From positions 124,001 to 188,000 of the forward strand of contig NZ_AP022607.1 in assembly GCF_010728725.1 (NCBI RefSeq): a stretch of DNA of 64,000 nt, given 5' to 3'. Positions 1-64,000 of the stretch are shown in pieces. The notes under the pieces are model-generated. The model searched no databases and had not been told where the DNA came from. It saw only the letters and a program-made list of their open reading frames with translations. The position numbers and the translations under genes were made by a program. How positions within the stretch are numbered: the stretch's first letter is position 1; each line of letters begins with the position of its first letter. Origin of the DNA: Mycobacterium branderi. Its GTDB lineage: Bacteria; Actinomycetota; Actinomycetes; Mycobacteriales; Mycobacteriaceae.

Positions 1-79
1 CGCAAACAGCGGCGGCGTCGGCACAACGTGATTCCAACGCATCCGGTCGCTGAACTGGCTCGGTGACAAACGTTTTCAC
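1..79 (-). other. possible 5' end of a leftward gene cut by the window edge
   Basis: A GTG at 79 opens a leftward frame that stays open for 26 codons to the window edge, beginning MKTFVTEPVQR. There is no clear ribosome binding site and too little protein to recognise a family. A second frame is also open here, so this may not be coding. It would be divergent from the acyl-CoA dehydrogenase at 199. Confidence 0.2.
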
Positions 80-152
80 GGTGAGGGCCGCCGACGCGCA
101 CATCGGCCTGGTGCAGGCTACCGACGCCCGCAACGGTGCATAGTAAAGGTAA

Positions 153-174
153 ATGATATAACGACTTATATGAT
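153..174. promoter_or_regulatory. imperfect 22-bp AT-rich palindrome upstream of acyl-CoA dehydrogenase
   Basis: ATATAA (156-161) and TTATAT (166-171) are inverted around CGAC; the outer AT/AT pairs also match, with one G/G mismatch on each side. It lies 25 bp before the TTG at 199 and fits an operator or a -10 region. No regulator can be assigned. Confidence 0.4.
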
Positions 175-198
175 CTCCTTGCCGTTGTTGGCGGAGTC

Positions 199-1371
199 TT
201 GCTCGTGATGAGGCTTGCCGTCGAAGCAGACTTGGAAAGTCTGCGCCAGTCGATCACCGCGCAGGCGCTGACCAGGGTGCGCCCGCTCGCCGAGCAAGTC
301 GACCGGACGCAGCAGTTCTCCTGGGATCTCTGGAAGGCAGTATGCGATCTCGGGCTGACCCGACTGTCATTTCCGGAAAGGTTCGGCGGCGACGGCGGCA
401 CCATCCGCGCCTACGCCGTCGCCTCGGCGGAGTTGGCTCAGCATTGCGCCGTCGCAGCGCTGTATCCCGGCACGTCCATCCAAGTGGCCGCGGCGCTCAT
501 CGCGCACGGTAGCAGCCATCACGTGGCCGCTGTCGTGCCGCGATTGGTTGCCGGCGCGGCGATCGGCGCGTGGGCATTCACCGAGCCCGCCACTGGCTCC
601 GACCCCCGCCAGATCACCACCCGCGCAGCGCGCGACGGCGCCGGCTGGGTACTGACGGGCGACAAGCAATTCATCTCCTATGCCGAGCAGGCCGAGATTG
701 CGCTCGTCTTCGCCCGCACCTCGGACACCACTTTGGGCGCCTTCCTCGTTGACACATCGGCTTCGGGGTGGTCGGTCGGCTCCCCGAGTGAGGTCCTCTC
801 GATGGGCGGCACCGAAGCACGGCCTGTGCGCCTCGACGGAGTTCGGATTCCGCAGACCGCTGCTGTCGGAGCACCAGACGCAGGTTTCGAAATCATGTTG
901 AGCGGGGAGGCATTCGGCAAGGTACGTGCAGCTGCGATCTGCGTCGGTATCGCGCAGCGGGCACTCAGTGAAGCGGCGAACTACGGACTGACGCGCGAGC
1001 ACCGCGGCTCGCCGATTGCGCGGCGATTCCCGACGATCCAGGCGCTACTCGGTAATGCGGCCGCTCAAGTTCTGGCGGCCGAGGCATTGGTCTTGTCCTG
1101 CGCTGATTTGCTCGATCAGGGCGCATCGATACCGGGCGAGGCTGCCTCGGCGCGGCTCACCGCCAGCCGGGCTGCCCGGGAAGCCGCCACCGCCGCAATG
1201 CACGTATGCGGTGCATACGGTCTGACCCGTGACATGGTCGTGGAGCGGCTGTATCGCGAGGCGGTGTTCTTCGACGTCGCTCAAGGTGTGGCCGAGATCC
1301 AGCAGACAATCGTTGGTCGCGAAGTGCTGACTGCGGCGCAGAAGACGGGTCCCGGAGCAGGGACGCGCTGA
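199..1371 (+). CDS. acyl-CoA dehydrogenase family protein
   Basis: A 390-residue FAD-dependent acyl-CoA dehydrogenase, expected to introduce an alpha,beta double bond in an acyl-CoA in the cytoplasm. The flavin-site motif is TEPATGSD (near residue 127). The C-terminal motif is GVAEIQQTIVGREVL. The usual EGTxEIQ here reads QGVAEIQ, so the position of the usual catalytic Glu appears to be Gln; that is an alignment by eye. TTG (199), GTG (205) or ATG (208) could each start it. It stands alone, convergent with the SDR at 1395-2168. Substrate unknown; family call secure. Confidence 0.9.
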   Translation: MLVMRLAVEADLESLRQSITAQALTRVRPLAEQVDRTQQFSWDLWKAVCDLGLTRLSFPERFGGDGGTIRAYAVASAELAQHCAVAALYPGTSIQVAAALIAHGSSHHVAAVVPRLVAGAAIGAWAFTEPATGSDPRQITTRAARDGAGWVLTGDKQFISYAEQAEIALVFARTSDTTLGAFLVDTSASGWSVGSPSEVLSMGGTEARPVRLDGVRIPQTAAVGAPDAGFEIMLSGEAFGKVRAAAICVGIAQRALSEAANYGLTREHRGSPIARRFPTIQALLGNAAAQVLAAEALVLSCADLLDQGASIPGEAASARLTASRAAREAATAAMHVCGAYGLTRDMVVERLYREAVFFDVAQGVAEIQQTIVGREVLTAAQKTGPGAGTR

Positions 1372-1394
1372 ACGGCGTCGCTGGGGCCCGCCCG

Positions 1395-2168
1395 TCAGAA
1401 GATGCCGTAGCCGCCGTCTATGCGCATACAGTCGCCGGTATGAAATGACGACGCGGGACTGGCGAGATAGATTGCGATTCCGGCCCAGTCGTCGGGCGCA
1501 CCCCACCTTTTCAGCGGAATCCTGGGCAAGATCTTCTCGCTGATCGCCGGATTCTCGAGCCACTGGTCGAATACGCCCGAACGGGTCCACCCGGGCAAAA
1601 GCGCGTTGGCCCGGATTCCGTAGCGGCCGAACTCGACAGCCAGCGACCGAGTCAACCCGAGCAGACCTGCCTTGGCCGCCGCGTACGCCTGTTCACGCGG
1701 CGCACCGAAAATTGCGGCGATACTTGAGGTCAGCACGATGCTGCCACCGTTACCGAGATCGACCATGTGCCGGGCAGCCTCGCGTGCTGTGAGGTAGCTG
1801 CCGTCGAGGTCGATCCGCATGAGGGCACGCCATTGCTGCAGGGTCGAATCGAGGAAACGCGGATTCGTCATCGCATTGGCGAGGGCGGCGTTGGCGAAAC
1901 ATGAATCCAACCGCCCGAATTCACCGACGACGCGGGTCATCCCGTTCACTACCGCGTCCTCATCACTGATGTCGACCTCGTGTGCCGCAACCCGATGGCC
2001 GTGTTCAGCCAGTCGTTCGGCGGCTGCCTGGCTCCTTTCGGCGTTGCGCCCCCAAATGCAAACATCGGCCCCGGCGCGAGCCAGCCCCTCGGCCATGCCG
2101 AATCCAACGCCTGAATTCCCGCCAGTGACAAGCGTGACATGGCCGGTGAGGTCGAGGGGGTGAGTCAC
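1395..2168 (-). CDS. short-chain dehydrogenase/reductase
   Basis: A 257-residue classical SDR that would interconvert an alcohol and a ketone with NAD(P)(H). The N-terminal Rossmann motif is TGGNSGVGFG (residues about 16-25). Further motifs are LTSSIAA, the catalytic YAAAK, and a C-terminal DGGYGIF typical of the 3-oxoacyl-ACP reductase-like group. Length is normal. It is convergent with the acyl-CoA dehydrogenase and runs the same way as the broken NmrA-like gene upstream. A 3-hydroxyacyl-CoA dehydrogenase role in beta-oxidation is plausible but inferred from context. Confidence 0.9.
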   Translation of the reverse strand: MTHPLDLTGHVTLVTGGNSGVGFGMAEGLARAGADVCIWGRNAERSQAAAERLAEHGHRVAAHEVDISDEDAVVNGMTRVVGEFGRLDSCFANAALANAMTNPRFLDSTLQQWRALMRIDLDGSYLTAREAARHMVDLGNGGSIVLTSSIAAIFGAPREQAYAAAKAGLLGLTRSLAVEFGRYGIRANALLPGWTRSGVFDQWLENPAISEKILPRIPLKRWGAPDDWAGIAIYLASPASSFHTGDCMRIDGGYGIF

Positions 2169-2223
2169 CTGATTACTCCAATCGAGGTCGTTCGATGGGT
2201 TTCCCCATAGCGTTGGTCTGACT

Positions 2224-3164
2224 TCAAGCTTTCGGCGTGGTGGCGGCTTTCAGTTCGGTGTGGTGCTGATTGGCCCACCGGGTGAAGGTGGTCAGGGTAA
2301 GGCCGTACACTTCAGCGTCTTTCGGGCGGGCGGGATATCACACCGGACCGAGCCACTCTTGTGTCGCTGACCAAGACTTCTCGCCCAGCCGAGCGTGGAC
2401 CTCCTGCGCCGACACACACGATGGGCTCACCCGCCGGCCCGCCGCGTCTGCGATCACTGATGCGATATCGGCCACCGTGCACGCGTCGCCGGCAAGCTCA
2501 ATCTCGGCAGCGTTGAAGCGCTGAGGGCTGCCCAGCGCCGCAACGGTCGCCAGACCGATATCCGCCGCCGCGATCAGGGCCACGACCGTGTCCGGGTTTG
2601 TGCCGATGAGTAGTTCACCGCTTCGCAGATGCGGAAACATCCAGTCCACCTTGGGCGCGATGAAATTTTCCATCATGAACGCTGGCTTCAGGATCGTGAA
2701 CACCGGGAAGCGCGCATCGCGAACCATCGCCTCGACATCTTCCTTGCTGTTCCAATAGTTGGCCATCACTCCCGCGTCGACGTGCGGGTAGCGTTTCCGC
2801 CAGCCCGTACCCGACACGGACGTGTGCACGAAGTGTTGCACCCCGGCGGCTTTGGCAGCGCGGATGAGATTGCCGGCCTGCCGGCGTTCGGAGTCGGCGT
2901 CAGCCAGCGGCGCGGGCTGGACGGAAAAACGCCGGTGCACCCTGAGCAGGCCGACGTGAGTGACTCGACGTCGTCGAAGTCGCCCTCCGCTATCGCGGTG
3001 TCCCCGTTGGCAAGTGCTCGAACTCGCTGCGCGCCGCCCCGCCGCACCAGAACCACGATGTCGAGTCCGGCGCGTTGTAGTGCCGCGGTAACGGCGCCGC
3101 CCTGCGTGCCGGTGGCTCCGGTGACGAGAATTCTGTGGTGCACCACGGTTCTCACACTCTCCAT
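2224..3164 (-). pseudogene. NmrA-like NAD(P)-binding protein, broken by a frameshift and a stop
   Basis: The leftward frame from 3164 encodes an NmrA-type Rossmann start (VTGATGTQGGAV). Just after GVF near 2930 the homology jumps frame to SVQPAPLADADSERRQ, at a run of five A on the + strand (2925-2929 region); one more base there restores the frame. The second frame then meets TGA at 2338-2340 after WLGPV. Beyond it the same frame continues with protein-like sequence (ARPKDAEVYGLTLTTF) to TGA at 2224-2226. Two independent lesions make a sequencing error unlikely and a real pseudogene likely. The intact protein would be about 310 residues, probably an NADPH sensor or reductase. Confidence 0.8.
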
Positions 3165-3240
3165 TCAGGCCGTTGGCATCGCCGCGTAGGTCAGCTCTAG
3201 CGCGATAACACCACGCGCTCGATGACGGCCGGCGCGCTGA

Positions 3241-3282
3241 CTATACAGTGTAATATATAAACTGATTAAACAGTTAGGAGGC
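3241..3282 (+). promoter_or_regulatory. operator-like palindromes and RBS of the crotonase gene
   Basis: TACAGTGTA (3244-3252) matches the core of the palindromes at 6604-6614 and 59241-59251. A second inverted repeat, AACTGATT/AAACAGTT (3260-3275, 7 of 8 pairs), follows. AGGAGG (3276-3281) is a strong ribosome binding site 4 bases before ATG 3286. Regulation by a TetR-type repressor shared with the P450 genes is an inference. Confidence 0.5.
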
Positions 3283-3285
3283 GCC

Positions 3286-4071
3286 ATGAGCGAGGCCGCC
3301 GGGACGACATTCGAGACCGTGTTGATCGAGGAGGATGGGCCCGTTCGCATCGTGACCCTGAACCGCCCCGACACTATGAACGCGTTCGATGACGATATGC
3401 ACCACGCCTTGGTTGGCGCATTGCGAGATGTCGGGCGGGATCGCACTGCCCGCGCGATTGTGCTGACCGGAGCCGGCCGCGCGTTCAGCGCCGGTGGTGA
3501 CATCGAACAGTTCGAATTGTTGGCTGACGACCTGGAGGTCCGCCGGGCGACGCTGCGGATCGGGCGCCAACTATTCGAGGACCTGATCAACGTGCACCTG
3601 CCGGTGGTGGTGGCGGTCAACGGTCCTGCCGTCGGTCTGGGGTGCACGCTGGTGTCGGCCTGCGACATGGTCTTCATGTCGGAGAAGTCTTATCTGTCCG
3701 ACCCGCACGTGACCGTTGCGCTGGTTGCCGGCGACGGGGGCCAAGTGACCTGGCCGTTGAACACCGGCCTGTTGCGCGCCAAGGAGTACTTGCTGACCGG
3801 CGACCGGGTGCCGCCGCACGTGGCCGTCGAAATCGGGATGGCGAACAGGGTGGTGACGCCTGGCTCGCTGATGCCCGAATCGGTCGCGTTCGCCCAGCGG
3901 CTTGCTGCGTTGCCCTGGCAAGCGGTGCAGGACACGAAATTCGTCCTCAATCAGCACCTGCGCCAGTCCGCCGTCACCGCGCTGGGATTCGGCTTCGCGG
4001 CAGAAAGCCAGTCACACGACACCGCCGAATACCGCGCCGTGCCGGCGACATTTCGTGCGCAACGGAAATAG
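3286..4071 (+). CDS. enoyl-CoA hydratase/isomerase family protein
   Basis: A 261-residue crotonase-fold protein. The first oxyanion-hole motif is AGRAFSAGGDIEQF (near residues 63-76). The second region is VNGPAVGLGCTLVSACDMVF, and GDGGQVTWPLNTG lies where catalytic acids usually occur. It would hydrate or isomerise an enoyl-CoA. The start is fixed by the AGGAGG site. It is 57% or so of the way through the same pattern as the crotonase at 19195 (both share SAGGDxxxxE-type and VALVAGDGG/LVPGDGG segments), so the two are probably paralogues. Monocistronic. Confidence 0.9.
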   Translation: MSEAAGTTFETVLIEEDGPVRIVTLNRPDTMNAFDDDMHHALVGALRDVGRDRTARAIVLTGAGRAFSAGGDIEQFELLADDLEVRRATLRIGRQLFEDLINVHLPVVVAVNGPAVGLGCTLVSACDMVFMSEKSYLSDPHVTVALVAGDGGQVTWPLNTGLLRAKEYLLTGDRVPPHVAVEIGMANRVVTPGSLMPESVAFAQRLAALPWQAVQDTKFVLNQHLRQSAVTALGFGFAAESQSHDTAEYRAVPATFRAQRK

Positions 4072-4082
4072 CCGGCGGTGGA

Positions 4083-4330
4083 CTAAGCGCCAAGGGAAGA
4101 GCATGCCATGGGGATTTGTTCGCCGTGATCGAGATCCGGCTTGAGAAGATCTCCGCGTTGGAACGCGTCCTCAACTTCCAGTAGACGACGTGCACTGGCC
4201 GGTGACCTGAAGAGGTATGCCGTCTCCACCCAGGCGGAGTGGTCGTCGGCACGCATCACCACGGCATTGCCTCGCTGCGAGATAATTTCGACCGGGATGC
4301 GGTCGTCGTTGACCTGCTCGATAGGTAGAA
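4083..4330 (-). pseudogene. truncated Phd/YefM-type antitoxin remnant
   Basis: Reading leftward, an open frame without any start codon gives PIEQVNDDRIPVEIISQ, then RGNAVVMRADDHSAWVETAYL, then FRSPASARRLLEVEDAF, ending at TAG 4083-4085. This is the middle and C-terminus of a YefM/Phd antitoxin (the family pattern is VVITRRGGEAVVLVS...ETAYLLRSPANARRLLEA). The N-terminal DNA-binding part and any RelE/YoeB toxin are absent. The frame happens to be continuous with the stop of the hydrolase gene at 4386. A degraded module end is the simplest reading. Confidence 0.7.
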
Positions 4331-4385
4331 CCCGTACCTTGCCGGCCTCACCGGCAGTTGTATCAGTATGGCCGATCGGCCACTT

Positions 4386-5369
4386 TCAGCCGACCGAATG
4401 GCACCACTTCGCAAGCCGGTTCCAGAGTTGGCCTCGGGTCGACGCGAAGTTGTGCATGTGCGCCATACGCTCGCAGATGAATAGCGTGATGTCCGTCGAA
4501 TGCGGGTAGGCGGTGGGCTCACGGCGCGGTTCCGGTGCTGTGTCGCGTTCACCGAACCCGATGAAGACGGGCACATCGAGCTCGGCGGCCTCGGCCTTGA
4601 TGTAGCCCGGTGAGAGCATCGCGACCGCGCAGGTGGGCAGCGTCGCGCTGCCGAACGGTGGGGCGCTGGTACGGATCGGATACCCGCCGCAGGTGTCGGC
4701 CTCGACGATGTCGGCGGGCACGTCCTCCCAGAAGAACGGGTAGAGGAATTCGGGGACGTGAGCCGAGGCCTCGGCGAGGGACAGCTCGTCGGGGGCGGTG
4801 GTTCGTGAATAATCGAAAAATTCAGAGGTACGGACCGTTTCGTCGTGCTTGGGCATTGGCAGCACAGTGTGAATGGCGCTGTAGCCCAGCACGGCGACCG
4901 CGTCGTAGGTGTGGTGACGAGCGGCCATGATGACAGATACCCCACCGCCCATGGACTGGCCGATACCGATCCGGGCGCCCACATCAACGCCGGGATATCC
5001 CGCCACCGCCGTGCCGCTGCGCAACCGCTCGATGACGACTTTCACCGCGAAATCGTTTGCGGCGGCGATGTCTTCGATGCGTACCGATTCGGCAACATCG
5101 GGGCTGCTCTGCCCGACGCTCAGGTGGTCGATCGCCACAAACACCAGGCCGCGCTCGACATGATGTTCGGCCTGGGAGTAGCCGGCATGCCCGGCGAAGT
5201 GCATGTCGTAATAGCCGCGCGAGTATCCACCGCCGGGCACGGCGAATACCACCGGCTGGCCGCTGGCCAGGTTTTGCGGCGGCGGGAGGAACAGTGTCGC
5301 CACCACACGCAGCGACCGCTCCAGCGCGCAGGCCGCCGTCACATCGACGGCGATATCTGCGGTGATCAA
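4386..5369 (-). CDS. alpha/beta-hydrolase family protein
   Basis: A 327-residue serine hydrolase. The nucleophile elbow is GQSMGG (near residue 139) and an oxyanion-like PGGGYSRGYYD occurs near residue 45. A late Asp (FIGFGERDTA) and His (ERMAHMHNF) complete a plausible triad. No signal peptide is evident, so a cytoplasmic esterase, lipase or amidase is likely. Its ATG overlaps the stop of the P450 upstream (5366-5369), so the two are translationally coupled, which suggests it acts on the P450 product. Substrate unknown. Confidence 0.8.
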   Translation of the reverse strand: MITADIAVDVTAACALERSLRVVATLFLPPPQNLASGQPVVFAVPGGGYSRGYYDMHFAGHAGYSQAEHHVERGLVFVAIDHLSVGQSSPDVAESVRIEDIAAANDFAVKVVIERLRSGTAVAGYPGVDVGARIGIGQSMGGGVSVIMAARHHTYDAVAVLGYSAIHTVLPMPKHDETVRTSEFFDYSRTTAPDELSLAEASAHVPEFLYPFFWEDVPADIVEADTCGGYPIRTSAPPFGSATLPTCAVAMLSPGYIKAEAAELDVPVFIGFGERDTAPEPRREPTAYPHSTDITLFICERMAHMHNFASTRGQLWNRLAKWCHSVG

Positions 5370-6580
5370 CTGCCGGCGACCGCGGGCACCGGGAAGGTGA
5401 TCGGCAGCCGCTTCACCATCCGCACGGCAACGTTGTCGTAGACCAGCGAGTCCTCGTCGCCCACAGTGTAATTCGGGATTCGGTCGAGCAGCTCCTCCAA
5501 AGCGAGCCGCATTTCCAGCCGTGCCAGGTGCGACCCGAGGCAGCGGTGCGTGCCACTGGCGAACACCATGTGATCTTTGCGGCCGCGGTCGAAATCCACC
5601 GTCAGCGGATCCTCGTAGAAAGTGGGGTCGACATTGGCCGCCGCCCAGCTCGCGTGAATCGCTTCGCCGGCCTTGATCACCAGGCCGTCCCCGAGGTCGA
5701 TGTCCTCGACGGCGTACCGGAAGCCGGCCGGGACCGGCGACTCATAACGCATGATTTCTTCGACCGCCGCCGGGACCAGTGACCGATCGCTCACCAGGCG
5801 GTCGCGTTCGGCGGGATGTTGGCCCAGCCACGCGAACGCGCATGACATCGACGACGTCACCGTGTCCAGGCCGGCGAACATCAGCAAGAACAGGATGTTG
5901 ACCAGTGTCAGATCCGGCATCGGCTCACCGTCGACCTCGGATTTGATGAGGGTCGCAATGACGTCGTCTTCGTGCTGGGCGGTCTTGCGCTTTTCAGCGA
6001 GGAAACCGACGAAGTACTCGTAGATCTTGGTGGCCGCCACCACCATATTGGCCTGCGTCTCTTCCATCGTCTCGCCCGCGGGATGGATGACGCCGTCTTT
6101 GAACTCGATGAAGAAGTCCAAGTCGGCGACCGGCGCGCCGACGAGACGAAGAAAGGTCAAACACGGCAGCGGCACACAGAAATCGTTATAGAGTTCCGCC
6201 TCACCGCGGGGCAGGAAACCGTCGATCAGCTCCCTCGCCAATTGGCGGACCGAATCCTCAAGTAAAGCAACCCGTTTCGGTGCGAACAAGGGGTCGAGCA
6301 GACGGCGCCATTTCTTGTGGTCTTCACCGTCGATCTCCAGCGGGATCAGCGGATTGTCATTGCCGAAGCTGCCGCCCCGACCGCCGGTGCCGAGCACCGC
6401 GGGGTGACGATTGATCGCCAAGATGTCGTCGTGCCGATACAGCCACACCACGCCATCGGGCGCCCGCTCGGCACGGACGTCTCGCGCCTTGTCGTGGTAG
6501 TGGCGTTGCGGATGCGCCTCGCTTTTGAGAGCTTGCACCCACTCCGACAGCCGCGGGTCGTACCGCTCGCCTTGATCCAT
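5366..6580 (-). CDS. cytochrome P450
   Basis: A 404-residue soluble bacterial P450. The I-helix is [10 protein letters not shown] (the AGxDTxTS oxygen-activation motif), the K-helix ExxR lies in EEIMRYESP, and the heme loop is [15 protein letters not shown] with the Cys thiolate. It needs a ferredoxin and reductase from elsewhere, since none is encoded nearby. Over its whole length it closely resembles the P450 at 6661-7869, pointing to tandem duplication. It is preceded by a perfect 19-bp palindrome (6600-6618) and coupled to the downstream hydrolase. Probably hydroxylates a lipid or alicyclic substrate. Confidence 0.95.
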   Translation of the reverse strand: MDQGERYDPRLSEWVQALKSEAHPQRHYHDKARDVRAERAPDGVVWLYRHDDILAINRHPAVLGTGGRGGSFGNDNPLIPLEIDGEDHKKWRRLLDPLFAPKRVALLEDSVRQLARELIDGFLPRGEAELYNDFCVPLPCLTFLRLVGAPVADLDFFIEFKDGVIHPAGETMEETQANMVVAATKIYEYFVGFLAEKRKTAQHEDDVIATLIKSEVDGEPMPDLTLVNILFLLMFAGLDTVTSSMSCAFAWLGQHPAERDRLVSDRSLVPAAVEEIMRYESPVPAGFRYAVEDIDLGDGLVIKAGEAIHASWAAANVDPTFYEDPLTVDFDRGRKDHMVFASGTHRCLGSHLARLEMRLALEELLDRIPNYTVGDEDSLVYDNVAVRMVKRLPITFPVPAVAGS

Positions 6581-6599
6581 CGTCCTCGCCGTCCCGAGT

Positions 6600-6618
6600 C
6601 ACCTTACAGTGTAAGGTG
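6600..6618. promoter_or_regulatory. perfect 19-bp palindromic operator upstream of P450
   Basis: CACCTTACA and TGTAAGGTG are exact inverted arms around a central G, 20 bp upstream of the P450 start at 6580. The related site at 7893-7911 in front of the paralogous P450 matches 14 of 19 positions. The core TTACAGTGTAA recurs at 59241-59251. This is the size and symmetry of a TetR-family binding site. Confidence 0.65.
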
Positions 6619-6660
6619 ATTTGTATCATGCCTGCGCCGCCGAGGCAATGTTCTAACGAA

Positions 6661-7869
6661 TTAACTACTGCGGGCGCTGCTGGCGGGGAAGGCGATCCAG
6701 AGGTTCTCGACGGCGCGCACCGCGCAGTTGTCGTAGCTCAGCGCCCCCTCGTCGATGGCGTAGTCGGGTATGCGCTTGAGCAGTTCCTCGACGGCAAGGC
6801 GCAATTCCAGCCGGGCCAGATGGGAGCCCAGGCAACGGTGGGTGCCGCTGGCGAACACCATGTGGTCCTTGCGGCCGCGATCGAGTTTCACGGTCAACGG
6901 GTCATCGTAGAACGTGGGATCGACGTTGGCCGCTGCCCAGAATGCGTTGACTTCCACACCGGCGGGAACCACGAGGCCATCCCCGAGGTCGATGTCTTCT
7001 TCGGGGTAGCGCATGCCGGAGGGAACCGGTGACTCGTAGCGCAATAGTTCCTCCACGGCCGCCGGGATCAGCGACATGTCCCCGGCGAGTCGTCTGCGTT
7101 CGCGCGGATGCTGACCCAGCCACGCGAAGATGCACGACATCGACGAGGTGACCGTGTCGAGCCCCGCGAACATCAGCAGGAACAGGATGTTGACAAGGTC
7201 GAACTCTGCCAGCGGCTGCCCGTCGATCTCGGACTTCATGAGATTGGCGATGACGTCGTCATGCTCATCGGCGTGCTTGCGCTTCTCGGCGAGAAACCCG
7301 ACGAAGTATTCCATGAGTTTGCCGCCGGCCGCGGCCATATTGGCGTCGATCTCCGCGGTCGTTTCGCCCTTGGGATGAACGACGCCTTCCTTGAATTCCA
7401 GGAAGAAGTCCATGTCCTCCACCGGCGCACCGACAAGGCGCAGGAATGTCATGCAGGGCAGTGGTGTGCAGAAATCCCGGTACAGTTCGGCTTTGCCGGC
7501 GGGCGCGAAGTCGTCGATCAGATCGCGTGCCAGCTGGCGCACCTGGCTCTCCAGGCGTGCAACTTGCTTGGGAGCGAACATCGGATCGAGCAGGCGCCGC
7601 CACTTTCTGTGGTCCTCGCCGTCGATCTCCAGCGGAATCAACCGCGCGTCGTGGCCGAAGCTTCCACCCCTGCCCCCGTTTCCGAGCACGGCGGGATGCC
7701 GGTTGATCTGCAGGATGTCGTGGTGGCGGTACAGGTGAAGCGCGCCGTCGAGGTATTCCGCCCGCACTTGTCCGGCCTTGTCGTGATACACGGTTTGCGG
7801 CTGTGCCATGGTCTTGACGCGCTGCGACAGGCCCGAGATCCGCGGGTCGTATCGGGTCGATTGCGCCAT
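6661..7869 (-). CDS. cytochrome P450 (tandem paralogue)
   Basis: A 402-residue P450 with I-helix [10 protein letters not shown], ExxR in EELLRYESP and heme loop [15 protein letters not shown]. It is collinear with the P450 at 5366-6580 through long identical or near-identical blocks such as [19 protein letters not shown] and [13 protein letters not shown]. The 80-bp gap between the genes holds a palindrome, so the downstream copy may be separately expressed. Divergence lies mainly in the substrate-facing first half, which would allow related but different substrates. Confidence 0.95.
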
Positions 7870-7892
7870 CGTTCCTCGCTGTCCGACGCGGT

Positions 7893-7911
7893 GACATTAC
7901 ACCGTACGGTG
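7893..7911. promoter_or_regulatory. operator-like palindrome upstream of second P450
   Basis: GACATTACACCGTACGGTG shares the layout TTACA-N-YGTAMGGTG with the perfect palindrome at 6600-6618 (14 of 19 positions). It also contains the exact 12-bp palindrome CACCGTACGGTG (7900-7911). It lies 24 bp before the P450 ATG at 7869. Likely bound by the same regulator. Confidence 0.55.
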
Positions 7912-7973
7912 ATGTATACCACCATCCTTTAGAAAGGTCTATTATTTAGCTGATTAGCGCTGCCGGGGCCGGA

Positions 7974-9623
7974 TCATTCGCCGCGCTCGGTGCGGAACGC
8001 GCCGTCTTCGTAGGCCTTGCGCAGCACATGCTTTTGCACCTTGCCGCTGCTGGTCCGCGGCAGCGTTGTCGTCACGATCCACTCCGTGGGTCGTTTGTGT
8101 CGACTGAGCCGCGCCGATGCGAAGGCGGCAAGGTTCCGCGGGTCAACCCGGCCGGCCGCGGGTCGCACGGCGGCAACGACCCGCTCCCCGAGCCGGGTGT
8201 CCGGCACACCGAATACGGCGGCTTCGGCCACCGACGGGTGCGCAGCCAAGACCTGCTCCACCTCTGCGGGGTAGATGTTTTCACCGCCGCGAATAATGAC
8301 CTCACGAACCCTGCCCCGAAACCTCAGCACGCCGTGGTCGTCCATCGAGCACAGATCGCCGGTATGCAGCCAGCCCGCGTCATCGGCCGCCGGGTCGATC
8401 GATCCATCGCATCGCAGGTAGCCCGACATGGTCAACGGACCGCGGACGCACAGTTCACCGACGGAGCCGGTGGGCACCACTTTGCCGTCGCGATCGCACA
8501 GGTAGTAGTCGCGCCCCGGCAGGCAATGCCCGAGGGTTTGCGTCCGTATCGCGGTGGGATCAGATGGTCTGCTGGCGGCCATCGCCGGTGCCTCGCTTTG
8601 CCCGTAACCGACCAGGCAGGTGACTGCCAGGCGGTGTTCCATGTCCTCGATCAGACCGGGATCAACTGCCGACGCGCCGCCGGCGACGATGCGTACCGAG
8701 GAAAAGTCTTCCGGTGAGACGCCCGGCATCGCCAGCAAGTCGACGATCATGGTGGGCACCAGGCCCACCGCCGCCGGCCGGGCGATGCGCAGTGCGCGCA
8801 GCACGGTCTGTGCGCTGAATCGCTCGATGACGACGTAGGTCCCGGCGACCGACAACGCGCTGAGCACGCCGCTGACCGATCCGCCGACATGGTGCAGTGG
8901 CAGCGGATTGAGCCATGTTTCGCCCGTCTGCAATCCGATCGCCTCGCCCCACACCTGCGCACAACCCAGAGCCGCGCGATGCGACAAGACCGCCGCCTTC
9001 GGCAAGCCGGTCGTGCCCGAGGTGTGTTGGATCAGGAACTCCGCGGCGGCATCGGCTGAAACCAGATCTGCTGCAGGCTGTTTCGGCGATTTGTTCAGCC
9101 CGGTGATCTCGCAGACAGCGGGCCGCCATGGCAGCTGCCGGGCGACCTCACACATCGTCGGGTAGACCGCGCAATCGCCGACGCGCGTCGCTGCCAGTAT
9201 CAGCGTCGCGTGCGCCTGAGACAGCATGTGGCAGGCTTCGCTCTCCGTCACCGTGGGGCTGATCGGTACCACAGGCATTCTGGCCATCGCACAACCGAAC
9301 ATCGCCACGATCCACTCCACGCTGTTGGGTGCCGCAATTGCGACCCGCCCCCGGCGCGGATTGAGATCGAGCATCATCGCGCCGGCCGCGCGGGCGCGGA
9401 CATGCAGCTGGGCCCACGTCATCGATCCCATACCGGAATCGGTGAGCCACACCAGCGCACGGTGGTCCCCGAAGTCGCGGCTTACTCGTGCCAGCGCCGC
9501 GCCAACAGTCTCTTCGCGCAGATCGATTGAGTCGGCCGCCCGCAGGTACGCCAGGCCGTGTTCCTGCGGCGCTCCTGGCGCAGGCCCCCTGAACCGGTCA
9601 AATCCTGTCGTCGAAGACCACAT
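7974..9623 (-). CDS. AMP-dependent acyl-CoA ligase/synthetase
   Basis: A 549-residue ANL-superfamily enzyme (FadD type) that would activate a carboxylic acid with ATP and load it on CoA. The P-loop motif is QHTSGTTGLPKAAVLSH (near residue 195), the middle motif is GYGQSEAPA, and GWLHTGDLCSMDDHGVLRFRGR precedes the hinge. The C-terminal lysine is in PRTSSGKVQKH. Leftward, upstream of the two P450 genes, it would supply the CoA ester of their product. The AT-rich interval at 9624-9650 probably holds its promoter. Confidence 0.92.
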   Translation of the reverse strand: MWSSTTGFDRFRGPAPGAPQEHGLAYLRAADSIDLREETVGAALARVSRDFGDHRALVWLTDSGMGSMTWAQLHVRARAAGAMMLDLNPRRGRVAIAAPNSVEWIVAMFGCAMARMPVVPISPTVTESEACHMLSQAHATLILAATRVGDCAVYPTMCEVARQLPWRPAVCEITGLNKSPKQPAADLVSADAAAEFLIQHTSGTTGLPKAAVLSHRAALGCAQVWGEAIGLQTGETWLNPLPLHHVGGSVSGVLSALSVAGTYVVIERFSAQTVLRALRIARPAAVGLVPTMIVDLLAMPGVSPEDFSSVRIVAGGASAVDPGLIEDMEHRLAVTCLVGYGQSEAPAMAASRPSDPTAIRTQTLGHCLPGRDYYLCDRDGKVVPTGSVGELCVRGPLTMSGYLRCDGSIDPAADDAGWLHTGDLCSMDDHGVLRFRGRVREVIIRGGENIYPAEVEQVLAAHPSVAEAAVFGVPDTRLGERVVAAVRPAAGRVDPRNLAAFASARLSRHKRPTEWIVTTTLPRTSSGKVQKHVLRKAYEDGAFRTERGE

Positions 9624-9708
9624 ATCTAATTATATTACCTATTAGCCGGAGGCCCGATAGCATCCTTGTTACCCGTCGCAGGCAATCGCAGACGACGGCA
9701 CTCCAATT

Positions 9709-9960
9709 AGCTTTAGCCCCAAGGCGTTCCAGTTTACGGACATCGTCAGCGGCAGACGGGCGATGGATCACGACGTAGAGGGACGGCCTATCGATCATCC
9801 GAAGCTGCATCAAGTGGGTGGAAAGGAGTCCGACGTGGGGATGGCGGAACGCCTGAGCATCACCGGCGGCCCGCACGACTTCATCGCGGGTCCACCAGTG
9901 CCGGAAATCCAGGCTCCTGAGGACGGACTGCTTGCCGAGATGTCGGCGTTCATAGTGCGC
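9709..9960 (-). pseudogene. remnant of an MmyB-type XRE regulator (C-terminal part)
   Basis: The leftward frame reads LRSLDFRHWWTRDEV, then FRHPHVGLLSTHLMQLRMID, then SLYVVIHRPSAADDV. This follows the C-terminal MmyB-like ligand-binding domain of actinobacterial helix-turn-helix regulators (pattern SxEFRxxWAxHDV...FRHPxVGxLxLxxExL...LxVYxAxPGS). The helix-turn-helix half is missing and the sequence runs out into unrelated codons on both sides. It sits beside toxin-antitoxin relics, so a decayed fragment is likelier than a short functional gene. Confidence 0.55.
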
Positions 9961-10064
9961 GGGGCCGGTTACCCGGAGACGGCCGAGTGGGGTCGCCGAA
10001 GTCGGCCCATGCGCCGGGGACCTGCCCGCTGACATGAAAGCCGTTTTTCTGTCAAAATGGTGGA

Positions 10065-10325
10065 ATGGCACGAAAGAAGACCACTGTCTATATCGACGAA
10101 GCGCTGCTTCGCGCGGCGAAGGTAGCCGCTGCCCGGTCGGGTAAGCGCGAATATGAGGTATTCGAGGACGCCTTGAGGCGGCACCTGGGATTCGCCGGGA
10201 CCCTGGAGCGGATCTGGGCTGGCATCAGCCCCGAGGAGGCCCCCAGCGAGAAGGAAGCCACGCGACTCGCTGCCAAAGAGCTGGCTGCAGTACGCGCAAA
10301 GCGCACCCCGCGCCAGGCGGGCTGA
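10065..10325 (+). CDS. ribbon-helix-helix antitoxin
   Basis: An 86-residue protein. The N-terminal MARKKTTVYIDEALLRAAKVAA segment is the beta-strand and first helix of a ribbon-helix-helix (CopG/VapB-like) DNA-binding domain. The charged Glu/Lys/Arg-rich tail would bind the toxin. It lies directly before a PIN-domain gene in the same reading frame, with only its TGA (10323-10325) between them. Expected to neutralise the PIN toxin and repress its own promoter. Confidence 0.8.
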   Translation: MARKKTTVYIDEALLRAAKVAAARSGKREYEVFEDALRRHLGFAGTLERIWAGISPEEAPSEKEATRLAAKELAAVRAKRTPRQAG

Positions 10326-10328
10326 GGC

Positions 10329-10739
10329 CTGGACCAACCACTGCGGGTCGTCATCGACCCCAACGTATGGATCTCGGCTGTGATCAACCCGTATGGCACC
10401 CCCGCGCGGGTCGTGCAAGCCATAGCGGACAACGCGATCACCGCGGTGGTGACCCAGCACCTGCTCGACGAACTCGCAGCCGTCCTGATCCGACCGAAAT
10501 TCCGACGCTGGATCAACGTCGCCGACGCGATCGCCTTCGTCGAAAGCCTCGGCGACCATGCCGACCTGCGCGACGACCCCGGACCACCCAAGATAGGAGT
10601 GCGGGACCCAAACGACGACTACCTGGTCGCCCTCGCCGAAGCAGCTGACGCGGTGATCGTCACCGGCGATGATGATCTGCTGCGGGCCGGACTCGAACCG
10701 CCAGCGATCACACCCGCTCAGCTCCTAGAACGCCTGTGA
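10329..10739 (+). CDS. PIN-domain toxin (putative type II TA toxin)
   Basis: A PIN-fold ribonuclease of the COG1569 kind. VVIDPNVWISAVINPYG gives the first acidic residue, LLDELAAVLIRPKF the Glu, and VRDPNDDYLVALAEAADAVIVTGDDDLL the later Asp cluster. About 136 residues if translation begins at CTG 10329. The first ordinary start, GTG 10380, would remove the first catalytic Asp. There is no in-frame ATG, GTG or TTG between the antitoxin stop and the Asp codon. Either CTG is used, TGA is read through, or the toxin lost its start and is silent. Confidence 0.7.
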   Translation: MDQPLRVVIDPNVWISAVINPYGTPARVVQAIADNAITAVVTQHLLDELAAVLIRPKFRRWINVADAIAFVESLGDHADLRDDPGPPKIGVRDPNDDYLVALAEAADAVIVTGDDDLLRAGLEPPAITPAQLLERL

Positions 10740-10957
10740 ACACCATCAATATGCACGTCCACAATTACGTACATATGGCTATATAGACCCCACGACAGTT
10801 GCGATACGCGATCCGTTCCTGGCCCAGCTGAGAGCGCGCCCCTATTCCACGCGGCAGGACCAAGCCCAATGAGGTACTGCACCAACATGTTCCATGCTTC
10901 GGACATGGTCGGCAGTACCAGGATCTCGACCCGCGCCGACGGGTCAACGAGGATCAA
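10718..10957 (-). pseudogene. degenerate VapC-type toxin remnant
   Basis: The frame overlaps the VapB stop by the usual ATGA and starts MILVDPSARVEIL, the first strand of a VapC PIN domain (normally MILVDxSxWIE). Beyond about residue 13 no PIN motif continues in frame. A second frame shows ERIAYRNCRG, resembling the YRxCRR segment of VapC. The 79-residue product cannot be a nuclease, so this is a decayed toxin next to an intact antitoxin. Confidence 0.6.
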
Positions 10958-11160
10958 ATGTCGGTGTGGGTCTCCGCCGGAACGTCGCCGATGGCCTTGG
11001 CGCCTCGCATTGCCAAGGCCTCATCGCGCGTCATGGGTTGGCCCGCAAGGTGGCGCAGCGCGAGGTCGACCCCCTCGGTCTTGGTCCGAATACCGTAGCG
11101 GTCCATGATCATCTGGACGTAAGTGTCCTCGATCTCGAGGTTCATACGGACCCGGCTCAT
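10954..11160 (-). CDS. VapB-type antitoxin (orphaned)
   Basis: A 68-residue protein of the mycobacterial VapB kind (pattern RTxINIDDxLxxxVMxRYGxRTKTEAVDLALRHLAG). Here it reads MIMDRYGIRTKTEGVDLALRHL and GQPMTRDEALAMRGA. It is a full-length DNA-binding antitoxin, but its toxin partner (10718-10957) is destroyed. It could still bind DNA or cross-neutralise a related VapC. The upstream AT-rich stretch TTTATTTACACG (11163 onward) probably carries the promoter. Confidence 0.85.
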   Translation of the reverse strand: MSRVRMNLEIEDTYVQMIMDRYGIRTKTEGVDLALRHLAGQPMTRDEALAMRGAKAIGDVPAETHTDI

Positions 11161-11275
11161 ACACTTTATTTACACGCCACGCGTGAACAAGGTGTATACG
11201 CAGGTCTCGCTGTCTGTGCCAGACGGGGGCGCGGGTGGTAGCGGGGCGGCGCCATGGGCGAGTATGCCGCAGTAG

Positions 11276-12901
11276 TCACGCGTGACCGCGGCGCCGCGGC
11301 GCCCGCGACAGGTCGTCGCGGAAGTTTCGCCGCAGGATCTTGCCGGTCGCGGTCTTCGGGATCGCGTCAACGATTTCCACTTCGCGCGGGTACTTGTAGG
11401 CGGCCAGCTGGGCACGGCAGTGCCCGATCAGCTCGTCCGGTGACACCGAATGGCCTTGGCGCAACGACACATACGCCTTGACGGTTTCGCCCCGGTACGG
11501 GTGCGGCACGCCGATGACCGCGGCTTCGAGCACGGCCTCGTGGGTGTAGAGCACGTCTTCGACCTCGCGTGGCCATACCTTGTAGCCGCTGGCCACGATC
11601 ATGTCTTTCTTCCTGTCGACCAGGTAGTACCAGCCGTCGTCGTCGGCGTAGCCCACGTCGCCGGTCCGCAGCCAGCCGCCGCGGAACGCGGCCGCGGTCT
11701 CCTCAGGGCTGCGCCAGTATCCGGGAACGACCTGCGGGCCGGCGACCGCGATTTCACCGATCTGCCCGGCGGGCAACGGCGCACCGGTGTCGTCGAGCAC
11801 CGCGATCCGGGTGCCCGGCATCGGCCGCCCGACGGACAGGGCTTCGGTTTCGGCGCCAGTCGGGGCCCGCTTACCCAACGGGACCGCCAACACCGGCGAG
11901 GTGGTTTCGGTCATTCCGTAAACGTTGTGGATGTAGACGCCGAATCGCCGCTCGAAGCGTTCGACGGTCGCTGCCGCGACCGGTGACCCGCCCGAAGCGA
12001 TTTTCCTCAGCGTCGCCAAATCTCCTGGCGTGGACGCCGCAGCGTTGGCCAGCGCGATGAACACCGTGATCGCGCCGACGGTGAAAGTCGCTCGGTGCCG
12101 GCGGATCATGTCGATCACCGCGGCGGTGTCGAAGCGGTACGACAACACCAGCGGCGCGCCGCACACCAATGCACACGCGATGTGGCCGCTCAGCCCGGTG
12201 ACGTGAAACAGCGGCGCCACGCCGAGTACCACTTCGTCGGCGCTCAGGTCGAACCACTCGCGGTAGCAGCGCCCTCCGGTGGCGATGTTGCGGTGGGTGT
12301 TCATCGCGCCCTTGGGCGCCCCGGTCGTGCCTGACGTGTAGGTGATCACGGCGAAGTCGTCGAGCGCAGGCGATGCGGGTGGCGGCACCCGGCCGTCGTG
12401 TCCGGCGATGAGCCGGCGGAGCTCCTCGGCTCCCGGCGGTGTCGGCAGTCGTGATCGGGGCAACCCCGGATGACCCGCTGCGGCAAGCCAATCCAGTGCG
12501 CTGGTGGTGATCACCTCCCGCACCGAGCTGGCCGTCAGCACCTCGGCCAGCGCCGGCGTGTGCAGCTCGTCAAGTGCGAGCAAGACGGTGGGCGTGGCGT
12601 CATCGAGCAGCTTAGCGACTTCGGCCGGGGTGAGCATCGGGTTGATCGGGACGGCGATGCCGCCCAGCTTCCAGGCCGCAAGCAGCCCGAGGACGTACTG
12701 CGGCATGTTTTGCAAATACAGCGCGATGCGGTCGCCGGCGACAAATCCGTTGTCCGCCAGGGCGGCTGCCAGCGCGTCACTGGCGCGGTCGACATCGCGT
12801 GCGCGCAACACGGTGTCGAAGTAGATCAGCGTCGGCCGGTCGGGGTGCCTCGCCGCGGTGCGCCGGAACGCCTCCAGGACCGTGACCGGATCGCCGGGCA
12901 T
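11276..12901 (-). CDS. AMP-dependent acyl-CoA ligase/synthetase
   Basis: A 541-residue ANL enzyme. The P-loop is TYTSGTTGAPKGAMNTHRN, the middle motif is VYGMTETTSPV, and GWLRTGDVGYADDDGWYYLVDRKKDM precedes the hinge. The C-terminal catalytic lysine is in TATGKILRR. ATG 12901 is chosen because homology starts there (MPGDPVTVLEAF). The frame stays open upstream but only through the antisense of the amidohydrolase's reading. The start is 17 bp after the stop of the amidohydrolase upstream, so the two form an operon. Activates an unknown acid. Confidence 0.92.
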   Translation of the reverse strand: MPGDPVTVLEAFRRTAARHPDRPTLIYFDTVLRARDVDRASDALAAALADNGFVAGDRIALYLQNMPQYVLGLLAAWKLGGIAVPINPMLTPAEVAKLLDDATPTVLLALDELHTPALAEVLTASSVREVITTSALDWLAAAGHPGLPRSRLPTPPGAEELRRLIAGHDGRVPPPASPALDDFAVITYTSGTTGAPKGAMNTHRNIATGGRCYREWFDLSADEVVLGVAPLFHVTGLSGHIACALVCGAPLVLSYRFDTAAVIDMIRRHRATFTVGAITVFIALANAAASTPGDLATLRKIASGGSPVAAATVERFERRFGVYIHNVYGMTETTSPVLAVPLGKRAPTGAETEALSVGRPMPGTRIAVLDDTGAPLPAGQIGEIAVAGPQVVPGYWRSPEETAAAFRGGWLRTGDVGYADDDGWYYLVDRKKDMIVASGYKVWPREVEDVLYTHEAVLEAAVIGVPHPYRGETVKAYVSLRQGHSVSPDELIGHCRAQLAAYKYPREVEIVDAIPKTATGKILRRNFRDDLSRAPRRRGHA

Positions 12902-12918
12902 GGTTGGTCCTGAGGTGA

Positions 12919-14127
12919 TCAGCCGAGGCTGCCGGTGAGCTTCATGCCGTTGTCGCGCAGGAACTTGCGCCGAGTGGTCTCGCCCAGGCCGTCGAGCCGG
13001 TAGTAGAACTCGGCCGGCTCGCGCAGCCCCTCGGCGTGCGGCCAGTCCGAGCCCATCAGCAAGGTGTTGTCGGTTCCGAGTCGTTCGATCAATTCGGCGG
13101 TGTCGTCCTCCGGGTAGGGAACGACCCGGACATTGTTTTTGAAGATGGTGCTGGGCCGTTCGGCGAGTGGGCCTCCCAGCCAGGGGCCGAGTCGGCCCAT
13201 TCCCCGGCTCTTGTCCATGTGCCGCAGGAAATGGGGCACCCACTCCGCGCCGAACTCGCTGACCAGGACCGTGATGTTGGGGAACCTGCCGAAGAGGTTG
13301 TCGAAGATCAGCGCCGAGAGCGTGTCGGTGATCGGCCGCTCGCCGTAGGTGTTTTGCCATTGCCACGCCGAGAACTGGAATGGCGGACGCAGGCCCCAGC
13401 CCCATTGCGAGGCAACGTTTTCCTGGTAGTGGAATTCGGCGATGTGGTAGCAGACCACGGCATGTGCGTCGTTGATGCGCGCCCAGAACGGGTCGAAATA
13501 GGGGTCACCCGGCGAACGCCCGTACGCGGGCCCGGCCGGTAGCGTGATGAAGCGGGCGCCCGCCTCGAGGACCCGATCGAGTTCGGTACAGGCACGGTTC
13601 AGGTCGCGCATCGACAGCATCGCCGGTGCGTAGATGCGGTTGCTGAAGTTGAAGCCCCAGTCTTCGTCGATCCACTTGTTGAAGGCCTCGAGGTTGTCGT
13701 AGAGCGGGTCGATGCCGTTCAGGTATTCCTCGGCCATCAGCGCCCAGCCGCCCGGGTACATGATCGTGCGCTCGATCTGCTGCTCGTCGAGCTGCTTGAG
13801 CCGCGCCTGGCGGTCGAGGTATTCGGCCTGCATCGGTTCGTAGAACCGCTCGGCGTCGGCGGCCTGCCCGGAGGCGCGCCGGCGCAGCATCTCGGCCAGC
13901 GACCCGGGCACGTAGGCCTGGTCGAGATCGTTTTCCAGCGCGGTCACGATCCGGTCGTTGGCCAGCAGCACCTTGCGGCCCGACGGCGCGATGATCGGGC
14001 GCACCGCCGTGTCCAGCTTGGAGCTGGGCATGTAGCGGGTGAAGCAATCCTCCGCCTCATACGAGTGCTGATCGAAATCGGTGAGCTGGTAGGGAAGTTC
14101 ACCGACCGTGTTCTCGATGAGCGCCAT
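12919..14127 (-). CDS. amidohydrolase-2 family metal-dependent hydrolase/decarboxylase
   Basis: A TIM-barrel amidohydrolase of about 402 residues. FDQHSYEAEDCF near the N-terminus supplies the first metal ligands (DxHxxE type) and LMGSDWPHAEG near residue 360 the late Asp and His. Relatives include ACMSD-like decarboxylases and ring-opening hydrolases. ATG 14127 has a good ribosome site (GGAAGGA); an in-frame upstream extension to 14169 lacks one. It is first in the operon with the ligase, directly after two palindromes (14173-14199). A second family member is at 24403. Confidence 0.88.
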   Translation of the reverse strand: MALIENTVGELPYQLTDFDQHSYEAEDCFTRYMPSSKLDTAVRPIIAPSGRKVLLANDRIVTALENDLDQAYVPGSLAEMLRRRASGQAADAERFYEPMQAEYLDRQARLKQLDEQQIERTIMYPGGWALMAEEYLNGIDPLYDNLEAFNKWIDEDWGFNFSNRIYAPAMLSMRDLNRACTELDRVLEAGARFITLPAGPAYGRSPGDPYFDPFWARINDAHAVVCYHIAEFHYQENVASQWGWGLRPPFQFSAWQWQNTYGERPITDTLSALIFDNLFGRFPNITVLVSEFGAEWVPHFLRHMDKSRGMGRLGPWLGGPLAERPSTIFKNNVRVVPYPEDDTAELIERLGTDNTLLMGSDWPHAEGLREPAEFYYRLDGLGETTRRKFLRDNGMKLTGSLG

Positions 14128-14172
14128 GACAGTACGTCCTTCCAGAGCCGTCCGACCGCCGGGACACACCTA

Positions 14173-14199
14173 GTATACATGTAAACTATACACGTACGG
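14173..14199. promoter_or_regulatory. two overlapping palindromic operator-like sites
   Basis: GTATACATGTAAAC (14173-14186) and CTATACACGTACGG (14186-14199) share one base and both resemble CTATACATGTATAG, found intact at 17170-17183. They lie between the amidohydrolase (start 14127) and the upstream crotonase stop (14228). They probably form a regulated promoter for the amidohydrolase-ligase pair. Confidence 0.6.
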
Positions 14200-14227
14200 T
14201 AGCTGGGCCCGGGCGCGCGGCGAGGTT

Positions 14228-15034
14228 TCAGCGGCCGGTGAACTTCGGCGGACGCCGCTCCAGGAACGCTTCCTTGCCCTCCTGCGCGTCGGCGCTGGGC
14301 CCTACCCACAGCACCGCCTGCTCGGCGTCACCCAGCGAGGTCTCCAGCGTGTTCTCCAAAGCGCGGCGCATCATGAACTTCACCGCGCGAAGCGCCAACG
14401 GCGGCCCGGCGGCAAGCTTTTCGGCGAGATCCACCGCGCGCGAGGCCAGCTCGGCGTCGGCGACCACCTCGGTCGCCAACCCGAGTGCCTGCGCGGTGTC
14501 GGCGTCATAGATCTCCGAGAACGCCACCATCCGGAAAGCCCTGTCATAGCCCATGATTCGCGGATAGAGCCACGCGCCACCTTCATCGGGCAACAAGCCG
14601 GCCCTGGCGCTGGTGTCCCCGAGCCGGGCGCCGGCCGCGACGATCCTGATGTCGCAGGAGAGCGCGAACGCCAAACCGCCGTTGACCGCGAGCCCGTTGA
14701 CCGCGCAGATGACCGGTTTGTCGAGCCGGTGCAGTGCGGTGACAACAGCGTGGGAATCCTCCCGCAGTTCGCGCGCACGGCCGAGCTGATGGCCGAGGGC
14801 CTCGTCGAATCCCGCGTCGGGTGAAAGGTCCCCGCCGGAACAAAAGCCGCGGCCCGAACCGGTCAGGATGAGCACCCGGATCGCGTCATCCAGGCGCACC
14901 CGCCGCAGGCCCTCCAGGATCTCCGCACACATCCGCGGGGTATAGGCGCCCAGCCGATGCGGGCGATTGATCGTGATGCGGGCGATGTGCTCCCCGACGA
15001 TCTCGAATACCGCGTGGGCGGCGGCATCGGTCAT
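14228..15034 (-). CDS. enoyl-CoA hydratase/isomerase family protein
   Basis: A 268-residue crotonase. Oxyanion-hole segment GSGRGFCSGGDLS (near residue 68), second segment VNGLAVNGGLAFALSCDI, then DEGGAWLYPRIMG where the catalytic acid is expected. ATG 15034 overlaps the TGA of the acyl-CoA dehydrogenase upstream (ATGA), showing coupled translation. It would hydrate the enoyl-CoA made by the dehydrogenase pair encoded just before it. An open extension upstream is antisense-like and was not used. Confidence 0.92.
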   Translation of the reverse strand: MTDAAAHAVFEIVGEHIARITINRPHRLGAYTPRMCAEILEGLRRVRLDDAIRVLILTGSGRGFCSGGDLSPDAGFDEALGHQLGRARELREDSHAVVTALHRLDKPVICAVNGLAVNGGLAFALSCDIRIVAAGARLGDTSARAGLLPDEGGAWLYPRIMGYDRAFRMVAFSEIYDADTAQALGLATEVVADAELASRAVDLAEKLAAGPPLALRAVKFMMRRALENTLETSLGDAEQAVLWVGPSADAQEGKEAFLERRPPKFTGR

Positions 15035-15999
15035 AGCGGCGGCCCGGCCGGAATGCGTTCTGTCTCGAGCAGCGTGGTGCCGATGTGCTGCAGGGACATC
15101 CGCCAGCTTCCGTAAAGCGCATCGAGAATGGTTGCCCGCTTGACGTAGCGGCCCAAGCGATGCTCGCAGGTCAGTCCGATGGCCCCGCAGACTTGCAGGC
15201 ATGCGCGGCTGGTCGCATCCCAGGCGCAGCCGGCGTAGGTCTTGGCCACCCACGCGTCCCACCATGTTCCGGTTTTGCACGCGACGTCGATGAGTTCGCG
15301 CGCGCCCGCCAGCTGGGTATGGCACTGCGCGAGACGGTGCCGCGGTGTTTGGTTGACGCCGATGGGGCGCCCGAACTGTGTTCGCTGCCGAACGTGCTCG
15401 ACCGCGATGCCCAGCATCGCCGAGGCGTTCCCGGCCAGTTCCGCCGCCAGGGCGCGACGGCCCGCGGTGACCGCGCCGGTCCAATCACATTTGCGCGCTT
15501 CGGTTTCAGCGATCGAGACATCGACGCGGACCCGGTACAGCGCCGATGCGGGATCGAAACCTCCGACGGCGCCGGCGGCCGTTGCCAGCCGGTCCGGTGC
15601 CAGCAGGAAGACCGTCGAGGCGGCGTCGTCGGCGGCGACCACGCAGCCCGCGGCGCTGGCCGGATCCGTCAGTGTGACGCCGTCGATCAGTAACCGGCCG
15701 TCCATGCTGCTGATGCACGTCGCTGCGCCCAGCGGATGAAGCACCGCCGGTGGGCGATGGCCCGGCTCCGGCTCGCACAGATCACCGCCGGCGGCGTCGA
15801 TGAGGACGGTGTCCAGCGCGGCCGACGCTCGCCCGGCCTTACCCTGCTCGGTGAAGAGCAGATCGACCGCGGCGACCGGATCATCGCGCACGACATCGCG
15901 CCAGCCCAGTTGCGCCAGCCCGGCCACGAGGTCCCCGTTGTCGCGGGCCAGCAGCTCGTGGATCGATTCCCTGAGCAGGAGCTGGGTGTCAACGTCCAA
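15031..15999 (-). CDS. acyl-CoA dehydrogenase family protein (shorter partner subunit)
   Basis: A 322-residue, shortened acyl-CoA dehydrogenase. The N-terminal helical and middle regions are diverged. The FAD-contact motif is RTQFGRPIGVNQ and the later motif CGAIGLTCEHRLGRYVKRA corresponds to HGGIGxTWEH. It overlaps the next dehydrogenase (15989-17170) by 11 bp. In mycobacteria such adjacent unequal pairs often form alpha2beta2 heterotetramers that share FAD sites, as with the steroid ChsE1-ChsE2 enzyme. A heteromer is therefore inferred. Confidence 0.88.
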   Translation of the reverse strand: MDVDTQLLLRESIHELLARDNGDLVAGLAQLGWRDVVRDDPVAAVDLLFTEQGKAGRASAALDTVLIDAAGGDLCEPEPGHRPPAVLHPLGAATCISSMDGRLLIDGVTLTDPASAAGCVVAADDAASTVFLLAPDRLATAAGAVGGFDPASALYRVRVDVSIAETEARKCDWTGAVTAGRRALAAELAGNASAMLGIAVEHVRQRTQFGRPIGVNQTPRHRLAQCHTQLAGARELIDVACKTGTWWDAWVAKTYAGCAWDATSRACLQVCGAIGLTCEHRLGRYVKRATILDALYGSWRMSLQHIGTTLLETERIPAGPPL

Positions 16000-17170
16000 C
16001 GGTGGTCTCCCTGGGCAGCTTCAGGACACGGTCGGCGATGATGCTGTGCTGGATTTCGCGGGCGCCGCCGTAGATCGACGCGGCACGTGAGTACCACCAT
16101 TCGTCGCGCCACCGCTGCGCCTCGGGCCCATCTCCGATGAGCACATCGGTGCCCAGCAGCGCCATCGACGCATCCAGCACGTCCTGCTCGGCGGTGGACA
16201 ACAGCAGTTTGTCGACGCTGGTCTGTTCGCCGACGGTTTCCTGTGCCGCCAGCCGGCCCAGCGTGGATGACGTGCGTGCGCGCAGGGCGGCAAGGCTCAG
16301 ATATGCCTGCCCGACGGCCGCGCCTGCCAGTGGATATGTTGCGGTGTCCCAGGGGTTTACGTCCGTGGTGCGCAGCAGCTTCTGCAGGCGGCTGGCGCAG
16401 ATCGCCATCCGCAGCCAGGCGTAGGTGCCGCGCTCGTACTGCAGCAGGTCCATCGCGACCGACCAACCGGCGCCGACGTCACCGATCAGCCGGTCGGCGT
16501 CGACGACGACATCGGTGAAGAAGAATTCGGCGAGCTCCTCGCGCCCGCCCGCCAGGGCGATCGGACGCCGCTCGACACCCGGGGAATCCAGGTCGAAGAG
16601 CAGCATCACCAGTCCGCGATGGCGGTCGCTGACCGGGCCGGTGCGGGCCAACAACACCATCCGATCGGCGTGCGCTCCGTAGGAGGTCCAGACCTTCTGG
16701 CCGTTGATCACGAATCGGCCGTCGTCGCGCACCGTCGCCCGGGTGCGCAGCGCGGCAAGGTCGCTACCCGCCTCGGGTTCGGAAAAGCCCTGGCACCACA
16801 GTTCATCACCGCGCAGTGCGGCAGGCAGCACGGCTGGCGCCAGCTGCGGGGCGTGGTTGATGACCGCGGGCCCGACAACCTCGAGGACCTGCAGATGATG
16901 CGGAATGTCGTAGCCGTGCAAGGCGAGTCGCTCGAGGATCTGGCAGCGGATGAGCGATGAGCCGCCCAATCCGCCCACTTCGGGCGGCCAGCCCCATCGC
17001 ACCCAGCCGCCATCGAAGAGCCAGTTCATCAGCTGCCGCGAATTGGCCAGCTCGGCGCCGAGGTCGCCGCCGGGCGCCCTCAGTTGCGTCAGCCGATCGG
17101 CCGACGCGGTCAGCGCATCCTCGAACGCGTCGACGATGCGGCAGGTCTCGGGCGCCACCATCGTGGCCAC
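15989..17170 (-). CDS. acyl-CoA dehydrogenase family protein (larger partner subunit)
   Basis: A 393-residue acyl-CoA dehydrogenase with FSEPEAGSDLAALRTRA, GQKVWTSYGAHAD and the C-terminal GGAREIQHSIIADRVL. The usual EGTxEIQ Glu is Gly here, so the catalytic base probably sits in the partner or elsewhere. GTG 17170 is the annotated start, but ATG 17161 lies 7 bases after TATAGT (a -10 match) and could be a leaderless start. A perfect 14-bp palindrome overlaps this region. It leads a three-gene coupled operon. Confidence 0.92.
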   Translation of the reverse strand: MATMVAPETCRIVDAFEDALTASADRLTQLRAPGGDLGAELANSRQLMNWLFDGGWVRWGWPPEVGGLGGSSLIRCQILERLALHGYDIPHHLQVLEVVGPAVINHAPQLAPAVLPAALRGDELWCQGFSEPEAGSDLAALRTRATVRDDGRFVINGQKVWTSYGAHADRMVLLARTGPVSDRHRGLVMLLFDLDSPGVERRPIALAGGREELAEFFFTDVVVDADRLIGDVGAGWSVAMDLLQYERGTYAWLRMAICASRLQKLLRTTDVNPWDTATYPLAGAAVGQAYLSLAALRARTSSTLGRLAAQETVGEQTSVDKLLLSTAEQDVLDASMALLGTDVLIGDGPEAQRWRDEWWYSRAASIYGGAREIQHSIIADRVLKLPRETTVGR

Positions 17171-17183
17171 TATACATGTATAG
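17170..17183. promoter_or_regulatory. perfect 14-bp palindrome CTATACATGTATAG
   Basis: This exact palindrome overlaps the -10/start region of the acyl-CoA dehydrogenase operon (leftward). Near-copies occur at 14173, 14186, 18321 and 18998, all within promoter intervals around the TetR gene at 18338. It is the best candidate operator for that regulator. Confidence 0.7.
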
Positions 17184-17207
17184 GCGCGAGTGACAATACC
17201 GAGCAGG

Positions 17208-18308
17208 TCAGCCGAAGCAGTCCGCGGCCAGATTCGCGATGTTGATGATCCGGTTCAGCCCGCGGCGTGAACGCTCATAGCCCGTCGTCGGATAACCGTT
17301 GGTGAGAAAGGCGAACGAGAGCCCGGTCTCGGGGTCGGCGAAGCCGATCTGGCACGGCGCCCCGCCATGCCCAAAGGTCTGCGGGCCGGTGGCGGTCGGC
17401 AGGAAGGCCCGCGACGTTCCGTCGTCGCCGGCCACCACGACGAACAGCGCGACGTTGCCCGGCACACTGGGTGTTCCGCCGCGCTCCCCGGTGACCGGCA
17501 GGGTGACCCGCACCCGCAGGGCATCCTCGATGACCTCTCGCCGCCACAGCGGCGATGTCATCAGAGCCTGATACCAGGCGGCGAGATCGGCGGCGGTGGC
17601 AACCATGGAGTGGCTCGGCTCCCCGGCCGCCAGGATCTCCGGGCGCGCCAGATACCAGGGGCCCCAGGGGTTTACCTCGCAGTCATCGTCATCGGTCCGC
17701 ACGAACGACGCGACGTCGTGTTGCCGCTCGACCGGCGGACCGATTTCGATGCTGTCCAAACCCAGTGGTCCGGTCAGGGTTTCGCGCAGATACGTCGCGA
17801 TCGGCCGGCCGGTGAGCCGCTCGCACAGTTCAGCGATGACCCAGGCCGCCGAGGTCAGATGGAATTGCAGCCTGGTGCCGGGCTGATAGGTCAACCGCCA
17901 CTTCGAAAACGCCCTGAGCCGCTCGGCGCGATCGAGCATGTGCGGATACCCCAGCGGCGCAAGCGGAAAGCCGCCTACGTGAGTGACCACCTGCTCAACC
18001 GTGACGACGTCTTTACCCCGAGTGCCGAATTCGGGAATGTAGGAGGCGACCGTGCGGCCGATGTCGAGCAGACCGTCGGACATCAGTTTCCACAACACCC
18101 CGGCAACCACGGGCCGGCCGGCCGACTGCAGCACATAGCGTGTCGACGGGTCGGCCGCACCGAAAGTTTCCGCGGCATATTGCACACCGCCGACATTGAG
18201 AGCCACCTGCGCCGAGGGCAGCGCACCGCTGTCCACCTCCAGTCGGCAGCGCTGCAACAACAGATCAATGCGGCGCGGATCAGGTTCTCGCTGCGGTGCT
18301 GCGGTCAC
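17208..18308 (-). CDS. beta-lactamase/esterase-fold serine hydrolase-like protein with altered motifs
   Basis: A 366-residue protein of the class C beta-lactamase/EstB-like fold, shown by the overall pattern (LWKLMSDGLLDIGRTVASYIPEFG, VEQVVTHVGGFPL, TFGHGGAPCQIGFADPETGLSFAFLTNGYP). The SxxK nucleophile motif appears as SAGR at the expected place (QSAGRPVVAG), and the YxN motif as LTS, so the usual catalytic Lys and Tyr are not visible. It may be a divergent esterase or a non-catalytic homologue. It is divergent from the TetR gene with a palindrome between them, so probably controlled by it. Confidence 0.75.
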   Translation of the reverse strand: MTAAPQREPDPRRIDLLLQRCRLEVDSGALPSAQVALNVGGVQYAAETFGAADPSTRYVLQSAGRPVVAGVLWKLMSDGLLDIGRTVASYIPEFGTRGKDVVTVEQVVTHVGGFPLAPLGYPHMLDRAERLRAFSKWRLTYQPGTRLQFHLTSAAWVIAELCERLTGRPIATYLRETLTGPLGLDSIEIGPPVERQHDVASFVRTDDDDCEVNPWGPWYLARPEILAAGEPSHSMVATAADLAAWYQALMTSPLWRREVIEDALRVRVTLPVTGERGGTPSVPGNVALFVVVAGDDGTSRAFLPTATGPQTFGHGGAPCQIGFADPETGLSFAFLTNGYPTTGYERSRRGLNRIINIANLAADCFG

Positions 18309-18320
18309 AATCCTCCTCTG

Positions 18321-18334
18321 CTGTACGCGTATAG
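18321..18334. promoter_or_regulatory. palindromic operator between TetR gene and divergent gene
   Basis: CTGTACGCGTATAG is a 14-bp near-palindrome (one mismatched pair) of the CTATACATGTATAG class. It ends 3 bp before the TetR GTG (18338) and 12 bp from the divergent start (18308). Its position is typical for autoregulation and for control of the neighbour. Confidence 0.65.
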
Positions 18335-18337
18335 TCA

Positions 18338-18964
18338 GTGGGCGTGGCTACCAAGAAAGCGGTGAAAGAGCGGGCCCCGCTGGGCCGGACGCTTATCACC
18401 TCGACCGTCGCCGAGATGATCGACGAACTCGGTGTCGAGGGTGTCACCATGCGCTCGGTCGCCGCCCGGCTGGGAGTGTCGGCCATGGCGCTCTACCACC
18501 ACGTCGAGGACAAAGACGAGCTGCTGCGGATGGTCGGCGACGAGCTGCTCGGCCAGATCGAGCTGCCCGACCCGAACTCCGGCGATTGGCGCGAACTCTT
18601 CACCGACATCGTAACGGCCGCGATGGATGCGCTGCGCACCGTTCCCGGTCTCAGCGCAGTCCTGTTGACCAGCAAGCTACTTCCCAACGCGCGCAAGATC
18701 GTGCTGTTCTGCATTCATCAGTTCGAAAGGGCCGGACTGGATCGTGACGCCGCCCGCGTGGCGTACGCGGCGGTGCACCAGCTGGTGCTGGGCCGGCTGC
18801 TCGTCGAGGAAAGCCCGAACTTTCAGTTGAGTGCCGCGCCGCACGCCGACGACGAGATCCGCGACTATGTGACCAAGCTGCGCGCACCGGACTCCTTCGA
18901 CAGCGCGCTGTCGGCCTTGTTGGATCACTATCTACCGCCTCCTCGCCGCCGTCGTTCTCGCTGA
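18338..18964 (+). CDS. TetR-family transcriptional regulator
   Basis: A 208-residue repressor. The N-terminal helix-turn-helix is VTMRSVAARLGVSAMALYHHVEDKDELLRMV (residues about 34-64) and a TetR C-terminal ligand domain follows, with no catalytic motifs. GTG 18338 or GTG 18344 is the start; there is almost no leader after the palindrome at 18321-18334, so the transcript may be leaderless. Its likely targets are its own gene, the divergent serine hydrolase-like gene, and the operons bearing matching palindromes at 14173, 17170 and 18998. The inducer is probably a CoA ester or free acid of the pathway. Confidence 0.92.
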   Translation: MGVATKKAVKERAPLGRTLITSTVAEMIDELGVEGVTMRSVAARLGVSAMALYHHVEDKDELLRMVGDELLGQIELPDPNSGDWRELFTDIVTAAMDALRTVPGLSAVLLTSKLLPNARKIVLFCIHQFERAGLDRDAARVAYAAVHQLVLGRLLVEESPNFQLSAAPHADDEIRDYVTKLRAPDSFDSALSALLDHYLPPPRRRRSR

Positions 18965-18997
18965 CTCGGACGCTGACGCCCGACCGCATGCCCGTAA

Positions 18998-19011
18998 CTA
19001 TACATGTAAAG
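18998..19011. promoter_or_regulatory. near-palindrome CTATACATGTAAAG
   Basis: One mismatched pair from the perfect palindrome at 17170-17183, within a longer partly symmetric AACT...AGTT frame (18996-19013). It lies 22 bp upstream of the possible small ORF at 19034 and upstream of the crotonase at 19195. Likely operator of that transcription unit. Confidence 0.6.
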
Positions 19012-19033
19012 TTCCGGATGGTAGTGTGCTCGC

Positions 19034-19195
19034 ATGCGGCCTACCCAACTGAGGCCGGATACCCGTGGAGTGCACATGCGCAGCGAGCTGCATGAGATCG
19101 GTTATGCGAACACCGATCCCGAGATGAGGGCATCGAAGATCCGCGCAGCAGCACCCGACGTTGCCACCGCGCGCGGTGAAAGCACGGGGCACTGA
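19034..19195 (+). CDS. possible small ORF (53 codons) coupled to crotonase
   Basis: ATG 19034 opens a 53-codon frame (an alternative ATG at 19076 gives 39 codons: MRSELHEIGYANTDPEMRAS...). It ends in a TGA that overlaps the crotonase ATG as TGATG (19193-19197). It begins just after the palindrome at 18998-19011. There is no known domain and composition is hydrophilic. Either a leader peptide or small protein that couples translation, or a remnant of a larger gene. Frame coupling is seen directly; function is unknown. Confidence 0.4.
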   Translation: MRPTQLRPDTRGVHMRSELHEIGYANTDPEMRASKIRAAAPDVATARGESTGH

Positions 19196-19974
19196 TGTAC
19201 GGGCTGCCGCCCGAACTTGTCGTCACCGCCGACGGACCCATCCGGGTGGTGACGCTGAACCGGCCCGCGGACCTCAATGGGGTCAACCGCGCGATGCATC
19301 AAGCGCTGGCCCGAGTGTGGGACCACCTCACCGCCGACGCCGATGCCCAAGTGGTGGTGTTGACCGGACAGGGTTCGGCCTTCAGCGCGGGCGGCGACTT
19401 CGACTACATGCAGGAAAACATCGACGATGCCGAGCTGCGCGCCCGGACCATCGACGAGGGCCGCGCGATGGTAACCGGGATGGTGCGCTGCCCATTGCCG
19501 GTCATCGCCGCGGTCAACGGCCCGGCGGTCGGTCTGGGCTGCAGTCTGGCCCTGCTATCGGATTTGGTGTTGATGGCCGACACCGGCTTTCTGGCCGATC
19601 CTCACCTGCGCATGGGATTGGTTCCCGGCGACGGCGGCATGGTGTGGCCGGCGCTGATCGGGTTATCCCGCGCGAAGGAGTATCTCTTTCTCGGCGAGCG
19701 GATTTCGGCGCAGCAGGCAGTGCGGTTCGGGCTCGCGATCCGGGTCGTGGCAGCCGATGATCTGATGAGCGAGGCGATGAGCCTTGCGGCGCGGCTGACG
19801 AAGATACCGTCCCGCGCACTGCGCGACACCAAACGCGCACTGAATGCCTACCTGGAAGCCCAGCTGCCGCAGGCCTTCGAGCGGGCCTTCGCCGGCGAGC
19901 TGGCGAGTATGCATTCGCCGGAACACAGCCGGGCGGTGGCCGCCGCCAAGGCCAAATCGGCGACCACACCTTGA
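19195..19974 (+). CDS. enoyl-CoA hydratase/isomerase family protein
   Basis: A 259-residue crotonase with GQGSAFSAGGDFDYM (near residue 65), VNGPAVGLGCSLALLSDLVLM and RMGLVPGDGGMVWPALIG. The last block matches the crotonase at 3286 in position and pattern, so the two are paralogues. Start overlaps the stop of a small ORF (TGATG). It is convergent with the kinase gene, 13 bp away. Its promoter interval carries an operator of the class found at 17170. Confidence 0.92.
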   Translation: MYGLPPELVVTADGPIRVVTLNRPADLNGVNRAMHQALARVWDHLTADADAQVVVLTGQGSAFSAGGDFDYMQENIDDAELRARTIDEGRAMVTGMVRCPLPVIAAVNGPAVGLGCSLALLSDLVLMADTGFLADPHLRMGLVPGDGGMVWPALIGLSRAKEYLFLGERISAQQAVRFGLAIRVVAADDLMSEAMSLAARLTKIPSRALRDTKRALNAYLEAQLPQAFERAFAGELASMHSPEHSRAVAAAKAKSATTP

Positions 19975-19987
19975 TCGCCCCGGCGGG

Positions 19988-22981
19988 TCAAGACCCACCG
20001 CGCAGTGCACAGGCCACGGCTTGGTCGAAACCCATTGCGGCACCTTCCCGAGTGGCTGCGCCGAACTCTTCGTCCCCGAGTGTCTCGCGAGCCCGCTGTT
20101 CGCATTCATCGTGAAAGACAGCAAGGTCCGGCAGCACCGCCGGCGACACACCGATCCAGTTGCCCAATTTCGCCGCGGCGCCCATCAGCACCGCGGCGCG
20201 ACGCGGATCACTGTTGGCCCGCGCAATCCATGCCAGCGTCTCCAGACACGCCGCAGCCGTGCGCGGATCGTCAATCTGCTGGGTGAGCCGAAGACACTCG
20301 CGCAGAAGCTCTTCGGCGCGTTCGGTCTTGCCGTGCCGCCACCAGCCGACCCCGATCGACCACAACGCATACGAGCGAAACACGACCTCTTGAGCCGATT
20401 CGGCGGCCGCGAGCGCCTTTTCCTGCCAGATCAGGGCGCGTCCGATGTCGCCGCGGGATTCCAGCGCCCAGCCCACCAGCATCATCGCGCCAACCCGCAC
20501 GGTGGGGTTGTCGTCGGCTTCGACGGCGGATTCAAAGCGGGCCAGGGCGTCATCGGCGTCGCCGCGCATCAGCGCCGCGAAGCCTTCGGCGGTGGCCGCC
20601 ATGGCGCGTGCCGGCGGGTCGGTCGTCTGCTCGGCCAGTGTGCCGGCCTCGGCTGCCCACGCCGATTCGGCGGCAAGATCGCCCTGCAGCCCGGCGATCA
20701 TCGCGGCGGCGTAGAGAGCGCGGATCCGTTCGACGCTCGGCTCGGACGGCGTTGCGCCCAGCGCCCGGTCCAGCCAGCGGTGCATTTCGCTGAGGAACCC
20801 GCGCGCAACCGCATACAGGTAGAGGTTGGCGACCATCTCCAGCGCGATCTCGGGGGACTCCGACAGCGCAAACTCCATCGCTTCACGCAGGTTGTGCGAT
20901 TCGGGCTCGAGGCGGGCCAGCCAGCGAAGCTGGCGCGAGCTGAACCACTCATCGGCTGCGTCGGCCACGAGCCGTCGATACCAGCCCAGATGGCGGCCGC
21001 GCAGCTGCCGGTAATCGCCCGCCTGCCTGATCTTTTCCCGGCCGTACTCGCGCAGCGTATCGAGTAGCTTGAACCGCACCCCGCCCGGCGATTCGGCACG
21101 AATCAGGATCGACTTGTCCACCAGCGCGGTCAGCAGCTCGACCAGCTCCTGCGGCGACAGCTCGCCGTTGCAAACATGTTCGGCCGCTTCGAGTTCGAAG
21201 CTTCCGGCGAATATCGACAGCCGCGCCCACAGCCGCTGTTCGGAAGGGGAGCACAGGTCGTAACTCCAGCCGATGCTCCATGCAAGGGCCTGTTGGCGGG
21301 CCGGTGCGGCGCGGCTGCCCTGGGTCAACAGTGTGTAGCGGTCGCCGAGCCGCTCCAGGATCTGTTCGGGCGACATCGCGCGCAACCGTGCGGCGGCCAA
21401 CTCGATCGCCAGCGGCAGGCCCTCGAGCCGGGAACAGATGCGGGCCACGGTTTTTTCGTTGTCGCCGGTGAGGGCGAACCCCGGCACCGCTGCCGCGGCG
21501 CGCTCGGCGAACAGTGCAACCGCGTCGTAACCGGGCTGTCCGCGTCGCGGTTCGCGGTCGGTGGCGGGAACCGACAGCGGAGACAGCACCACTACCGCTT
21601 CGCCACCGATGCCGAGGCGCTCGCGGCTGGTCGCCAGGATCTTCAGATCGGGGCAGGCCTGCAGCAGCGTCTCGGCGAGCTCGGCGGCCTCACCGACCAC
21701 CTGCTCGCAGTTGTCGAGGATCAGCAGGAGCTTGCGCGGACAGAGGAATTCGACCAGTACGTCGCGCAACGATCTGCCGGATTCGTCGCGCAAGCCCAGG
21801 CCCCCGGCGACGACGTCGACCACCAGCGAGGGATCACGCAGATCGCCCAATTCGACCAACCGCACGCCGTCCGCGAAATCGGCCGCCGCCTCACTGGCCG
21901 CCCGCAGCGCCAGCCGCGTCTTGCCCACACCGCCGATTCCCGTCAACGTCACCAGCCGCGACTCCGACAGCATTCGTTGGACCTCGTGCAGTTCGGCGCG
22001 CCGACCGATGAAGCTGGTCAGCTCCAGCGGAAGTGTCCCGGGCAGGGTGCGAGTGGCGCCGTGGGGTTGCAGTCGGCCGGACCGGTGGCGTCGGCGCAGC
22101 GCGAGGTCGTCGACGGGCAGGCCGTGCCCCGCCTGAATGCGTTGCAGTTCCTCGCCCAGCGCTGCGGCTGATGGGCGGGCGGCGGGGTCGCGTGCCATTG
22201 CCTTCTCGATCACCGCCGAAACGGCTTCCGGGATGCCGATGTCGCGCAGATCCGGCACCGGCTCGGTGGCGATGCGCAGGAATTGCGCGACCATCTGCTC
22301 ACCGGACTTGCGCTCGTAGGCGGCATGCCCGGTCAGCGCGGCGAACAAGGTGGCACCCAGGCTGTAAGTGTCGGAGGCCTGGCTGGGCGGCTCGCCGGAC
22401 AGGATCTCCGGTGCAGTGAACGCCGGCGACCCGGTGAAGGTGCCGGCAGCCGTCGTGAAACCGCCTGTGATATGCGCGATTCCGAAGTCGGAAAGCGCCG
22501 GCTGGCCATAGTCGGTCAGCAGGATGTTGGCGGGTTTGACGTCGCGATGCAGGATGTCCAGCCGGTGCGCCGACTCCAGCGCCCCGGCTATCTTCACACC
22601 GATTCGCAGCACCTCCTCGACCGGCAGCAGGCCCAGCCGGCTGATCCGCGCCTCAAGCGACCCCTGGCGGTGGTACTGCATGACGAGATAGGGATATCCA
22701 CCGGTGGTCTGACCGACCTGCAGCACGCCGACGATGTTCGGGTGTCCGGTGAGCCGGCCCATGGCCCGCTGCTCACGCAAGAAGCGTTCCCGATGCTCAT
22801 CGAGCTCAGTGATCAACACCTTGACCGCCACGACCCGATCCAGCGCGGCCTGTGTGCACCGGTAGACGATCCCGAAGCCGCCGCGCCCGATTTCCTCGGC
22901 GTCAGCGAATCCGGCCGCATTCAACTGCGAGACGACGGCGGGGCCGACGTCGCGCTGCGTTCGGAAGGGATCGCTGTCCAT
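19988..22981 (-). CDS. serine/threonine protein kinase fused to a STAND/NB-ARC-like ATPase with TPR-like tail
   Basis: About 997 residues from ATG 22981. Residues about 30-280 are a complete Hanks-type kinase: G-loop IGRGGFGIVY, Lys in VAVKVL (54), HRDVKPAN (145-152), SDFGIAH (164-170), APEIL. The kinase half resembles mycobacterial PknK. Residues about 320-640 are an NTPase: FIGRRAEL, P-loop GIGGVGKTR (348-356), Walker B LLLILDNCEQ, and sensor ATSRERLG. The rest is helical TPR-like repeat. No LuxR-type HTH and no transmembrane helix are seen. A cytoplasmic signal integrator is likely. ATG at 23041 is an alternative start. Confidence 0.88.
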   Translation of the reverse strand: MDSDPFRTQRDVGPAVVSQLNAAGFADAEEIGRGGFGIVYRCTQAALDRVVAVKVLITELDEHRERFLREQRAMGRLTGHPNIVGVLQVGQTTGGYPYLVMQYHRQGSLEARISRLGLLPVEEVLRIGVKIAGALESAHRLDILHRDVKPANILLTDYGQPALSDFGIAHITGGFTTAAGTFTGSPAFTAPEILSGEPPSQASDTYSLGATLFAALTGHAAYERKSGEQMVAQFLRIATEPVPDLRDIGIPEAVSAVIEKAMARDPAARPSAAALGEELQRIQAGHGLPVDDLALRRRHRSGRLQPHGATRTLPGTLPLELTSFIGRRAELHEVQRMLSESRLVTLTGIGGVGKTRLALRAASEAAADFADGVRLVELGDLRDPSLVVDVVAGGLGLRDESGRSLRDVLVEFLCPRKLLLILDNCEQVVGEAAELAETLLQACPDLKILATSRERLGIGGEAVVVLSPLSVPATDREPRRGQPGYDAVALFAERAAAAVPGFALTGDNEKTVARICSRLEGLPLAIELAAARLRAMSPEQILERLGDRYTLLTQGSRAAPARQQALAWSIGWSYDLCSPSEQRLWARLSIFAGSFELEAAEHVCNGELSPQELVELLTALVDKSILIRAESPGGVRFKLLDTLREYGREKIRQAGDYRQLRGRHLGWYRRLVADAADEWFSSRQLRWLARLEPESHNLREAMEFALSESPEIALEMVANLYLYAVARGFLSEMHRWLDRALGATPSEPSVERIRALYAAAMIAGLQGDLAAESAWAAEAGTLAEQTTDPPARAMAATAEGFAALMRGDADDALARFESAVEADDNPTVRVGAMMLVGWALESRGDIGRALIWQEKALAAAESAQEVVFRSYALWSIGVGWWRHGKTERAEELLRECLRLTQQIDDPRTAAACLETLAWIARANSDPRRAAVLMGAAAKLGNWIGVSPAVLPDLAVFHDECEQRARETLGDEEFGAATREGAAMGFDQAVACALRGGS

Positions 22982-23077
22982 TTCTGATCGATGCTCGTCG
23001 CGCCAGCGACCGCGCAGGCCTCCTGCACGTGAATCGAGCATAGTCCCCGAGCAAACTACCGGTACACAGATTTCAAG

Positions 23078-23102
23078 CCAGTTCGCCGACTCGGCGAACT
23101 GG
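23078..23102. repeat. perfect 25-bp inverted repeat upstream of the kinase gene
   Basis: CCAGTTCGCCGA and TCGGCGAACTGG are exact 12-bp arms around one central C, 97 bp upstream of the kinase ATG. It could be an operator, or a hairpin in the leader or terminator. The 22982-23377 interval otherwise shows no gene; it holds the kinase promoter region and the 3' side of the broken antitoxin at 23378. Confidence 0.65.
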
Positions 23103-23377
23103 GTTGCCCAGTGAAACGTGCCCAAGAGTGGATGATCCCGACGCATGCGCAAGTCAGTTGGTCACACACACATCGACATGCGCAGCTGCTTTATGAGTAC
23201 AGAACTACGGTGGGGGTGCGCATACGAATCATGTGCCGCTGTGGCAGCTCAAACAGCTTGGACCACAGTACTATTCGCCATCCGCCTTAGCTGATACCCC
23301 AGCACCTTCAGCGCGCTGACTTGCCGGGCATCCTCCCGGCAGCGCCCACGCTACCCACCAACCCCTGTCGGCGAACT

Positions 23378-23607
23378 TCACCGGCAGTACACGACGTCGT
23401 CGATCTCACCTGGTTGCGCTGAAATCCCGTCCGACCCGAAACGCGAAAGAGACCGCCAAAGGTCATCCGCGTCCGACTCGAGGGTGGCGAAAGCACGGCG
23501 TCGAGACCCATGCAGATGAGCTCGGACTTGGAAATACCGCGGCGGCGGGCCTCGGCGGTGGCCAGTGCATCGAGCTCTTCGGGGATCGTGATCGTGATCG
23601 CCTTCAT
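23378..23607 (-). pseudogene. ribbon-helix-helix (VapB-like) antitoxin with frameshift
   Basis: The start is intact: MKAITITIPEELDALATAEA and RRRGISKSELICMGLDAVL, a ribbon-helix-helix antitoxin. Near 23493 homology changes frame: the shifted frame reads ESDADDLWRSLSRFGSDG and ISAQPGEIDDVVYCR, then stop (TGA 23378-23380), the typical VapB tail. The unshifted frame runs on without homology to 23308. No toxin follows. A one-position indel killed the antitoxin, or the base call is wrong. Confidence 0.7.
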
Positions 23608-23667
23608 GCCTTCACAATACAGATTCATCGGTGTCCGCTCTCGCCGACGGCGGGGCGATCAGCTCAG

Positions 23668-24399
23668 TTAACCGGTAAGTGCGATAAGCGCGCTCGCGAG
23701 CTCCCACGGATGGGTGATCATGACTTCGTGGCCCGCGTCGATACACACGAGATCATCCACGCCGCCCAGGTTTTGGATGAAAGCCCGCTGTTTCGCCTCA
23801 GGTAGGGCGCGATCTCTCCGGGTCACGATCCAGCTCGTGCGCATTGAGCCGGGGAAGCCCCCGACCTGCGCCTGGGTCAATAGCGCGGAACTTTCCGGCA
23901 CGATACCTTGCTTGATCTTCGCGCGGTGTCCGGAAGTGGCGCAGTTACTGAAGCAGTAACGCACGAGTCCGGGCGGGATCCTGTCGATCACCGGTGCCCT
24001 GTTGACCAGGTGCCGCACGACACGTTTCAAACCGAATGGCAAGGTATCCAACACACATTCGCCGTCGGCCGGCACACAGCACGCCACAAAGATGACATGT
24101 GGCACCCGGTCGATTCCGAGCCGGTTCACTACCCCGGACAGGATCACGCCGGCGAGGGAATGACCCACCAGCACCAGCGGCCCATCGCCAGGGATGTGCC
24201 CGGTAATCTGCTGCGTCACACCGCAAACGCAGTCATCGATAGTGAGATAAGCGAGATCGCCTGGCACAGAGCGTCTTCCCGGAAGGTCGACGACCAGCGT
24301 CTCGATATCGGGCCGAAGCGCAGCGATGACATCAATCGTGTCCGCCCAGCAGCCACCGGTGTGCAGCCCGCCGTGAACGAAAACCAGCCGGGTCGCCAA
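23668..24399 (-). CDS. alpha/beta-hydrolase family protein
   Basis: A 243-residue hydrolase. Oxyanion motif VFVHGGLHTGGCW at the N-terminus, nucleophile elbow VGHSLAGV (near residue 98), late His in DAGHEVMITHPWELA. Length and pattern match the small salicylate-esterase/hydroxynitrile lyase-like group. It begins 3 bp after the stop of the amidohydrolase upstream, so both form one unit. It probably cleaves an ester or thioester in the same pathway; substrate unknown. Confidence 0.85.
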   Translation of the reverse strand: MATRLVFVHGGLHTGGCWADTIDVIAALRPDIETLVVDLPGRRSVPGDLAYLTIDDCVCGVTQQITGHIPGDGPLVLVGHSLAGVILSGVVNRLGIDRVPHVIFVACCVPADGECVLDTLPFGLKRVVRHLVNRAPVIDRIPPGLVRYCFSNCATSGHRAKIKQGIVPESSALLTQAQVGGFPGSMRTSWIVTRRDRALPEAKQRAFIQNLGGVDDLVCIDAGHEVMITHPWELASALIALTG

Positions 24400-24402
24400 C
24401 GC

Positions 24403-25554
24403 TTAGACAGCAGATCCGCTGTAGGCGGCGACAAGCTCCTGCGAGATCGGGAAGTGGAACAGCTCTTCGGCGTTCTTGTGCGTGATGAGCTCGACCTCGT
24501 CACGCGGAATCCCGTCGAAGACTTCCTTGGCCGACAGCTGAGTCTTGGGGAACGGGGTGTCGGCGTGCGGATAGTCCGACTCCCACAGGATCCGGTCGAC
24601 CCGGAAATCATGCCGGTACTTGATGCCGATCGGCTCCTCGATCATGCAGAAATACATGCTGCGCTTCGCGACATCGGACGGCTTGATCTGGGCGTTCTCC
24701 ACATGCGACCAATATTGGTGCCGCTCCCACTGCCGGTCGGCACGCTCGATAGCGGCGGGGATCCAGCCGATGCCTCCCTCGGACCAGACCACCTTGGCGT
24801 CGGGGTACTTACGCAGCAGCGGGCTGACCATCAAGTTCACCGATGAGCGCGCCGCATAGGCGAAGGCGGCAGCGATCTCGGTCATCGGATTGACACCCTC
24901 CAGCGACACCGCAGCCCCGCCGGATCCGATGTGCATGCAGATCGGAGTCTGGTCCGACTGGGCGGCGGCAAACAGCGGCTCCCAATAGCCGCCGTGGAAA
25001 TTGGGCAGGCCCACAGCATGAGGGTCTTCGATGAAGCAGATGGCCTTGCTGCCCAGCCCGACGCACCGCTCGTGCTCCTTGACGGCCAGGTCGATGTCCC
25101 ACACGGGCAGGATGTGCATCGGCACGAACACGTCGGGGCCGGTGCCGCACCATTCTTCGAGCATGTAGTCGTTCCATGCCCGCACGCATGCCAGGGCGAG
25201 TTCCTTGTCGTCGAAGGTCGCGAACTTGCGACCGCCGAAGCCGGGCAGCGACGGGAACGAGACCGACGCGAAGATGCCGTTGGACAGCAGATCCTTGCGG
25301 CGCTCTTCGGGGTTGTAGCAGCCGGGGATCATGTCCTCGAACCGTGCCGGCTCCATGCCCCATTCCTCGCGCGGTTTTCCGGCTACCGCGTTCAGTCCCA
25401 TGGTGAGTTCGCGGCCGCCGTCCCACTCCCACAGCTGCCGGCCATCCACCTCGACGACGTGGGGAGCCCGGTCCTTGAACTTCGCCGGCACCCGGTCGGT
25501 CCACACATGGGCCGGTTCGACGATGTGGTCGTCGACGCTGAACAAGGTAAACAC
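24403..25554 (-). CDS. amidohydrolase-2 family metal-dependent hydrolase
   Basis: A 383-residue TIM-barrel protein beginning LFSVDDHIVEPAHVW (DxHxxE metal motif) and ending its barrel with LWESDYPHADTPFPKTQ (Asp and His). Other segments, such as FVPMHILPVWDIDLAVKE and PICMHIGSGG, are typical of mycobacterial amidohydrolases of unknown substrate. It is paralogous to the gene at 12919-14127. First gene of a two-gene leftward unit with the alpha/beta hydrolase. Confidence 0.9.
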   Translation of the reverse strand: MFTLFSVDDHIVEPAHVWTDRVPAKFKDRAPHVVEVDGRQLWEWDGGRELTMGLNAVAGKPREEWGMEPARFEDMIPGCYNPEERRKDLLSNGIFASVSFPSLPGFGGRKFATFDDKELALACVRAWNDYMLEEWCGTGPDVFVPMHILPVWDIDLAVKEHERCVGLGSKAICFIEDPHAVGLPNFHGGYWEPLFAAAQSDQTPICMHIGSGGAAVSLEGVNPMTEIAAAFAYAARSSVNLMVSPLLRKYPDAKVVWSEGGIGWIPAAIERADRQWERHQYWSHVENAQIKPSDVAKRSMYFCMIEEPIGIKYRHDFRVDRILWESDYPHADTPFPKTQLSAKEVFDGIPRDEVELITHKNAEELFHFPISQELVAAYSGSAV

Positions 25555-25570
25555 AGGCCCTCACCTCTTC

Positions 25571-25583
25571 TGTACTGGTGTAA
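25571..25583. promoter_or_regulatory. weak operator-like element upstream of amidohydrolase
   Basis: TGTACTGGTGTAA (reverse TTACACCAGTACA) lies 17 bp before the amidohydrolase start and partly resembles the TTACA-N-TGTAA sites at 6600 and 7893. Symmetry is imperfect. The rest of 25555-25834 shows nothing recognisable apart from a Shine-Dalgarno sequence near 25822. Confidence 0.25.
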
Positions 25584-25834
25584 CCGCGATCACGCCTGGG
25601 GCCATGATTGCACCGCTGCGCTGCGAAATGAGCCGCGCTGACCGGAACGCCATTTGCGCCCGGAAGGCTCGCGCGTCCTTCCGGGTCGCGGGATCGCGCA
25701 ATACGCTCCAGGTACGTCCCACCGGCTGCGGTGCGCGCGCGACCGGGGCCGAGCGGCGCTCAATCGCATCACGGTCCGACGTTCGGGTTGGCTATCGGCT
25801 CGTGCGCACTGCGGCGGTCGCAGGAGGGAAGGCT

Positions 25835-26584
25835 ATGCGCTCGGACACCACGCCGGCAGGGGCGCGAGACCTACCGGCGATCTGGGCTGAGACGGGCGGG
25901 CGCATCATCGAGCTTGTCCGTCGTTTGCCCGGCGACGCCGGCGGTGTGGTCGTTCCGACTGTGCCGGGCACCACGATCCGCGATGTGCTGGCTCATTTGA
26001 TCGGCACCGCGACGGAAGCAACGGATCACCGTGCCGGCGTGCGGCGCGGGCCGTTCACCCTGCCGTCGGCCAACGGCGCCCCGTGGGACGCCACGCCGGG
26101 CGAGTTGCTCACAGAGTGGGAGAAGGTGGCCGACAAGCTTCACGGACACATCGGTTCGGACCCGCAGCTGGCGTCGGTCTTGATCACTGACGCGGCGATG
26201 AGCGAACACGACTTGCGCACCGCGCTGGACGCACCGGGCGCGCGCGACGACGTCGCCATCAAGGTAGCGCTGGATGAACTGTCCGGGCGGTTCTCTGATC
26301 GGGTGGCGACGGCGGCTCTGCCGCCGCTGCGGGTGACGGTCGAGCAGTGGGGGACGATCGTGGGTGTCGGACATGCTATTTCGTGTGTGGTCGCCGACCG
26401 CTTCGAGTTCGTGCGCGCGATGTCGGGGCGGCGCTCGGCCGCCGAGGTCCGCCGGTGGAACTGGGGCGTCGACCCGGACGCATACCTTCCGGTCATTTCC
26501 GAAGTGGGTCTTCCGGCCCGGGATATCCACGAACGTGACCCCCGCATTCCCGAGCACATGCGCGACCGCGAGTTTGTGCTCTAA
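25835..26584 (+). CDS. mycothiol-dependent maleylpyruvate isomerase-type (DinB-like) protein
   Basis: A 249-residue protein of the maleylpyruvate isomerase N-terminal/DinB-like family. It has TTIRDVLAHLIGTATEATDH near the N-terminus (the conserved metal His region) and VEQWGTIVGVGHAISCVVADRFEFVRAMSGRRSAAEVRRW near the C-terminus. ATG 25835 is chosen for AGGAGGGAAGG just upstream; a longer open frame before it has no support. Such enzymes use mycothiol for isomerisation or conjugation. Divergent from the amidohydrolase, and followed by the IS element. Confidence 0.8.
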   Translation: MRSDTTPAGARDLPAIWAETGGRIIELVRRLPGDAGGVVVPTVPGTTIRDVLAHLIGTATEATDHRAGVRRGPFTLPSANGAPWDATPGELLTEWEKVADKLHGHIGSDPQLASVLITDAAMSEHDLRTALDAPGARDDVAIKVALDELSGRFSDRVATAALPPLRVTVEQWGTIVGVGHAISCVVADRFEFVRAMSGRRSAAEVRRWNWGVDPDAYLPVISEVGLPARDIHERDPRIPEHMRDREFVL

Positions 26585-26628
26585 CTCTTCACCAAATCAA
26601 CGAGAAAGACATCTCACGAAGTTAAGAG

Positions 26629-27861
26629 TCAAGCCACGAGCGAGAGAGGAGGTGGAAACGCCAGGTGTTCGTTGTAGAGCCGGCCGGTCTGCAGGCAGTG
26701 GTGGAGTTGGCCGAGAAACTTGTTGAACAGGTGCCGTTGGGCTTGGTGGTTCCAGTCTCCGGCGGCGCGGCGGGCATCGTAGTGGCGACGCGCGCCCGGC
26801 GAGGCGCGCAGCGATCCCAGTGCCCAGATCGGGCCGACGGCGGCCAGTCGCCGGTTCTTGATGTGGCGGTGCAGGACAACGGTTTTCTTGCCGCTGGCGC
26901 GGGTGATGGGGGCGGATCCGGCGAAGGCTTTGAGTCCGCGGGCCTCAGCGAAGCGGGTTCGGTCATCGCCGATCTCGGCGAGCACCCGGGCGCCGGCCAA
27001 CATCCCCAGGCCGGGGAAGCTGGTGATGATCTTGGCGTCCGGGTGTTGCTCAAAATGGGCGATCGCCGCCTCGGCCAGCTCGTCGGCCGCGGTGCAGGCG
27101 GCCTCGAGTTGGCGCAACAACGCCGCCAGTTGGATGCCCATCGCGTTTTCCACGGCCGGCGGTTGGTGCAGGTAGGTGTCGGTGAACACGGCGCGCAACC
27201 GCTCGATATCGCGGTCGAGATGGCGTCGGCGGCCAGCTTTGGTCAGCAGTCGGCGCAGCCGGGCGGGAGTCAGCGTCGCCGCCTGCGTTGGGGTCGGCGC
27301 AGCGGCCAAGATGGTGCGGGCGTCGGCGCGGGCCAGTCCACCCTCGGGCAGCCCGGCGAACGCGGCGATGGCGGCCGGGTAGAAGTCTTTGAGCAGGTCG
27401 CGGATCTGGTTGCCGATCTGCTGACGCGCCCAAACCGCATCTTGCTGGGCGCGGGCGAGCACCCGGATGGCTTGGGCCAGCTCGGTGTCGGCGGGCAGCG
27501 GTCGGTGCGCGGCGGCATCGGTGCGCACGATATTGGCCAGCAGCACCGCATCGGTGGCATCGGATTTGGCCCCCGACACTGCATGCCGTGCCCGGTACCG
27601 CGAGGCCGCCAGTGGGTTGATCGGGTAGATCACCCGGCCGGTTTCGCGCAGCGCGGCCACCCACAGTCCGCGATCGGTTTCGATCCCCACCGGGATTGGA
27701 TGCGCGGCGCTGTCACCGGCCTCAGCCAGCAGCGTCAACAGAGCCGCGAACCCGGCCGCATCATTGCTGACCCGTCCGCGGGCCACCACACGCCCGTCGT
27801 CGTCGATGACGGCGACATCGTGATGTTCAGTGGCCCAATCAATTCCACAAAACAAGCCCAA
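26629..27861 (-). CDS. IS110-family DEDD transposase
   Basis: A 410-residue transposase. The N-terminal RuvC-like domain has CGIDWATEHHDVAVID (first Asp), VGIETDRGLWV (Glu), and KSDATDAVLLANIVR (later Asp pair). The C-terminal Tnp_20 domain has ITSFPGLGMLAGARVLAEIGD and GSAPITRASGKKTVV with the conserved Ser. The frame is intact and length normal, so it may be active. In characterised relatives (IS621) the enzyme works with a bridge RNA that specifies target and donor. Confidence 0.95.
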   Translation of the reverse strand: MGLFCGIDWATEHHDVAVIDDDGRVVARGRVSNDAAGFAALLTLLAEAGDSAAHPIPVGIETDRGLWVAALRETGRVIYPINPLAASRYRARHAVSGAKSDATDAVLLANIVRTDAAAHRPLPADTELAQAIRVLARAQQDAVWARQQIGNQIRDLLKDFYPAAIAAFAGLPEGGLARADARTILAAAPTPTQAATLTPARLRRLLTKAGRRRHLDRDIERLRAVFTDTYLHQPPAVENAMGIQLAALLRQLEAACTAADELAEAAIAHFEQHPDAKIITSFPGLGMLAGARVLAEIGDDRTRFAEARGLKAFAGSAPITRASGKKTVVLHRHIKNRRLAAVGPIWALGSLRASPGARRHYDARRAAGDWNHQAQRHLFNKFLGQLHHCLQTGRLYNEHLAFPPPLSLVA

Positions 27862-27973
27862 GGTGTCATCACTCCTTCGATCGATGGTTATGCCGTCACC
27901 GGTGGACTCACGCGGCGCCCTAATCGCGGGACTCTTAGGTCCGTCATCTCACTAGCCGTCCGTGACTCCAGCT

Positions 27974-28177
27974 CACCGCAGGACCTCGTTCTATCGAAGA
28001 GCTCAAGGCTCGGGAAACACAGTCGGGAGGTCAACCCTGCGGTGGGCTCGGGCAACGGCATCCCACCACCACCGGAGGTGATCTGCCGCCAGGCGCGCCG
28101 TTCTTTCTCTAGACGTCGAGCGTCGGGACAAACCAGGCATCACCTGACAGCAGACCAACCAGGAAACAGACCCTGGT
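27974..28177 (-). ncRNA. candidate IS110 bridge RNA region
   Basis: The non-coding flank contains several complementary arms. CACCGCAGG (27974-27982) pairs CCTGCGGTG (28036-28044) and extends through ACCTC (27983-27987) with GAGGT (28027-28031) across a 4-base bulge. AGGTGAT (28076-28082) pairs ATCACCT (28139-28145), enclosing a GACG/CGTC hairpin. ACCAGG (28158-28163) pairs CCTGGT (28172-28177). Two stem-bounded large loops plus a terminal hairpin resemble the two-loop design of bridge RNAs. Strand is assigned as that of the transposase. Loop-to-target matching could not be checked. Confidence 0.4.
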
Positions 28178-28225
28178 CGCCACCACGACCAGCAATCCAT
28201 CCCTACTAAACGATTAGGCCCTTAG

Positions 28226-29485
28226 GTGGGATTGCTCAGCGGAATCAAGGTGCTCGAGTCGGCCCAGCTGTTCAACGGCGACACCTTAGGGGCCCTGCTG
28301 GGTGATCTGGGCGCCGACGTCGTCAAGATCGAAAGCCCGTTCCGCGGAGACTATCTGCGCGACTTCCTCGGCCAAGTCACCCCGCACAACAGCCCCGCAC
28401 ACCTGCAGGTCAACAAAAACAAGCGCAGCATCGCGCTGGACCTGCGAAACGAACAAGGCAGAGACGTGTTTTGGCGGCTGCTGGCGAGTGCTGACGTCTT
28501 CGTCGACGGCAACTCCGCAGACGCGATGAGCAAGCTGGGCGTCGGATACCAGCAGCAACGGGCACGTCGCCCCGAGATCGTTTACTGCCAGTACACCGGA
28601 TACGGCGCGACCGGGCCGTATGCGACGATCCCCACTCACGGACAGATGATGAACGCCGCGGCCGGCGCCACGTTGGTGGAGATGGACGACGCGGGATTCG
28701 TGCGGCCGTACCGCGGGCCGCAGCCGTTCAACGGAATCGCCTCCGGCGGGGAAGGCACCTCGGCGGGCGCCACGTTCGCCGCGCTGCATGTCGCCGCCGC
28801 GCTGTTCCAACGGGAGCGCAGCGGTGAAGGCTGCTACATCGACGTCGCCGCATCCGAGGCGGTCATCTCCTCGGCGTGGATCGCGGCGACTTACCAACTC
28901 AACGATGATCGGATCGCCGACCGGCGCTCACTGCCCGACCCGGTCAGCCCCGACGGGACGGCAAGCGCGAAGTACCAGTTCTACCGCACTTCCGACAACA
29001 AGTTCGTGCTGTTCTGCTGCATCGAGCCGGCATTTTGGGCGAATTTCTGCAGGCTCGCCAACCGCGAGGACCTCATCGCAGAATCCGGTAGCGGCCCAGT
29101 AGATTTCGCAGTCGCCGCCGATGCCGACCAGACTTTGCGCCGCGAGATCCAGAAGGTCATCGAGACGCGCACCCAAGCCGAGTGGGTCACTCTCGCAGCC
29201 GAGCATGATCTGGCGATCGGCCCGGCCCTGCAGCACAACGAACTTCGCAGCGATCCCCAGTTGAGCGCGCGGGGAGCGTTCATCGACACCACGCATCCGG
29301 TTGCCGGCCCGTTCACCCACGTCACTCTTCCGGCGCTGGTCAACGGTCGGCGATCGACCGACATTCGGTGCCACGCACCGGCTTTGGGCGAGCAAACCGA
29401 CGAGATACTCACCGAGATCGGACTGGATCGCAAGGCGATCGCCGCCCTGCGCGGGGCCGGCGTGGTCGCGGGGCCGGCCACCTGA
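28226..29485 (+). CDS. CaiB/BaiF-type CoA-transferase
   Basis: A 419-residue type III CoA-transferase or racemase-like protein: GIKVLESAQLFNGDTLGALLGDLGADVVKIE (N-terminal Rossmann part), NKNKRSIALDLRNEQG, IVYCQYTGYGATGPYA. The usual catalytic Asp region reads GCYIDVAASEAV, with Glu where Asp is common. It would move CoA between acids or epimerise a 2-methylacyl-CoA. The GTG start lacks a clear ribosome site and follows the IS flank directly, so its native promoter may be displaced. First of a unit with DUF35 and thiolase genes. Confidence 0.88.
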   Translation: MGLLSGIKVLESAQLFNGDTLGALLGDLGADVVKIESPFRGDYLRDFLGQVTPHNSPAHLQVNKNKRSIALDLRNEQGRDVFWRLLASADVFVDGNSADAMSKLGVGYQQQRARRPEIVYCQYTGYGATGPYATIPTHGQMMNAAAGATLVEMDDAGFVRPYRGPQPFNGIASGGEGTSAGATFAALHVAAALFQRERSGEGCYIDVAASEAVISSAWIAATYQLNDDRIADRRSLPDPVSPDGTASAKYQFYRTSDNKFVLFCCIEPAFWANFCRLANREDLIAESGSGPVDFAVAADADQTLRREIQKVIETRTQAEWVTLAAEHDLAIGPALQHNELRSDPQLSARGAFIDTTHPVAGPFTHVTLPALVNGRRSTDIRCHAPALGEQTDEILTEIGLDRKAIAALRGAGVVAGPAT

Positions 29486-29538
29486 TGCTGCCGTGCGTGC
29501 GTTCGCTAGCGTCGACTACACACACAACGGAGGTTGTC

Positions 29539-29937
29539 ATGGCCGGGCAGATTCCACTGGTCGACTATCTGGTGCTCGACGACGGCGAACCGCACCTGGT
29601 CGCGCAGGAATGCACCAACTGCGGTGCCCGATTTTTCGACCGGCGCAACGCCTGCGCACGCTGCTTCACAACCGAGTTCAAGACGGTCCCGGTCGCGACC
29701 GAGGGCACCGTGCGGGCGTTCACGATCGTCACCTTCGCCGCGCCCGGCATCCCCACCCCCTACGTCGCCGCCGTGATCGACTGCGACAGCACCCAGGTCC
29801 GGGCCAACCTCATCAACGTCAACCCGGATCCCGAGCACGTCCGCGACGGGATGAAGGTGCGGCTGGCCATCTACCCGATCGGCACCGACTCGCAGGGCAC
29901 CGAGGCGATCGGCTTCGGCTTCGAGCCCGCCGCATGA
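29539..29937 (+). CDS. DUF35/OB-fold zinc-ribbon protein
   Basis: A 132-residue protein. The Zn ribbon is CTNCGARFFDRRNACARC (residues about 25-42), followed by an OB-fold with EGTVRAFTIVTFAAPGIPTPYVAAVID. DUF35 proteins bind acyl-CoA and pair with thiolase-fold enzymes or MaoC hydratases. Here the thiolase follows 34 bp downstream. ACGGAGGTTGTC is a good ribosome site before ATG 29539, and an upstream in-frame extension is unsupported. With its thiolase interrupted, this subunit may be unpaired unless another thiolase serves. Confidence 0.9.
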   Translation: MAGQIPLVDYLVLDDGEPHLVAQECTNCGARFFDRRNACARCFTTEFKTVPVATEGTVRAFTIVTFAAPGIPTPYVAAVIDCDSTQVRANLINVNPDPEHVRDGMKVRLAIYPIGTDSQGTEAIGFGFEPAA

Positions 29938-29971
29938 CCAACCACGCCCCGATCACAAAGGAGCAGTGACG

Positions 29972-31183
29972 ATGAGCGCCGGCGACGATATCTGGATCCT
30001 GGGGATCACGATGACCAAGTTCGGCAAGCATCCCGATCGCGACACCGTTGACCTGGCCGCCGAGGCCGCGATGGGCGCGCTCTGTGACGCCGGCGTGACC
30101 ATGGCCGACATCGGTGTGCTGGCGGCCGGCAACCTGATGAATGCCAGTGCCGGGCTCGGTCAGCAGCTTCAGAAGCAGATCGGCCAGACCGGCATCCCGG
30201 TGTATAACGTGGCCAACGCCTGCGCCACCGGGGCCACCGCGCTGCGCACCGCCATCATGGCCGTCAAGGCCGGTGAGGTCGACTACGGCATGGCGGTCGG
30301 CGTCGAAAAGCTTTCCGGCGCCGGGCTACTCGGCGCGGCCGGCACGAAAAAGGACGACACCGATGTCTGGACGCCGACGGGCCGCTATGGCGCGATCGCA
30401 CCGGTCGACGGGCGGATCGGCACCGAGTCCATGCCCGGCGTGTTCGCCTAGATCGGCACCGAGTACGGCCACAAGTACGGCGGCACCAGCTTCGAGCTAT
30501 TCGCCAGGATCAGCGAGAAAAACCATGCCCATTCGACCCTGAACCCGCTGGCGGCCTACCAGAAGCGCTTCACGCTCGAACAGATCATGAACGACGTCAT
30601 GATCGCCTACCCCAACACCCGGCCGATGTGCTCGGCCAACTGTGACGGCGCGGCGGCCGCGATCGTCTGCAACGGTGAGACGTTGAAATCGCTTTCGCTG
30701 GCCCAACGCCGGCGCGCGGTCAAGGTGTCGGCGTCGGTGCTGACCACCGACCCCTACGAGGAGGGCTGTCAGGTCCTGCCGAACGTCAACACTTTGACCC
30801 GCAAGGCCGCGGTGAGCGCCTACGAGCAGGCCGGCGTCGGCCCGGGCGATCTGGATCTGGTCGAGCTGCACGACTGCTTTGCCACCGCCGAACTGGTGCA
30901 CTACGACAACCTGATGCTGTGCGAAGAGGGCGGCGCGGCCGACTTCTTCAACTCGGGCGCCACCTGGCGCGACGGCTCCACACCGGTGAACGTCTCGGGC
31001 GGGCTGCAGTCCAAGGGCCACCCCATCGCGGCCACCGGGATCGCCAACATCTGGGAGATCTGCCACCACCTTCGCGGCGAGGCCGGCGACCGCCAGATCG
31101 AGAACGCCAGGGTCGGGCTGGCTCATGTGATCGGGCTGGGTTCGGCTTGCGGGGTCCACATCCTCGAGAGATCGGCCGCCTGA
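29972..31183 (+). pseudogene. thiolase / lipid-transfer (SCP-x) type protein with in-frame TAG
   Basis: From ATG 29972 the frame shows a thiolase: MTKFGKHPDRDTVDLAAEAA, nucleophile region NVANACATGATALRTA, then TAG at 30449-30451 after MPGVFA. The very next codons continue the fold in the same frame (IGTEYGHKYGGTSFELFARI) to ELHDCFATAEL, GGLQSKGHPIAATG and a normal end. The intact protein would be 403 residues. A single C-to-T change (CAG to TAG) explains it. Without suppression only the first 159 residues are made. Confidence 0.85.
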
Positions 31184-31186
31184 CCC

Positions 31187-31981
31187 TCAGCGCCACTTCC
31201 ACTGGGGCGGGCGCTTTTCCAGATAGGCTCGGCGGGCCTCGGCGCTGTCCTCGTAGCCGAGCAATCGGGCCGTGTAGTCCTGTTCGGTGCGGTAGGCATC
31301 TTTCAAGGGCATGTTCTCGACACGGTTCATCGATTCCTTGGCGAGCCGCAGGGCGATGGGGCTCTTCTCGGCGAGCGCGGCGGCGATCTCGCCCGCGACG
31401 TCCAACAGCTTGTCGCGCGGAACCACCGCACGGATCGCGCCGAGCCGGTAAAGCTCTGCGGCGGGCACTTTTTCGCCGAGGAAGAACATCTCACGTGCTT
31501 TGTGGCGCCCGACAAGTTGCGACAGGTGTGCGCTCGCGCCGAGGAGGCCCACGTTGATTTCCAGCGTGCCGAACGAGGCCGATTCGGCCGCGACCAAGAT
31601 GTCGCAACAGGCGGCGAACGCGACACCGGCCCCGATGGCCGCGCCGTTGATTGCGCCGATCACGGGTACCGCACAGTCAGTGATCGCCCACATCGCCTCG
31701 CGCACAACACGGCCGGGGTCGGTCTGCAAGACCGGGGATGCTGCGGCGGCATCGCGCCGGTCGGCGACCGAATCGAGATCGGCGCCGCCCATGAACGCCC
31801 GATCGCCGGCAGCGGTGAAGATCGCCGCCCGCACCTCACGCCGGTCATCCAACGAGCGGAACGCGTCGCGGATCTCGAGCAGCGTTGCGGCATCGACGGC
31901 GTTGACCGGCGGGCGATCCAGCGTGACGGTCGCGACGTGATCGGCGACGTCGACACGGACGACGCGATTTTCCTTGCCCAT
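31187..31981 (-). CDS. enoyl-CoA hydratase/isomerase family protein
   Basis: A 264-residue crotonase: VTLDRPPVNAVDAATLLE, AGDRAFMGGADLDSVAD (oxyanion hole), INGAAIGAGVAFAACCDILVAAES, then FGTLEINVGLLGASAHLSQLVG. The catalytic-acid region differs from classical hydratases, so isomerase or another crotonase chemistry is possible. The start ATG is 35 bp after the end of the double CaiB gene upstream, so they share a transcript. Convergent with the thiolase, 3 bp apart. Confidence 0.92.
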   Translation of the reverse strand: MGKENRVVRVDVADHVATVTLDRPPVNAVDAATLLEIRDAFRSLDDRREVRAAIFTAAGDRAFMGGADLDSVADRRDAAAASPVLQTDPGRVVREAMWAITDCAVPVIGAINGAAIGAGVAFAACCDILVAAESASFGTLEINVGLLGASAHLSQLVGRHKAREMFFLGEKVPAAELYRLGAIRAVVPRDKLLDVAGEIAAALAEKSPIALRLAKESMNRVENMPLKDAYRTEQDYTARLLGYEDSAEARRAYLEKRPPQWKWR

Positions 31982-32016
31982 GGCATCTCCTGACGCCGGC
32001 GCGTCCGGCAGTTCGA

Positions 32017-34350
32017 CTACCTGATTGAGCCGCGCTCGCGCAGTTCGGCGATCTTCTGCGGGCCGTAGCCATGCTCACGCAGAACTGCCTCGGTGTCGGC
32101 GCCGAGTTCCGGTGCAAGGCGGTGCGGCGCGGTCGCCGCGCCGCTGACCCGCACCATGACCGCGGCTTCCCGGACAAAGCGGCCATCACCATCCGGCACC
32201 TGCGCCACCCGCCCGATTGCCTGATTGATCGGATCACGGTGAAACGCTTCATTGTTGCTGCGGGTCTTGGGAATCATCACCGCCACCGCCGCCGAGCGCA
32301 GCAGCCGCACCCAGTCCTCGCTGTCGCGCTTGAGGAACAACTCGGAAAGCAGGTCAGCCAGCTCGTAGCTGTTCTGCATCCGCAGATCGTGGGTCGCAAA
32401 GCGCGGATCGCCCAGGATCTCGATGCCGAGGGCTGCCTGCAGTCGCTCGATCTCCGCGTCGCTGAGCGCCGTCACGCAGACCCAGCCGTCGCGGGTTTCG
32501 TAGAGCCGGTCCAGCGGGCCGATCCCGGTCTGCAGGGGGTCCAGTCGCTGGGCCCCGAGGACCGTTCCGTCTGGCCGGCGAACGATGTGAGCCGCGTGGC
32601 TCATTGTTGCGTTCAATTGGGGGTTCTCCACGTAACAGCCGGTGCCGCCACGGGCTTGGTGCAACAGGGCCATCAGGATGCCCACCGCGCCAGTCAGGCC
32701 GTTGCCGGGATCTTCATTGCCCAGCGGCCACATCGGCGGATTGAATTGACCGCCCACTTCGTAGCCGATTCCGACGTAGCCCGACATCAACGGCGCGAAT
32801 GATTGCCGCATCGCATCGGGGCCCGCACTTCCCCACCCGGGCGCGTAGAGGTAGACGGCGTCCGGATTGAGTTCGTGCACCCGGTCGTAGCCCAGGCCGA
32901 CCCGCTCGGCCGCGCCGGGACGCATGTTGTGAAGGACACCGTCGGCCCACTTGATCAGTGCGTCTCGCGCCGCATGCAGCTCAGGGTCCTTCAGATTCAG
33001 TGAGATTGCCCGCTTGCCCGCCGATGCCGATCGAAACGGCCGCTGGATTCCGCGCAATTGATCGCCCAGCGTCGTCTCGAGCTTGATGACGTCGGCGCCG
33101 AGGTCGGCGAGAAGCCGCGAACTGTAGGGGCCGGCGTAATAGGCCCCCGCGTCGAGCACCCGCAAACCCTGCAGCAGCGGCGTGTCATCGCCAGCGCCGC
33201 CGGCTGCCGGCGTGGGCACGTGATCGGAATGCGCGGGCGGGCACTGGCCGTCGTGCTGGCCGGCCAGCGGCGCAGCGCAGACCGGACCATCAAGGCGCAG
33301 CCCGTTGAAGCGGATGGCCGGTGCCACCTGCTCCAGCGGCCCGAGCACCGGGTCGTTGAGCCGGACCACCATCTCGTTGTGCCGGACCTGCGGTGCGTCG
33401 AAGATTTCTCCCGGGTGCAGTTCCGGTATCGCGCACACGTCGGCGTCCAGCAGCCGCTTGAGCCACACATCCCTGGGCTGGGACTCGAAGATGGCCGGAA
33501 TCTCCTCGAGCACGACCGTGCGCTCTTCCTCGCTGAGCGGCCGTCCCATATCCGAGCCGTCCTGCGAGACCCGAATCTTGTTGTCCAATCCGAGTTCTCG
33601 GATGAGGCGGCCGAATGCGCCGACTGCCCCGGTGTGCACACCAAGGTATTCATCGTCTGCGCAGCGGAACGATTGCGACACAATCCTTACGGTGCCCGGC
33701 ACGATCGGCGGAGCTGATCCGGCGTTGTCGGCGTCGCCCCAATACAGCGCCAGATAGCTCAGCGCGCCATCCACCAGTGACGTCTGCACGTGTCGGCCCC
33801 TGTTGTCACGGGTCCGCCGGTAAAGCGCGGCAAGAGAACCGATTACGGCCAGATACGCCGCACCGATGCTGGCAAAGGGCAGGCCCTGATAAATCGGCGG
33901 CGGCCGCATGCCCCGCTGCTCGGCGGTCACCCCGACGTAGGAATGAATGATCGCCTCATGGCCGGGGACATCGGCCAGGGTGCCGTCTTCACCGAAGCCG
34001 GAAATCGAGGTGTACACCAGCTGCGGGAAGGCCTCGTGCATCCGGTCCCACCCAACCCCCAGCCGCTCGGCCACGCCGGGACGCCAGCTGGTGACGAAGG
34101 CATCGGCGCCCGACAGCAGCTCGAACAGCGCGTCGCGCCCGGCGCCGGTTCTCAGGTCGCACTGCACGCTGCGCTTGCCGCGATTGAACACCGCGTACTC
34201 GGTAGCGAGCACATCGCGAAATGGGTCACCCCCCGGCGGTTCCACCCACCAGACCTCGGCGCCGTAGTCCGCCAGCAGACCGGTGGCGCGAGGCCCCGCT
34301 ATTCCCCGCGAGCAGTCGACCACTCGGATCCCTTCCAGGGGACCGCTCAC
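32017..34350 (-). CDS. two-domain CaiB/BaiF-type CoA-transferase
   Basis: About 777 residues containing two complete CaiB-like domains. Domain 1 (about 1-390) has LEGIRVVDCSRGIAGPRATGLLADYGAEV and HVQTSLVDGALSYLAL with the expected Asp. Domain 2 (about 400-777) has LQGLRVLDAGAYYAGPYSSRLLADLGADVIKLE, but its corresponding segment is VENPQLNATMSHA, where Asp appears as Asn. The protein is probably an internal pseudo-dimer with one active site. GTG 34350, or 34356, follows TGGAGGT; an in-frame ATG upstream was not used. Operon with the crotonase. Confidence 0.9.
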   Translation of the reverse strand: MSGPLEGIRVVDCSRGIAGPRATGLLADYGAEVWWVEPPGGDPFRDVLATEYAVFNRGKRSVQCDLRTGAGRDALFELLSGADAFVTSWRPGVAERLGVGWDRMHEAFPQLVYTSISGFGEDGTLADVPGHEAIIHSYVGVTAEQRGMRPPPIYQGLPFASIGAAYLAVIGSLAALYRRTRDNRGRHVQTSLVDGALSYLALYWGDADNAGSAPPIVPGTVRIVSQSFRCADDEYLGVHTGAVGAFGRLIRELGLDNKIRVSQDGSDMGRPLSEEERTVVLEEIPAIFESQPRDVWLKRLLDADVCAIPELHPGEIFDAPQVRHNEMVVRLNDPVLGPLEQVAPAIRFNGLRLDGPVCAAPLAGQHDGQCPPAHSDHVPTPAAGGAGDDTPLLQGLRVLDAGAYYAGPYSSRLLADLGADVIKLETTLGDQLRGIQRPFRSASAGKRAISLNLKDPELHAARDALIKWADGVLHNMRPGAAERVGLGYDRVHELNPDAVYLYAPGWGSAGPDAMRQSFAPLMSGYVGIGYEVGGQFNPPMWPLGNEDPGNGLTGAVGILMALLHQARGGTGCYVENPQLNATMSHAAHIVRRPDGTVLGAQRLDPLQTGIGPLDRLYETRDGWVCVTALSDAEIERLQAALGIEILGDPRFATHDLRMQNSYELADLLSELFLKRDSEDWVRLLRSAAVAVMIPKTRSNNEAFHRDPINQAIGRVAQVPDGDGRFVREAAVMVRVSGAATAPHRLAPELGADTEAVLREHGYGPQKIAELRERGSIR

Positions 34351-34477
34351 CCGCACACCTCCATTCGCCGGCGCATCGTTGCCTGTCAATGTAGGAGCGA
34401 ATGGGCTTCTGCGAGGCGATCGGCCACGCAAACGCCGCTTTCACCGCGGCCGTTGCCGTCGAGACTGATTTCTGCCG

Positions 34478-36025
34478 ATGATGGCCTGGGTCACACCTCG
34501 AGAACGGGGCAATCCTGATGTCTCGTCGAATAGAGCAACGGTCAACGGATCGGACGGGAACGTGCAAGCTACTGTGCCGGACAGCCTTCCCACTCCCCGG
34601 CTCATCATCGGTCCGCAGGAGCTCACCTCCGGTAGTGGCGGAAGCTATGAGCACCATGACCCCGCCACCGGAAACGTTCAGGCGGACGTTCCGCTGGCGG
34701 GCGCCGCCGACGTCGACGCCGCGGTCGCTGCGGCCCGCACCGCTTTTCCCGCCTGGCGCGACCTCGACCTGAATCGCCGCCGCGACATCCTGCTGGAGAT
34801 CGCGCGCAAGGTGCTCGCCGACCAAGAACGCCTGGCCGCCATCGCCACCCGCGAGATGGGCATGCCCAACGCACTGGCCGGTACAGCCGCCCACCTGGCC
34901 GCCGACTGGTTCACCTACTACGCCGGCTGGATCGGCAAGTGCGGCGGTGATGTCGTTCCGGTACCCGCCGGCGACGCCTTCGATTACGTCAGGGACGAGC
35001 CGCTGGGTGTGATCGGCGCAATCATCCCGTGGAATGGGCCGCTGGTCTCGATCGGGATGAAGGTCGCGCCGGCTCTGGCTGCGGGCAACTGTGTGGTGCT
35101 CAAGCCGCCGGAGAACGCTCCCTTCACCGCGCTGCGGTTCGCCGAGATCGCCGCGGATGCCGGGCTGCCGCCCGGTGTCTTCAACGTCATCCCCGGCACC
35201 GGTGAGGCCGGCGCTGCGCTGTGCGCACACCCCGGCGTCGACAAGATCACCTTCACCGGCGGCGGCGAGACCGCGCGCAAGGTACTGACGGCGGCCGCCC
35301 AAGCGCTCACCCCGGTGACCCTGGAGCTGGGCGGCAAATCCGCGAACATCGTGTTCCCCGACGCGGACCTGGATGCCGCGGTGGCGATGGCCATCGGCGC
35401 CGGTCTGGTCACGTTGTCGGGCCAGGGCTGCATGCTGCCGACTCGTCTGCTTGTCCACAACGACATCTACGACGACGTGGTGTCGCGGGTGACGGCCGGT
35501 GCGCAGCTGCTCACGGTTGGCGATCCCTGGGAGCCGACGACCGTGATGGGCCCGCTGGCCACCGCCGCGCAACTCGAGCGGGTAAGCGCCGCCGTCGATT
35601 CCGCCGTTCGCGACGGATCCGGGACATTGCTGGGCGGTGGTGCCCGGCCATCCGGGCTGGGCAGCGGTTACTTCTACTGCCCCACCGTCTTCGGTGATGT
35701 CGATCCCGCCAGCGACCTGGCCCAGAAAGAGATTTTCGGCCCCGTCCTGAGCATCTTGCGGTTCGGCTCCGACGACGAGGCGGTGCAACTGGCCAACGAC
35801 ACCCCCTATGGGCTCGCGGCGTATGTCCACACCCGCGATCTGCGCCGCGCGCACGTGTTGGCGGCCGCTCTCGACGCCGGTGGCGTGGCGGTCAATGGAT
35901 TCCCGATCGTGCCCTCGGGCGCTCCGTTCGGGGGCGTGAAGCAAAGCGGCTTTGGTCGTGAGGGCGGCATCTGGGGGCTGCGCGAGTTCCAGCGCACCAA
36001 AAACGTCTACATCGGCCTGCAGTGA
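34478..36025 (+). CDS. NAD(P)-dependent aldehyde dehydrogenase
   Basis: A 515-residue ALDH (perhaps about 490 if a later start is used, since the first 25 residues look non-homologous). Motifs: GVIGAIIPWNGPLVS, catalytic Glu in [11 protein letters not shown], nucleophilic Cys in SGQGCMLPTR, and QKEIFGPVLSI. It oxidises an aldehyde to the acid or CoA-ready acid. Next come an SDR and a P450 in the same direction with short gaps, giving a hydroxylation-alcohol-aldehyde-acid series. A second ALDH of similar type is at 59310. Confidence 0.93.
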   Translation: MMAWVTPRERGNPDVSSNRATVNGSDGNVQATVPDSLPTPRLIIGPQELTSGSGGSYEHHDPATGNVQADVPLAGAADVDAAVAAARTAFPAWRDLDLNRRRDILLEIARKVLADQERLAAIATREMGMPNALAGTAAHLAADWFTYYAGWIGKCGGDVVPVPAGDAFDYVRDEPLGVIGAIIPWNGPLVSIGMKVAPALAAGNCVVLKPPENAPFTALRFAEIAADAGLPPGVFNVIPGTGEAGAALCAHPGVDKITFTGGGETARKVLTAAAQALTPVTLELGGKSANIVFPDADLDAAVAMAIGAGLVTLSGQGCMLPTRLLVHNDIYDDVVSRVTAGAQLLTVGDPWEPTTVMGPLATAAQLERVSAAVDSAVRDGSGTLLGGGARPSGLGSGYFYCPTVFGDVDPASDLAQKEIFGPVLSILRFGSDDEAVQLANDTPYGLAAYVHTRDLRRAHVLAAALDAGGVAVNGFPIVPSGAPFGGVKQSGFGREGGIWGLREFQRTKNVYIGLQ

Positions 36026-36079
36026 GTGTCAGCGAACGGTATTGCAAACGAACGGCATTGGCAGAAGGCAGAGGCCACA

Positions 36080-36931
36080 ATGGGTAAGGTTCAAGACAAG
36101 GTCGTCTTCATCACCGGTGCGGGTGTGGGTCAGGGCCGGGCACACGCCGTGCAGCTGGCTCGGGAAGGCGCCGACATCGTCGCCGTTGATGTGTGCCGTC
36201 AGCTCAGTGATCGCGTGCGCTACGCATACGCCACCGAAGCCGATTTGGATGAGACACGCAAGCTGGTCGAGAACACCGGTCGTCGCTGCCTGACCGTCAT
36301 CGCCGACGTCCGCGATGGCGATGCCCTCAAAGATGCTGCGGCACAGGCGGTCAAAGAGTTCGACCGCATTGATGCCGTGTGCGCGAACGCGGGTGTCATC
36401 ACCTTTCACCCGGAAGGCTCCCTGGGCATCACGTCGGAGATCTACGACTTGGTCATCGACACCAACCTCAAGGGCGTGTGGAACACGATTCAGGCCACCG
36501 CGCCCCATCTCATCCAGGCGGGCGGCGGCTCTATCGTGATCACGAGCTCAGCGGCGGGAATACGCGGCCAAGTCCCCTACGCTCATTACGTAGCCGCCAA
36601 ACACGGCATCGTCGGCCTGATGAAAGCGTTCGCTAACGAGCTTGCACCACACCGTATTCGGGTCAACACCATTCATCCCACAGGTGTAGCCTCGGCGATG
36701 GGCGGCGACCCGAGTGTGGCTGAAGTCGCAGCAGCACAACCGCTTTTCATTCAAGGCGCCGCAAACGTGTTGCCCGACCTCGATGCTCCCGCCGATCAGC
36801 CGTATGCACCCGTGGCTGTTCTCACTCCCGAAGAGGTCTCCAAGACCGTGCTGTTTTTGATCTCCGATGATGCGCGCTACATCACCGGTGTCCAATTGCC
36901 AGTCGACGCCGGCAATGTCAACAAGCCCTGA
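36080..36931 (+). CDS. SDR oxidoreductase, mycofactocin-linked type
   Basis: A 283-residue SDR. The nucleotide motif ITGAGVGQGRAHAVQLAREGADIVAVDVC and the long insertion (CRQLSDRVRYAYATEADLDETRKLVEN) match the actinobacterial subfamily whose bound cofactor is recycled by mycofactocin. The active site is ITSSAAG with YVAAK. The C-terminus is DAGNVNKP. ATG 36080 is preferred over GTG 36026 on homology. It would oxidise an alcohol, feeding the ALDH upstream; the P450 follows after 21 bp. Confidence 0.9.
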   Translation: MGKVQDKVVFITGAGVGQGRAHAVQLAREGADIVAVDVCRQLSDRVRYAYATEADLDETRKLVENTGRRCLTVIADVRDGDALKDAAAQAVKEFDRIDAVCANAGVITFHPEGSLGITSEIYDLVIDTNLKGVWNTIQATAPHLIQAGGGSIVITSSAAGIRGQVPYAHYVAAKHGIVGLMKAFANELAPHRIRVNTIHPTGVASAMGGDPSVAEVAAAQPLFIQGAANVLPDLDAPADQPYAPVAVLTPEEVSKTVLFLISDDARYITGVQLPVDAGNVNKP

Positions 36932-36952
36932 CGTGCACACAGAGAGGCACCG

Positions 36953-38197
36953 ATGACGACCTTCGACGAATGCAAACTAACCGCCTTCGACCACCACTCC
37001 GGTGACTACGCGGAGAACTCCCGGTCAATCAATGCCGCCCTTCGCGCACAATGTCCGGTCGCGCATACCGATGCGCACGGCGGCTTTTGGGTGATCACCC
37101 GCTACGACGACGTGGTCGCCGCGGCGAAAAACGACGAGGTCTTCGCCTCGGGGCACAGCGTGAACGGAGTCAGTCCGCTCGGTGTCACAATTCCGCCGTC
37201 CCCGGTGCCGATGTTTCCCATCGAGATGGATCCCCCGGACTACCTGCCTTATCGCAGGCTGCTCAACCCGTTCTTCTCCCCGGCGGCCAGCAAGGCCTGG
37301 GAGCCGCGGGTCACCCGGTGGGTCGACATCTGCTTGGACCAGGTGATCGAAAACGGATCCTTCGACATCGTGCTCGATCTGGCCAATCCGGTTCCTTCGC
37401 TGTTCACCTGCGAGTTCCTCGGCCTGCCTGTCGAAGATTGGCGCGACTACGCCGATGTTCAGCATGAAATCATCTACACCCCACCCGAACAGCAGGAGTC
37501 CGTCCTTACACGATTCATGGAAGCGGTGGGACGCGTCTACGGAATCATCGTGGAGCGCCGCGCTAAACCGGGGAACGACGGCCTGATCGACACCCTGGTC
37601 ACCGCCGAGATCGACGGGGAGCCCATCTCCGATGAAATGGTGCTCTCGATGGTGAACCTGGTCATGGCAGGCGGTTTTGACACCACCACTGCGGTCACCG
37701 CCAATGCGCTGATATACCTTGCCGATCACCCGGACGCACGCCGGCGGTTGATCGACAACCCGGCCATGATTCCCCAGGCATGTGAGGAGTTCTTGCGCTA
37801 CTTCACTCCGCAGCAGGGATTGGCTCGCACCGTCACCAAACCGGTGAGCATTCACAATGCCCAACTGCAGCCCAACGACCGGGTGCTACTCAGTTGGGCG
37901 TCGGCAAATCAGGATGACACCGTGTTCGAGCGTCCGGACGAAGTGATCCTCGATCGATTTCCCAACCGGCACACGACATTCGGCATTGGCATCCATCGCT
38001 GCCTCGGTTCACACATCGCTCGCATTGAGCTGACCACGATGGTGCGCCGCGTGTTGGCGCGCATGCCTGACTATCAGGTCGATCATGATGCGGCGGTGCG
38101 CTATCCGAGCATTGGCATCATCAACGGATGGGTCAACGTGCCGGCCACCTTCACGCCCGGTCAAAGGCTCAGCGACGACTTGCTGCCCGGCTCATAA
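36953..38197 (+). CDS. cytochrome P450
   Basis: A 414-residue P450 unlike the tandem pair at 5.4-7.9 kb. I-helix AGGFDTTTAV, ExxR in EEFLRYFTP, heme loop FGIGIHRCLGSHIAR. It starts HSGDYAENSRSINAALRAQCPVAHTDAHGGFWVITRYDDV, typical of soluble actinobacterial P450s. Last gene of the ALDH-SDR-P450 run, so it probably makes the alcohol that the SDR and ALDH oxidise. Redox partners are not in the window. Confidence 0.95.
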   Translation: MTTFDECKLTAFDHHSGDYAENSRSINAALRAQCPVAHTDAHGGFWVITRYDDVVAAAKNDEVFASGHSVNGVSPLGVTIPPSPVPMFPIEMDPPDYLPYRRLLNPFFSPAASKAWEPRVTRWVDICLDQVIENGSFDIVLDLANPVPSLFTCEFLGLPVEDWRDYADVQHEIIYTPPEQQESVLTRFMEAVGRVYGIIVERRAKPGNDGLIDTLVTAEIDGEPISDEMVLSMVNLVMAGGFDTTTAVTANALIYLADHPDARRRLIDNPAMIPQACEEFLRYFTPQQGLARTVTKPVSIHNAQLQPNDRVLLSWASANQDDTVFERPDEVILDRFPNRHTTFGIGIHRCLGSHIARIELTTMVRRVLARMPDYQVDHDAAVRYPSIGIINGWVNVPATFTPGQRLSDDLLPGS

Positions 38198-38421
38198 CCG
38201 GGCGCGAGACAGTCAGACGCCCTTGGGGTCGCAGATCTCGGCGCGGGTTGTCAGCTGCTTCGCCAGCCGTAGCCGCGATCTCGATCAGCCCCCGGTGGTC
38301 TCTATGTATTTGCGTCGCACGGGTCTCGCACGAAGGCGCGTACGCGACATGCCATCGCTAGCTCATGTCGGCTTTGCGGCGGCGCTCAGATCTTGGCGAC
38401 GGACAGGGCGGTTAGGGGGTG
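38198..38421. other. intergenic region, no gene recognised
   Basis: A leftward frame at about 38218-38280 reads RLRLAKQLTTRAEICDPKGV then stop, which looks protein-like but has no start and no family I can name. Nothing else is evident. It could be a relic of a gene end. Confidence 0.3.
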
Positions 38422-38465
38422 TTGACGGTATTGACGCCAAGACCATACTATTGACGGTATTGACG
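38422..38465 (+). promoter_or_regulatory. direct-repeat operator of the RES toxin-antitoxin operon
   Basis: TTGACGGTATTGACG occurs exactly twice, at 38422-38436 and 38451-38465, on a 29-bp period, and each copy itself repeats TTGACG. It ends 14 bp before the antitoxin GTG (38480) with GAAAGGA between. This is a likely antitoxin binding site; TTGAC is also a -35 match. Confidence 0.65.
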
Positions 38466-38479
38466 AAAGGAGCCGCACG

Positions 38480-39019
38480 GTGACCGCCGCGTTGAAGGAC
38501 GATGACCGGGAGTTCGTGTCGCAGGCGACCCAGGAGTTCAAGCGGGCACTCACGCGCGTTGTGGCCTCGCACGAACGCGCCGGGCGCAGTGCCAACGTCG
38601 TGCTGGGCGACCCCCGATCCTTCGCCGAGCGCGCCGTGTACGCCACGGCACCCGAGGCGTCACCGTGGGACGAACTCGTCGGCCCGTTCCTTCGCAGCGA
38701 CGGGGTCCAGGCCCGGCTGGGTATCAGTCGTCAGGCCGTCGCCGCCAAGGCGGCCCGGCGCCGCCTGTTGCGGACCGTCACCGCTGACGGCGAGCACCTG
38801 TATCCCCTGTGGCAATTCGCCGGTGACCAGCTCGTCGATGGGCTCGCCGAGGTGTTCTCGTTGTTCCCCGAGTCGTCGGTGGACGGGTGGACTCTGGCGG
38901 CGTGGCTCCGCACCCCGGACCCCGACCTCGGAGAGCCGCCGCTTGACGCCTTGGCTCGCGGTGAACGAGAGAGAGTTCGGACGGTGGCTCGCTCTGCGGC
39001 ACGGTCCCTTAGCGCGTGA
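38480..39019 (+). CDS. antitoxin of a RES-type toxin-antitoxin pair
   Basis: A 179-residue protein. A helix-turn-helix is likely at GVQARLGISRQAVAAKAARRRLL (about residues 75-97). The C-terminal LYPLWQFAGDQLVDGLAEVFSLFPESSVDGWTLAAWLRTPDPDLGEPPLDAL is the Xre/MbcA/ParS-type toxin-binding region. Its stop overlaps the toxin GTG (39016-39019). Expected to inhibit the toxin and repress the operon at the direct repeats upstream. GTG 38480 follows GAAAGGA. Confidence 0.8.
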   Translation: MTAALKDDDREFVSQATQEFKRALTRVVASHERAGRSANVVLGDPRSFAERAVYATAPEASPWDELVGPFLRSDGVQARLGISRQAVAAKAARRRLLRTVTADGEHLYPLWQFAGDQLVDGLAEVFSLFPESSVDGWTLAAWLRTPDPDLGEPPLDALARGERERVRTVARSAARSLSA

Positions 39020-39606
39020 CTCCGGCACGCACCCTGGGCGAGCCGGGTGATCTCACCGGTTTCCCGGCCAGCGCGCCACCAAAGCAACTTCTGCGGGTGT
39101 GCCGCTCCGGGCACGGCACGTGGTGGTTCTCGGCCGACGGATCCGGACGGTTCGATCTTCACCCGCCCGAAGGCACCTGCTACCTCGCTACTGACGCTTT
39201 CGCGGCCATCCGGGAGGCCACCCGCCTGGGACCGGTCTCCACGGCCTGGGTGGCAGACCGGGAACTGCGCCAGGTCTTTCCACCCGATCGCCAGGCACGT
39301 TTGGCGGCTACGACCCGCCAGGCTGCCGGTCGCTACGGGGTGACCACCGAACTGGCGACGGTGATTCCCTACGACCTGTCCCGCCGCTGGGCAACCGCGT
39401 TCCGTGCCCACCGCTTCGATGGCATTCGCCACCAGCTACGCCATGACCAACGGGCCCGACCGTCCGGAATCGCGCTGTTCGGGCCCGCAGGCACCGCTCA
39501 GCTCGACGACGGCATCCGATCGCCTCTGACCCCCGCCGACATCGAGGCCGCCGGTGTGGGTGTTTTGCCGCCACCCCATTCGACGGTGCTGACCGTCGTG
39601 CTGTAA
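39016..39606 (+). CDS. RES-domain toxin
   Basis: A 196-residue RES-domain protein. LRVCRSGHGTWWFSADGSGRFD supplies the Arg region, GTCYLATDAFAAIREATRLGP the Glu region, and RPSGIALFGPAG the Ser region, with DGIRHQLRH between. Characterised relatives (M. tuberculosis MbcT, Pseudomonas Res) degrade or phosphorolyse NAD+. The pair is coupled by a 4-bp overlap, as is usual for this TA type. No decay is visible, so it may be functional. Confidence 0.82.
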   Translation: MTPARTLGEPGDLTGFPASAPPKQLLRVCRSGHGTWWFSADGSGRFDLHPPEGTCYLATDAFAAIREATRLGPVSTAWVADRELRQVFPPDRQARLAATTRQAAGRYGVTTELATVIPYDLSRRWATAFRAHRFDGIRHQLRHDQRARPSGIALFGPAGTAQLDDGIRSPLTPADIEAAGVGVLPPPHSTVLTVVL

Positions 39607-39655
39607 TGGGCGCTCGGCGTCGCGCGTTGCGAAATCGGCACTATCACGTTCCCCA

Positions 39656-40722
39656 TCAATCGAAGCTGCCCAGTGTATCCAGCTCTTCCATCGCCGAGGT
39701 GAACCGGGCACCCATGGACACCGCGAACCGATCCGGCTGCATCTCCACAGGCGTGAGGATGTTGAGGTAGCCGTGCATCATGTGGCGCGATGGGCAAGGA
39801 ACGCATCCTGCAGGGTTGGGATCTCGTCGGCGCCGTTTCGGCGAAGCTCGTCGAGGTACAGCGACAGCAGGTCGCGTTCGAACCTGCTGCGCTCCTTGGG
39901 ATTCATGGCCCCGGTCATGAAATAGGTGACATCCCAGATGTAGGGTCCTCGGCCCATCGCCTGAAAGTCGCAGAAGCCGAGCTTGCCGGCCGGGTCCCGA
40001 AAAGTGTTGCCTAAGTGGGCATCACCATGCACGAAGGCCGTCGGCAGCGCCCGATCGGATTCGAACATCGCCTGCAGCGCCGCCTCGATCCGCTGTCGGT
40101 CACGCAGTGGCCCGCTCAAGAAGCGGGCCCGCTCGCGGTTGATGTAGTCGTCGAAATGATCCGGCTGCACCAAGAATTGCATCAGCGCAGCCACGGAGGT
40201 CACGTCGCTGATCCAGTCGAACCGCTCCAGCCCGTGACCCCGCCAGAACCGGCCCTGGATGGCGGCCAGCTGCCGCACTCCGTCGGCGACCGTGTCGACG
40301 TCCAGCGGCTGCTCGCAGTCGCCGAACCGAACACCGCGAAGACCCAGATCCTCGAGAAGGACGATCGCCTGACCCTGTTCGTCGACACCGGCGAAGTACG
40401 CGCGTGGTTGCCTCACCGCGTCGGAAAGCTTGTCCGCCAGATGGTGGAAATAGTGAGCTTCGGCCGCGAATGCAGCCGCAGACGTGAAGTCGTGGTCGAT
40501 GAAATCGCCTTTCATATACATCAATTGCGGCAAGCCATGGGGATTGTCGGCGAAGTCGAGACGCAGCCGCAGACTACTCGCCGAACCTTGGCGGAGATCG
40601 GCGAGCGTCACCCCACCAACGCGTGTGCCTGGATATCGGGCGCTCAATGCAGCCGTCAGGAACGACGCATCAATTTCCTCCAGCTTCCCGGGGAGGACCG
40701 CTTTTTCGTCCATATCGGTCAT
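39656..40722 (-). pseudogene. aminoglycoside-phosphotransferase-like kinase with late frameshift
   Basis: A kinase-fold phosphotransferase. FVHGDAHLGNTF (catalytic Asp loop) and FCDFQAMGRGPYIWDVTYFM (metal Asp) are clear. The main frame ends after FLAHRAT at 39778. In the +1 frame the sequence continues RHMMHGYLNILTPVEMQ then DRFAVSMGARFTSAMEELDTLGSFD and stops at 39656-39658, which looks like the native C-terminus. One missing base (CATCGC-CGCCAC expected) explains it. The catalytic core is intact, so a truncated 314-residue enzyme could still work. Confidence 0.7.
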
Positions 40723-40732
40723 GGTGCGCCGA

Positions 40733-41104
40733 TCACCGACTGCTTGTCAGTCCGCGGACCGCGACCATCGCACCGAGGACCGCGTACAGCGCGGCCCCGA
40801 CCAGCCCGGTCAACAAGTTCCGTGTGGGAACGCGGTCACGACTCAGCACCGCCGCAACCGCGTCGACGATATCGGCGAGGATGCCCGCACGCAGCCACGC
40901 CGAACCGGGCTGCGGATCGGCTGCCAACCCCAGACCCAGCCCGATGTCACGACCACCCACGCTGCGCAGCAGCGCCGAAGTGGATGCCGGATGCTGCGCG
41001 CTACCGAACCATAATTCGCCGGGCTTGTGCGGCGCAACAGCCAGCCACAGCCCCAAAGCCGCCCGAGTAACACCGAACCAGCGCAGGAAGGTCGTACTGT
41101 TCAC
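40733..41104 (-). CDS. small multi-pass membrane protein
   Basis: About 123 residues from GTG 41104 (GAAGGA upstream). The hydrophobic stretches are WFGVTRAALGLWLAVAP, GGRDIGLGLGLAA, ILADIVDAVAAVL and LLTGLVGAALYAVLGAMVAV, giving three or four helices. It resembles small actinobacterial DUF4267-like membrane proteins. It lies 10 bp upstream of the phosphotransferase and 91 bp after the SDR, in the same direction. Function unknown. Confidence 0.7.
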   Translation of the reverse strand: MNSTTFLRWFGVTRAALGLWLAVAPHKPGELWFGSAQHPASTSALLRSVGGRDIGLGLGLAADPQPGSAWLRAGILADIVDAVAAVLSRDRVPTRNLLTGLVGAALYAVLGAMVAVRGLTSSR

Positions 41105-41195
41105 GGTGAACCATCCTTCTCCCCGTGCAGCAGCCTTTGCAGTCTTTCTGCTGCCCCGAAACGCAAACCCCGTTCCGCTGGGCGGACTAGCGCCG

Positions 41196-41966
41196 TCACT
41201 TCGCCGTAAAGCCACTGTCGAACGGGATGACCGCACCGGTGAGCGATCGGCCGTTGGGCCCCACGACCGTCAGCAGAAACTGCGCGACCTCCGCGACGTT
41301 GGCCGGCCGGCTCAGCAGCGGGCCGCCGGACAGTTGCACGGCCTGGTGCAATTGCGCCAGCTGATCGTCGGTGAGGTTGCCGTACTCGACGGGCTGCATC
41401 CCGCCCGGGCACACGCAGTTGGCCCGTATACCGTACGGCGCGTAGTCCACGGCGATCGTCCGGGTCATCGACACCAGCCCGCCCTTGGCCGCCGCATAGG
41501 CGCTGCTGCCCTTGAAACCGACCAACGCCACCATCGAGCCGATATTCACGATGGCCCCGTCGCGGCGCTCCATCATCGACGGCAGCACAGCCCTGGTGAA
41601 CAGGAACGGGCCGGTGAGATCGACGGCCAGAAAACGGTCCCACTCGTCGAAGGGCGTCTCATGCAACGGATATGGCGTCGCATGCAGCCCGGCGTTATTG
41701 ACCAAAATGTCGATGCCGCCGAAGACCTGTACCGACTCCTCGGCGGCGCGTGTTGCGGTCTCGGGCCGCGCGACATCGCCAGCCACGACCAGCGACCGCC
41801 CGCCCTCGGAGTCGACGACAGCGGCCACCTCCTCGAGCTTTTCCGCCCGCCGGCCAACCAGTGTGACTGCGGCACCTTCGCGTGCGAAGAGCTTCGCGGT
41901 GGCCGCCCCCAAACCCGTGCCGGCACCGGTGATCACCGCAACCTTATCGCCAAGTTGCGCCATCAC
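41196..41966 (-). CDS. short-chain dehydrogenase/reductase
   Basis: A 256-residue classical SDR: ITGAGTGLGAATAK (nucleotide motif), INIGSMVAL-like strand (IVNIGSM), catalytic YAAAKGG, and C-terminal LTGAVIPFDSGFTAK. ATG 41963 is preceded by a GTG at 41966, and a 19-codon frame upstream overlaps it. Runs leftward ahead of the membrane protein and the phosphotransferase. Likely an alcohol or hydroxyacyl dehydrogenase. Confidence 0.9.
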   Translation of the reverse strand: MMAQLGDKVAVITGAGTGLGAATAKLFAREGAAVTLVGRRAEKLEEVAAVVDSEGGRSLVVAGDVARPETATRAAEESVQVFGGIDILVNNAGLHATPYPLHETPFDEWDRFLAVDLTGPFLFTRAVLPSMMERRDGAIVNIGSMVALVGFKGSSAYAAAKGGLVSMTRTIAVDYAPYGIRANCVCPGGMQPVEYGNLTDDQLAQLHQAVQLSGGPLLSRPANVAEVAQFLLTVVGPNGRSLTGAVIPFDSGFTAK

Positions 41967-42022
41967 CGCGGCCCGATGGGATCGACGACCGCGCGGACCT
42001 GTTCAACGCGTTTCACGAGCAC
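41963..42022 (-). CDS. possible 19-codon leader ORF coupled to the SDR
   Basis: GTG 42022 (or GTG 42016) opens MLVKRVEQVRAVVDPIGPR, whose TGA overlaps the SDR ATG as TGATG. Too short to assess by homology; it may be a coupling leader or chance. The rest of 42023-42133 shows no gene. Confidence 0.25.
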   Translation of the reverse strand: MLVKRVEQVRAVVDPIGPR

Positions 42023-42133
42023 TCCCTACCGAAGACGCTCCGATGCTAGGAGCTGGAGCGATCTCGCTTCAATGCCGGATATGCGCCAGGGCTGAAAAGC
42101 GGAATCTCACCGCGCCAAGGATCGAGCTGCGCT

Positions 42134-43681
42134 TTACCTGCGCCGCAGGTCAGTTCGGCGCGGTGTGGGGCGTCTTAGCTGTGTGCGGGCAACTTTGCCC
42201 ATCGCGTTGCGCGGCAGCACAGCGCCGACGAACTCATCCGGCACCTTGTTGTGAGACAGCACATGACGAGCGCGCTCGCGCAGCTGTGCGGCATCCACGG
42301 TTGCGCCGGAAACCGGTTCGACGAATGCGACGATCCGCTGCCCTAGCCGCGCATCGGGCTCACCGATCACCGCGATGTCGCGCACACCCGGCAGCTGACC
42401 GAGGACACTTTCCAGCTCTGCTGCGTTGATGTTGACTCCGCCACGGACAATGACGTCGGCTGTGCGCCCGCTGACGTGGACGGTGCCGTCGGCGTCCACC
42501 CAGCCGTAATCGCCGGTGCGGAAGCACTTTTCGTCGCGTCCTCGGGGTATGAGCCCCCGCTCGGTCCATGTGCCGAGGGCCGGGCGATATATTCCGGCCC
42601 AGGCGCCGCTATCAGCCGCACAGACCACCAGTTCGCCTTCCTGCCCCGCCGGCAGCCGCACGTACTGTTCGTCGTATGCACGGACTGCCAAGTGGGGCAA
42701 CGCTTTGCCGCAACCGCCAGGAATGTGCGGCAGGGCGGGGTCTTCGATGCAGACGACCCCCGGCGCTTCGGTCATTCCGTAGGTGCCGATCACCCGCACA
42801 CCGAACTTCGCCTCGAACGCCGACCGCAGGTCCTCGGAAAGCCCGGCGGCGCCGGTTCCCGCGACCCGCAGCGACGCCAGCGCCTCCGGCGCAATCGTGT
42901 TGTCGTGCACCAGGTCATAGATCGTGGCAGGAACGAGCGCGTTGACCATGGTCAGCCGGCGCTCACGGCATGCCGCGGCCACTCCGGCGGCATTCATGCG
43001 TGTCACCGCCACACATGTCGCGCCGGCGAACAACGCCGGCAGGGCCCCCACTGCCATCAGGTTGTGAATGCTCATCGGCAGGATGACCCCCACCCGATCG
43101 TCCGCCCGCAGTTGAACCCTGGCCAGGGTGGCCGCGATCAGCGACACCCCGGCGCGGCTGTGCACCAGAGCTTTCGGGGTACCGGTGGTCCCGCTCGAAA
43201 AGCCGATCGCGCAGGCTGTTTCCGGCTCAGGGGGCGCTGCGTCATAGGAGTGGGCCCGGTCCGCGAACAGCGCCGCCAACTCGACCGTGCGGCCACCCAG
43301 TGGCGACGACGATGCGGTGTCGGTGACGATCAAGGTTGGTGTCACGAGCGCCAACTGACGATCGCGTTCGGCTTGCGGCGCAGCCGGATTGATGCCGACC
43401 CAGATCGCACCGATCAATGCGCAGGCAAGGTAGAGCTCCACCGCTGCGGCGGAGTTCGACACCATGATCGCCACCCGATCGCCCGGCGAGATCCCGTGAA
43501 GTGCGAGCGCAGCGGCGAGCGATCGAACCGACGCCCCCAGATCGGGGTAGCCCACCGATCGCTGCGCGTCCTCCAGCGCGACACCGGCGCCGCCGTGCCA
43601 ATCCAGCACCCCGAGAATGTCGGGTAACACCACGGCGCGCCCACCGCCTTCGATTCGGACGCTGCTTTCCGGCAAATGCAT
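42134..43681 (-). CDS. AMP-dependent acyl-CoA ligase/synthetase
   Basis: A 515-residue ANL enzyme: GFSSGTTGTPKALVHSRAG (P-loop), IGTYGMTEAPGVV, FRTGDYGWVDADGTVHVSGR, hinge, and AMGKVARTQ with the C-terminal Lys. Class and size fit acyl- or aryl-CoA ligases. It starts 30 bp after the nitronate monooxygenase stop, in the same direction. It activates an unknown acid. Confidence 0.92.
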   Translation of the reverse strand: MHLPESSVRIEGGGRAVVLPDILGVLDWHGGAGVALEDAQRSVGYPDLGASVRSLAAALALHGISPGDRVAIMVSNSAAAVELYLACALIGAIWVGINPAAPQAERDRQLALVTPTLIVTDTASSSPLGGRTVELAALFADRAHSYDAAPPEPETACAIGFSSGTTGTPKALVHSRAGVSLIAATLARVQLRADDRVGVILPMSIHNLMAVGALPALFAGATCVAVTRMNAAGVAAACRERRLTMVNALVPATIYDLVHDNTIAPEALASLRVAGTGAAGLSEDLRSAFEAKFGVRVIGTYGMTEAPGVVCIEDPALPHIPGGCGKALPHLAVRAYDEQYVRLPAGQEGELVVCAADSGAWAGIYRPALGTWTERGLIPRGRDEKCFRTGDYGWVDADGTVHVSGRTADVIVRGGVNINAAELESVLGQLPGVRDIAVIGEPDARLGQRIVAFVEPVSGATVDAAQLRERARHVLSHNKVPDEFVGAVLPRNAMGKVARTQLRRPTPRRTDLRRR

Positions 43682-43711
43682 CGGCTGTGATCCTGGCCCC
43701 GGTAGGCAAAC

Positions 43712-44707
43712 TCAGGCCTGTAGAACTTCGTCGACGATTCGCGCCGCGTCGGCCATGTCGGGGGTTTCGCATGCCTCCACGTATTCGCGGCGAAGCCGCC
43801 TGACGAGTTCGGCCACCGGGGGAACGTCGTCGATGAGGTCGATGCCCTGCCCCGCCGACCAGAGGTTCTTCCACGGTTTCACGCCGTCGGGCAAGTGCGA
43901 GTAGCTCATCTTGGCGCCCGGTTCGGGAAGATTGGCCGGGTCCAGACCCACCGCCAGCATCGACTCGGTCATCCAGTTAGCCGCCACCCCGGCGATGGCG
44001 GGGGTGTACATCAAATCCGCCGACGATCCACGCACAAGCATCGCCTTGTACTCATCGTGCGCACGGGATTCCTGAGTGGCGATGAATCGTGTTCCCAGAT
44101 AAGACAAGTCGGCGCCGAGGATCTCCGCCGCCCGGATCGCCGCACCGTCGGACACCGCGCCGGCCAGCACGATGACACCGTCGAAGATGCTGCGGATCTT
44201 GGGGATCAGCACGAGATGGCTGATCGTCCCCGAGTGCCCGCCGCCGCCGGCGCCGATGCAGGTCAGTCCGTCGACTCCTGCCGCGATGGCTTTCTCGGCG
44301 AATCGCATCGTGGTGACGTCGTGGAATATGACACCGCCCCAGTCATGCACCCGCCGCGCCAGTTCCGCGGGGTTGCCCTGGGCCGAGATGATGATCTCGA
44401 CGCCGTAGCGCGCACACAGCGCCAGGTTGGCCGCTAACTCGCCGGCGCCGAAGTTGGTGGCCAGGTTGACCGCGATCGGTCCGACGCGGGCAGCGGGATG
44501 CGCTTCGGTGTAGGCGTCGAGGTCGCTGCGGATCGCCCGCAACCAGGTCTCGAATACGTCGATGTTGCGGGCATTTTGGCGCGGTAAGGCGCCGACGATG
44601 CCGGCCTTGCATGCCGCAGCGACCAGTTCGGGGCCGCTCACCAGGAACATGGGCGCACAGATGGCGGGCAGTGTCAGCTTCCGCCGCCACTTGATGTCGA
44701 GGGCCAC
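43712..44707 (-). CDS. nitronate monooxygenase / 2-nitropropane dioxygenase-type flavoprotein
   Basis: A 331-residue FMN TIM-barrel enzyme. Motifs: LPAICAPMFLVSGPELVAAACKAGIVGALP at the N-terminus, VIFHDVTTMRFAEKAIAAGVDGLTCIGAGGGGHSG (FMN-phosphate site), and ILGADLSYLGTRFIATQES. Actinobacterial members also include enoyl-reductase-like enzymes of lipid pathways, so the true substrate may not be a nitronate. First of a two-gene unit with the ligase and divergent from the TetR gene (232-bp gap with no recognised element). Confidence 0.9.
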   Translation of the reverse strand: MALDIKWRRKLTLPAICAPMFLVSGPELVAAACKAGIVGALPRQNARNIDVFETWLRAIRSDLDAYTEAHPAARVGPIAVNLATNFGAGELAANLALCARYGVEIIISAQGNPAELARRVHDWGGVIFHDVTTMRFAEKAIAAGVDGLTCIGAGGGGHSGTISHLVLIPKIRSIFDGVIVLAGAVSDGAAIRAAEILGADLSYLGTRFIATQESRAHDEYKAMLVRGSSADLMYTPAIAGVAANWMTESMLAVGLDPANLPEPGAKMSYSHLPDGVKPWKNLWSAGQGIDLIDDVPPVAELVRRLRREYVEACETPDMADAARIVDEVLQA

Positions 44708-44939
44708 CAGATCAACTCCAGAATCGTCGTGGTCGGCGCCGCTACGGCCTTTGCGGTTACGGTATCGGCGGTATTGGAGGTTCAGCCAGTGACCTTGCTG
44801 AAAACGACACTTCCGATCGTGGGCCCGATTGTGCGCCGCCGATCGCCGGGGTCTGGGCCGACGTCGGCGGCATCAGGCGTGTTCTTGGTGTGACGGCGAC
44901 TACCCTGAGAGCCGGGATTGGCCAGATTGGAGGAGCACG

Positions 44940-45578
44940 ATGGCGTCGGCGATCGGCTCTGAGCCGCGATCCGGGAACGGCCCGGAGCACGCACAGAAAG
45001 CCGAGTCCGAGCGCAACAAATTGTTGAACGCGGCTATGCAGGTGCTCCAGCGCAGCGGCTGGTGGGGGTTCAAAGTCGAAAGCGTGCTGCGGCAAGCGGG
45101 CCTGTCGACGCGCAGCTTTTATCGGCACTTCGAAAAGAAAAGCGACCTTTTGCTGGCGTTGCTCGAAGTCGAACTGGGCGGCGCCGCGGTCGGTTTACGC
45201 CGGCAGACTGCCGCTGCCGACACTCCTTCGGACAAGGTTCGTGCCTTCGTGGCGGCGATTATCGACATGGCTTACCGCGAGGACCTGGCCAAGCCGTCGT
45301 CGCTGTTCGCCTCGCACTGGCGTGAACTTCTACCGGAGTATCCAGAAGCGATCGACCGGTGCATCGAACGCATGATGGCCCCCCTGGTGGAGGCCATCAC
45401 CGAGGGGCGGGCTCGTGGCGAGCTGCAGTCCGACGACCCGGTCGCCGATGCCCGGGCCATCTTCTTTCTGGTATCGAGCATGACGGCCGATCAGGCCACC
45501 CTCGGCGGCGCCACCCCCAGGGCGGAGATCGAACACATTGTGCTGCCGTTTATCAGCCGCGCGATCGGCCTGCGCTGA
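44940..45578 (+). CDS. TetR-family transcriptional regulator
   Basis: A 212-residue regulator: GFKVESVLRQAGLSTRSFYRHFEKKSDLLLAL is the helix-turn-helix (residues about 40-72), and a large ligand domain follows, with AFVAAIIDMAYREDLAKPSSLF. ATG 44940 is chosen for GGAGGAGCACG in front of it. It is divergent from the nitronate monooxygenase-ligase unit and abuts the acyl-CoA dehydrogenase stop. It probably controls one of these. Confidence 0.92.
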   Translation: MASAIGSEPRSGNGPEHAQKAESERNKLLNAAMQVLQRSGWWGFKVESVLRQAGLSTRSFYRHFEKKSDLLLALLEVELGGAAVGLRRQTAAADTPSDKVRAFVAAIIDMAYREDLAKPSSLFASHWRELLPEYPEAIDRCIERMMAPLVEAITEGRARGELQSDDPVADARAIFFLVSSMTADQATLGGATPRAEIEHIVLPFISRAIGLR

Positions 45579-46697
45579 TCAGATCCCGACCAGCTCGGCC
45601 AACCGTTCCCGCTGCCAGGCCGGGTCACCGAAGATGATTTCGGATGTCTTGGCGCGCTTGAAATACAGATGGGCCGGATGCTCCCAGGTGAATCCGATAC
45701 CGCCGTGGATCTGGATGTTCTCCCCCGCCACCCTGGTGTAGGCCGCCGAGCAGTGCGCCTTGGCCACCGCCGCGGCGATCAACGGGTTGTCGCTGTCGTC
45801 ATCGAGCACGCCGGCCGCCCAGTAGGCCGCCGAACGGGCCGATTCCACGTCGAGCAGCATGTCGGCGCACTTGTGTTTGATCGCCTGGAAACTGCCGATC
45901 GGCCGGCCGAACTGCACCCGGACCTTCGCGTACTCGACGGCCATGTCCAGGCATTTTTGCGCCCCGCCGACCTGCTCGGCGGCCAGCATGATCGCGGCGG
46001 TGGCCACGGCCCGCTCGGCCACGGCGGCGGCGTCGGCCTCGTCGCTCAACGGGCGCGCCGGCGCGGCGTCAAACTCGACGCGCGCCTGCGGCCGGGTCAG
46101 ATCCAGCGTGCTCAGGGCCGTAACGGTCACCTCGGGGCGGTTCGCGTCGACCACGTACAGACCGATGGACCCGAGCGGGGAGCGCGCCGACACGACGAAG
46201 ATGTCGGCGTGCTGGCCGTCGACGACATACATCTTGGTCCCCGTCAGTCGCACCTGCCCGCCGGCTGCTGGTTCGGCACTGGCTTGGGCCGTGGCGGGGT
46301 CCCAGCTGGCGGAAGCCTCGGCCAGGGCCAGCGTGCCGATCCGTTCACCGCCGGCCAGCGCGGGCAGGTAGTCCGATTTGAGCTGTTCATCGCAGGAAAG
46401 CATGATCGCGCCGGCCGCGGCGACCGTCGAGAGCAGCGGCGCCACCAGCAGGGCGGCACCGGTGCGCTCGGCCACCAAGGCGAAGTCGAGGAAGCCGGAT
46501 CCAGCGCCGCCGTACTCCTCGCCAACGATGAGGCCGGTCAGTCCCAGTTGTCCGGCCAGCTGCGACCATACCGCCGGATCCGCTGCGCCGCCCTGCTCCA
46601 TCAACCGGCGCACTTCGGTTTCGGGGGAACGCTTTTCCAGGAACGCCGCGACCGAACTGGCCAGCTCGTGTTGTTCTTCGGTGAGGGTGAAAGTCAT
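45579..46697 (-). CDS. acyl-CoA dehydrogenase family protein
   Basis: A 372-residue dehydrogenase with VRVQFGRPIGSFQAIKHKCADML and GENIQIHGGIGFTWEHPAHLYFKRAKTSE intact. It belongs to the subunit type lacking a canonical EGTxEIQ base, which often pairs with a larger partner. The crotonase (46713) and MaoC gene (47518) lie immediately upstream in one leftward operon, and the pair at 48857-51069 lies beyond. It probably supplies dehydrogenation for the same acyl-CoA. Confidence 0.92.
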   Translation of the reverse strand: MTFTLTEEQHELASSVAAFLEKRSPETEVRRLMEQGGAADPAVWSQLAGQLGLTGLIVGEEYGGAGSGFLDFALVAERTGAALLVAPLLSTVAAAGAIMLSCDEQLKSDYLPALAGGERIGTLALAEASASWDPATAQASAEPAAGGQVRLTGTKMYVVDGQHADIFVVSARSPLGSIGLYVVDANRPEVTVTALSTLDLTRPQARVEFDAAPARPLSDEADAAAVAERAVATAAIMLAAEQVGGAQKCLDMAVEYAKVRVQFGRPIGSFQAIKHKCADMLLDVESARSAAYWAAGVLDDDSDNPLIAAAVAKAHCSAAYTRVAGENIQIHGGIGFTWEHPAHLYFKRAKTSEIIFGDPAWQRERLAELVGI

Positions 46698-46712
46698 TGT
46701 TTCTCCATGCGG

Positions 46713-47525
46713 TCAGCTGCCGCTGAAAACCGGTTCGCGTCGCTGCGCGAACGCCCGCAGGCCCTCCTTGAAATCAGCGCTGCGCACGGTGGCCTCCACC
46801 GATTTCACCTCCTGCGACAACGCCACATCCAGTCCACCGACCGCCGGGTTGTTCAGTAGCACCTTGGTGTGCCCGAGCGAATACGTTGGGCCGGCCGCCA
46901 ATTCGGCCGCAAGGGCGCTGGCCGCGCGCTCGACAGAATCCGGTGTGACTACGTCGTCGATCAATCCCCACTGCGCGGCGGTGGCCGCGTCCAGCGGTGT
47001 TCCGCGTAACAGCATCTGGCGGGCACGACGCAGGCCGACCAGCCGGGGCAGCAGAAACGACCCACCGCTGTCGACGGAAAAGCCCCGCTTGCAAAACAGT
47101 TCGACAAAGGTGGCATTGCTGCACGCAACCACGAAATCACAGACCACCGCCAGGTGCAGTCCCAGCCCGATGGCTTTGCCCTGCACCGCGGCGACGGTGG
47201 GCACCGGGCAATTCCACACTGCGGAGATGAGGCCGTGCGCTCCGGCAGCCAGGCCGCGGGTCAGATGCCCGGTGCGGGGCTTGCCGTTATCCTCGTTGGC
47301 GGCAACCAGATCGGCTCCCGCGCAGAAGTTGGCGCCTTCGGCGCGGATGAGTATTGCCCGCACCTCGCCGCCACCGTCGACGGCTTCGACCTTCTCGCGC
47401 AGAGCCACACAGTCCTGTTGGCGCAACGCATTTGCCTTATCAGGCCGGTTGAGGGTCAGCGTCAGCACCGAACCGGTAAGCACCGCTACGATCCCGGCGT
47501 CTGCGGTGGGTGCGGGGTCAGTCAT
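46713..47525 (-). CDS. enoyl-CoA hydratase/isomerase family protein
   Basis: A 270-residue crotonase: LTLNRPDKANALRQQD, AEGANFCAGADLVAAN (oxyanion hole), VQGKAIGLGLHLAVVCDFVVA, FSVDSGGSFLLPRLVG. ATG 47525 overlaps the stop of the MaoC gene upstream by 8 bp. An open N-terminal extension to 47675 is not homologous and was left out. Works with the neighbouring dehydrogenase(s). Confidence 0.92.
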   Translation of the reverse strand: MTDPAPTADAGIVAVLTGSVLTLTLNRPDKANALRQQDCVALREKVEAVDGGGEVRAILIRAEGANFCAGADLVAANEDNGKPRTGHLTRGLAAGAHGLISAVWNCPVPTVAAVQGKAIGLGLHLAVVCDFVVACSNATFVELFCKRGFSVDSGGSFLLPRLVGLRRARQMLLRGTPLDAATAAQWGLIDDVVTPDSVERAASALAAELAAGPTYSLGHTKVLLNNPAVGGLDVALSQEVKSVEATVRSADFKEGLRAFAQRREPVFSGS

Positions 47526-48804
47526 TTTTGGTGTCCTTGAGCAGTTCGCCGTGCCGCTCGAAGATGCGCAGGGCGTCGCGTTGCAGATCGCAGGGGACTT
47601 GGGGCAGCAGCGCCGCACCATGTTCGCGGCTGGGCAGGCTGATCGTGGCGTCGGCTTGCGCGGTGGTCTCGCCACGCTGGTTGCGCACCTCTACCGCGAG
47701 GTCGACCAGCATCATGCCGTCCTCCCGGCGTTTGCCGTCGACTTTGCCGGTCAGGTACTGAATGTCGCCTTCGTAGTTGAACTTGCGGATCTCGTCGTGT
47801 TGGCGCACCACGAACGCGGAGTCGCCCATCCAGTCGGTGAGGAAATGGTGGATCCAGCATTCCCGCAGTACCCCATAGTCGTACGCGCGGGGATTGCCGA
47901 TTGCCTTGGCCCACTCGGAATCCCAGTGCACACGCTGAGCAACATCGGGCACGCCGTAGGCGTTGTCGATGTAGAAGGGGGCGATCCGCTGACGGTTCTT
48001 CCAGGCCAGTCGTCCTGTCTTTAGCCCATACGGCACGAAGCCGTAGCCGCCCGCGTGGAAGACGATGATGTCGGTCGTGGTGAGCGGGCCCTTGGCCATG
48101 GTGCCCATGTCCTCGCCGACCACCACGTCTTCCCAATAGCGGGGCTCGGCACCGCGAACCTTCTCGGCGGCGTAGATCTCGTCGAGCGCCGCGATGTCGG
48201 CCTTGGAGTAGGACGGGTCTTCGATCGTGCTGTATTTGCCTCGTTCACGGGCCTTTTTGCGTTCGGTGTAGATGACCAGGGTGCGATACACGCCGACGAC
48301 TTCGCCGTGCTGGTTGAGCTTGACGTCGCGCAGCACCCGGATCAGTGAGCGCCCGGCGAACTCCGAGGGTTTTTCCTCCACCGATTCCAGCCCGGAGAAG
48401 CTGTAGAGAGTGTCGCCGCTGTAGATGGGGCGGTACCACTCCCAGGTGCCCCCGGAGACGAAGGCGTGGATTCCGCGGTAGCTTCCGCCGCGCAGCTCCT
48501 TGGGCAGCTTGTCGCCGCGCAGCGGGGCGTTGAGCACGGCGGCCATGATCTGTGGGGCGATCTGGCCGCCCCATCGGGTGGTTTGGCCGTAGCCGGGATC
48601 GGTGTAGAGCGGGTTGTCGTCGCCGTATCCGTTGGCGAAGTTGCGAATGGCTTCGGGCGTGGCGGTGGAAAGCAGCTCCTGGCTACCAGATGCCGCCCAC
48701 ACACGCAGCGCGGCACGGTCTTTGGCGATATCGGCGTCGTCGATTTCGGCGGCCGTCGCTTCCCGGAAGCGGTCTTCGGTGTCGCTGTTGGCCGTCTGGG
48801 TCAT
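47518..48804 (-). CDS. MaoC/FAS1-dehydratase-like double hotdog protein
   Basis: A 428-residue protein with two hotdog domains. The N-terminal FAS1_DH-like domain has FANGYGDDNPLYTDPGYGQTTRWGG, where the usual hydratase His is Tyr. The second MaoC domain (about 230-428) has EDVVVGEDM and TDIIVFHAGGYGFVPYG. It probably hydrates an enoyl-CoA with a bulky or branched tail, as mycobacterial MaoC proteins do. Coupled to the crotonase by overlap, and 52 bp after the acyl-CoA dehydrogenase pair. Confidence 0.85.
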   Translation of the reverse strand: MTQTANSDTEDRFREATAAEIDDADIAKDRAALRVWAASGSQELLSTATPEAIRNFANGYGDDNPLYTDPGYGQTTRWGGQIAPQIMAAVLNAPLRGDKLPKELRGGSYRGIHAFVSGGTWEWYRPIYSGDTLYSFSGLESVEEKPSEFAGRSLIRVLRDVKLNQHGEVVGVYRTLVIYTERKKARERGKYSTIEDPSYSKADIAALDEIYAAEKVRGAEPRYWEDVVVGEDMGTMAKGPLTTTDIIVFHAGGYGFVPYGLKTGRLAWKNRQRIAPFYIDNAYGVPDVAQRVHWDSEWAKAIGNPRAYDYGVLRECWIHHFLTDWMGDSAFVVRQHDEIRKFNYEGDIQYLTGKVDGKRREDGMMLVDLAVEVRNQRGETTAQADATISLPSREHGAALLPQVPCDLQRDALRIFERHGELLKDTKND

Positions 48805-48856
48805 GAGCGCTCCTCGTCGTCAGGATGGTGGTCGCGGTTATGGGTTGGTGACCGGG

Positions 48857-50014
48857 TCAGGGGCTGGCGCCGGCGAGGTCGTCGCGTGGCAACCCGAGGA
48901 CCTGTTCGGCGATCGTATTGCGCTGGATTTCGGCGGTTCCGGCGCCGATGGTGGAGGCCCGGGTCGCCAGCCACCCGGTGACCCACCGGCCGCGCTGCAC
49001 CGCATGGGAATCATCGGGCGCGAGGACTGCGGGCGCGCCGATGAGGTCGACCGCCAGTTCGTGGAGCCGCTTTTCGAACTCCGCTAACATCAGCCGCCCG
49101 ATCGAGGACACCGGTCCGGGGTCCGAGCCGGCCAGCACCGTGCTCAGCGTGCGGGTGTTGTTCAGGATGATCAGGCGCACATCGATCTCGATCGAGGCCA
49201 GTAGCTGTCGCACTCGCGGATCGTTGGTGCGGCCCAGCTCCGCGGCCAAGGTGTGCAATTCGTCGACGATCCGGCGATAGCGCATCCCTTGTGCCACACC
49301 GGCCGTGGAGCGTTCGTGACCCATACTCGTGCGAGCGATCTTCCAGCCCTCGTTCTCTTCGCCCACCCTGTTGGAGACGGGGACACGCACCTCGTCGAGG
49401 AAGATTTCGCAGAACGACGAGCCGCCAGTCATGTCTCGCAGCGGGCGCACCGTGACACCCGGTGACGCCATGTCGATCAACAGGTAGCTGATCCCGTGCT
49501 GGCGCGACTCCCGTGGACCGGTCCGCACCAAGGCAAACAGCCAATCGGCGTTGCGGGCGTTGGTGGTCCAGATCTTCTGTCCGGACACGATGTAGTCGGC
49601 GCCGTCCCGCTCGGCGCGGGTGCGCAAACTGGGTAGGTCCGAACCCGCCTCCGGCTCGGAAAAGCCTTGCACCCAGATGATGTCGCCACGCAAGCCGGGG
49701 CGCAGGAACTGTTGGCGTTGTTCGTCGGTGCCGTGCTTGATGATGGTCGGCCCGACCACGAAGATGCCCGGGCCCGGGTGGCCGGGCCGGCGCACCTTGG
49801 CGAACTCCTCGTGATAGATCACCTGCTCGGCCAGCGGCAGATCCATGCCACCCCACCGACTGGGCCATGACGGCGCCGCGAATCCCTCATCCACGAGCAA
49901 CGCCGCCCATCGGCGCTGCCAGCCAAGTCGCTCTGTCGGGTCTTTCGGGGCAGGACCGGGATCGTTGGCCCGCAGGAAGGCCCGGACTCGTTCCCGGAAC
50001 ACCGACGACATCAC
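48857..50014 (-). CDS. acyl-CoA dehydrogenase family protein
   Basis: A 385-residue dehydrogenase: WVQGFSEPEAGSDLPSLRTRA, GQKIWTTNARNADW, GGSSFCEIFLDEVRVP and the C-terminal GAGTAEIQRNTIAEQVL. The position of the EGT Glu appears to be Ala. Its ATG overlaps the stop of the partner gene upstream (50011-50014). With 50011-51069 it forms an unequal pair of the kind that assembles into alpha2beta2 enzymes. First step of beta-oxidation for the operon. Confidence 0.93.
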   Translation of the reverse strand: MMSSVFRERVRAFLRANDPGPAPKDPTERLGWQRRWAALLVDEGFAAPSWPSRWGGMDLPLAEQVIYHEEFAKVRRPGHPGPGIFVVGPTIIKHGTDEQRQQFLRPGLRGDIIWVQGFSEPEAGSDLPSLRTRAERDGADYIVSGQKIWTTNARNADWLFALVRTGPRESRQHGISYLLIDMASPGVTVRPLRDMTGGSSFCEIFLDEVRVPVSNRVGEENEGWKIARTSMGHERSTAGVAQGMRYRRIVDELHTLAAELGRTNDPRVRQLLASIEIDVRLIILNNTRTLSTVLAGSDPGPVSSIGRLMLAEFEKRLHELAVDLIGAPAVLAPDDSHAVQRGRWVTGWLATRASTIGAGTAEIQRNTIAEQVLGLPRDDLAGASP

Positions 50015-51069
50015 GCCGCCCCTGAGGTAGCCGAAACACAGTGCAAGGAAATGGCTTCGGCGTTATTTACCAGTGCGCGGGTGGCCAGTGCGCGGCGCAG
50101 GTGCAGGTGCACGCTGATCTCCCAGGAATACCCCATCGCGCCGTGCAGGTGAATCGCGTCCTCGAACAGCTTGATCGCAGAGCGCGGCACCCATCGCGCG
50201 GCCGAGGCCACCGCCGCCGACGCTTCACCATCCGGGTTCGCGCACTGCAGGGCGGCGAACTGCACGGCCGCTCGTGCCTGCTCGGTTGCCGCATACATGT
50301 CGGCCAGCTTGTGCTTGACGGCTTGGAAACTGCCGATGGCGCGGCCGAACTGCTCGCGCGTCTTGACGTAGTCGAGGGTGTCGGCGAGCACTTTGTGCAT
50401 GCCGCCCACCAGCTCGGCGACGGTCAGCACTGTCAGTTCACGGCGGATCCGGTCTGCGGATGGGTTGCTGAGCCGCAACACGTCGAGCGGCTTCACAGCG
50501 CCCAGGTTGATCACCGCGGTGGGTCGGCTGGGATCCACGACCGTTCGGTCGATCGGCGGGCCAAGCCCGGCTCGGTCGATGACGACGATTGCCGACTCGG
50601 CGGTGTCAAGGTCTCGAGCCGGCAGTGCGACGGCATCGGTGACACCGTCGTCGGGAACCGTCGCCTGCCCGCTGACCTCACCGGCGCCGGACAGCTCGAC
50701 GGTGTCGAACCCGCACAACGCGACGATGCGGGCACCGCTGCACAGATCGTCGAGAAGCTGCGCTGCTTGCGGGTGAGAGCTCCAGGCATCAGCAAGGACT
50801 ACGGCGGCAACCGCAGGTTCGGGCAGCAGAACGGCGCCGATTTTCTCGGCGACCGCGGTGGCCTCCAGCAGCCCGGCGCCGATACCGTCGGGCCCTGCGA
50901 GACGCAGGACGGGTAATCCCATCTCACACAAGGCGGCCCAGCGTCGGCGATCGGCTGTCGTCGAAGTCGCCGCAGCTTCGGCGATAGCCCGGGCATCACC
51001 GCGCCGCTCGAAGAAATCGGCAATGGAGTCGACAAGGCCAAGCGCGTCGTCGTCCATTGCGAAGTTCAC
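50011..51069 (-). CDS. acyl-CoA dehydrogenase family protein (partner subunit)
   Basis: A 352-residue dehydrogenase with TREQFGRAIGSFQAVKHKLADM and AIHLHGAMGYSWEISVHLHLRRA. Smaller than classical enzymes and without a TEPxxGSD segment, so it probably needs the partner encoded at 48857-50014. ATGA overlap couples the two. It leads the leftward operon that continues to 45579, after a 106-bp promoter interval. Confidence 0.9.
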   Translation of the reverse strand: MNFAMDDDALGLVDSIADFFERRGDARAIAEAAATSTTADRRRWAALCEMGLPVLRLAGPDGIGAGLLEATAVAEKIGAVLLPEPAVAAVVLADAWSSHPQAAQLLDDLCSGARIVALCGFDTVELSGAGEVSGQATVPDDGVTDAVALPARDLDTAESAIVVIDRAGLGPPIDRTVVDPSRPTAVINLGAVKPLDVLRLSNPSADRIRRELTVLTVAELVGGMHKVLADTLDYVKTREQFGRAIGSFQAVKHKLADMYAATEQARAAVQFAALQCANPDGEASAAVASAARWVPRSAIKLFEDAIHLHGAMGYSWEISVHLHLRRALATRALVNNAEAISLHCVSATSGAA

Positions 51070-51175
51070 GTCGGCGTCCTCATCGTGAGAGCGGCATCAG
51101 GTGCTTTTAGAGAACTCGTTCGCAGCGCGCCGACGCAACATCTAGGTGGCGGTTTGGCAGCAAATGCCGTTCTCG

Positions 51176-52075
51176 CTACGAATTGTTCGCCTCGTTGCCG
51201 GCTGGCAGGCCCAGCAGGAAGTCGGTCATCTGGTCGACGAAGACCGCGTTGTCGTCGCCGGCCACCATGTGGGCGGCTCCGGCGACGTCGACGACCCTCG
51301 CCGCCGGGATCAGCTCCAGGAGCTCGTCAACGCCGTCGTCGCTGACAATGTCCGACATCGCCCCGCGCACGAGCAGGGTGGGCACGTCGATGCGGCGAGC
51401 GGCCGCTATCAGGCGCTGGTGACGCAGTGGCGCATCGTTCGCCTCGTCGCCCAGGCGCAAGAATTGCGGATCCCAGTGCCAGTACAGGCGGCCGTCCTCC
51501 CCGTAACGCACGTTGCGCCGCAGATTGTCGGTGTTAGCCGGTCTTCTGCGATGCGGCTGATAGGCCGCAACGGCGTCGGCCACTTCCTCCAGGGAGGCAA
51601 AACCCGACGGCGCCGATCGCATGAAGGCGCCGACCCGTTGGGCGCCGGCCATTTCGATCCGCGGCGCGATGTCGACGAGCACCAACGCGCGGGCGGCGCC
51701 TCCTCGTTCGCCCTGGCCCAAGAGCGCGGTGATGCCACCCAGTGAAGCCCCCACCACGACTGGTGGGATCGGCGTGCGGGTAAGTCGCTGCACCTGCTCG
51801 GTGATCAGTAAGAAGTCGGCAACGAAGCCATCGATGCTGTAGTCGCCGTCGGGCGCCCACGCGCTTTGCCCGTGGCCGCGGGCATCGACGGTGAACACCT
51901 GCCAATCCTCGGCCGCCAGTGATCGTGCAGCACGGTTCCACGAGTGTCGCGTTTGGCCGCCGCCGTGCAGCATCAGCAGTGCGCCGCGGTCGCCGCCGGC
52001 GACCCACCGATCTGCACACAACGACCCCGCAGCACCGGCCAGCTCCAGCCGAGCATGTGTGACATCGCTGCTCAT
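51176..52075 (-). CDS. alpha/beta-hydrolase family protein
   Basis: About 299 residues from ATG 52075. LLMLHGGGQTRHSWN is the oxyanion region, GHGQSAWAPDGDYS follows, the elbow is VVGASLGGITALL (near residue 98), and the late His is in GAAHMVAGDDNAVF. It resembles actinobacterial esterases/epoxide hydrolase-like proteins. It is a single gene between the dehydrogenase operon and the divergent ligase. Substrate unknown. Confidence 0.88.
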   Translation of the reverse strand: MSSDVTHARLELAGAAGSLCADRWVAGGDRGALLMLHGGGQTRHSWNRAARSLAAEDWQVFTVDARGHGQSAWAPDGDYSIDGFVADFLLITEQVQRLTRTPIPPVVVGASLGGITALLGQGERGGAARALVLVDIAPRIEMAGAQRVGAFMRSAPSGFASLEEVADAVAAYQPHRRRPANTDNLRRNVRYGEDGRLYWHWDPQFLRLGDEANDAPLRHQRLIAAARRIDVPTLLVRGAMSDIVSDDGVDELLELIPAARVVDVAGAAHMVAGDDNAVFVDQMTDFLLGLPAGNEANNS

Positions 52076-52245
52076 CCGGGTCCTTGCCTTAGCTGCACAT
52101 TTACTACTCAAGATCACATGCCGGCGGCCACCTGGCTAACTGTTTTGCGAAAATTCGGCTTTCGCTTCGCGGCGCTCGCTGCAGTGTCCAAACGCTTTTG
52201 CGGCTCGTACGGTTTTCAGTGCCAGTCGATTCCAGGGAGGCAAGC

Positions 52246-53682
52246 GTGGGCGTGGCGTCGGTGTCGGGCAAGACGGGTGTGGACGATCTTTTGACCCGCC
52301 TGTCGGTGGCCGCACCCGCGAGCACGGCGCTGATCGTCGATGGGGCCGAATACAGCTTCGGCCGGCTGGCGCAGGCCAGCGAGCAGGTAGCAGCGCAACT
52401 CGTGCCCGGCACCCGGGTGCTGGCCCGGCTGGCGAACAACGCGGCTTCCGTGGTGGCGATTCACGCAGCGTGGCGCGCCGGCTGCTCGATCGTCGCGGCG
52501 AGCACGATGGTGCCCGAGCCCGAGGTACGCCGCCGCCTCATCGCCACCGCAGCCGCCGCCCGCCTGACCCCGCTCGCCGGCGAGGGCCTGAAGGTAGACG
52601 TCGTGGACACCGGCGTCCGGGAGTTTGCTCCCGCCGGTGAGGCGGTGGTGATGTTCACCTCGGGCACCACCGGCACCCCGAAGGGGGCGTCGCTGGCGTT
52701 TTCGGCGCTGCGCGGCAGCGTCGCCGGTATCGCCCGGGGTAACGGTCTTTCCGAGGATGGTCGTGCCCCGCGTGAGCCCGCGCGGGGGCCGCGGATCGTG
52801 CTGGTTCCGATCGCCCACATGGGTGGCTTTCTCGGTGTGCTGACCGCGTGGTGGCTCGGCAAGCCGGCGCTGCTGGTCGAGAAGTTCTCCGCTGAGCGGG
52901 TTTTCGACCTTGCTCAGCGCTACCGGCTCGGCGTGCTGGGTTTGACACCGGCGATGGTGTGGGAATTGGCTCAGGCCGATGGCGAAGCGCAGCTGCCCGG
53001 CGTGGACAGCGTCACGGTCGGCACGGCGGCCATTCCCGAAGCGACACGTATCGCGTTCGAGGCCAAATACCACGTTCCGGTGCTGCGCAATTACGGGCAA
53101 ACGGAGTTCGCCGGTGCCATCGCGTTCGAGCGGCCGGCCGGTACCGTGGGCCGTATTGCCCCGGGAGTCCAGGTCGCCATTCTCGGCCCGGACGGCACGC
53201 CGGTGCCAACCGGCGAAGTGGGCGAGATCGCGGCGCGTGCTGCCTCGGCGATGTCTGGCTACCTCGACACCGGCGGCCGGCCCGCCGATCCCGGAAAGTG
53301 GTTGCGCACCGGGGATCTCGGGCGGCTCGACGACAGCGGTTTTCTCTTCGTGGTGGGCCGGGTGCGAGACATGGTGGTGTGCGGCGGATTCAACGTCTAT
53401 CCGGCCCAAGTCGAGGCGGCGCTCAACGATCTGCCCGGAGTTGCCGACTCCGCTGTCGCCGGGGTACCCGACGAACGGTTGGGCGAGGTTCCCGTCGCCG
53501 CCGTGGTACTACAAAGGGACGCAACGGCCGACGCCGACGCGATCCGGCGGGCTCTGCGCGACCGGCTGGCCGCCTACGAACTACCGCGGCGCGTCGTGTT
53601 CGTGGACGCGATACCGCGCCACGACTCGGGCAAGGTCAACCGCGACGAGATCGCACGACTCGTGGGCAGTCCGCAACCATGA
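52246..53682 (+). CDS. AMP-dependent acyl-CoA ligase/synthetase
   Basis: A 478-residue ANL enzyme: VMFTSGTTGTPKGASLAFSA, LRNYGQTEFAGA, WLRTGDLGRLDDSGFLFVVGR, and DSGKVNRDE with the C-terminal Lys. GTG 52246 follows AGGGAGGCAAGC; earlier in-frame codons lack a ribosome site. Its TGA overlaps the ATG of the acyl-CoA dehydrogenase (53679-53682). It thus supplies the acyl-CoA that the next gene oxidises. Confidence 0.9.
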   Translation: MGVASVSGKTGVDDLLTRLSVAAPASTALIVDGAEYSFGRLAQASEQVAAQLVPGTRVLARLANNAASVVAIHAAWRAGCSIVAASTMVPEPEVRRRLIATAAAARLTPLAGEGLKVDVVDTGVREFAPAGEAVVMFTSGTTGTPKGASLAFSALRGSVAGIARGNGLSEDGRAPREPARGPRIVLVPIAHMGGFLGVLTAWWLGKPALLVEKFSAERVFDLAQRYRLGVLGLTPAMVWELAQADGEAQLPGVDSVTVGTAAIPEATRIAFEAKYHVPVLRNYGQTEFAGAIAFERPAGTVGRIAPGVQVAILGPDGTPVPTGEVGEIAARAASAMSGYLDTGGRPADPGKWLRTGDLGRLDDSGFLFVVGRVRDMVVCGGFNVYPAQVEAALNDLPGVADSAVAGVPDERLGEVPVAAVVLQRDATADADAIRRALRDRLAAYELPRRVVFVDAIPRHDSGKVNRDEIARLVGSPQP

Positions 53683-54818
53683 TCGCGTCTGACACCGTGG
53701 CGCTGAACGACTTCAGCGACAGCGAGTTCCGTGAGCACTTGCGCCGTTGGTTTGCCGCGAACCCGGCACCCGAACTGCCGCCGCTGAGCTGCGTTGGCGC
53801 CGATGTCGACGCCGAATACCTTGCCGCGCAGCGTCAGTGGCAGAAGCGCTTGGCGCAAGCGGGTCTGGCCGGCATCGCATGGCCTGTGCAGTACGGCGGC
53901 CAAGGTGCGTCGCCGGCTCGCCAAATGATCTTCCACGAAGAGCACCAGCGTGCCGGGGGCCGCGGCGGTGAACCGTTCTTCGTCGGGCTCTCGCATGCCG
54001 GACCGACCATCATCGCCCATGGCACCGAGCAGCAGTGCCGCCGGTGGCTGCCGGGCATCCTCGGCGGCGATCTTCTTGTTGCGCAGTGCTTCTCCGAACC
54101 GGGCGCCGGCTCGGACCTGGCGTCGATAACGACGCGGGGTGTCGTCGATGACGGCTACCTCGTCGTCAACGGTCAAAAGATCTGGAACACCCGCGCCCAG
54201 CACGCCGATGTGTGCGAATTGTTGGTCCGCACCGATCCGGCGGATCGCCACGGCGGTCTGACGTATCTGATCGCCGATATGCGCACGCCGGGAATCACCG
54301 TGCGGCCCATTACCGCCATCACCGGCAGACCCGAGTTCTGCGAGGTCTTCTTCCAAGACGCGCGGATTCCGCTGACCGATGTGCTCGGCGGTGTGGGTGA
54401 GGGCTGGAAGGTGGCCACCGCGACGCTGTTGTTCGAGCGCAGCACCGCGTTCGCCGCCATGATCATCGGGTTGCAGCGGGTGGTGGCAGAGCTTGCCGAG
54501 ACCTACTCTGCGCGCCCGGTCCTGATGCATCGACTGCAAGAACTTGCCGATGACGTCTTCGCGGTGCGGGCATTGTTGTACAAGAGTGTCTCTGAGCAGC
54601 AGCACGGCGGCCAACCGGGTCCGGCGGGCAGTGCGCTCAAACTTGTTGCCACCGAGCTGAATCACGCGGTGCACAAGTTCGCCGTGCTGACCGACATCAC
54701 CAAGATCGAGGACTATCTCGAATCGTTCGGGCTGCGCATTGGCGGTGGTACGTCAGAAGTCCAGCGCAATATTTTGGCCGAACGCGTCCTGGGTTTACCA
54801 CGCGAGCCGCGACCGTGA
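53679..54818 (+). CDS. acyl-CoA dehydrogenase family protein
   Basis: A 379-residue dehydrogenase: QCFSEPGAGSDLASITTRG, GQKIWNTRAQHADVCEL, ITGRPEFCEVFFQDARIP and C-terminal GGGTSEVQRNILAERVL. The EGT Glu is Gly here. ATG 53679 overlaps the ligase stop. Convergent with the acyl-CoA dehydrogenase at 54873, which is of the smaller, partner type; the two may form one enzyme although transcribed toward each other. Confidence 0.93.
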   Translation: MIASDTVALNDFSDSEFREHLRRWFAANPAPELPPLSCVGADVDAEYLAAQRQWQKRLAQAGLAGIAWPVQYGGQGASPARQMIFHEEHQRAGGRGGEPFFVGLSHAGPTIIAHGTEQQCRRWLPGILGGDLLVAQCFSEPGAGSDLASITTRGVVDDGYLVVNGQKIWNTRAQHADVCELLVRTDPADRHGGLTYLIADMRTPGITVRPITAITGRPEFCEVFFQDARIPLTDVLGGVGEGWKVATATLLFERSTAFAAMIIGLQRVVAELAETYSARPVLMHRLQELADDVFAVRALLYKSVSEQQHGGQPGPAGSALKLVATELNHAVHKFAVLTDITKIEDYLESFGLRIGGGTSEVQRNILAERVLGLPREPRP

Positions 54819-54872
54819 ACGATCCGCCGTGTTGCTTGCTGGTGGGGTCCGGCTATCGGCAGTACGTCGGCG

Positions 54873-56063
54873 TCAGATACCCACCAGAGCCGCCAGCCGC
54901 TCGCGATGGACAGCCGGTTCGCCGAAGAGCATCTCAGAACTTTTGGCCCGGTTGAAGTGCAACTCCGCCCGATACATCCGGGCCGAGCCATCGTCGCGCT
55001 GTATCTGCATATTTTCCGCCGCTATATCCAGGTACACCCGTGAGCACTGGACCTGCGCCATAGCGCTTGCCGCACAGAGGTTTCCGCTGTGCTCATCGAG
55101 CATCTGAGCCCCGTGGTAGACGGCGAAGCGGGCCGACTCGACGGCGAGCAACGTATCGGCGCATTTACGTTTGATCGCCTGCGAATCGCCACCCGGTGGG
55201 GCGGTCCCGGCTCGGGTTTTCACCGCCTCGACCGCCATGTCGAAGCAACGCCGGGCTCCGCCGACTTGCTCTGCCGCCAACGCAATTCCACATATCGCCT
55301 GTAGATGGTCGACCGCGTGCGGATCGTCGGACAGCGGGCGTGCCGGGGTTCGGTGGAACTCCAGCTGTGCCAGCGGCCGTGTCTGATCGAGCGGTTTGAG
55401 TGGCCGCACGGTGATGCCGGGCGCGTCGAAGTCGATGATGAACAGCCGTGTGTCGTCGCCGCTGCGCGCCGAGACGACATAGAAGTCGGCGTATTGGCCA
55501 TCGATCACCTGTGACTTGACCCCGCTCACCCGGTAACCATCGGCGTCCACATCGGCATATGCGCTAACCGACTCGGCGTCGCATCGGCCGGGCACTTCGG
55601 CCAGGGCCAGCGCACCGAACCATTCCGCGGAGGCGATACCGGGAAGGTATTCGGACTTCAACGCGTCGTCGTCGGACAACATCAGCGCACCGGCCGACAA
55701 CACGCACGACAGGTAGGGGGCCACCAGCAGCGCTGCGCCGGTTTGCTCGAGCATACGGGTCACCAGGCCGAATCCCCAGCCACTACCGCCGTATTTCTCC
55801 GGAATGAGCAGACCCTGCAGGCCGAACCGGCCAGCCATCTCGGCCCACAGGTCCGGGTCGCCGGCTCCGCCGGCGACCATCCACCGGCGCACCTCGGTGT
55901 CTGTCGAGCGCCGTTCCACAAAGGCCTGCACGCTGTGGAGCGACTCCGTGCACGTGCTGCAGATGTCGGATTCCATTGTCATTGCCCCGAAATGGTTACG
56001 TCGAGGCGGTTCATGACCGGGTGCGACGTCGGCCTGTCTTTCGCCGGAGATGTTCATTGACAT
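54873..56063 (-). CDS. acyl-CoA dehydrogenase-like protein with eroded signature motifs
   Basis: About 396 residues from ATG 56063 (AAAAGGATTCAG upstream); homology proper begins at ATG 55982. The fold is clear (FGLQGLLIPEKYGGSGWGFGL, AEQVGGARRCFDMAVEAVKTRA, FNRAKSSEMLFGEPAVHRERL) and it matches the dehydrogenase at 45579 throughout. Two signature blocks are scrambled: where FGRPIGSFQA should be it reads GTAPPGGDSQA, and where IHGGIGFTWEHPAH should be it reads IQRDDGSARMYRAE. Length is conserved. FAD or substrate binding may be lost, so it may be a decaying or non-catalytic subunit. Confidence 0.75.
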   Translation of the reverse strand: MSMNISGERQADVAPGHEPPRRNHFGAMTMESDICSTCTESLHSVQAFVERRSTDTEVRRWMVAGGAGDPDLWAEMAGRFGLQGLLIPEKYGGSGWGFGLVTRMLEQTGAALLVAPYLSCVLSAGALMLSDDDALKSEYLPGIASAEWFGALALAEVPGRCDAESVSAYADVDADGYRVSGVKSQVIDGQYADFYVVSARSGDDTRLFIIDFDAPGITVRPLKPLDQTRPLAQLEFHRTPARPLSDDPHAVDHLQAICGIALAAEQVGGARRCFDMAVEAVKTRAGTAPPGGDSQAIKRKCADTLLAVESARFAVYHGAQMLDEHSGNLCAASAMAQVQCSRVYLDIAAENMQIQRDDGSARMYRAELHFNRAKSSEMLFGEPAVHRERLAALVGI

Positions 56064-56202
56064 CTGAATCCTTTTCTGCGGATGACTGCAAGGCTCAACC
56101 CTAGGAATGCGGTTCGGCCCTGCATAGCGATGAGCGTGATCTGCAGGCGAGAACCTCATTTGCGTCCGCCCACGACCTGCAGACGTATCCGCGGAGCGGC
56201 TT

Positions 56203-57378
56203 TCACCCCGCCACCAAGGTGAGGCCCTGGGCGTTGAAGAAGAATCCCCCCGCGGTGATCAGCGCACGCTGCGCATCGGGCACCTGGCGCTCCCCAGCCA
56301 GTCCCTGCAGTTGGTGCACCGCCTCGCGAATGTGCCCGGACGCCTGGGTGGCTCCCTCCGACAGCGATCCGCCGTGCGGATTGACTGCAACTCTGCCGTC
56401 GATGAGCACCCGGCCCGCCGCGGCGTCCCAATGATCGCCAAGAAACGCGCCGCCCTCGCCCGGTTTGCACCAGCCCGCGTTCTCAATCCAGTTCAACGCG
56501 ATCGGGGTGAAACCGTCGTAGGGAAAGTACACATCGACATCGCCGATCCAGAAGTCGCTCTTGGCTTTTAGCGTGTCGATGACGACTTGCTGGCCGTTGG
56601 CGCGCAAGCCCGCGGTCTGATCCTCCTCGTTGGGCGCCACCTGGCCCAGTACCGCGGCGTGGATGAGCACCGGCGGCAGCGCCAGGTCCCGGGCACGTTC
56701 GGCGGTGGTGAGGATGAACGCATCTGCTCCGTCGACGGCGACATCCATATCGTAGAGACACAGCGGCTCGCGAATCATCCGTGCGTTGAGGTAATCGTCC
56801 ATCGTCAGCGGTGCCCGCATGGCGGCGTGCGGGTTGCGGGCAGCGTTGGCGCGTGCATTGAGCGCGACGATGCCGAAATCCTCACGGGTGGCCCCATATT
56901 CGTAGAGATAGCGCGATGCCCAACCGGCGTACCCGACTGCCGCCGCCATGGTTTCCGGGCCCGGCTTGGGGTCGTTGAGCCCGGGGGTCGCGATGCGGCG
57001 AAACGGGTCTTTGAGCGCTGAGCCGGTGTTCCAGGCCGCGCGGTAGGCCGCGTGGTAGACGAGCACCGTTTCACACAAGCCCGCGTGCACCGCCGCGGCG
57101 GCCGTGGCGATGTGGTCGACCAGCGGAATCATGGGGTTGCCCGACCAGGTCAGGCGGGGAAGGCCCAGCGCGGACTGCAACTCATGCGCCGAAGGCCAAC
57201 TGCCGCATAGCCCGTCGATGTCGTTCTTGGTCAAGCCGCAGGCCCGCACGGCGTCGATGCCGGCCTGCGCGGCCAGCGATGTCTGGCTGCGGGCAGTGTT
57301 CTTCGCGACGAACCCCGTGGTGGCCGCCGCGCAGATCGCCACCCGGTTTTTCATCGTGTTGCGCGTCAGGTCGCTCAC
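56203..57378 (-). CDS. thiolase-fold protein lacking the nucleophilic Cys (Ltp2-like)
   Basis: A 391-residue thiolase superfamily/lipid-transfer protein. It has MKNRVAICAAATTGFVAKNT, an ALNARANAARNPHAAMRAPLTMDDYLNARMI block, DVYFPYDGFTPIALNWIENAGWCKPGEGGAF and NPHGGSLSEGATQASGHIREAV. The NACATG nucleophile segment is replaced by CETVLVYHAAYRAAW, so no Claisen cleavage is expected. With DUF35 just upstream (GTGA overlap) it fits the Ltp2-DUF35 retro-aldolase pattern of steroid side-chain degradation. GTG 57378 is chosen for coupling; ATG 57354 is possible. Confidence 0.85.
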   Translation of the reverse strand: MSDLTRNTMKNRVAICAAATTGFVAKNTARSQTSLAAQAGIDAVRACGLTKNDIDGLCGSWPSAHELQSALGLPRLTWSGNPMIPLVDHIATAAAAVHAGLCETVLVYHAAYRAAWNTGSALKDPFRRIATPGLNDPKPGPETMAAAVGYAGWASRYLYEYGATREDFGIVALNARANAARNPHAAMRAPLTMDDYLNARMIREPLCLYDMDVAVDGADAFILTTAERARDLALPPVLIHAAVLGQVAPNEEDQTAGLRANGQQVVIDTLKAKSDFWIGDVDVYFPYDGFTPIALNWIENAGWCKPGEGGAFLGDHWDAAAGRVLIDGRVAVNPHGGSLSEGATQASGHIREAVHQLQGLAGERQVPDAQRALITAGGFFFNAQGLTLVAG

Positions 57379-57818
57379 GGCGCCACATCGCTTAGTTCGA
57401 AGACCGGCAGCGGGGCGCCCGCGCGCTCGATCCACCCGAGCCGTACGCGTTTGCCGATGCGGATGTTGGCGTTGCCGGCGCCGATCACCGTGGAGGTGAA
57501 CCGCAGACCAGGCTGCTCGTCGAGCTCCACGGTCACCACCGGGTACGGCACCGTGTAGTCGACGCCGGGCGTCGGCGGTCCCTGATGCAGGAAGATCGCC
57601 AGGAAGATCGTTCCCTCCCCGCGCACCGGCGTCGCGGTGACGTCGAACGACCAGCACTGCGGGCACAGCGGCCGGGGTGGGGCGTGCCAGTGACCGCAGC
57701 TCTGGCACCGGTTCATCAGCAGCTGGCGGCGCAGCCGGCCACGGTAATGCTCGGCGTTGTCGTGCGTGATCGGCTGGCCGGGAAAGTGTTCGACCAGTTC
57801 GTCGTCACTCATCGTCAT
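57375..57818 (-). CDS. DUF35/OB-fold zinc-ribbon protein
   Basis: About 147 residues. Zn ribbon CQSCGHWHAPPRPLCPQC (residues about 38-55), then GEGTIFLAIFLHQGPPTPGVDY and a C-terminal OB-fold ending FELSDVAP. It should bind the acyl-CoA and dock on the thiolase-fold partner encoded next (4-bp overlap). ATG 57818 is 9 bp after the SDR stop. Partner order and spacing match known aldolase pairs. Confidence 0.9.
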   Translation of the reverse strand: MTMSDDELVEHFPGQPITHDNAEHYRGRLRRQLLMNRCQSCGHWHAPPRPLCPQCWSFDVTATPVRGEGTIFLAIFLHQGPPTPGVDYTVPYPVVTVELDEQPGLRFTSTVIGAGNANIRIGKRVRLGWIERAGAPLPVFELSDVAP

Positions 57819-57826
57819 GGACACCC

Positions 57827-58642
57827 CTAGACCTTCGTGGCTCCGGTGTCCAGGGTGAGCTGGGTGCCGGTGACGGTGCGTGACAGGTCCGAGGCCAGCC
57901 ACACCACGGCGTCGGAGATGTCGCCCGGATCGGCCATCGTCAGCGAGGGCAGCATGTTGCCGAACGACATGATGTAGCTGGGATGCTCGGTGAGCATCGT
58001 TGCGGTGTACGGGTCTTCGCCCATCGGTGTCGCCACCCCCCACGGGTGGATCGAGTTGACACGGATGCCGTATTCGCCGAGCTCGATCGCCGCGCTGTTG
58101 GTCAGACCCACCACACCGTGCTTGGCCGCGCTGTAGTGCGCCTGCCCGGGCAACGACTTGATCCCGGCGACCGAGCTGACGGTGATGATCGATCCCCCGT
58201 TGCCGGCCGAAATCATGTGCGGCACCGCGGCCTTCATCGTGCGCCACACCCCGGACAGGTTGACGTCGACCAGTGTCAGCCACTGCTCCTCGGACATCTC
58301 CCAGAACCGGCCCCAATTGCAGATGCCGGCGTTGGCCACCACGACATCGAGGCGGCCACCCAGCCGGCCCACCGCATCGCCGAGGATCCGCTCCAGCGTG
58401 GCGAGGTCGCGGACGTCGGCGGTCTCGACGACGAACGGCCGGCCCGCGTGCTCGAGCAGCCCGGCGGTCTCCTTGAGGTTGGCGTCGGTCGCCGGCGGGT
58501 AGGTGTTGTGTGTCGACACCGCGTCGGCGATGTCGATCGCAATGACCGAGGCGCCTTCCCCGGCTAGGCGCAGCGCGTGGCTGCGGCCCTGGCCGCGGGC
58601 CGCACCGGTGACGAACGCCACCCTGCCGTCGAGCAATCCCAT
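57827..58642 (-). CDS. SDR oxidoreductase, mycofactocin-linked type
   Basis: A 271-residue SDR with VTGAARGQGRSHALRLAGEGASVIAIDIAD and the extended loop THNTYPPATDANLKETAGLLEHAGR. This is the hallmark of the mycofactocin-linked SDR subfamily, shared with the gene at 36080. The active site is ITVSSVAG with YSAAKHG, and the C-terminal end LTLDTGATKV. It heads the DUF35-thiolase pair, after a thioesterase gene. It would oxidise the beta-hydroxyl or a side-chain alcohol. Confidence 0.92.
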   Translation of the reverse strand: MGLLDGRVAFVTGAARGQGRSHALRLAGEGASVIAIDIADAVSTHNTYPPATDANLKETAGLLEHAGRPFVVETADVRDLATLERILGDAVGRLGGRLDVVVANAGICNWGRFWEMSEEQWLTLVDVNLSGVWRTMKAAVPHMISAGNGGSIITVSSVAGIKSLPGQAHYSAAKHGVVGLTNSAAIELGEYGIRVNSIHPWGVATPMGEDPYTATMLTEHPSYIMSFGNMLPSLTMADPGDISDAVVWLASDLSRTVTGTQLTLDTGATKV

Positions 58643-58681
58643 TACTTCTCCTCACGTAGTCTGGCGCAGACCATCGCGGCG

Positions 58682-59236
58682 TCACTGTGGTTCATGGTTC
58701 ACCTGGGTTTGCAGCCATTGTTCGTGGCGCTCAAAGTGATTCGCCGGGCGCAGGACCATGATCGCCTTCGCTGACGCGAGAAGTGCTCGGCTGCTGGCTA
58801 ATTCGATCCGGGCCGACACGAATGCCTTGCGGCCTTCCCGGCGCTCGATCTGCGCGGTGGCGATCAGCGGTAACTCGATCGGCATCGGCTTGTGGAAAAC
58901 CACCTCCAGCGTGCCGGTGACGGCGAATTCGCCGCGCAGCATCATCGTGTGCCCGACCAGCTCGTCGAGCATGCCTGCGGTCCACCCGCCGTGCGCCACA
59001 TTGGGCCCGCCCTCGCTGTCGGGGGGGCACATCAGCTCACTGACGACGACACCGTCGGAGCGCAGCGTCTCGCGCTGCAGCCCCATCCGGCACCGATTCA
59101 GGTCGCGGCAACCGTGACACAGCAGCACGCCCGTCGCAGATGCCGGCGCATACATCGGTGAGTTGGGGTCGGAGCGATGGACGTGCGCCAGCATCTGTCC
59201 CAGAGTGGCGCCGGGCTGTTGTGCTGCGCTCGACAT
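58682..59236 (-). CDS. PaaI-type hotdog thioesterase
   Basis: A 184-residue single-hotdog acyl-CoA thioesterase. It has LLCHGCRDLNRCRMG, then EGGPNVAHGGWTAGMLDELVGHTM (the HGG active-site motif near residue 82), and LEVVFHKPMPIELPLIATAQI. It releases CoA from stalled intermediates. ATG 59236 is only 4 bp from the TTACAGTGTAA palindrome. First gene of the leftward thioesterase-SDR-DUF35-thiolase operon, divergent from the aldehyde dehydrogenase. Confidence 0.88.
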   Translation of the reverse strand: MSSAAQQPGATLGQMLAHVHRSDPNSPMYAPASATGVLLCHGCRDLNRCRMGLQRETLRSDGVVVSELMCPPDSEGGPNVAHGGWTAGMLDELVGHTMMLRGEFAVTGTLEVVFHKPMPIELPLIATAQIERREGRKAFVSARIELASSRALLASAKAIMVLRPANHFERHEQWLQTQVNHEPQ

Positions 59237-59240
59237 AACG

Positions 59241-59251
59241 TTACAGTGTAA
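59241..59251. promoter_or_regulatory. TTACAGTGTAA palindrome in a divergent promoter
   Basis: An exact 11-bp palindrome around a central G, identical to the core at 6604-6614, between the thioesterase start (59236) and the aldehyde dehydrogenase (59310). Likely operator for both directions, shared with the P450 genes at 5.4-7.9 kb. Confidence 0.6.
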
Positions 59252-59309
59252 AGGATAAAGCTTGGGACGCCAATCAGCCCTGCCCGCACGGATAGTGAAA
59301 GGCCACCAA

Positions 59310-60779
59310 ATGACCGAGACCTCTTATGAAGGCCGGCTCTTCATCGACGGCGAGTTCCGGGAGGCCAAGTCGGGCGAACGCTACGAGGTCATCAACCCGG
59401 CCGACGAGTCCGTCGTGGCCACCGCCGCCGACGCCGGCCCGGAGGACGTCTACGACGCGGTGACGGCCGCCCGCCGGGCCGCCGACGAGACGGCGTGGGG
59501 CACCGACCACAAGTTTCGCCGCCATTGCCTCGAGCAGCTTCAGGCGGCGCTGCGCAACGAGGCCGAGGCTTTCCGCACGCTGGTCACCGCCGAGGCGGGC
59601 ATAGCCGGCTCGGTGCTGCCCACTCACGTCGACGTGATGATCGACGGGATGGACTTCTGGAATGAGCTGACCACCTCCTTCCCCTGGGAGGAAGACATCG
59701 GCTCCCACACAATCCTCGGGATGAACAGCGACCGGCGCATCCGCTATGAGCCCTACGGCGTCGTCGGCGCCATCACGCCGTGGAATGCCCCGTTTATGAC
59801 GGCGATCTGGAAGGTCACCCACTCGATGGCCACGGGTAACACGGTGGTGCTCAAAAGCGCTCCGGACACTCCGCTGACGGGTGCGAAGATGGCGCAGGTC
59901 ATCAGCCAGACCGATGTACCGCCCGGTGTGGTGAACATGATCAGCTCGGCGGACAAGGCGATCGCCGGCGACGCGCTCACCGGCGATCCGCGGGTCGACA
60001 TGTTCCACTTCACCGGCTCGCCCGGGGTCGGCCAGCGCATCATGGAGCGCGCCGCCAACGGCATCCGCCATGTCGTGCTCGAACTGGGCGGAAAGTCGGC
60101 CAATTTGTTGCTGCCCGACGCCGACCTCGACATGGCGTGTGCCCTCGGGGTGGGCATGTGCATGTCCAGCAGCGGGCAGGGCTGCGCGCTGGCCACCCGC
60201 ATGATCGTGCACGCCGACATCTACGACGAGGTATTGCAACGGCTTCAGACGATGGTCAGCAACCTGCCGTGGGGTGACCCGACCGAGCCGACCACCGTGG
60301 TGGGCCCGATCATCCGCGCCGAGCAGCTCGAGCGCATCGAAGGCATGGTCGATCGTGCCAAGCAGGCGGGCGCCCGGGTGCTGTGCGGCGGCAAGCGCGG
60401 CGACCGCGGCGGCAAGGGGTTCTGGTATGAGCCGACCGTGGTCGCCGACGTCGACGAAAACTCCGAGATCGCCCAGAACGAGGTGTTCGGCCCGGTGCTC
60501 TCGGTGATTCGCTACCAGGGCGACGACGACGAGGCGGTGCGGGTCGCCAACAACACTCGGTACGGCCTGTCGGCCTACGTGCAATCCCGCGACGAGGAGC
60601 GCGCCTGGCGGGTGGCCAATCGGCTGCGGGCCGGCACGGTCAACATCAACAACTCGTTCTATCTGGGCCCGGATGCGCCGTTTAGCGGCTGGGGCATCAG
60701 CGGCGTCGGGGTCGAGCACGGCGTCGCCGGCTTCCGGGATTACCTGCGCATCAAGACCATCGCCAGCCCGGCCAAATGA
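59310..60779 (+). CDS. NAD(P)-dependent aldehyde dehydrogenase
   Basis: A 489-residue [38 protein letters not shown] (catalytic Glu), [11 protein letters not shown] (nucleophilic Cys), [10 protein letters not shown], and [26 protein letters not shown] 59310 follows GAAAGG, and an extension to 59262 lacks support. The stop overlaps the next gene's ATG (60776-60779), so the GMC oxidoreductase and this enzyme act together: alcohol to aldehyde to acid. Confidence 0.94.
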
Positions 60780-62380
60780 GCGACTTCGACTACATCGTCG
60801 TCGGCGCCGGCTCGGCCGGCTGCGTACTGGCCAACCGGCTATCGGAGGATTCCCGCAACCGGGTGCTGCTCATCGAGGCCGGTCCTAAAGACACCAATCC
60901 GCTGATCCACGTGCCGAAGGGATTCGGCAAGCTTTTGACCAATCCCAAACTGGCCTGGCAATATCCGGTCCGGCCGATCGGGCCGTCGGCCCGCGTGGAG
61001 CAGTGGGCGCGCGGTCGAACGCTCGGCGGGTCGAGCTCCATCAACGGAATGGTCTACAACCGCGGCAGCGCCGCCGATTACGACGCACTGGTGCAGCGGG
61101 GCAACCCGGGGTGGGGCTGGGACACCATGCTGCCGATCTTCCGGCGTATCGAGAACCATCAGCTCGGCGCCAACGACATGCGCGGTGCCGGCGGGCCGCT
61201 GGACATCTCGATCGGGACCGACCTCATGGAGCCCTGCGACCAGCTGATCGAGTCCGGCGCCAAGCTGGGCTGGTCAATCACCGACGACGCTAACGGCGAC
61301 GACAGCGAGCGGATCGGCCCCGCGGCCCGCACCATCAAAAACGGTCGGCGGGTAAGCGCATCGCGGGCGTTCCTGCGCCCTGCCCGCCGACGCGAAAACC
61401 TCACGATCGCGGTGAATACCACCGTCAATCGTGTTCTGTTCGAAGGTGATAAAGCGGTCGGGGTTGAAGCATCGACCGCAAAGCAGCGGCACATCACCTA
61501 CGCCGCGGGCCGGGAAACCATTCTTTGTCTGGGCAGTCTGGCAACGCCGAAGCTGCTGCAGCTCTCCGGCATCGGTGAACGCTCGCTGCTGCGCAACCTG
61601 GGCATCGACACCATCGTCGACAGCCCCAACGTCGGGCGGCGCATGCGCGAGCACCATTGCTTTGCCCTGCAGTTTCGGCTGAACCGCAACATCGGGTACA
61701 ACCGGCTGCTCGCCACACCGGCACGACAGGCGATCACTGCCGCCAAATACCTGCTGACACATAAGGGTCCGCTGTCGACGGCGGCCTACGACGTGATCGG
61801 CTTCTTCAAGTCCTCACCGGATCAGTCCCGCCCCGACGCACAGATTTTGATGGCGCCGTTTTCGGCCGCACCGTACGAAGCCGGCAAGGAACTCGGATTG
61901 GAGCGGGAGCCGGGCATCCAGGCGATCGGGTACGTGCTGCGTCCCGACAGCGAGGGCTATCTCACGATTATCTCGACGGACCCGGCGGCGCCCGCCGACA
62001 TCGAGCCGAACTTCTTTGCCACCCAGCATGATCGAGACACCGGTGTCGCACTGTTCAACACGATGCGCCAATTGTTCAGCCAGGCACCGATTTCGCAGTA
62101 TCTGGAGCGCGAGGTCAGCCCCGGGCCCGATGTCACGAGCGCCGACGCCGTCATCGACGCCGGGCTGGACTTGGGCTATTGCGGCTATCACGCGGTAGGC
62201 ACATGCGCGATGGGACCGGCCGACGATGATGTCGTCGACTCGTCATTGAGGGTGCGCGGCGTCGACAACCTGCGCGTGATGGACTGCTCGGTGATGCCAA
62301 CGATGGTCTCGGGCAACCTCAACGGCCCGGTGATGGCGATGGCCTGGCACGCCGCTGATCTGATTCTCGCAGCCCGGTAA
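60776..62380 (+). CDS. GMC-family FAD oxidoreductase (choline dehydrogenase-like)
   Basis: A 534-residue flavoprotein. The N-terminal [29 protein letters not shown] is the FAD site, [18 protein letters not shown] the GMC signature 1, [23 protein letters not shown] signature 2, and the C-terminal [11 protein letters not shown] with [14 protein letters not shown] the active-site His/Asn region. It oxidises a primary or secondary alcohol. Coupled to the ALDH by ATGA overlap. Confidence 0.95.
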
Positions 62381-62441
62381 CACCCGCCGTCCGTGCCCCC
62401 GACGGTGTCGTGCACCACCGCAGATCGGCCGATCGACCGCA

Positions 62442-62467
62442 TACATCATCAGATGTAAGATGATGTA
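62442..62467. promoter_or_regulatory. inverted-repeat operator at the VapBC start
   Basis: TACATCATC (62442-62450) and GATGATGTA (62459-62467) are exact 9-bp arms 8 bases apart, and the right arm abuts the antitoxin GTG (62468). This is the expected autoregulatory VapB site; the transcript may be leaderless. Confidence 0.75.
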
Positions 62468-62725
62468 GTGCGGACGCAAATCACGCTGAATGATGAGGAG
62501 ATCGAACTCCTAGATCGCGCCACAAAGGCAAGTGGCGCATCCAGGTCAGAACTGATTCGTCGGGCAATTCGCATCACGTACGGAAGCCGCAACAAAGATG
62601 ACCGGACCGCCGCGCTGAAGCGCAGCGCCGGCTCCTGGCGCGGGCGGAGCTTCACTGGTGCTGATTACGTCGACGCCGTTCGCGGCGACCTTAACGAGCG
62701 GCTAAGCCAACTCGGTCTGGCATGA
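62468..62725 (+). CDS. vapB: VapB-type antitoxin
   Basis: An 85-residue ribbon-helix-helix antitoxin: [38 protein letters not shown], then a C-terminal toxin-binding part ([24 protein letters not shown]). Starts at GTG right at the operator. It overlaps the toxin gene by 4 bp. Intact, unlike the other antitoxins in the window. Confidence 0.88.
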
Positions 62726-63099
62726 AGCTCATTGACACCACTATCGCTGTGGATCACCTGCGGGGCGAGCCTGCTGCTGTCGAGTTGCTCGCGTCGCTGG
62801 TTGACGACGGCGAAGACCTAGCGGCCAGCGAATTGGTCCGATTCGAGCTCCTTGCGGGTACCCGAGACAAGGAGGTCCGTGCGCTTGAGGAGTTCTGCTC
62901 GGCCCTGCAATGGGCCAACGTGACCGAAGACATTGCCCGTGTCGGGGGACAACTCGCCCGTCGGTACCGAAAGAGCCATAGCGGTATCGGTGCCGTCGAC
63001 TACTTGATCGCCGCGACTGCGATCGTCATCGATGCCGACCTGCTGACGACGAATGTGCGGCATTTTCCAATGTTTACCGAGCTGGACGCCCCGTACTGA
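62722..63099 (+). CDS. vapC: VapC-type PIN ribonuclease toxin
   Basis: A 125-residue PIN nuclease: [15 protein letters not shown] (first Asp), [12 protein letters not shown] (Glu), [13 protein letters not shown] (Asp), [12 protein letters not shown] (late region). All acidic positions expected of VapC are present. Coupled to vapB by ATGA. Likely cleaves tRNA or rRNA when free. Followed by about 250 bp with no gene recognised. Confidence 0.9.
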
Positions 63100-63341
63100 T
63101 TCCTACCGGAAAGTTCCGAAGCCTCTCCCCCAGCAGATGCCCGCCAACATTTCTGGCGCTCGTCTCGTGGAAGGGCCGACGATTATCCACTCGGCCAACC
63201 GCTGCTGCGGCTGAGCCGCGGCTGGCCCAGCTGTCACGCCCGTTGGTATTCGAGCCGACTGGACGCCGCGGCATAGATCAGCCGGCGTGACCAAGGAAAG
63301 AAAGGCAGAAGTGACTTGACCATCATGATGAACGCTGTTTA

Positions 63342-63356
63342 CTATACGGCGTATGG
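63342..63356. promoter_or_regulatory. operator-like palindrome over the TetR start codon
   Basis: ATACGGCGTAT (63343-63353 within CTATACGGCGTATGG) is an exact odd palindrome that touches the ATG at 63353. It shares the CTATAC half with the sites near 17170 and 18321 but has a different centre. Probable autoregulation of a leaderless transcript. Confidence 0.5.
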
Positions 63357-63949
63357 TTGGTCGGCCGCGGGTCCGTACCGAGCGTCTCGACGAACAGTCG
63401 ATCGTCGAGGCTGCGCTGGAGATCGCGCGCCGGCGGATGGCCGACCTGACGATGCGCGCGGTTAGCGACAAGCTGCAGGTGTCGGTCGGCGCGCTGTACA
63501 AGCACGTCGCCGGTCGCGAGGCGCTAGTCGCCCTCGTCGTGGAAAAGATTTTGAGCCAGGCACCGCCGATGTCGCCGGATGCCGGCGATGGCTGGTTGGC
63601 GTTGAGAGCTCAGGTGCTGGGGTTGCAGGCATTAGTCGATCAGTACCCGGGGTTAGACGAGATCATCATCGCCCATTCGCCTACTTCGCCCACAGCCAAC
63701 GAGCTTCGTCGCCAGGGGATCGCTGCCCTTACCAGCCAAGGCCTTACGGCCGATGAGGCGTATCTGGTGTATCGGGCTGTCACCTACTTGTGGCTGGGGT
63801 CGCGAGTCGCGGTGCGGGGCCGGGCACGCAACAAGACCGACGTCGACACCTTCGCGCTAGCACTCGACATCTTGCTGACCGGGCTGAAGCAGGAAATCGC
63901 CGAATCGCGGCAACGGCAGACCATTTGCGAGCAGACACAAAGCGCCTAA
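63353..63949 (+). CDS. TetR-family transcriptional regulator
   Basis: A 198-residue regulator. Helix-turn-helix: LTMRAVSDKLQVSVGALYKHVAGREALVALV (residues about 38-68). Its ligand domain differs from the other two TetR proteins. The start overlaps a palindrome. A gene with a strong ribosome site begins 33 bp downstream and is likely co-transcribed. Ligand and targets unknown. Confidence 0.92.
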   Translation: MVGRPRVRTERLDEQSIVEAALEIARRRMADLTMRAVSDKLQVSVGALYKHVAGREALVALVVEKILSQAPPMSPDAGDGWLALRAQVLGLQALVDQYPGLDEIIIAHSPTSPTANELRRQGIAALTSQGLTADEAYLVYRAVTYLWLGSRVAVRGRARNKTDVDTFALALDILLTGLKQEIAESRQRQTICEQTQSA

Positions 63950-63982
63950 CCAACGCAACGCCGCATGAAAGGAGGGCAATTT

Positions 63983-64000
63983 ATGAACTCGCGAATGGCC
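63983..64000 (+). CDS. start of a gene cut by the window end
   Basis: ATG 63983 follows AAAGGAGGGCAATTT, a very strong ribosome site. Only MNSRMA is visible. It probably belongs with the TetR gene upstream; no family can be given. Confidence 0.6.

Follow-up and report, generated by a model that had tools for sequence, protein, structure and literature searches.

The window, a 64,000-nucleotide stretch of Mycobacterium branderi DNA, contains an insertion sequence of the IS110 group whose upstream leader very probably encodes a bridge RNA, the reading that best explains the observations as a whole. The ends of the element, the structural covariation of the leader, the covariation of guides with DNA, an excess of start codons beside the insertions and the fit of identical copies to different loops can all be read from sequence, and we infer RNA production, ribonucleoprotein formation and strand exchange by analogy with IS621. 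An earlier note on this DNA had proposed a bridge RNA in the structured flank of the transposase, and this proposal is borne out: the ends of the element include the stem region, the structure covaries among relatives, and the loop bases match donor and target DNA. It also appears likely, from the relatives' sequences, that this IS110 lineage uses multi-address bridge RNAs, with one to three target-binding loops (TBLs) of differing guides before a shared donor-binding loop (DBL), so that the loop in use decides to which class of site one and the same element jumps. The element in the window would be the smallest form of this arrangement, in which a single loop works, directed at Shine-Dalgarno sequences, and a TBL-like domain has lost or changed its task.

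Table 1. Positions of the features in the window
Feature	Position	Strand	Basis or remark
Right target TTCTC (host DNA)	26602..26606	-	Sites without the element
IS110-group element with both CT cores	26607..28217	-	Seven near-identical genome copies; comparable sites without the element showing ..TC-CT-TTC..
Right core CT	26607..26608	-	Sites without the element
Left donor (LD) GTGAGATGT, in the right end	26609..26617	-	First 8 bases identical to LDG GUGAGAUG
-35-like TTGACT	26627..26632	-	Promoter-like in the circle only, together with T 26609 and CTAAT 28217-28213; spacer 17
IS110 recombinase, 410 aa, TTG start	26629..27861	-	PF01548 1.6e-35, PF02371 1e-11
Non-coding leader encoding the predicted bridge RNA	27862..28217	-	Fold z -3.39; covarying structure
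DBL	27904..27969	-	Fold and covarying structure
Right donor guide (RDG) CGAUU and core-pairing AG	27920..27926	-	Match to right donor
Left donor guide (LDG) GUGAGAUG	27945..27952	-	Match to left donor
Middle TBL-like domain	27966..28049	-	Match to TBL-only covariance model; conserved helices
TBL	28080..28156	-	Conserved pairing 28080-28095/28141-28156
Right target guide (RTG) GAGAA and core-pairing AG	28103..28109	-	Pairs with CT-TTCTC; signal at +4
Left target guide (LTG) UUUGUC, then CC 28126-28125	28127..28132	-	Agreement with left target at -3, -4
Predicted 5' hairpin (28173-28180/28185-28192)	28173..28192	-	Minimum-energy fold alone
Right donor (RD) AATCG	28211..28215	-	Matched by RDG
Left core CT	28216..28217	-	Sites without the element
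Left target side CTAAGGGC (host DNA)	28218..28225	-	Flank comparison
CoA-transferase family III (CaiB-like) host gene	28226..29485	+	PF02515 7.2e-82; element adjoins its start

The element, its ends and its copies

The transposase frame is open, as expected of the intact transposase described earlier, and carries both IS110-group domains, DEDD_Tnp_IS110 and Transposase_20 (Table 1). No solved structure was found for it by sequence at E 0.001. A 356-nt leader upstream of the recombinase and a 22-nt right end fit the IS110 group; the IS1111-group layout, with the non-coding region downstream of the recombinase, is absent, this region lying upstream. The gene-free 364 bp described 5' of the transposase are indeed without a sense gene, and their length has to be corrected to 356 nt. 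Likewise, the bounds of 26600-28225 given for the element were too wide, the actual ones being 26607-28217, with 28218-28225 and 26602-26606 belonging to target DNA.

The host genome holds seven near-identical copies, that in the window included, and these make up seven of the 11 matches to the IS110 family model in its 5.98 Mb. Eight leader matches occur there, seven of them at 100% and one at 71%. A long open frame (439-441 codons) is kept in three of the seven copies and shorter frames are found in four; five copies (L013, L014, L015, L016 and L018 of genome G000) differ from that in the window by small indels in GC-rich runs, reflecting decay or sequencing error. Protein relatives with 44-90% identity occupy 62 loci in public genomes, leader matches (some short) occur in 26 of 297 genomes of the genus, and 12 plasmid records match, five with a coverage of at least 80%. 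One locus, L029 (G000:C2 near 711412), is an internally deleted 344-bp derivative of a relative. It has kept both element ends, a portion of the leader and, of the transposase gene, just the end, and its left core lies 8 nt from an ATG.

The seven copies alone place the right end too far out because all of them share the same right-hand target bases. As the earlier note had advised, the CT cores and ends were instead fixed from sites without the element, for which the joined flanks of five relatives' insertions (L098, L039, L047, L031 and L033) were searched in 386 genomes. Comparable sites were found for four of the five. In G006, the closest genome (94%), that of L098 reads GGGGTC-CT-TTC-AGG, and about two dozen other genomes have it in more diverged form; that of L039 reads GCCCTC-CT-TTC-TTGG in 4 genomes (82-93%); and that of L047 reads GATTC-CT-TTC-AGCC (G243, 97%), its left bases being unlike those of the occupied site. 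L031 has its counterpart at another site of the genome that carries it, reading TCTC-CC-TTC-TCC (87%), with a different core, and for L033 no site without the element was found among the 386 genomes. The window genome's own insertions yielded such sites, heavily diverged, for two of five queried. On the basis of the sites without the element, the core is CT, the element runs CT-AATCG...GTGAGATGT-CT, and TTC is target DNA. Two other readings, the ends CCTAATCG...TTTCT derived from the seven copies and a TC core derived from relatives, were dropped since these sites put TTC in the target. The right-flank variants among the insertions (TTC, CTC, GTC, TTG, TAC and TCC) are consistent with this, and the caution in the seekRNA paper that conserved target bases may be counted into the ends of an insertion sequence (PMC11187229) holds for TTC here. 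In the four sites compared, the dinucleotide core CT stands at both ends with no further target duplication; counting one core, the circle of the window element measures 1609 nt.

The leader has a conserved structure

When both strands of the leader were folded, as had been proposed, the recombinase-sense strand folded better than its shuffles (z -3.39, 0/100 as good), and the opposite strand gave z -2.23, with 1/100 shuffles as good. A structure built on 20 aligned leaders comprises 72 pairs with 93.8% of cells paired, 13 pairs being changed on both sides. None of 500 shuffles reached any of the five measures used, and sliding the partners by 1-3 columns lowered pairing to 33-44%. The weakest helix is the closing one, 28051-28061/27890-27900, at 73.2% paired. 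The domains follow one another as 5' hairpin, TBL, middle domain and DBL, which is the layout of a bridge RNA in the left end (5' stem-loop, here from the fold alone, TBL and DBL) with an extra middle domain. In the TBL, pairing reaches 98.0% in the 20-pair stem, where both partners have changed at 6 pairs, and 100% in the inner hairpin. No Rfam family matches the leader; the only two matches, both sub-threshold, are antisense to the transposase and outside the leader.

Three stems had been pointed out in the earlier note. The one at 27974-27987/28027-28044 is real and conserved, lying within the middle domain and corresponding to helices 4 and 5 (98.8% and 98.0% of cells paired). Those at 28076-28082/28139-28145 and 28158-28163/28172-28177 are possible in this sequence, but with 62.5% of cells paired they do no better than shuffles. 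The conserved pairing 28080-28095/28141-28156 takes the place of the former, and at 28158-28177 the minimum-energy fold predicts the 5' hairpin of Table 1 instead. It is not the longest of these stems but the loop at 28080-28156 that reads the target.

The middle domain, whose GAGCUC/UUCGA core is nearly invariant, resembles a TBL. A covariance model built only from TBLs (R2, which replaced a poor first model, R1, of 7 pairs) matches it in the window at E 3.6e-4 and in 14 of 16 near relatives at E up to 0.011, E-values that are roughly calibrated. The right target was matched at 4/5 or better by the TBL in 36 of the 39 scorable sites and by the middle loop in two (L042 and L072), four more sites without a readable middle loop standing outside the 39. 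No clear use of the middle domain was seen among the insertions examined, and it was dropped as a TBL because its bases fail to track the targets.

Guides vary together with target and donor DNA

The guides of both the TBL and the DBL match target and donor DNA, the complementarity that the earlier note had suggested looking for. Target guides were assessed at 49 sites with 29 distinct left guides and at 43 sites with 18 distinct right guides, and donor guides in 31 distinct leaders for the LDG and 34 for the RDG. Four loci were left out: L029, L109 and L110, in which no TBL was found, and L069, for which the parser read the first loop and the left target fits the second by eye. L051 and L108 are without a DBL. 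The left-guide offsets and the guides of L050, L082, L087 and L062 were set by hand, and the RDG was read at a fixed offset. Left positions -1 and -2 are not counted as evidence, because the LTG offsets were set to read TC there in most leaders.

On the left side, identity between LTG and target was 0.743 at -3 (0.348 when shuffled) and 0.754 at -4 (0.305 when shuffled), values reached by none of 20000 shuffles, and it fell to 0.472 at -5 (118/20000); there was no signal at -6 (2832/20000) or -7. On the right side, identity to the RTG was 0.944 at +1 (1/20000), 0.933 at +2, a position that hardly varies (2199/20000), 1.000 at +3 (21/20000), 0.970 at +4 (0.352 when shuffled, 0/20000) and 0.669 at +5 (6/20000), with no signal at +6 (8014/20000). 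The target signal thus ends about five bases out on each side, as expected of a guide. CT-TTCTC stands to the right of six of the seven copies in the window genome, the seventh having TTCTG. Other right guides face other targets: GAC-AG is found with CT-GTC (L046), CAA-AG with CT-TTG (L055 and L058) and GAG-AG with CT-CTC (L053, L057, L070, L032 and L104). For the donor, 167 of 170 pairs between RDG and right donor are Watson-Crick across the 34 distinct leaders, and RDG positions 4 and 5 vary and track the element end in 34/34 leaders each (0/20000 shuffles). The variable base of the LDG agrees with the LD in 26 of 31 distinct leaders against 13.5 expected (0/20000).

The fit is not complete. 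The LDG base disagrees in five of the 31 leaders; the three failed RDG pairs comprise two in L049, one of them a wobble, and one in L058; and the right target was matched at less than 4/5 in three of the 39 sites (L035, L039 and L042). Left-guide mismatches occur in the window copy at -2 and in the copy L016 at -1 to -4. Guide bases facing the core are also imperfect, the LTG ending in CC not CU and the LDG being followed by ACG not UCU, and a 2-nt shift improves the fit of the right guide in L050 and L087.

Insertion beside start codons and the circle junction

The target TC-CT-TTC reads GAAAGGA, a Shine-Dalgarno sequence, on the complementary strand, which is why the element tends, in one orientation, to land immediately ahead of a start codon. 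A start codon was counted as plausible if an ATG or GTG on the opposite strand, 3-18 nt from the core, opened a frame of 60 codons or more. Such a codon was present at 27 of 52 sites, compared to 1966 of 15378 AG control positions (12.8%) in the same flanks; by the same test, 25 of the 52 sites are without one. In the window, 8 nt separate the left core from the GTG predicted to start the CaiB-like gene, and AGG remains 7 nt upstream of this GTG. Judging from this position, the element could possibly drive or silence the gene.

The joined right and left ends give TTGACT-17-TCTAAT. Promoter-like boxes are present at all 19 distinct junctions, scoring 9-11 of 12 and at least 10 in 16 of them; among 3800 shuffled junctions, a score of 9 is reached by 81 and one of 10 by 7. 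A promoter formed at the circle junction is a trait of the IS110 group, which the element displays as far as sequence can tell.

Relatives with several target-binding loops

Model R2 finds two TBLs in five distant leaders (L055, L056, L058, L062 and L067), and L069 has two by eye. Both flanks of L062 closely match the second loop of its two-loop leader; L062 and L086 are two Arthrobacter loci with an identical right flank.

In 384 genomes of the family of genome G446, leader matches, many of them short, occur in 111. Of 47 loci retrieved, 31 were parsed, 20 of them with both ends, and 16 remained unparsed. We scored 12 target positions against every place in a leader with AG and a left guide 17-34 nt upstream, which gave 21 site readings because L260 has two possible left ends; this set lies outside the covariation tests. 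With the element's own leader, 20 of the 21 readings match a loop at 10/12 or better, the miss being L210, which fits its single loop with 9. With leaders from different elements, which in part have guides in common, 36 of 648 comparisons do so. The fitted loop lies at about leader position 80-85 in seven loci (L204, L205, L206, L262, L272, L273 and, allowing for its duplicated left end, L260), at 167-216 in nine (L207, L241, L242, L256, L257, L261, L264, L265 and L274) and at 285 in three (L243, L277 and L278).

Leaders with two or three TBLs, carried by relatives of the Streptomyces group, belong to identical or nearly identical copies at sites matching different loops (L204-L207, L273/L274 and L260/L261). 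The four copies in G446, identical over the 2312 nt compared, are split between loop 1, which fits three of them (CGGCGAAC-CT; right side 6, 6 and 4 of 6), and loop 2, which fits one (TTGGTTCC-CT-ATCCT; right side 5 of 6). The G446 leader also has a third loop, which would address a class of targets so far not observed to be occupied. Two copies in G633, identical over 1728 nt, and two in G729, 99.8% identical over 1856 nt, each divide in the same way, one fitting the first loop and the other the second. In one of the G729 pair, L260, the left end is duplicated in tandem over 103 nt. Of 38 such loci, R2 at E up to 0.1 matches 26 at least twice, 7 once and 5 not at all; the middle domain accounts for some of the second matches.

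In the limited body of openly available text searched, we found no mention of multi-TBL RNAs, and the words 'tandem' and 'multiple loops' are absent from PMC11208160. If true, such loop arrays within single RNAs would be a natural counterpart to multiplexed guides and would point to a route by which IS110 elements change targets (loop duplication, then drift); they would also agree with the published view of TBL and DBL in one complex coming from two RNA molecules (PMC11208158).

Proposed mechanism and alternative explanations

We propose that excision would join the right and left ends around the CT core, creating the promoter-like sequence, from which leader and recombinase would be transcribed. 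Two pairings would follow, that of the DBL with the junction GTGAGATGT-CT-AATCG of the element itself and that of the TBL with a target in the chromosome (in the window roughly GTC-CT-TTCTC), and donor junction and target would be joined at CT by the recombinase. Landing would leave the element's TTAG beside the remaining Shine-Dalgarno bases. Relatives carry as many as three TBL modules, and where copies of a single element sit at different sites, different TBLs fit them.

The recombinase protein might instead read the sites by itself, the leader being conserved as DNA ends or as regulatory sequence. Some sites do mismatch their guides and the recombinase is known here from its domains alone, yet the identical G446 and G633 copies sit at unlike targets, each matching a different loop, and guide bases change together with target and donor bases; we hold this explanation to be highly improbable. 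Equally improbable is that the leader is conserved as coding sequence. On the plus strand, a 514-codon antisense frame (26665-28209) spans nearly the whole element and resembles the hed gene of IS900, which has the same layout (PMC8141618, in the part available), and antisense frames of at least 340 codons occur in 29/29 full-length elements examined, exceeding 480 codons in 24. However, leader substitutions are spread over its codon positions (449/342/373), and 2000/2000 synonymous resamplings of the transposase keep the antisense frame free of stops. A hed-type gene was rejected, as both measures are without a coding signature.

Two further alternatives concern parts of the bridge-RNA reading. 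The preference for start codons could reflect survival rather than aiming, insertions within genes having been purged. Filtering of this kind certainly operates, and no more than about ten bases are read by the TBL; on the other hand, sites without the element carry TCCTTTC (3/4 compared) or TCCCTTC, and start codons stand at 24 of 38 sites of near relatives versus 3 of 14 of distant ones, many of which have other guides. We consider survival a real but unlikely explanation. As for the multi-TBL relatives, their copies could once have had different leaders that gene conversion later homogenised. Recombination among copies is plausible, and the duplicated left end of L260 is in keeping with it, but every loop would have had to enter one leader and spread while each still fitted an old site, and the pattern is present in three genomes, which makes this history improbable.

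Comparison with known systems

The comparisons below draw on parts of the cited papers. Bridge RNAs have two internal loops, one for the target and one for the donor (PMC11208160, PMC11208158). The element shares with IS621, described in the same papers, an IS110 recombinase, a leader RNA in the left end, a TBL and a DBL with LTG/RTG and LDG/RDG, a CT core within the pairings and a promoter formed by the circle junction, the RNA and the promoter being predicted from sequence for the window element. It differs from IS621 by the TBL-like domain between TBL and DBL, by its target, which is the Shine-Dalgarno complement whereas that of IS621 is REP DNA, and by its relatives with two or three TBLs, the description of IS621 having one target loop.

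For IS900 of Mycobacterium avium subsp. paratuberculosis, the reported target motif is CATGNNNNNNTCTCCTT, which can likewise be read as the complement of a Shine-Dalgarno sequence beside a start codon, and IS900, too, has an antisense frame of great length, hed; in contrast to the window element, a guide RNA is not mentioned for IS900 in the text available (PMC8141618). The habit is shared by description, which is no proof of membership, and the window element would offer a readable guide for the reported landing of IS900 at ribosome-binding sites. Among seekRNAs, described for IS1111 and IS110 types, the target-choosing RNA of the latter is determined by the non-coding region upstream, as it would be here; an array of target loops is not mentioned in the parts of that paper available (PMC11187229). 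Tandem guides also occur in TIGR-Tas, an RNA-guided system (PMC12045711) that is not an insertion sequence, whereas the tandem TBLs described here sit in one transposon leader.
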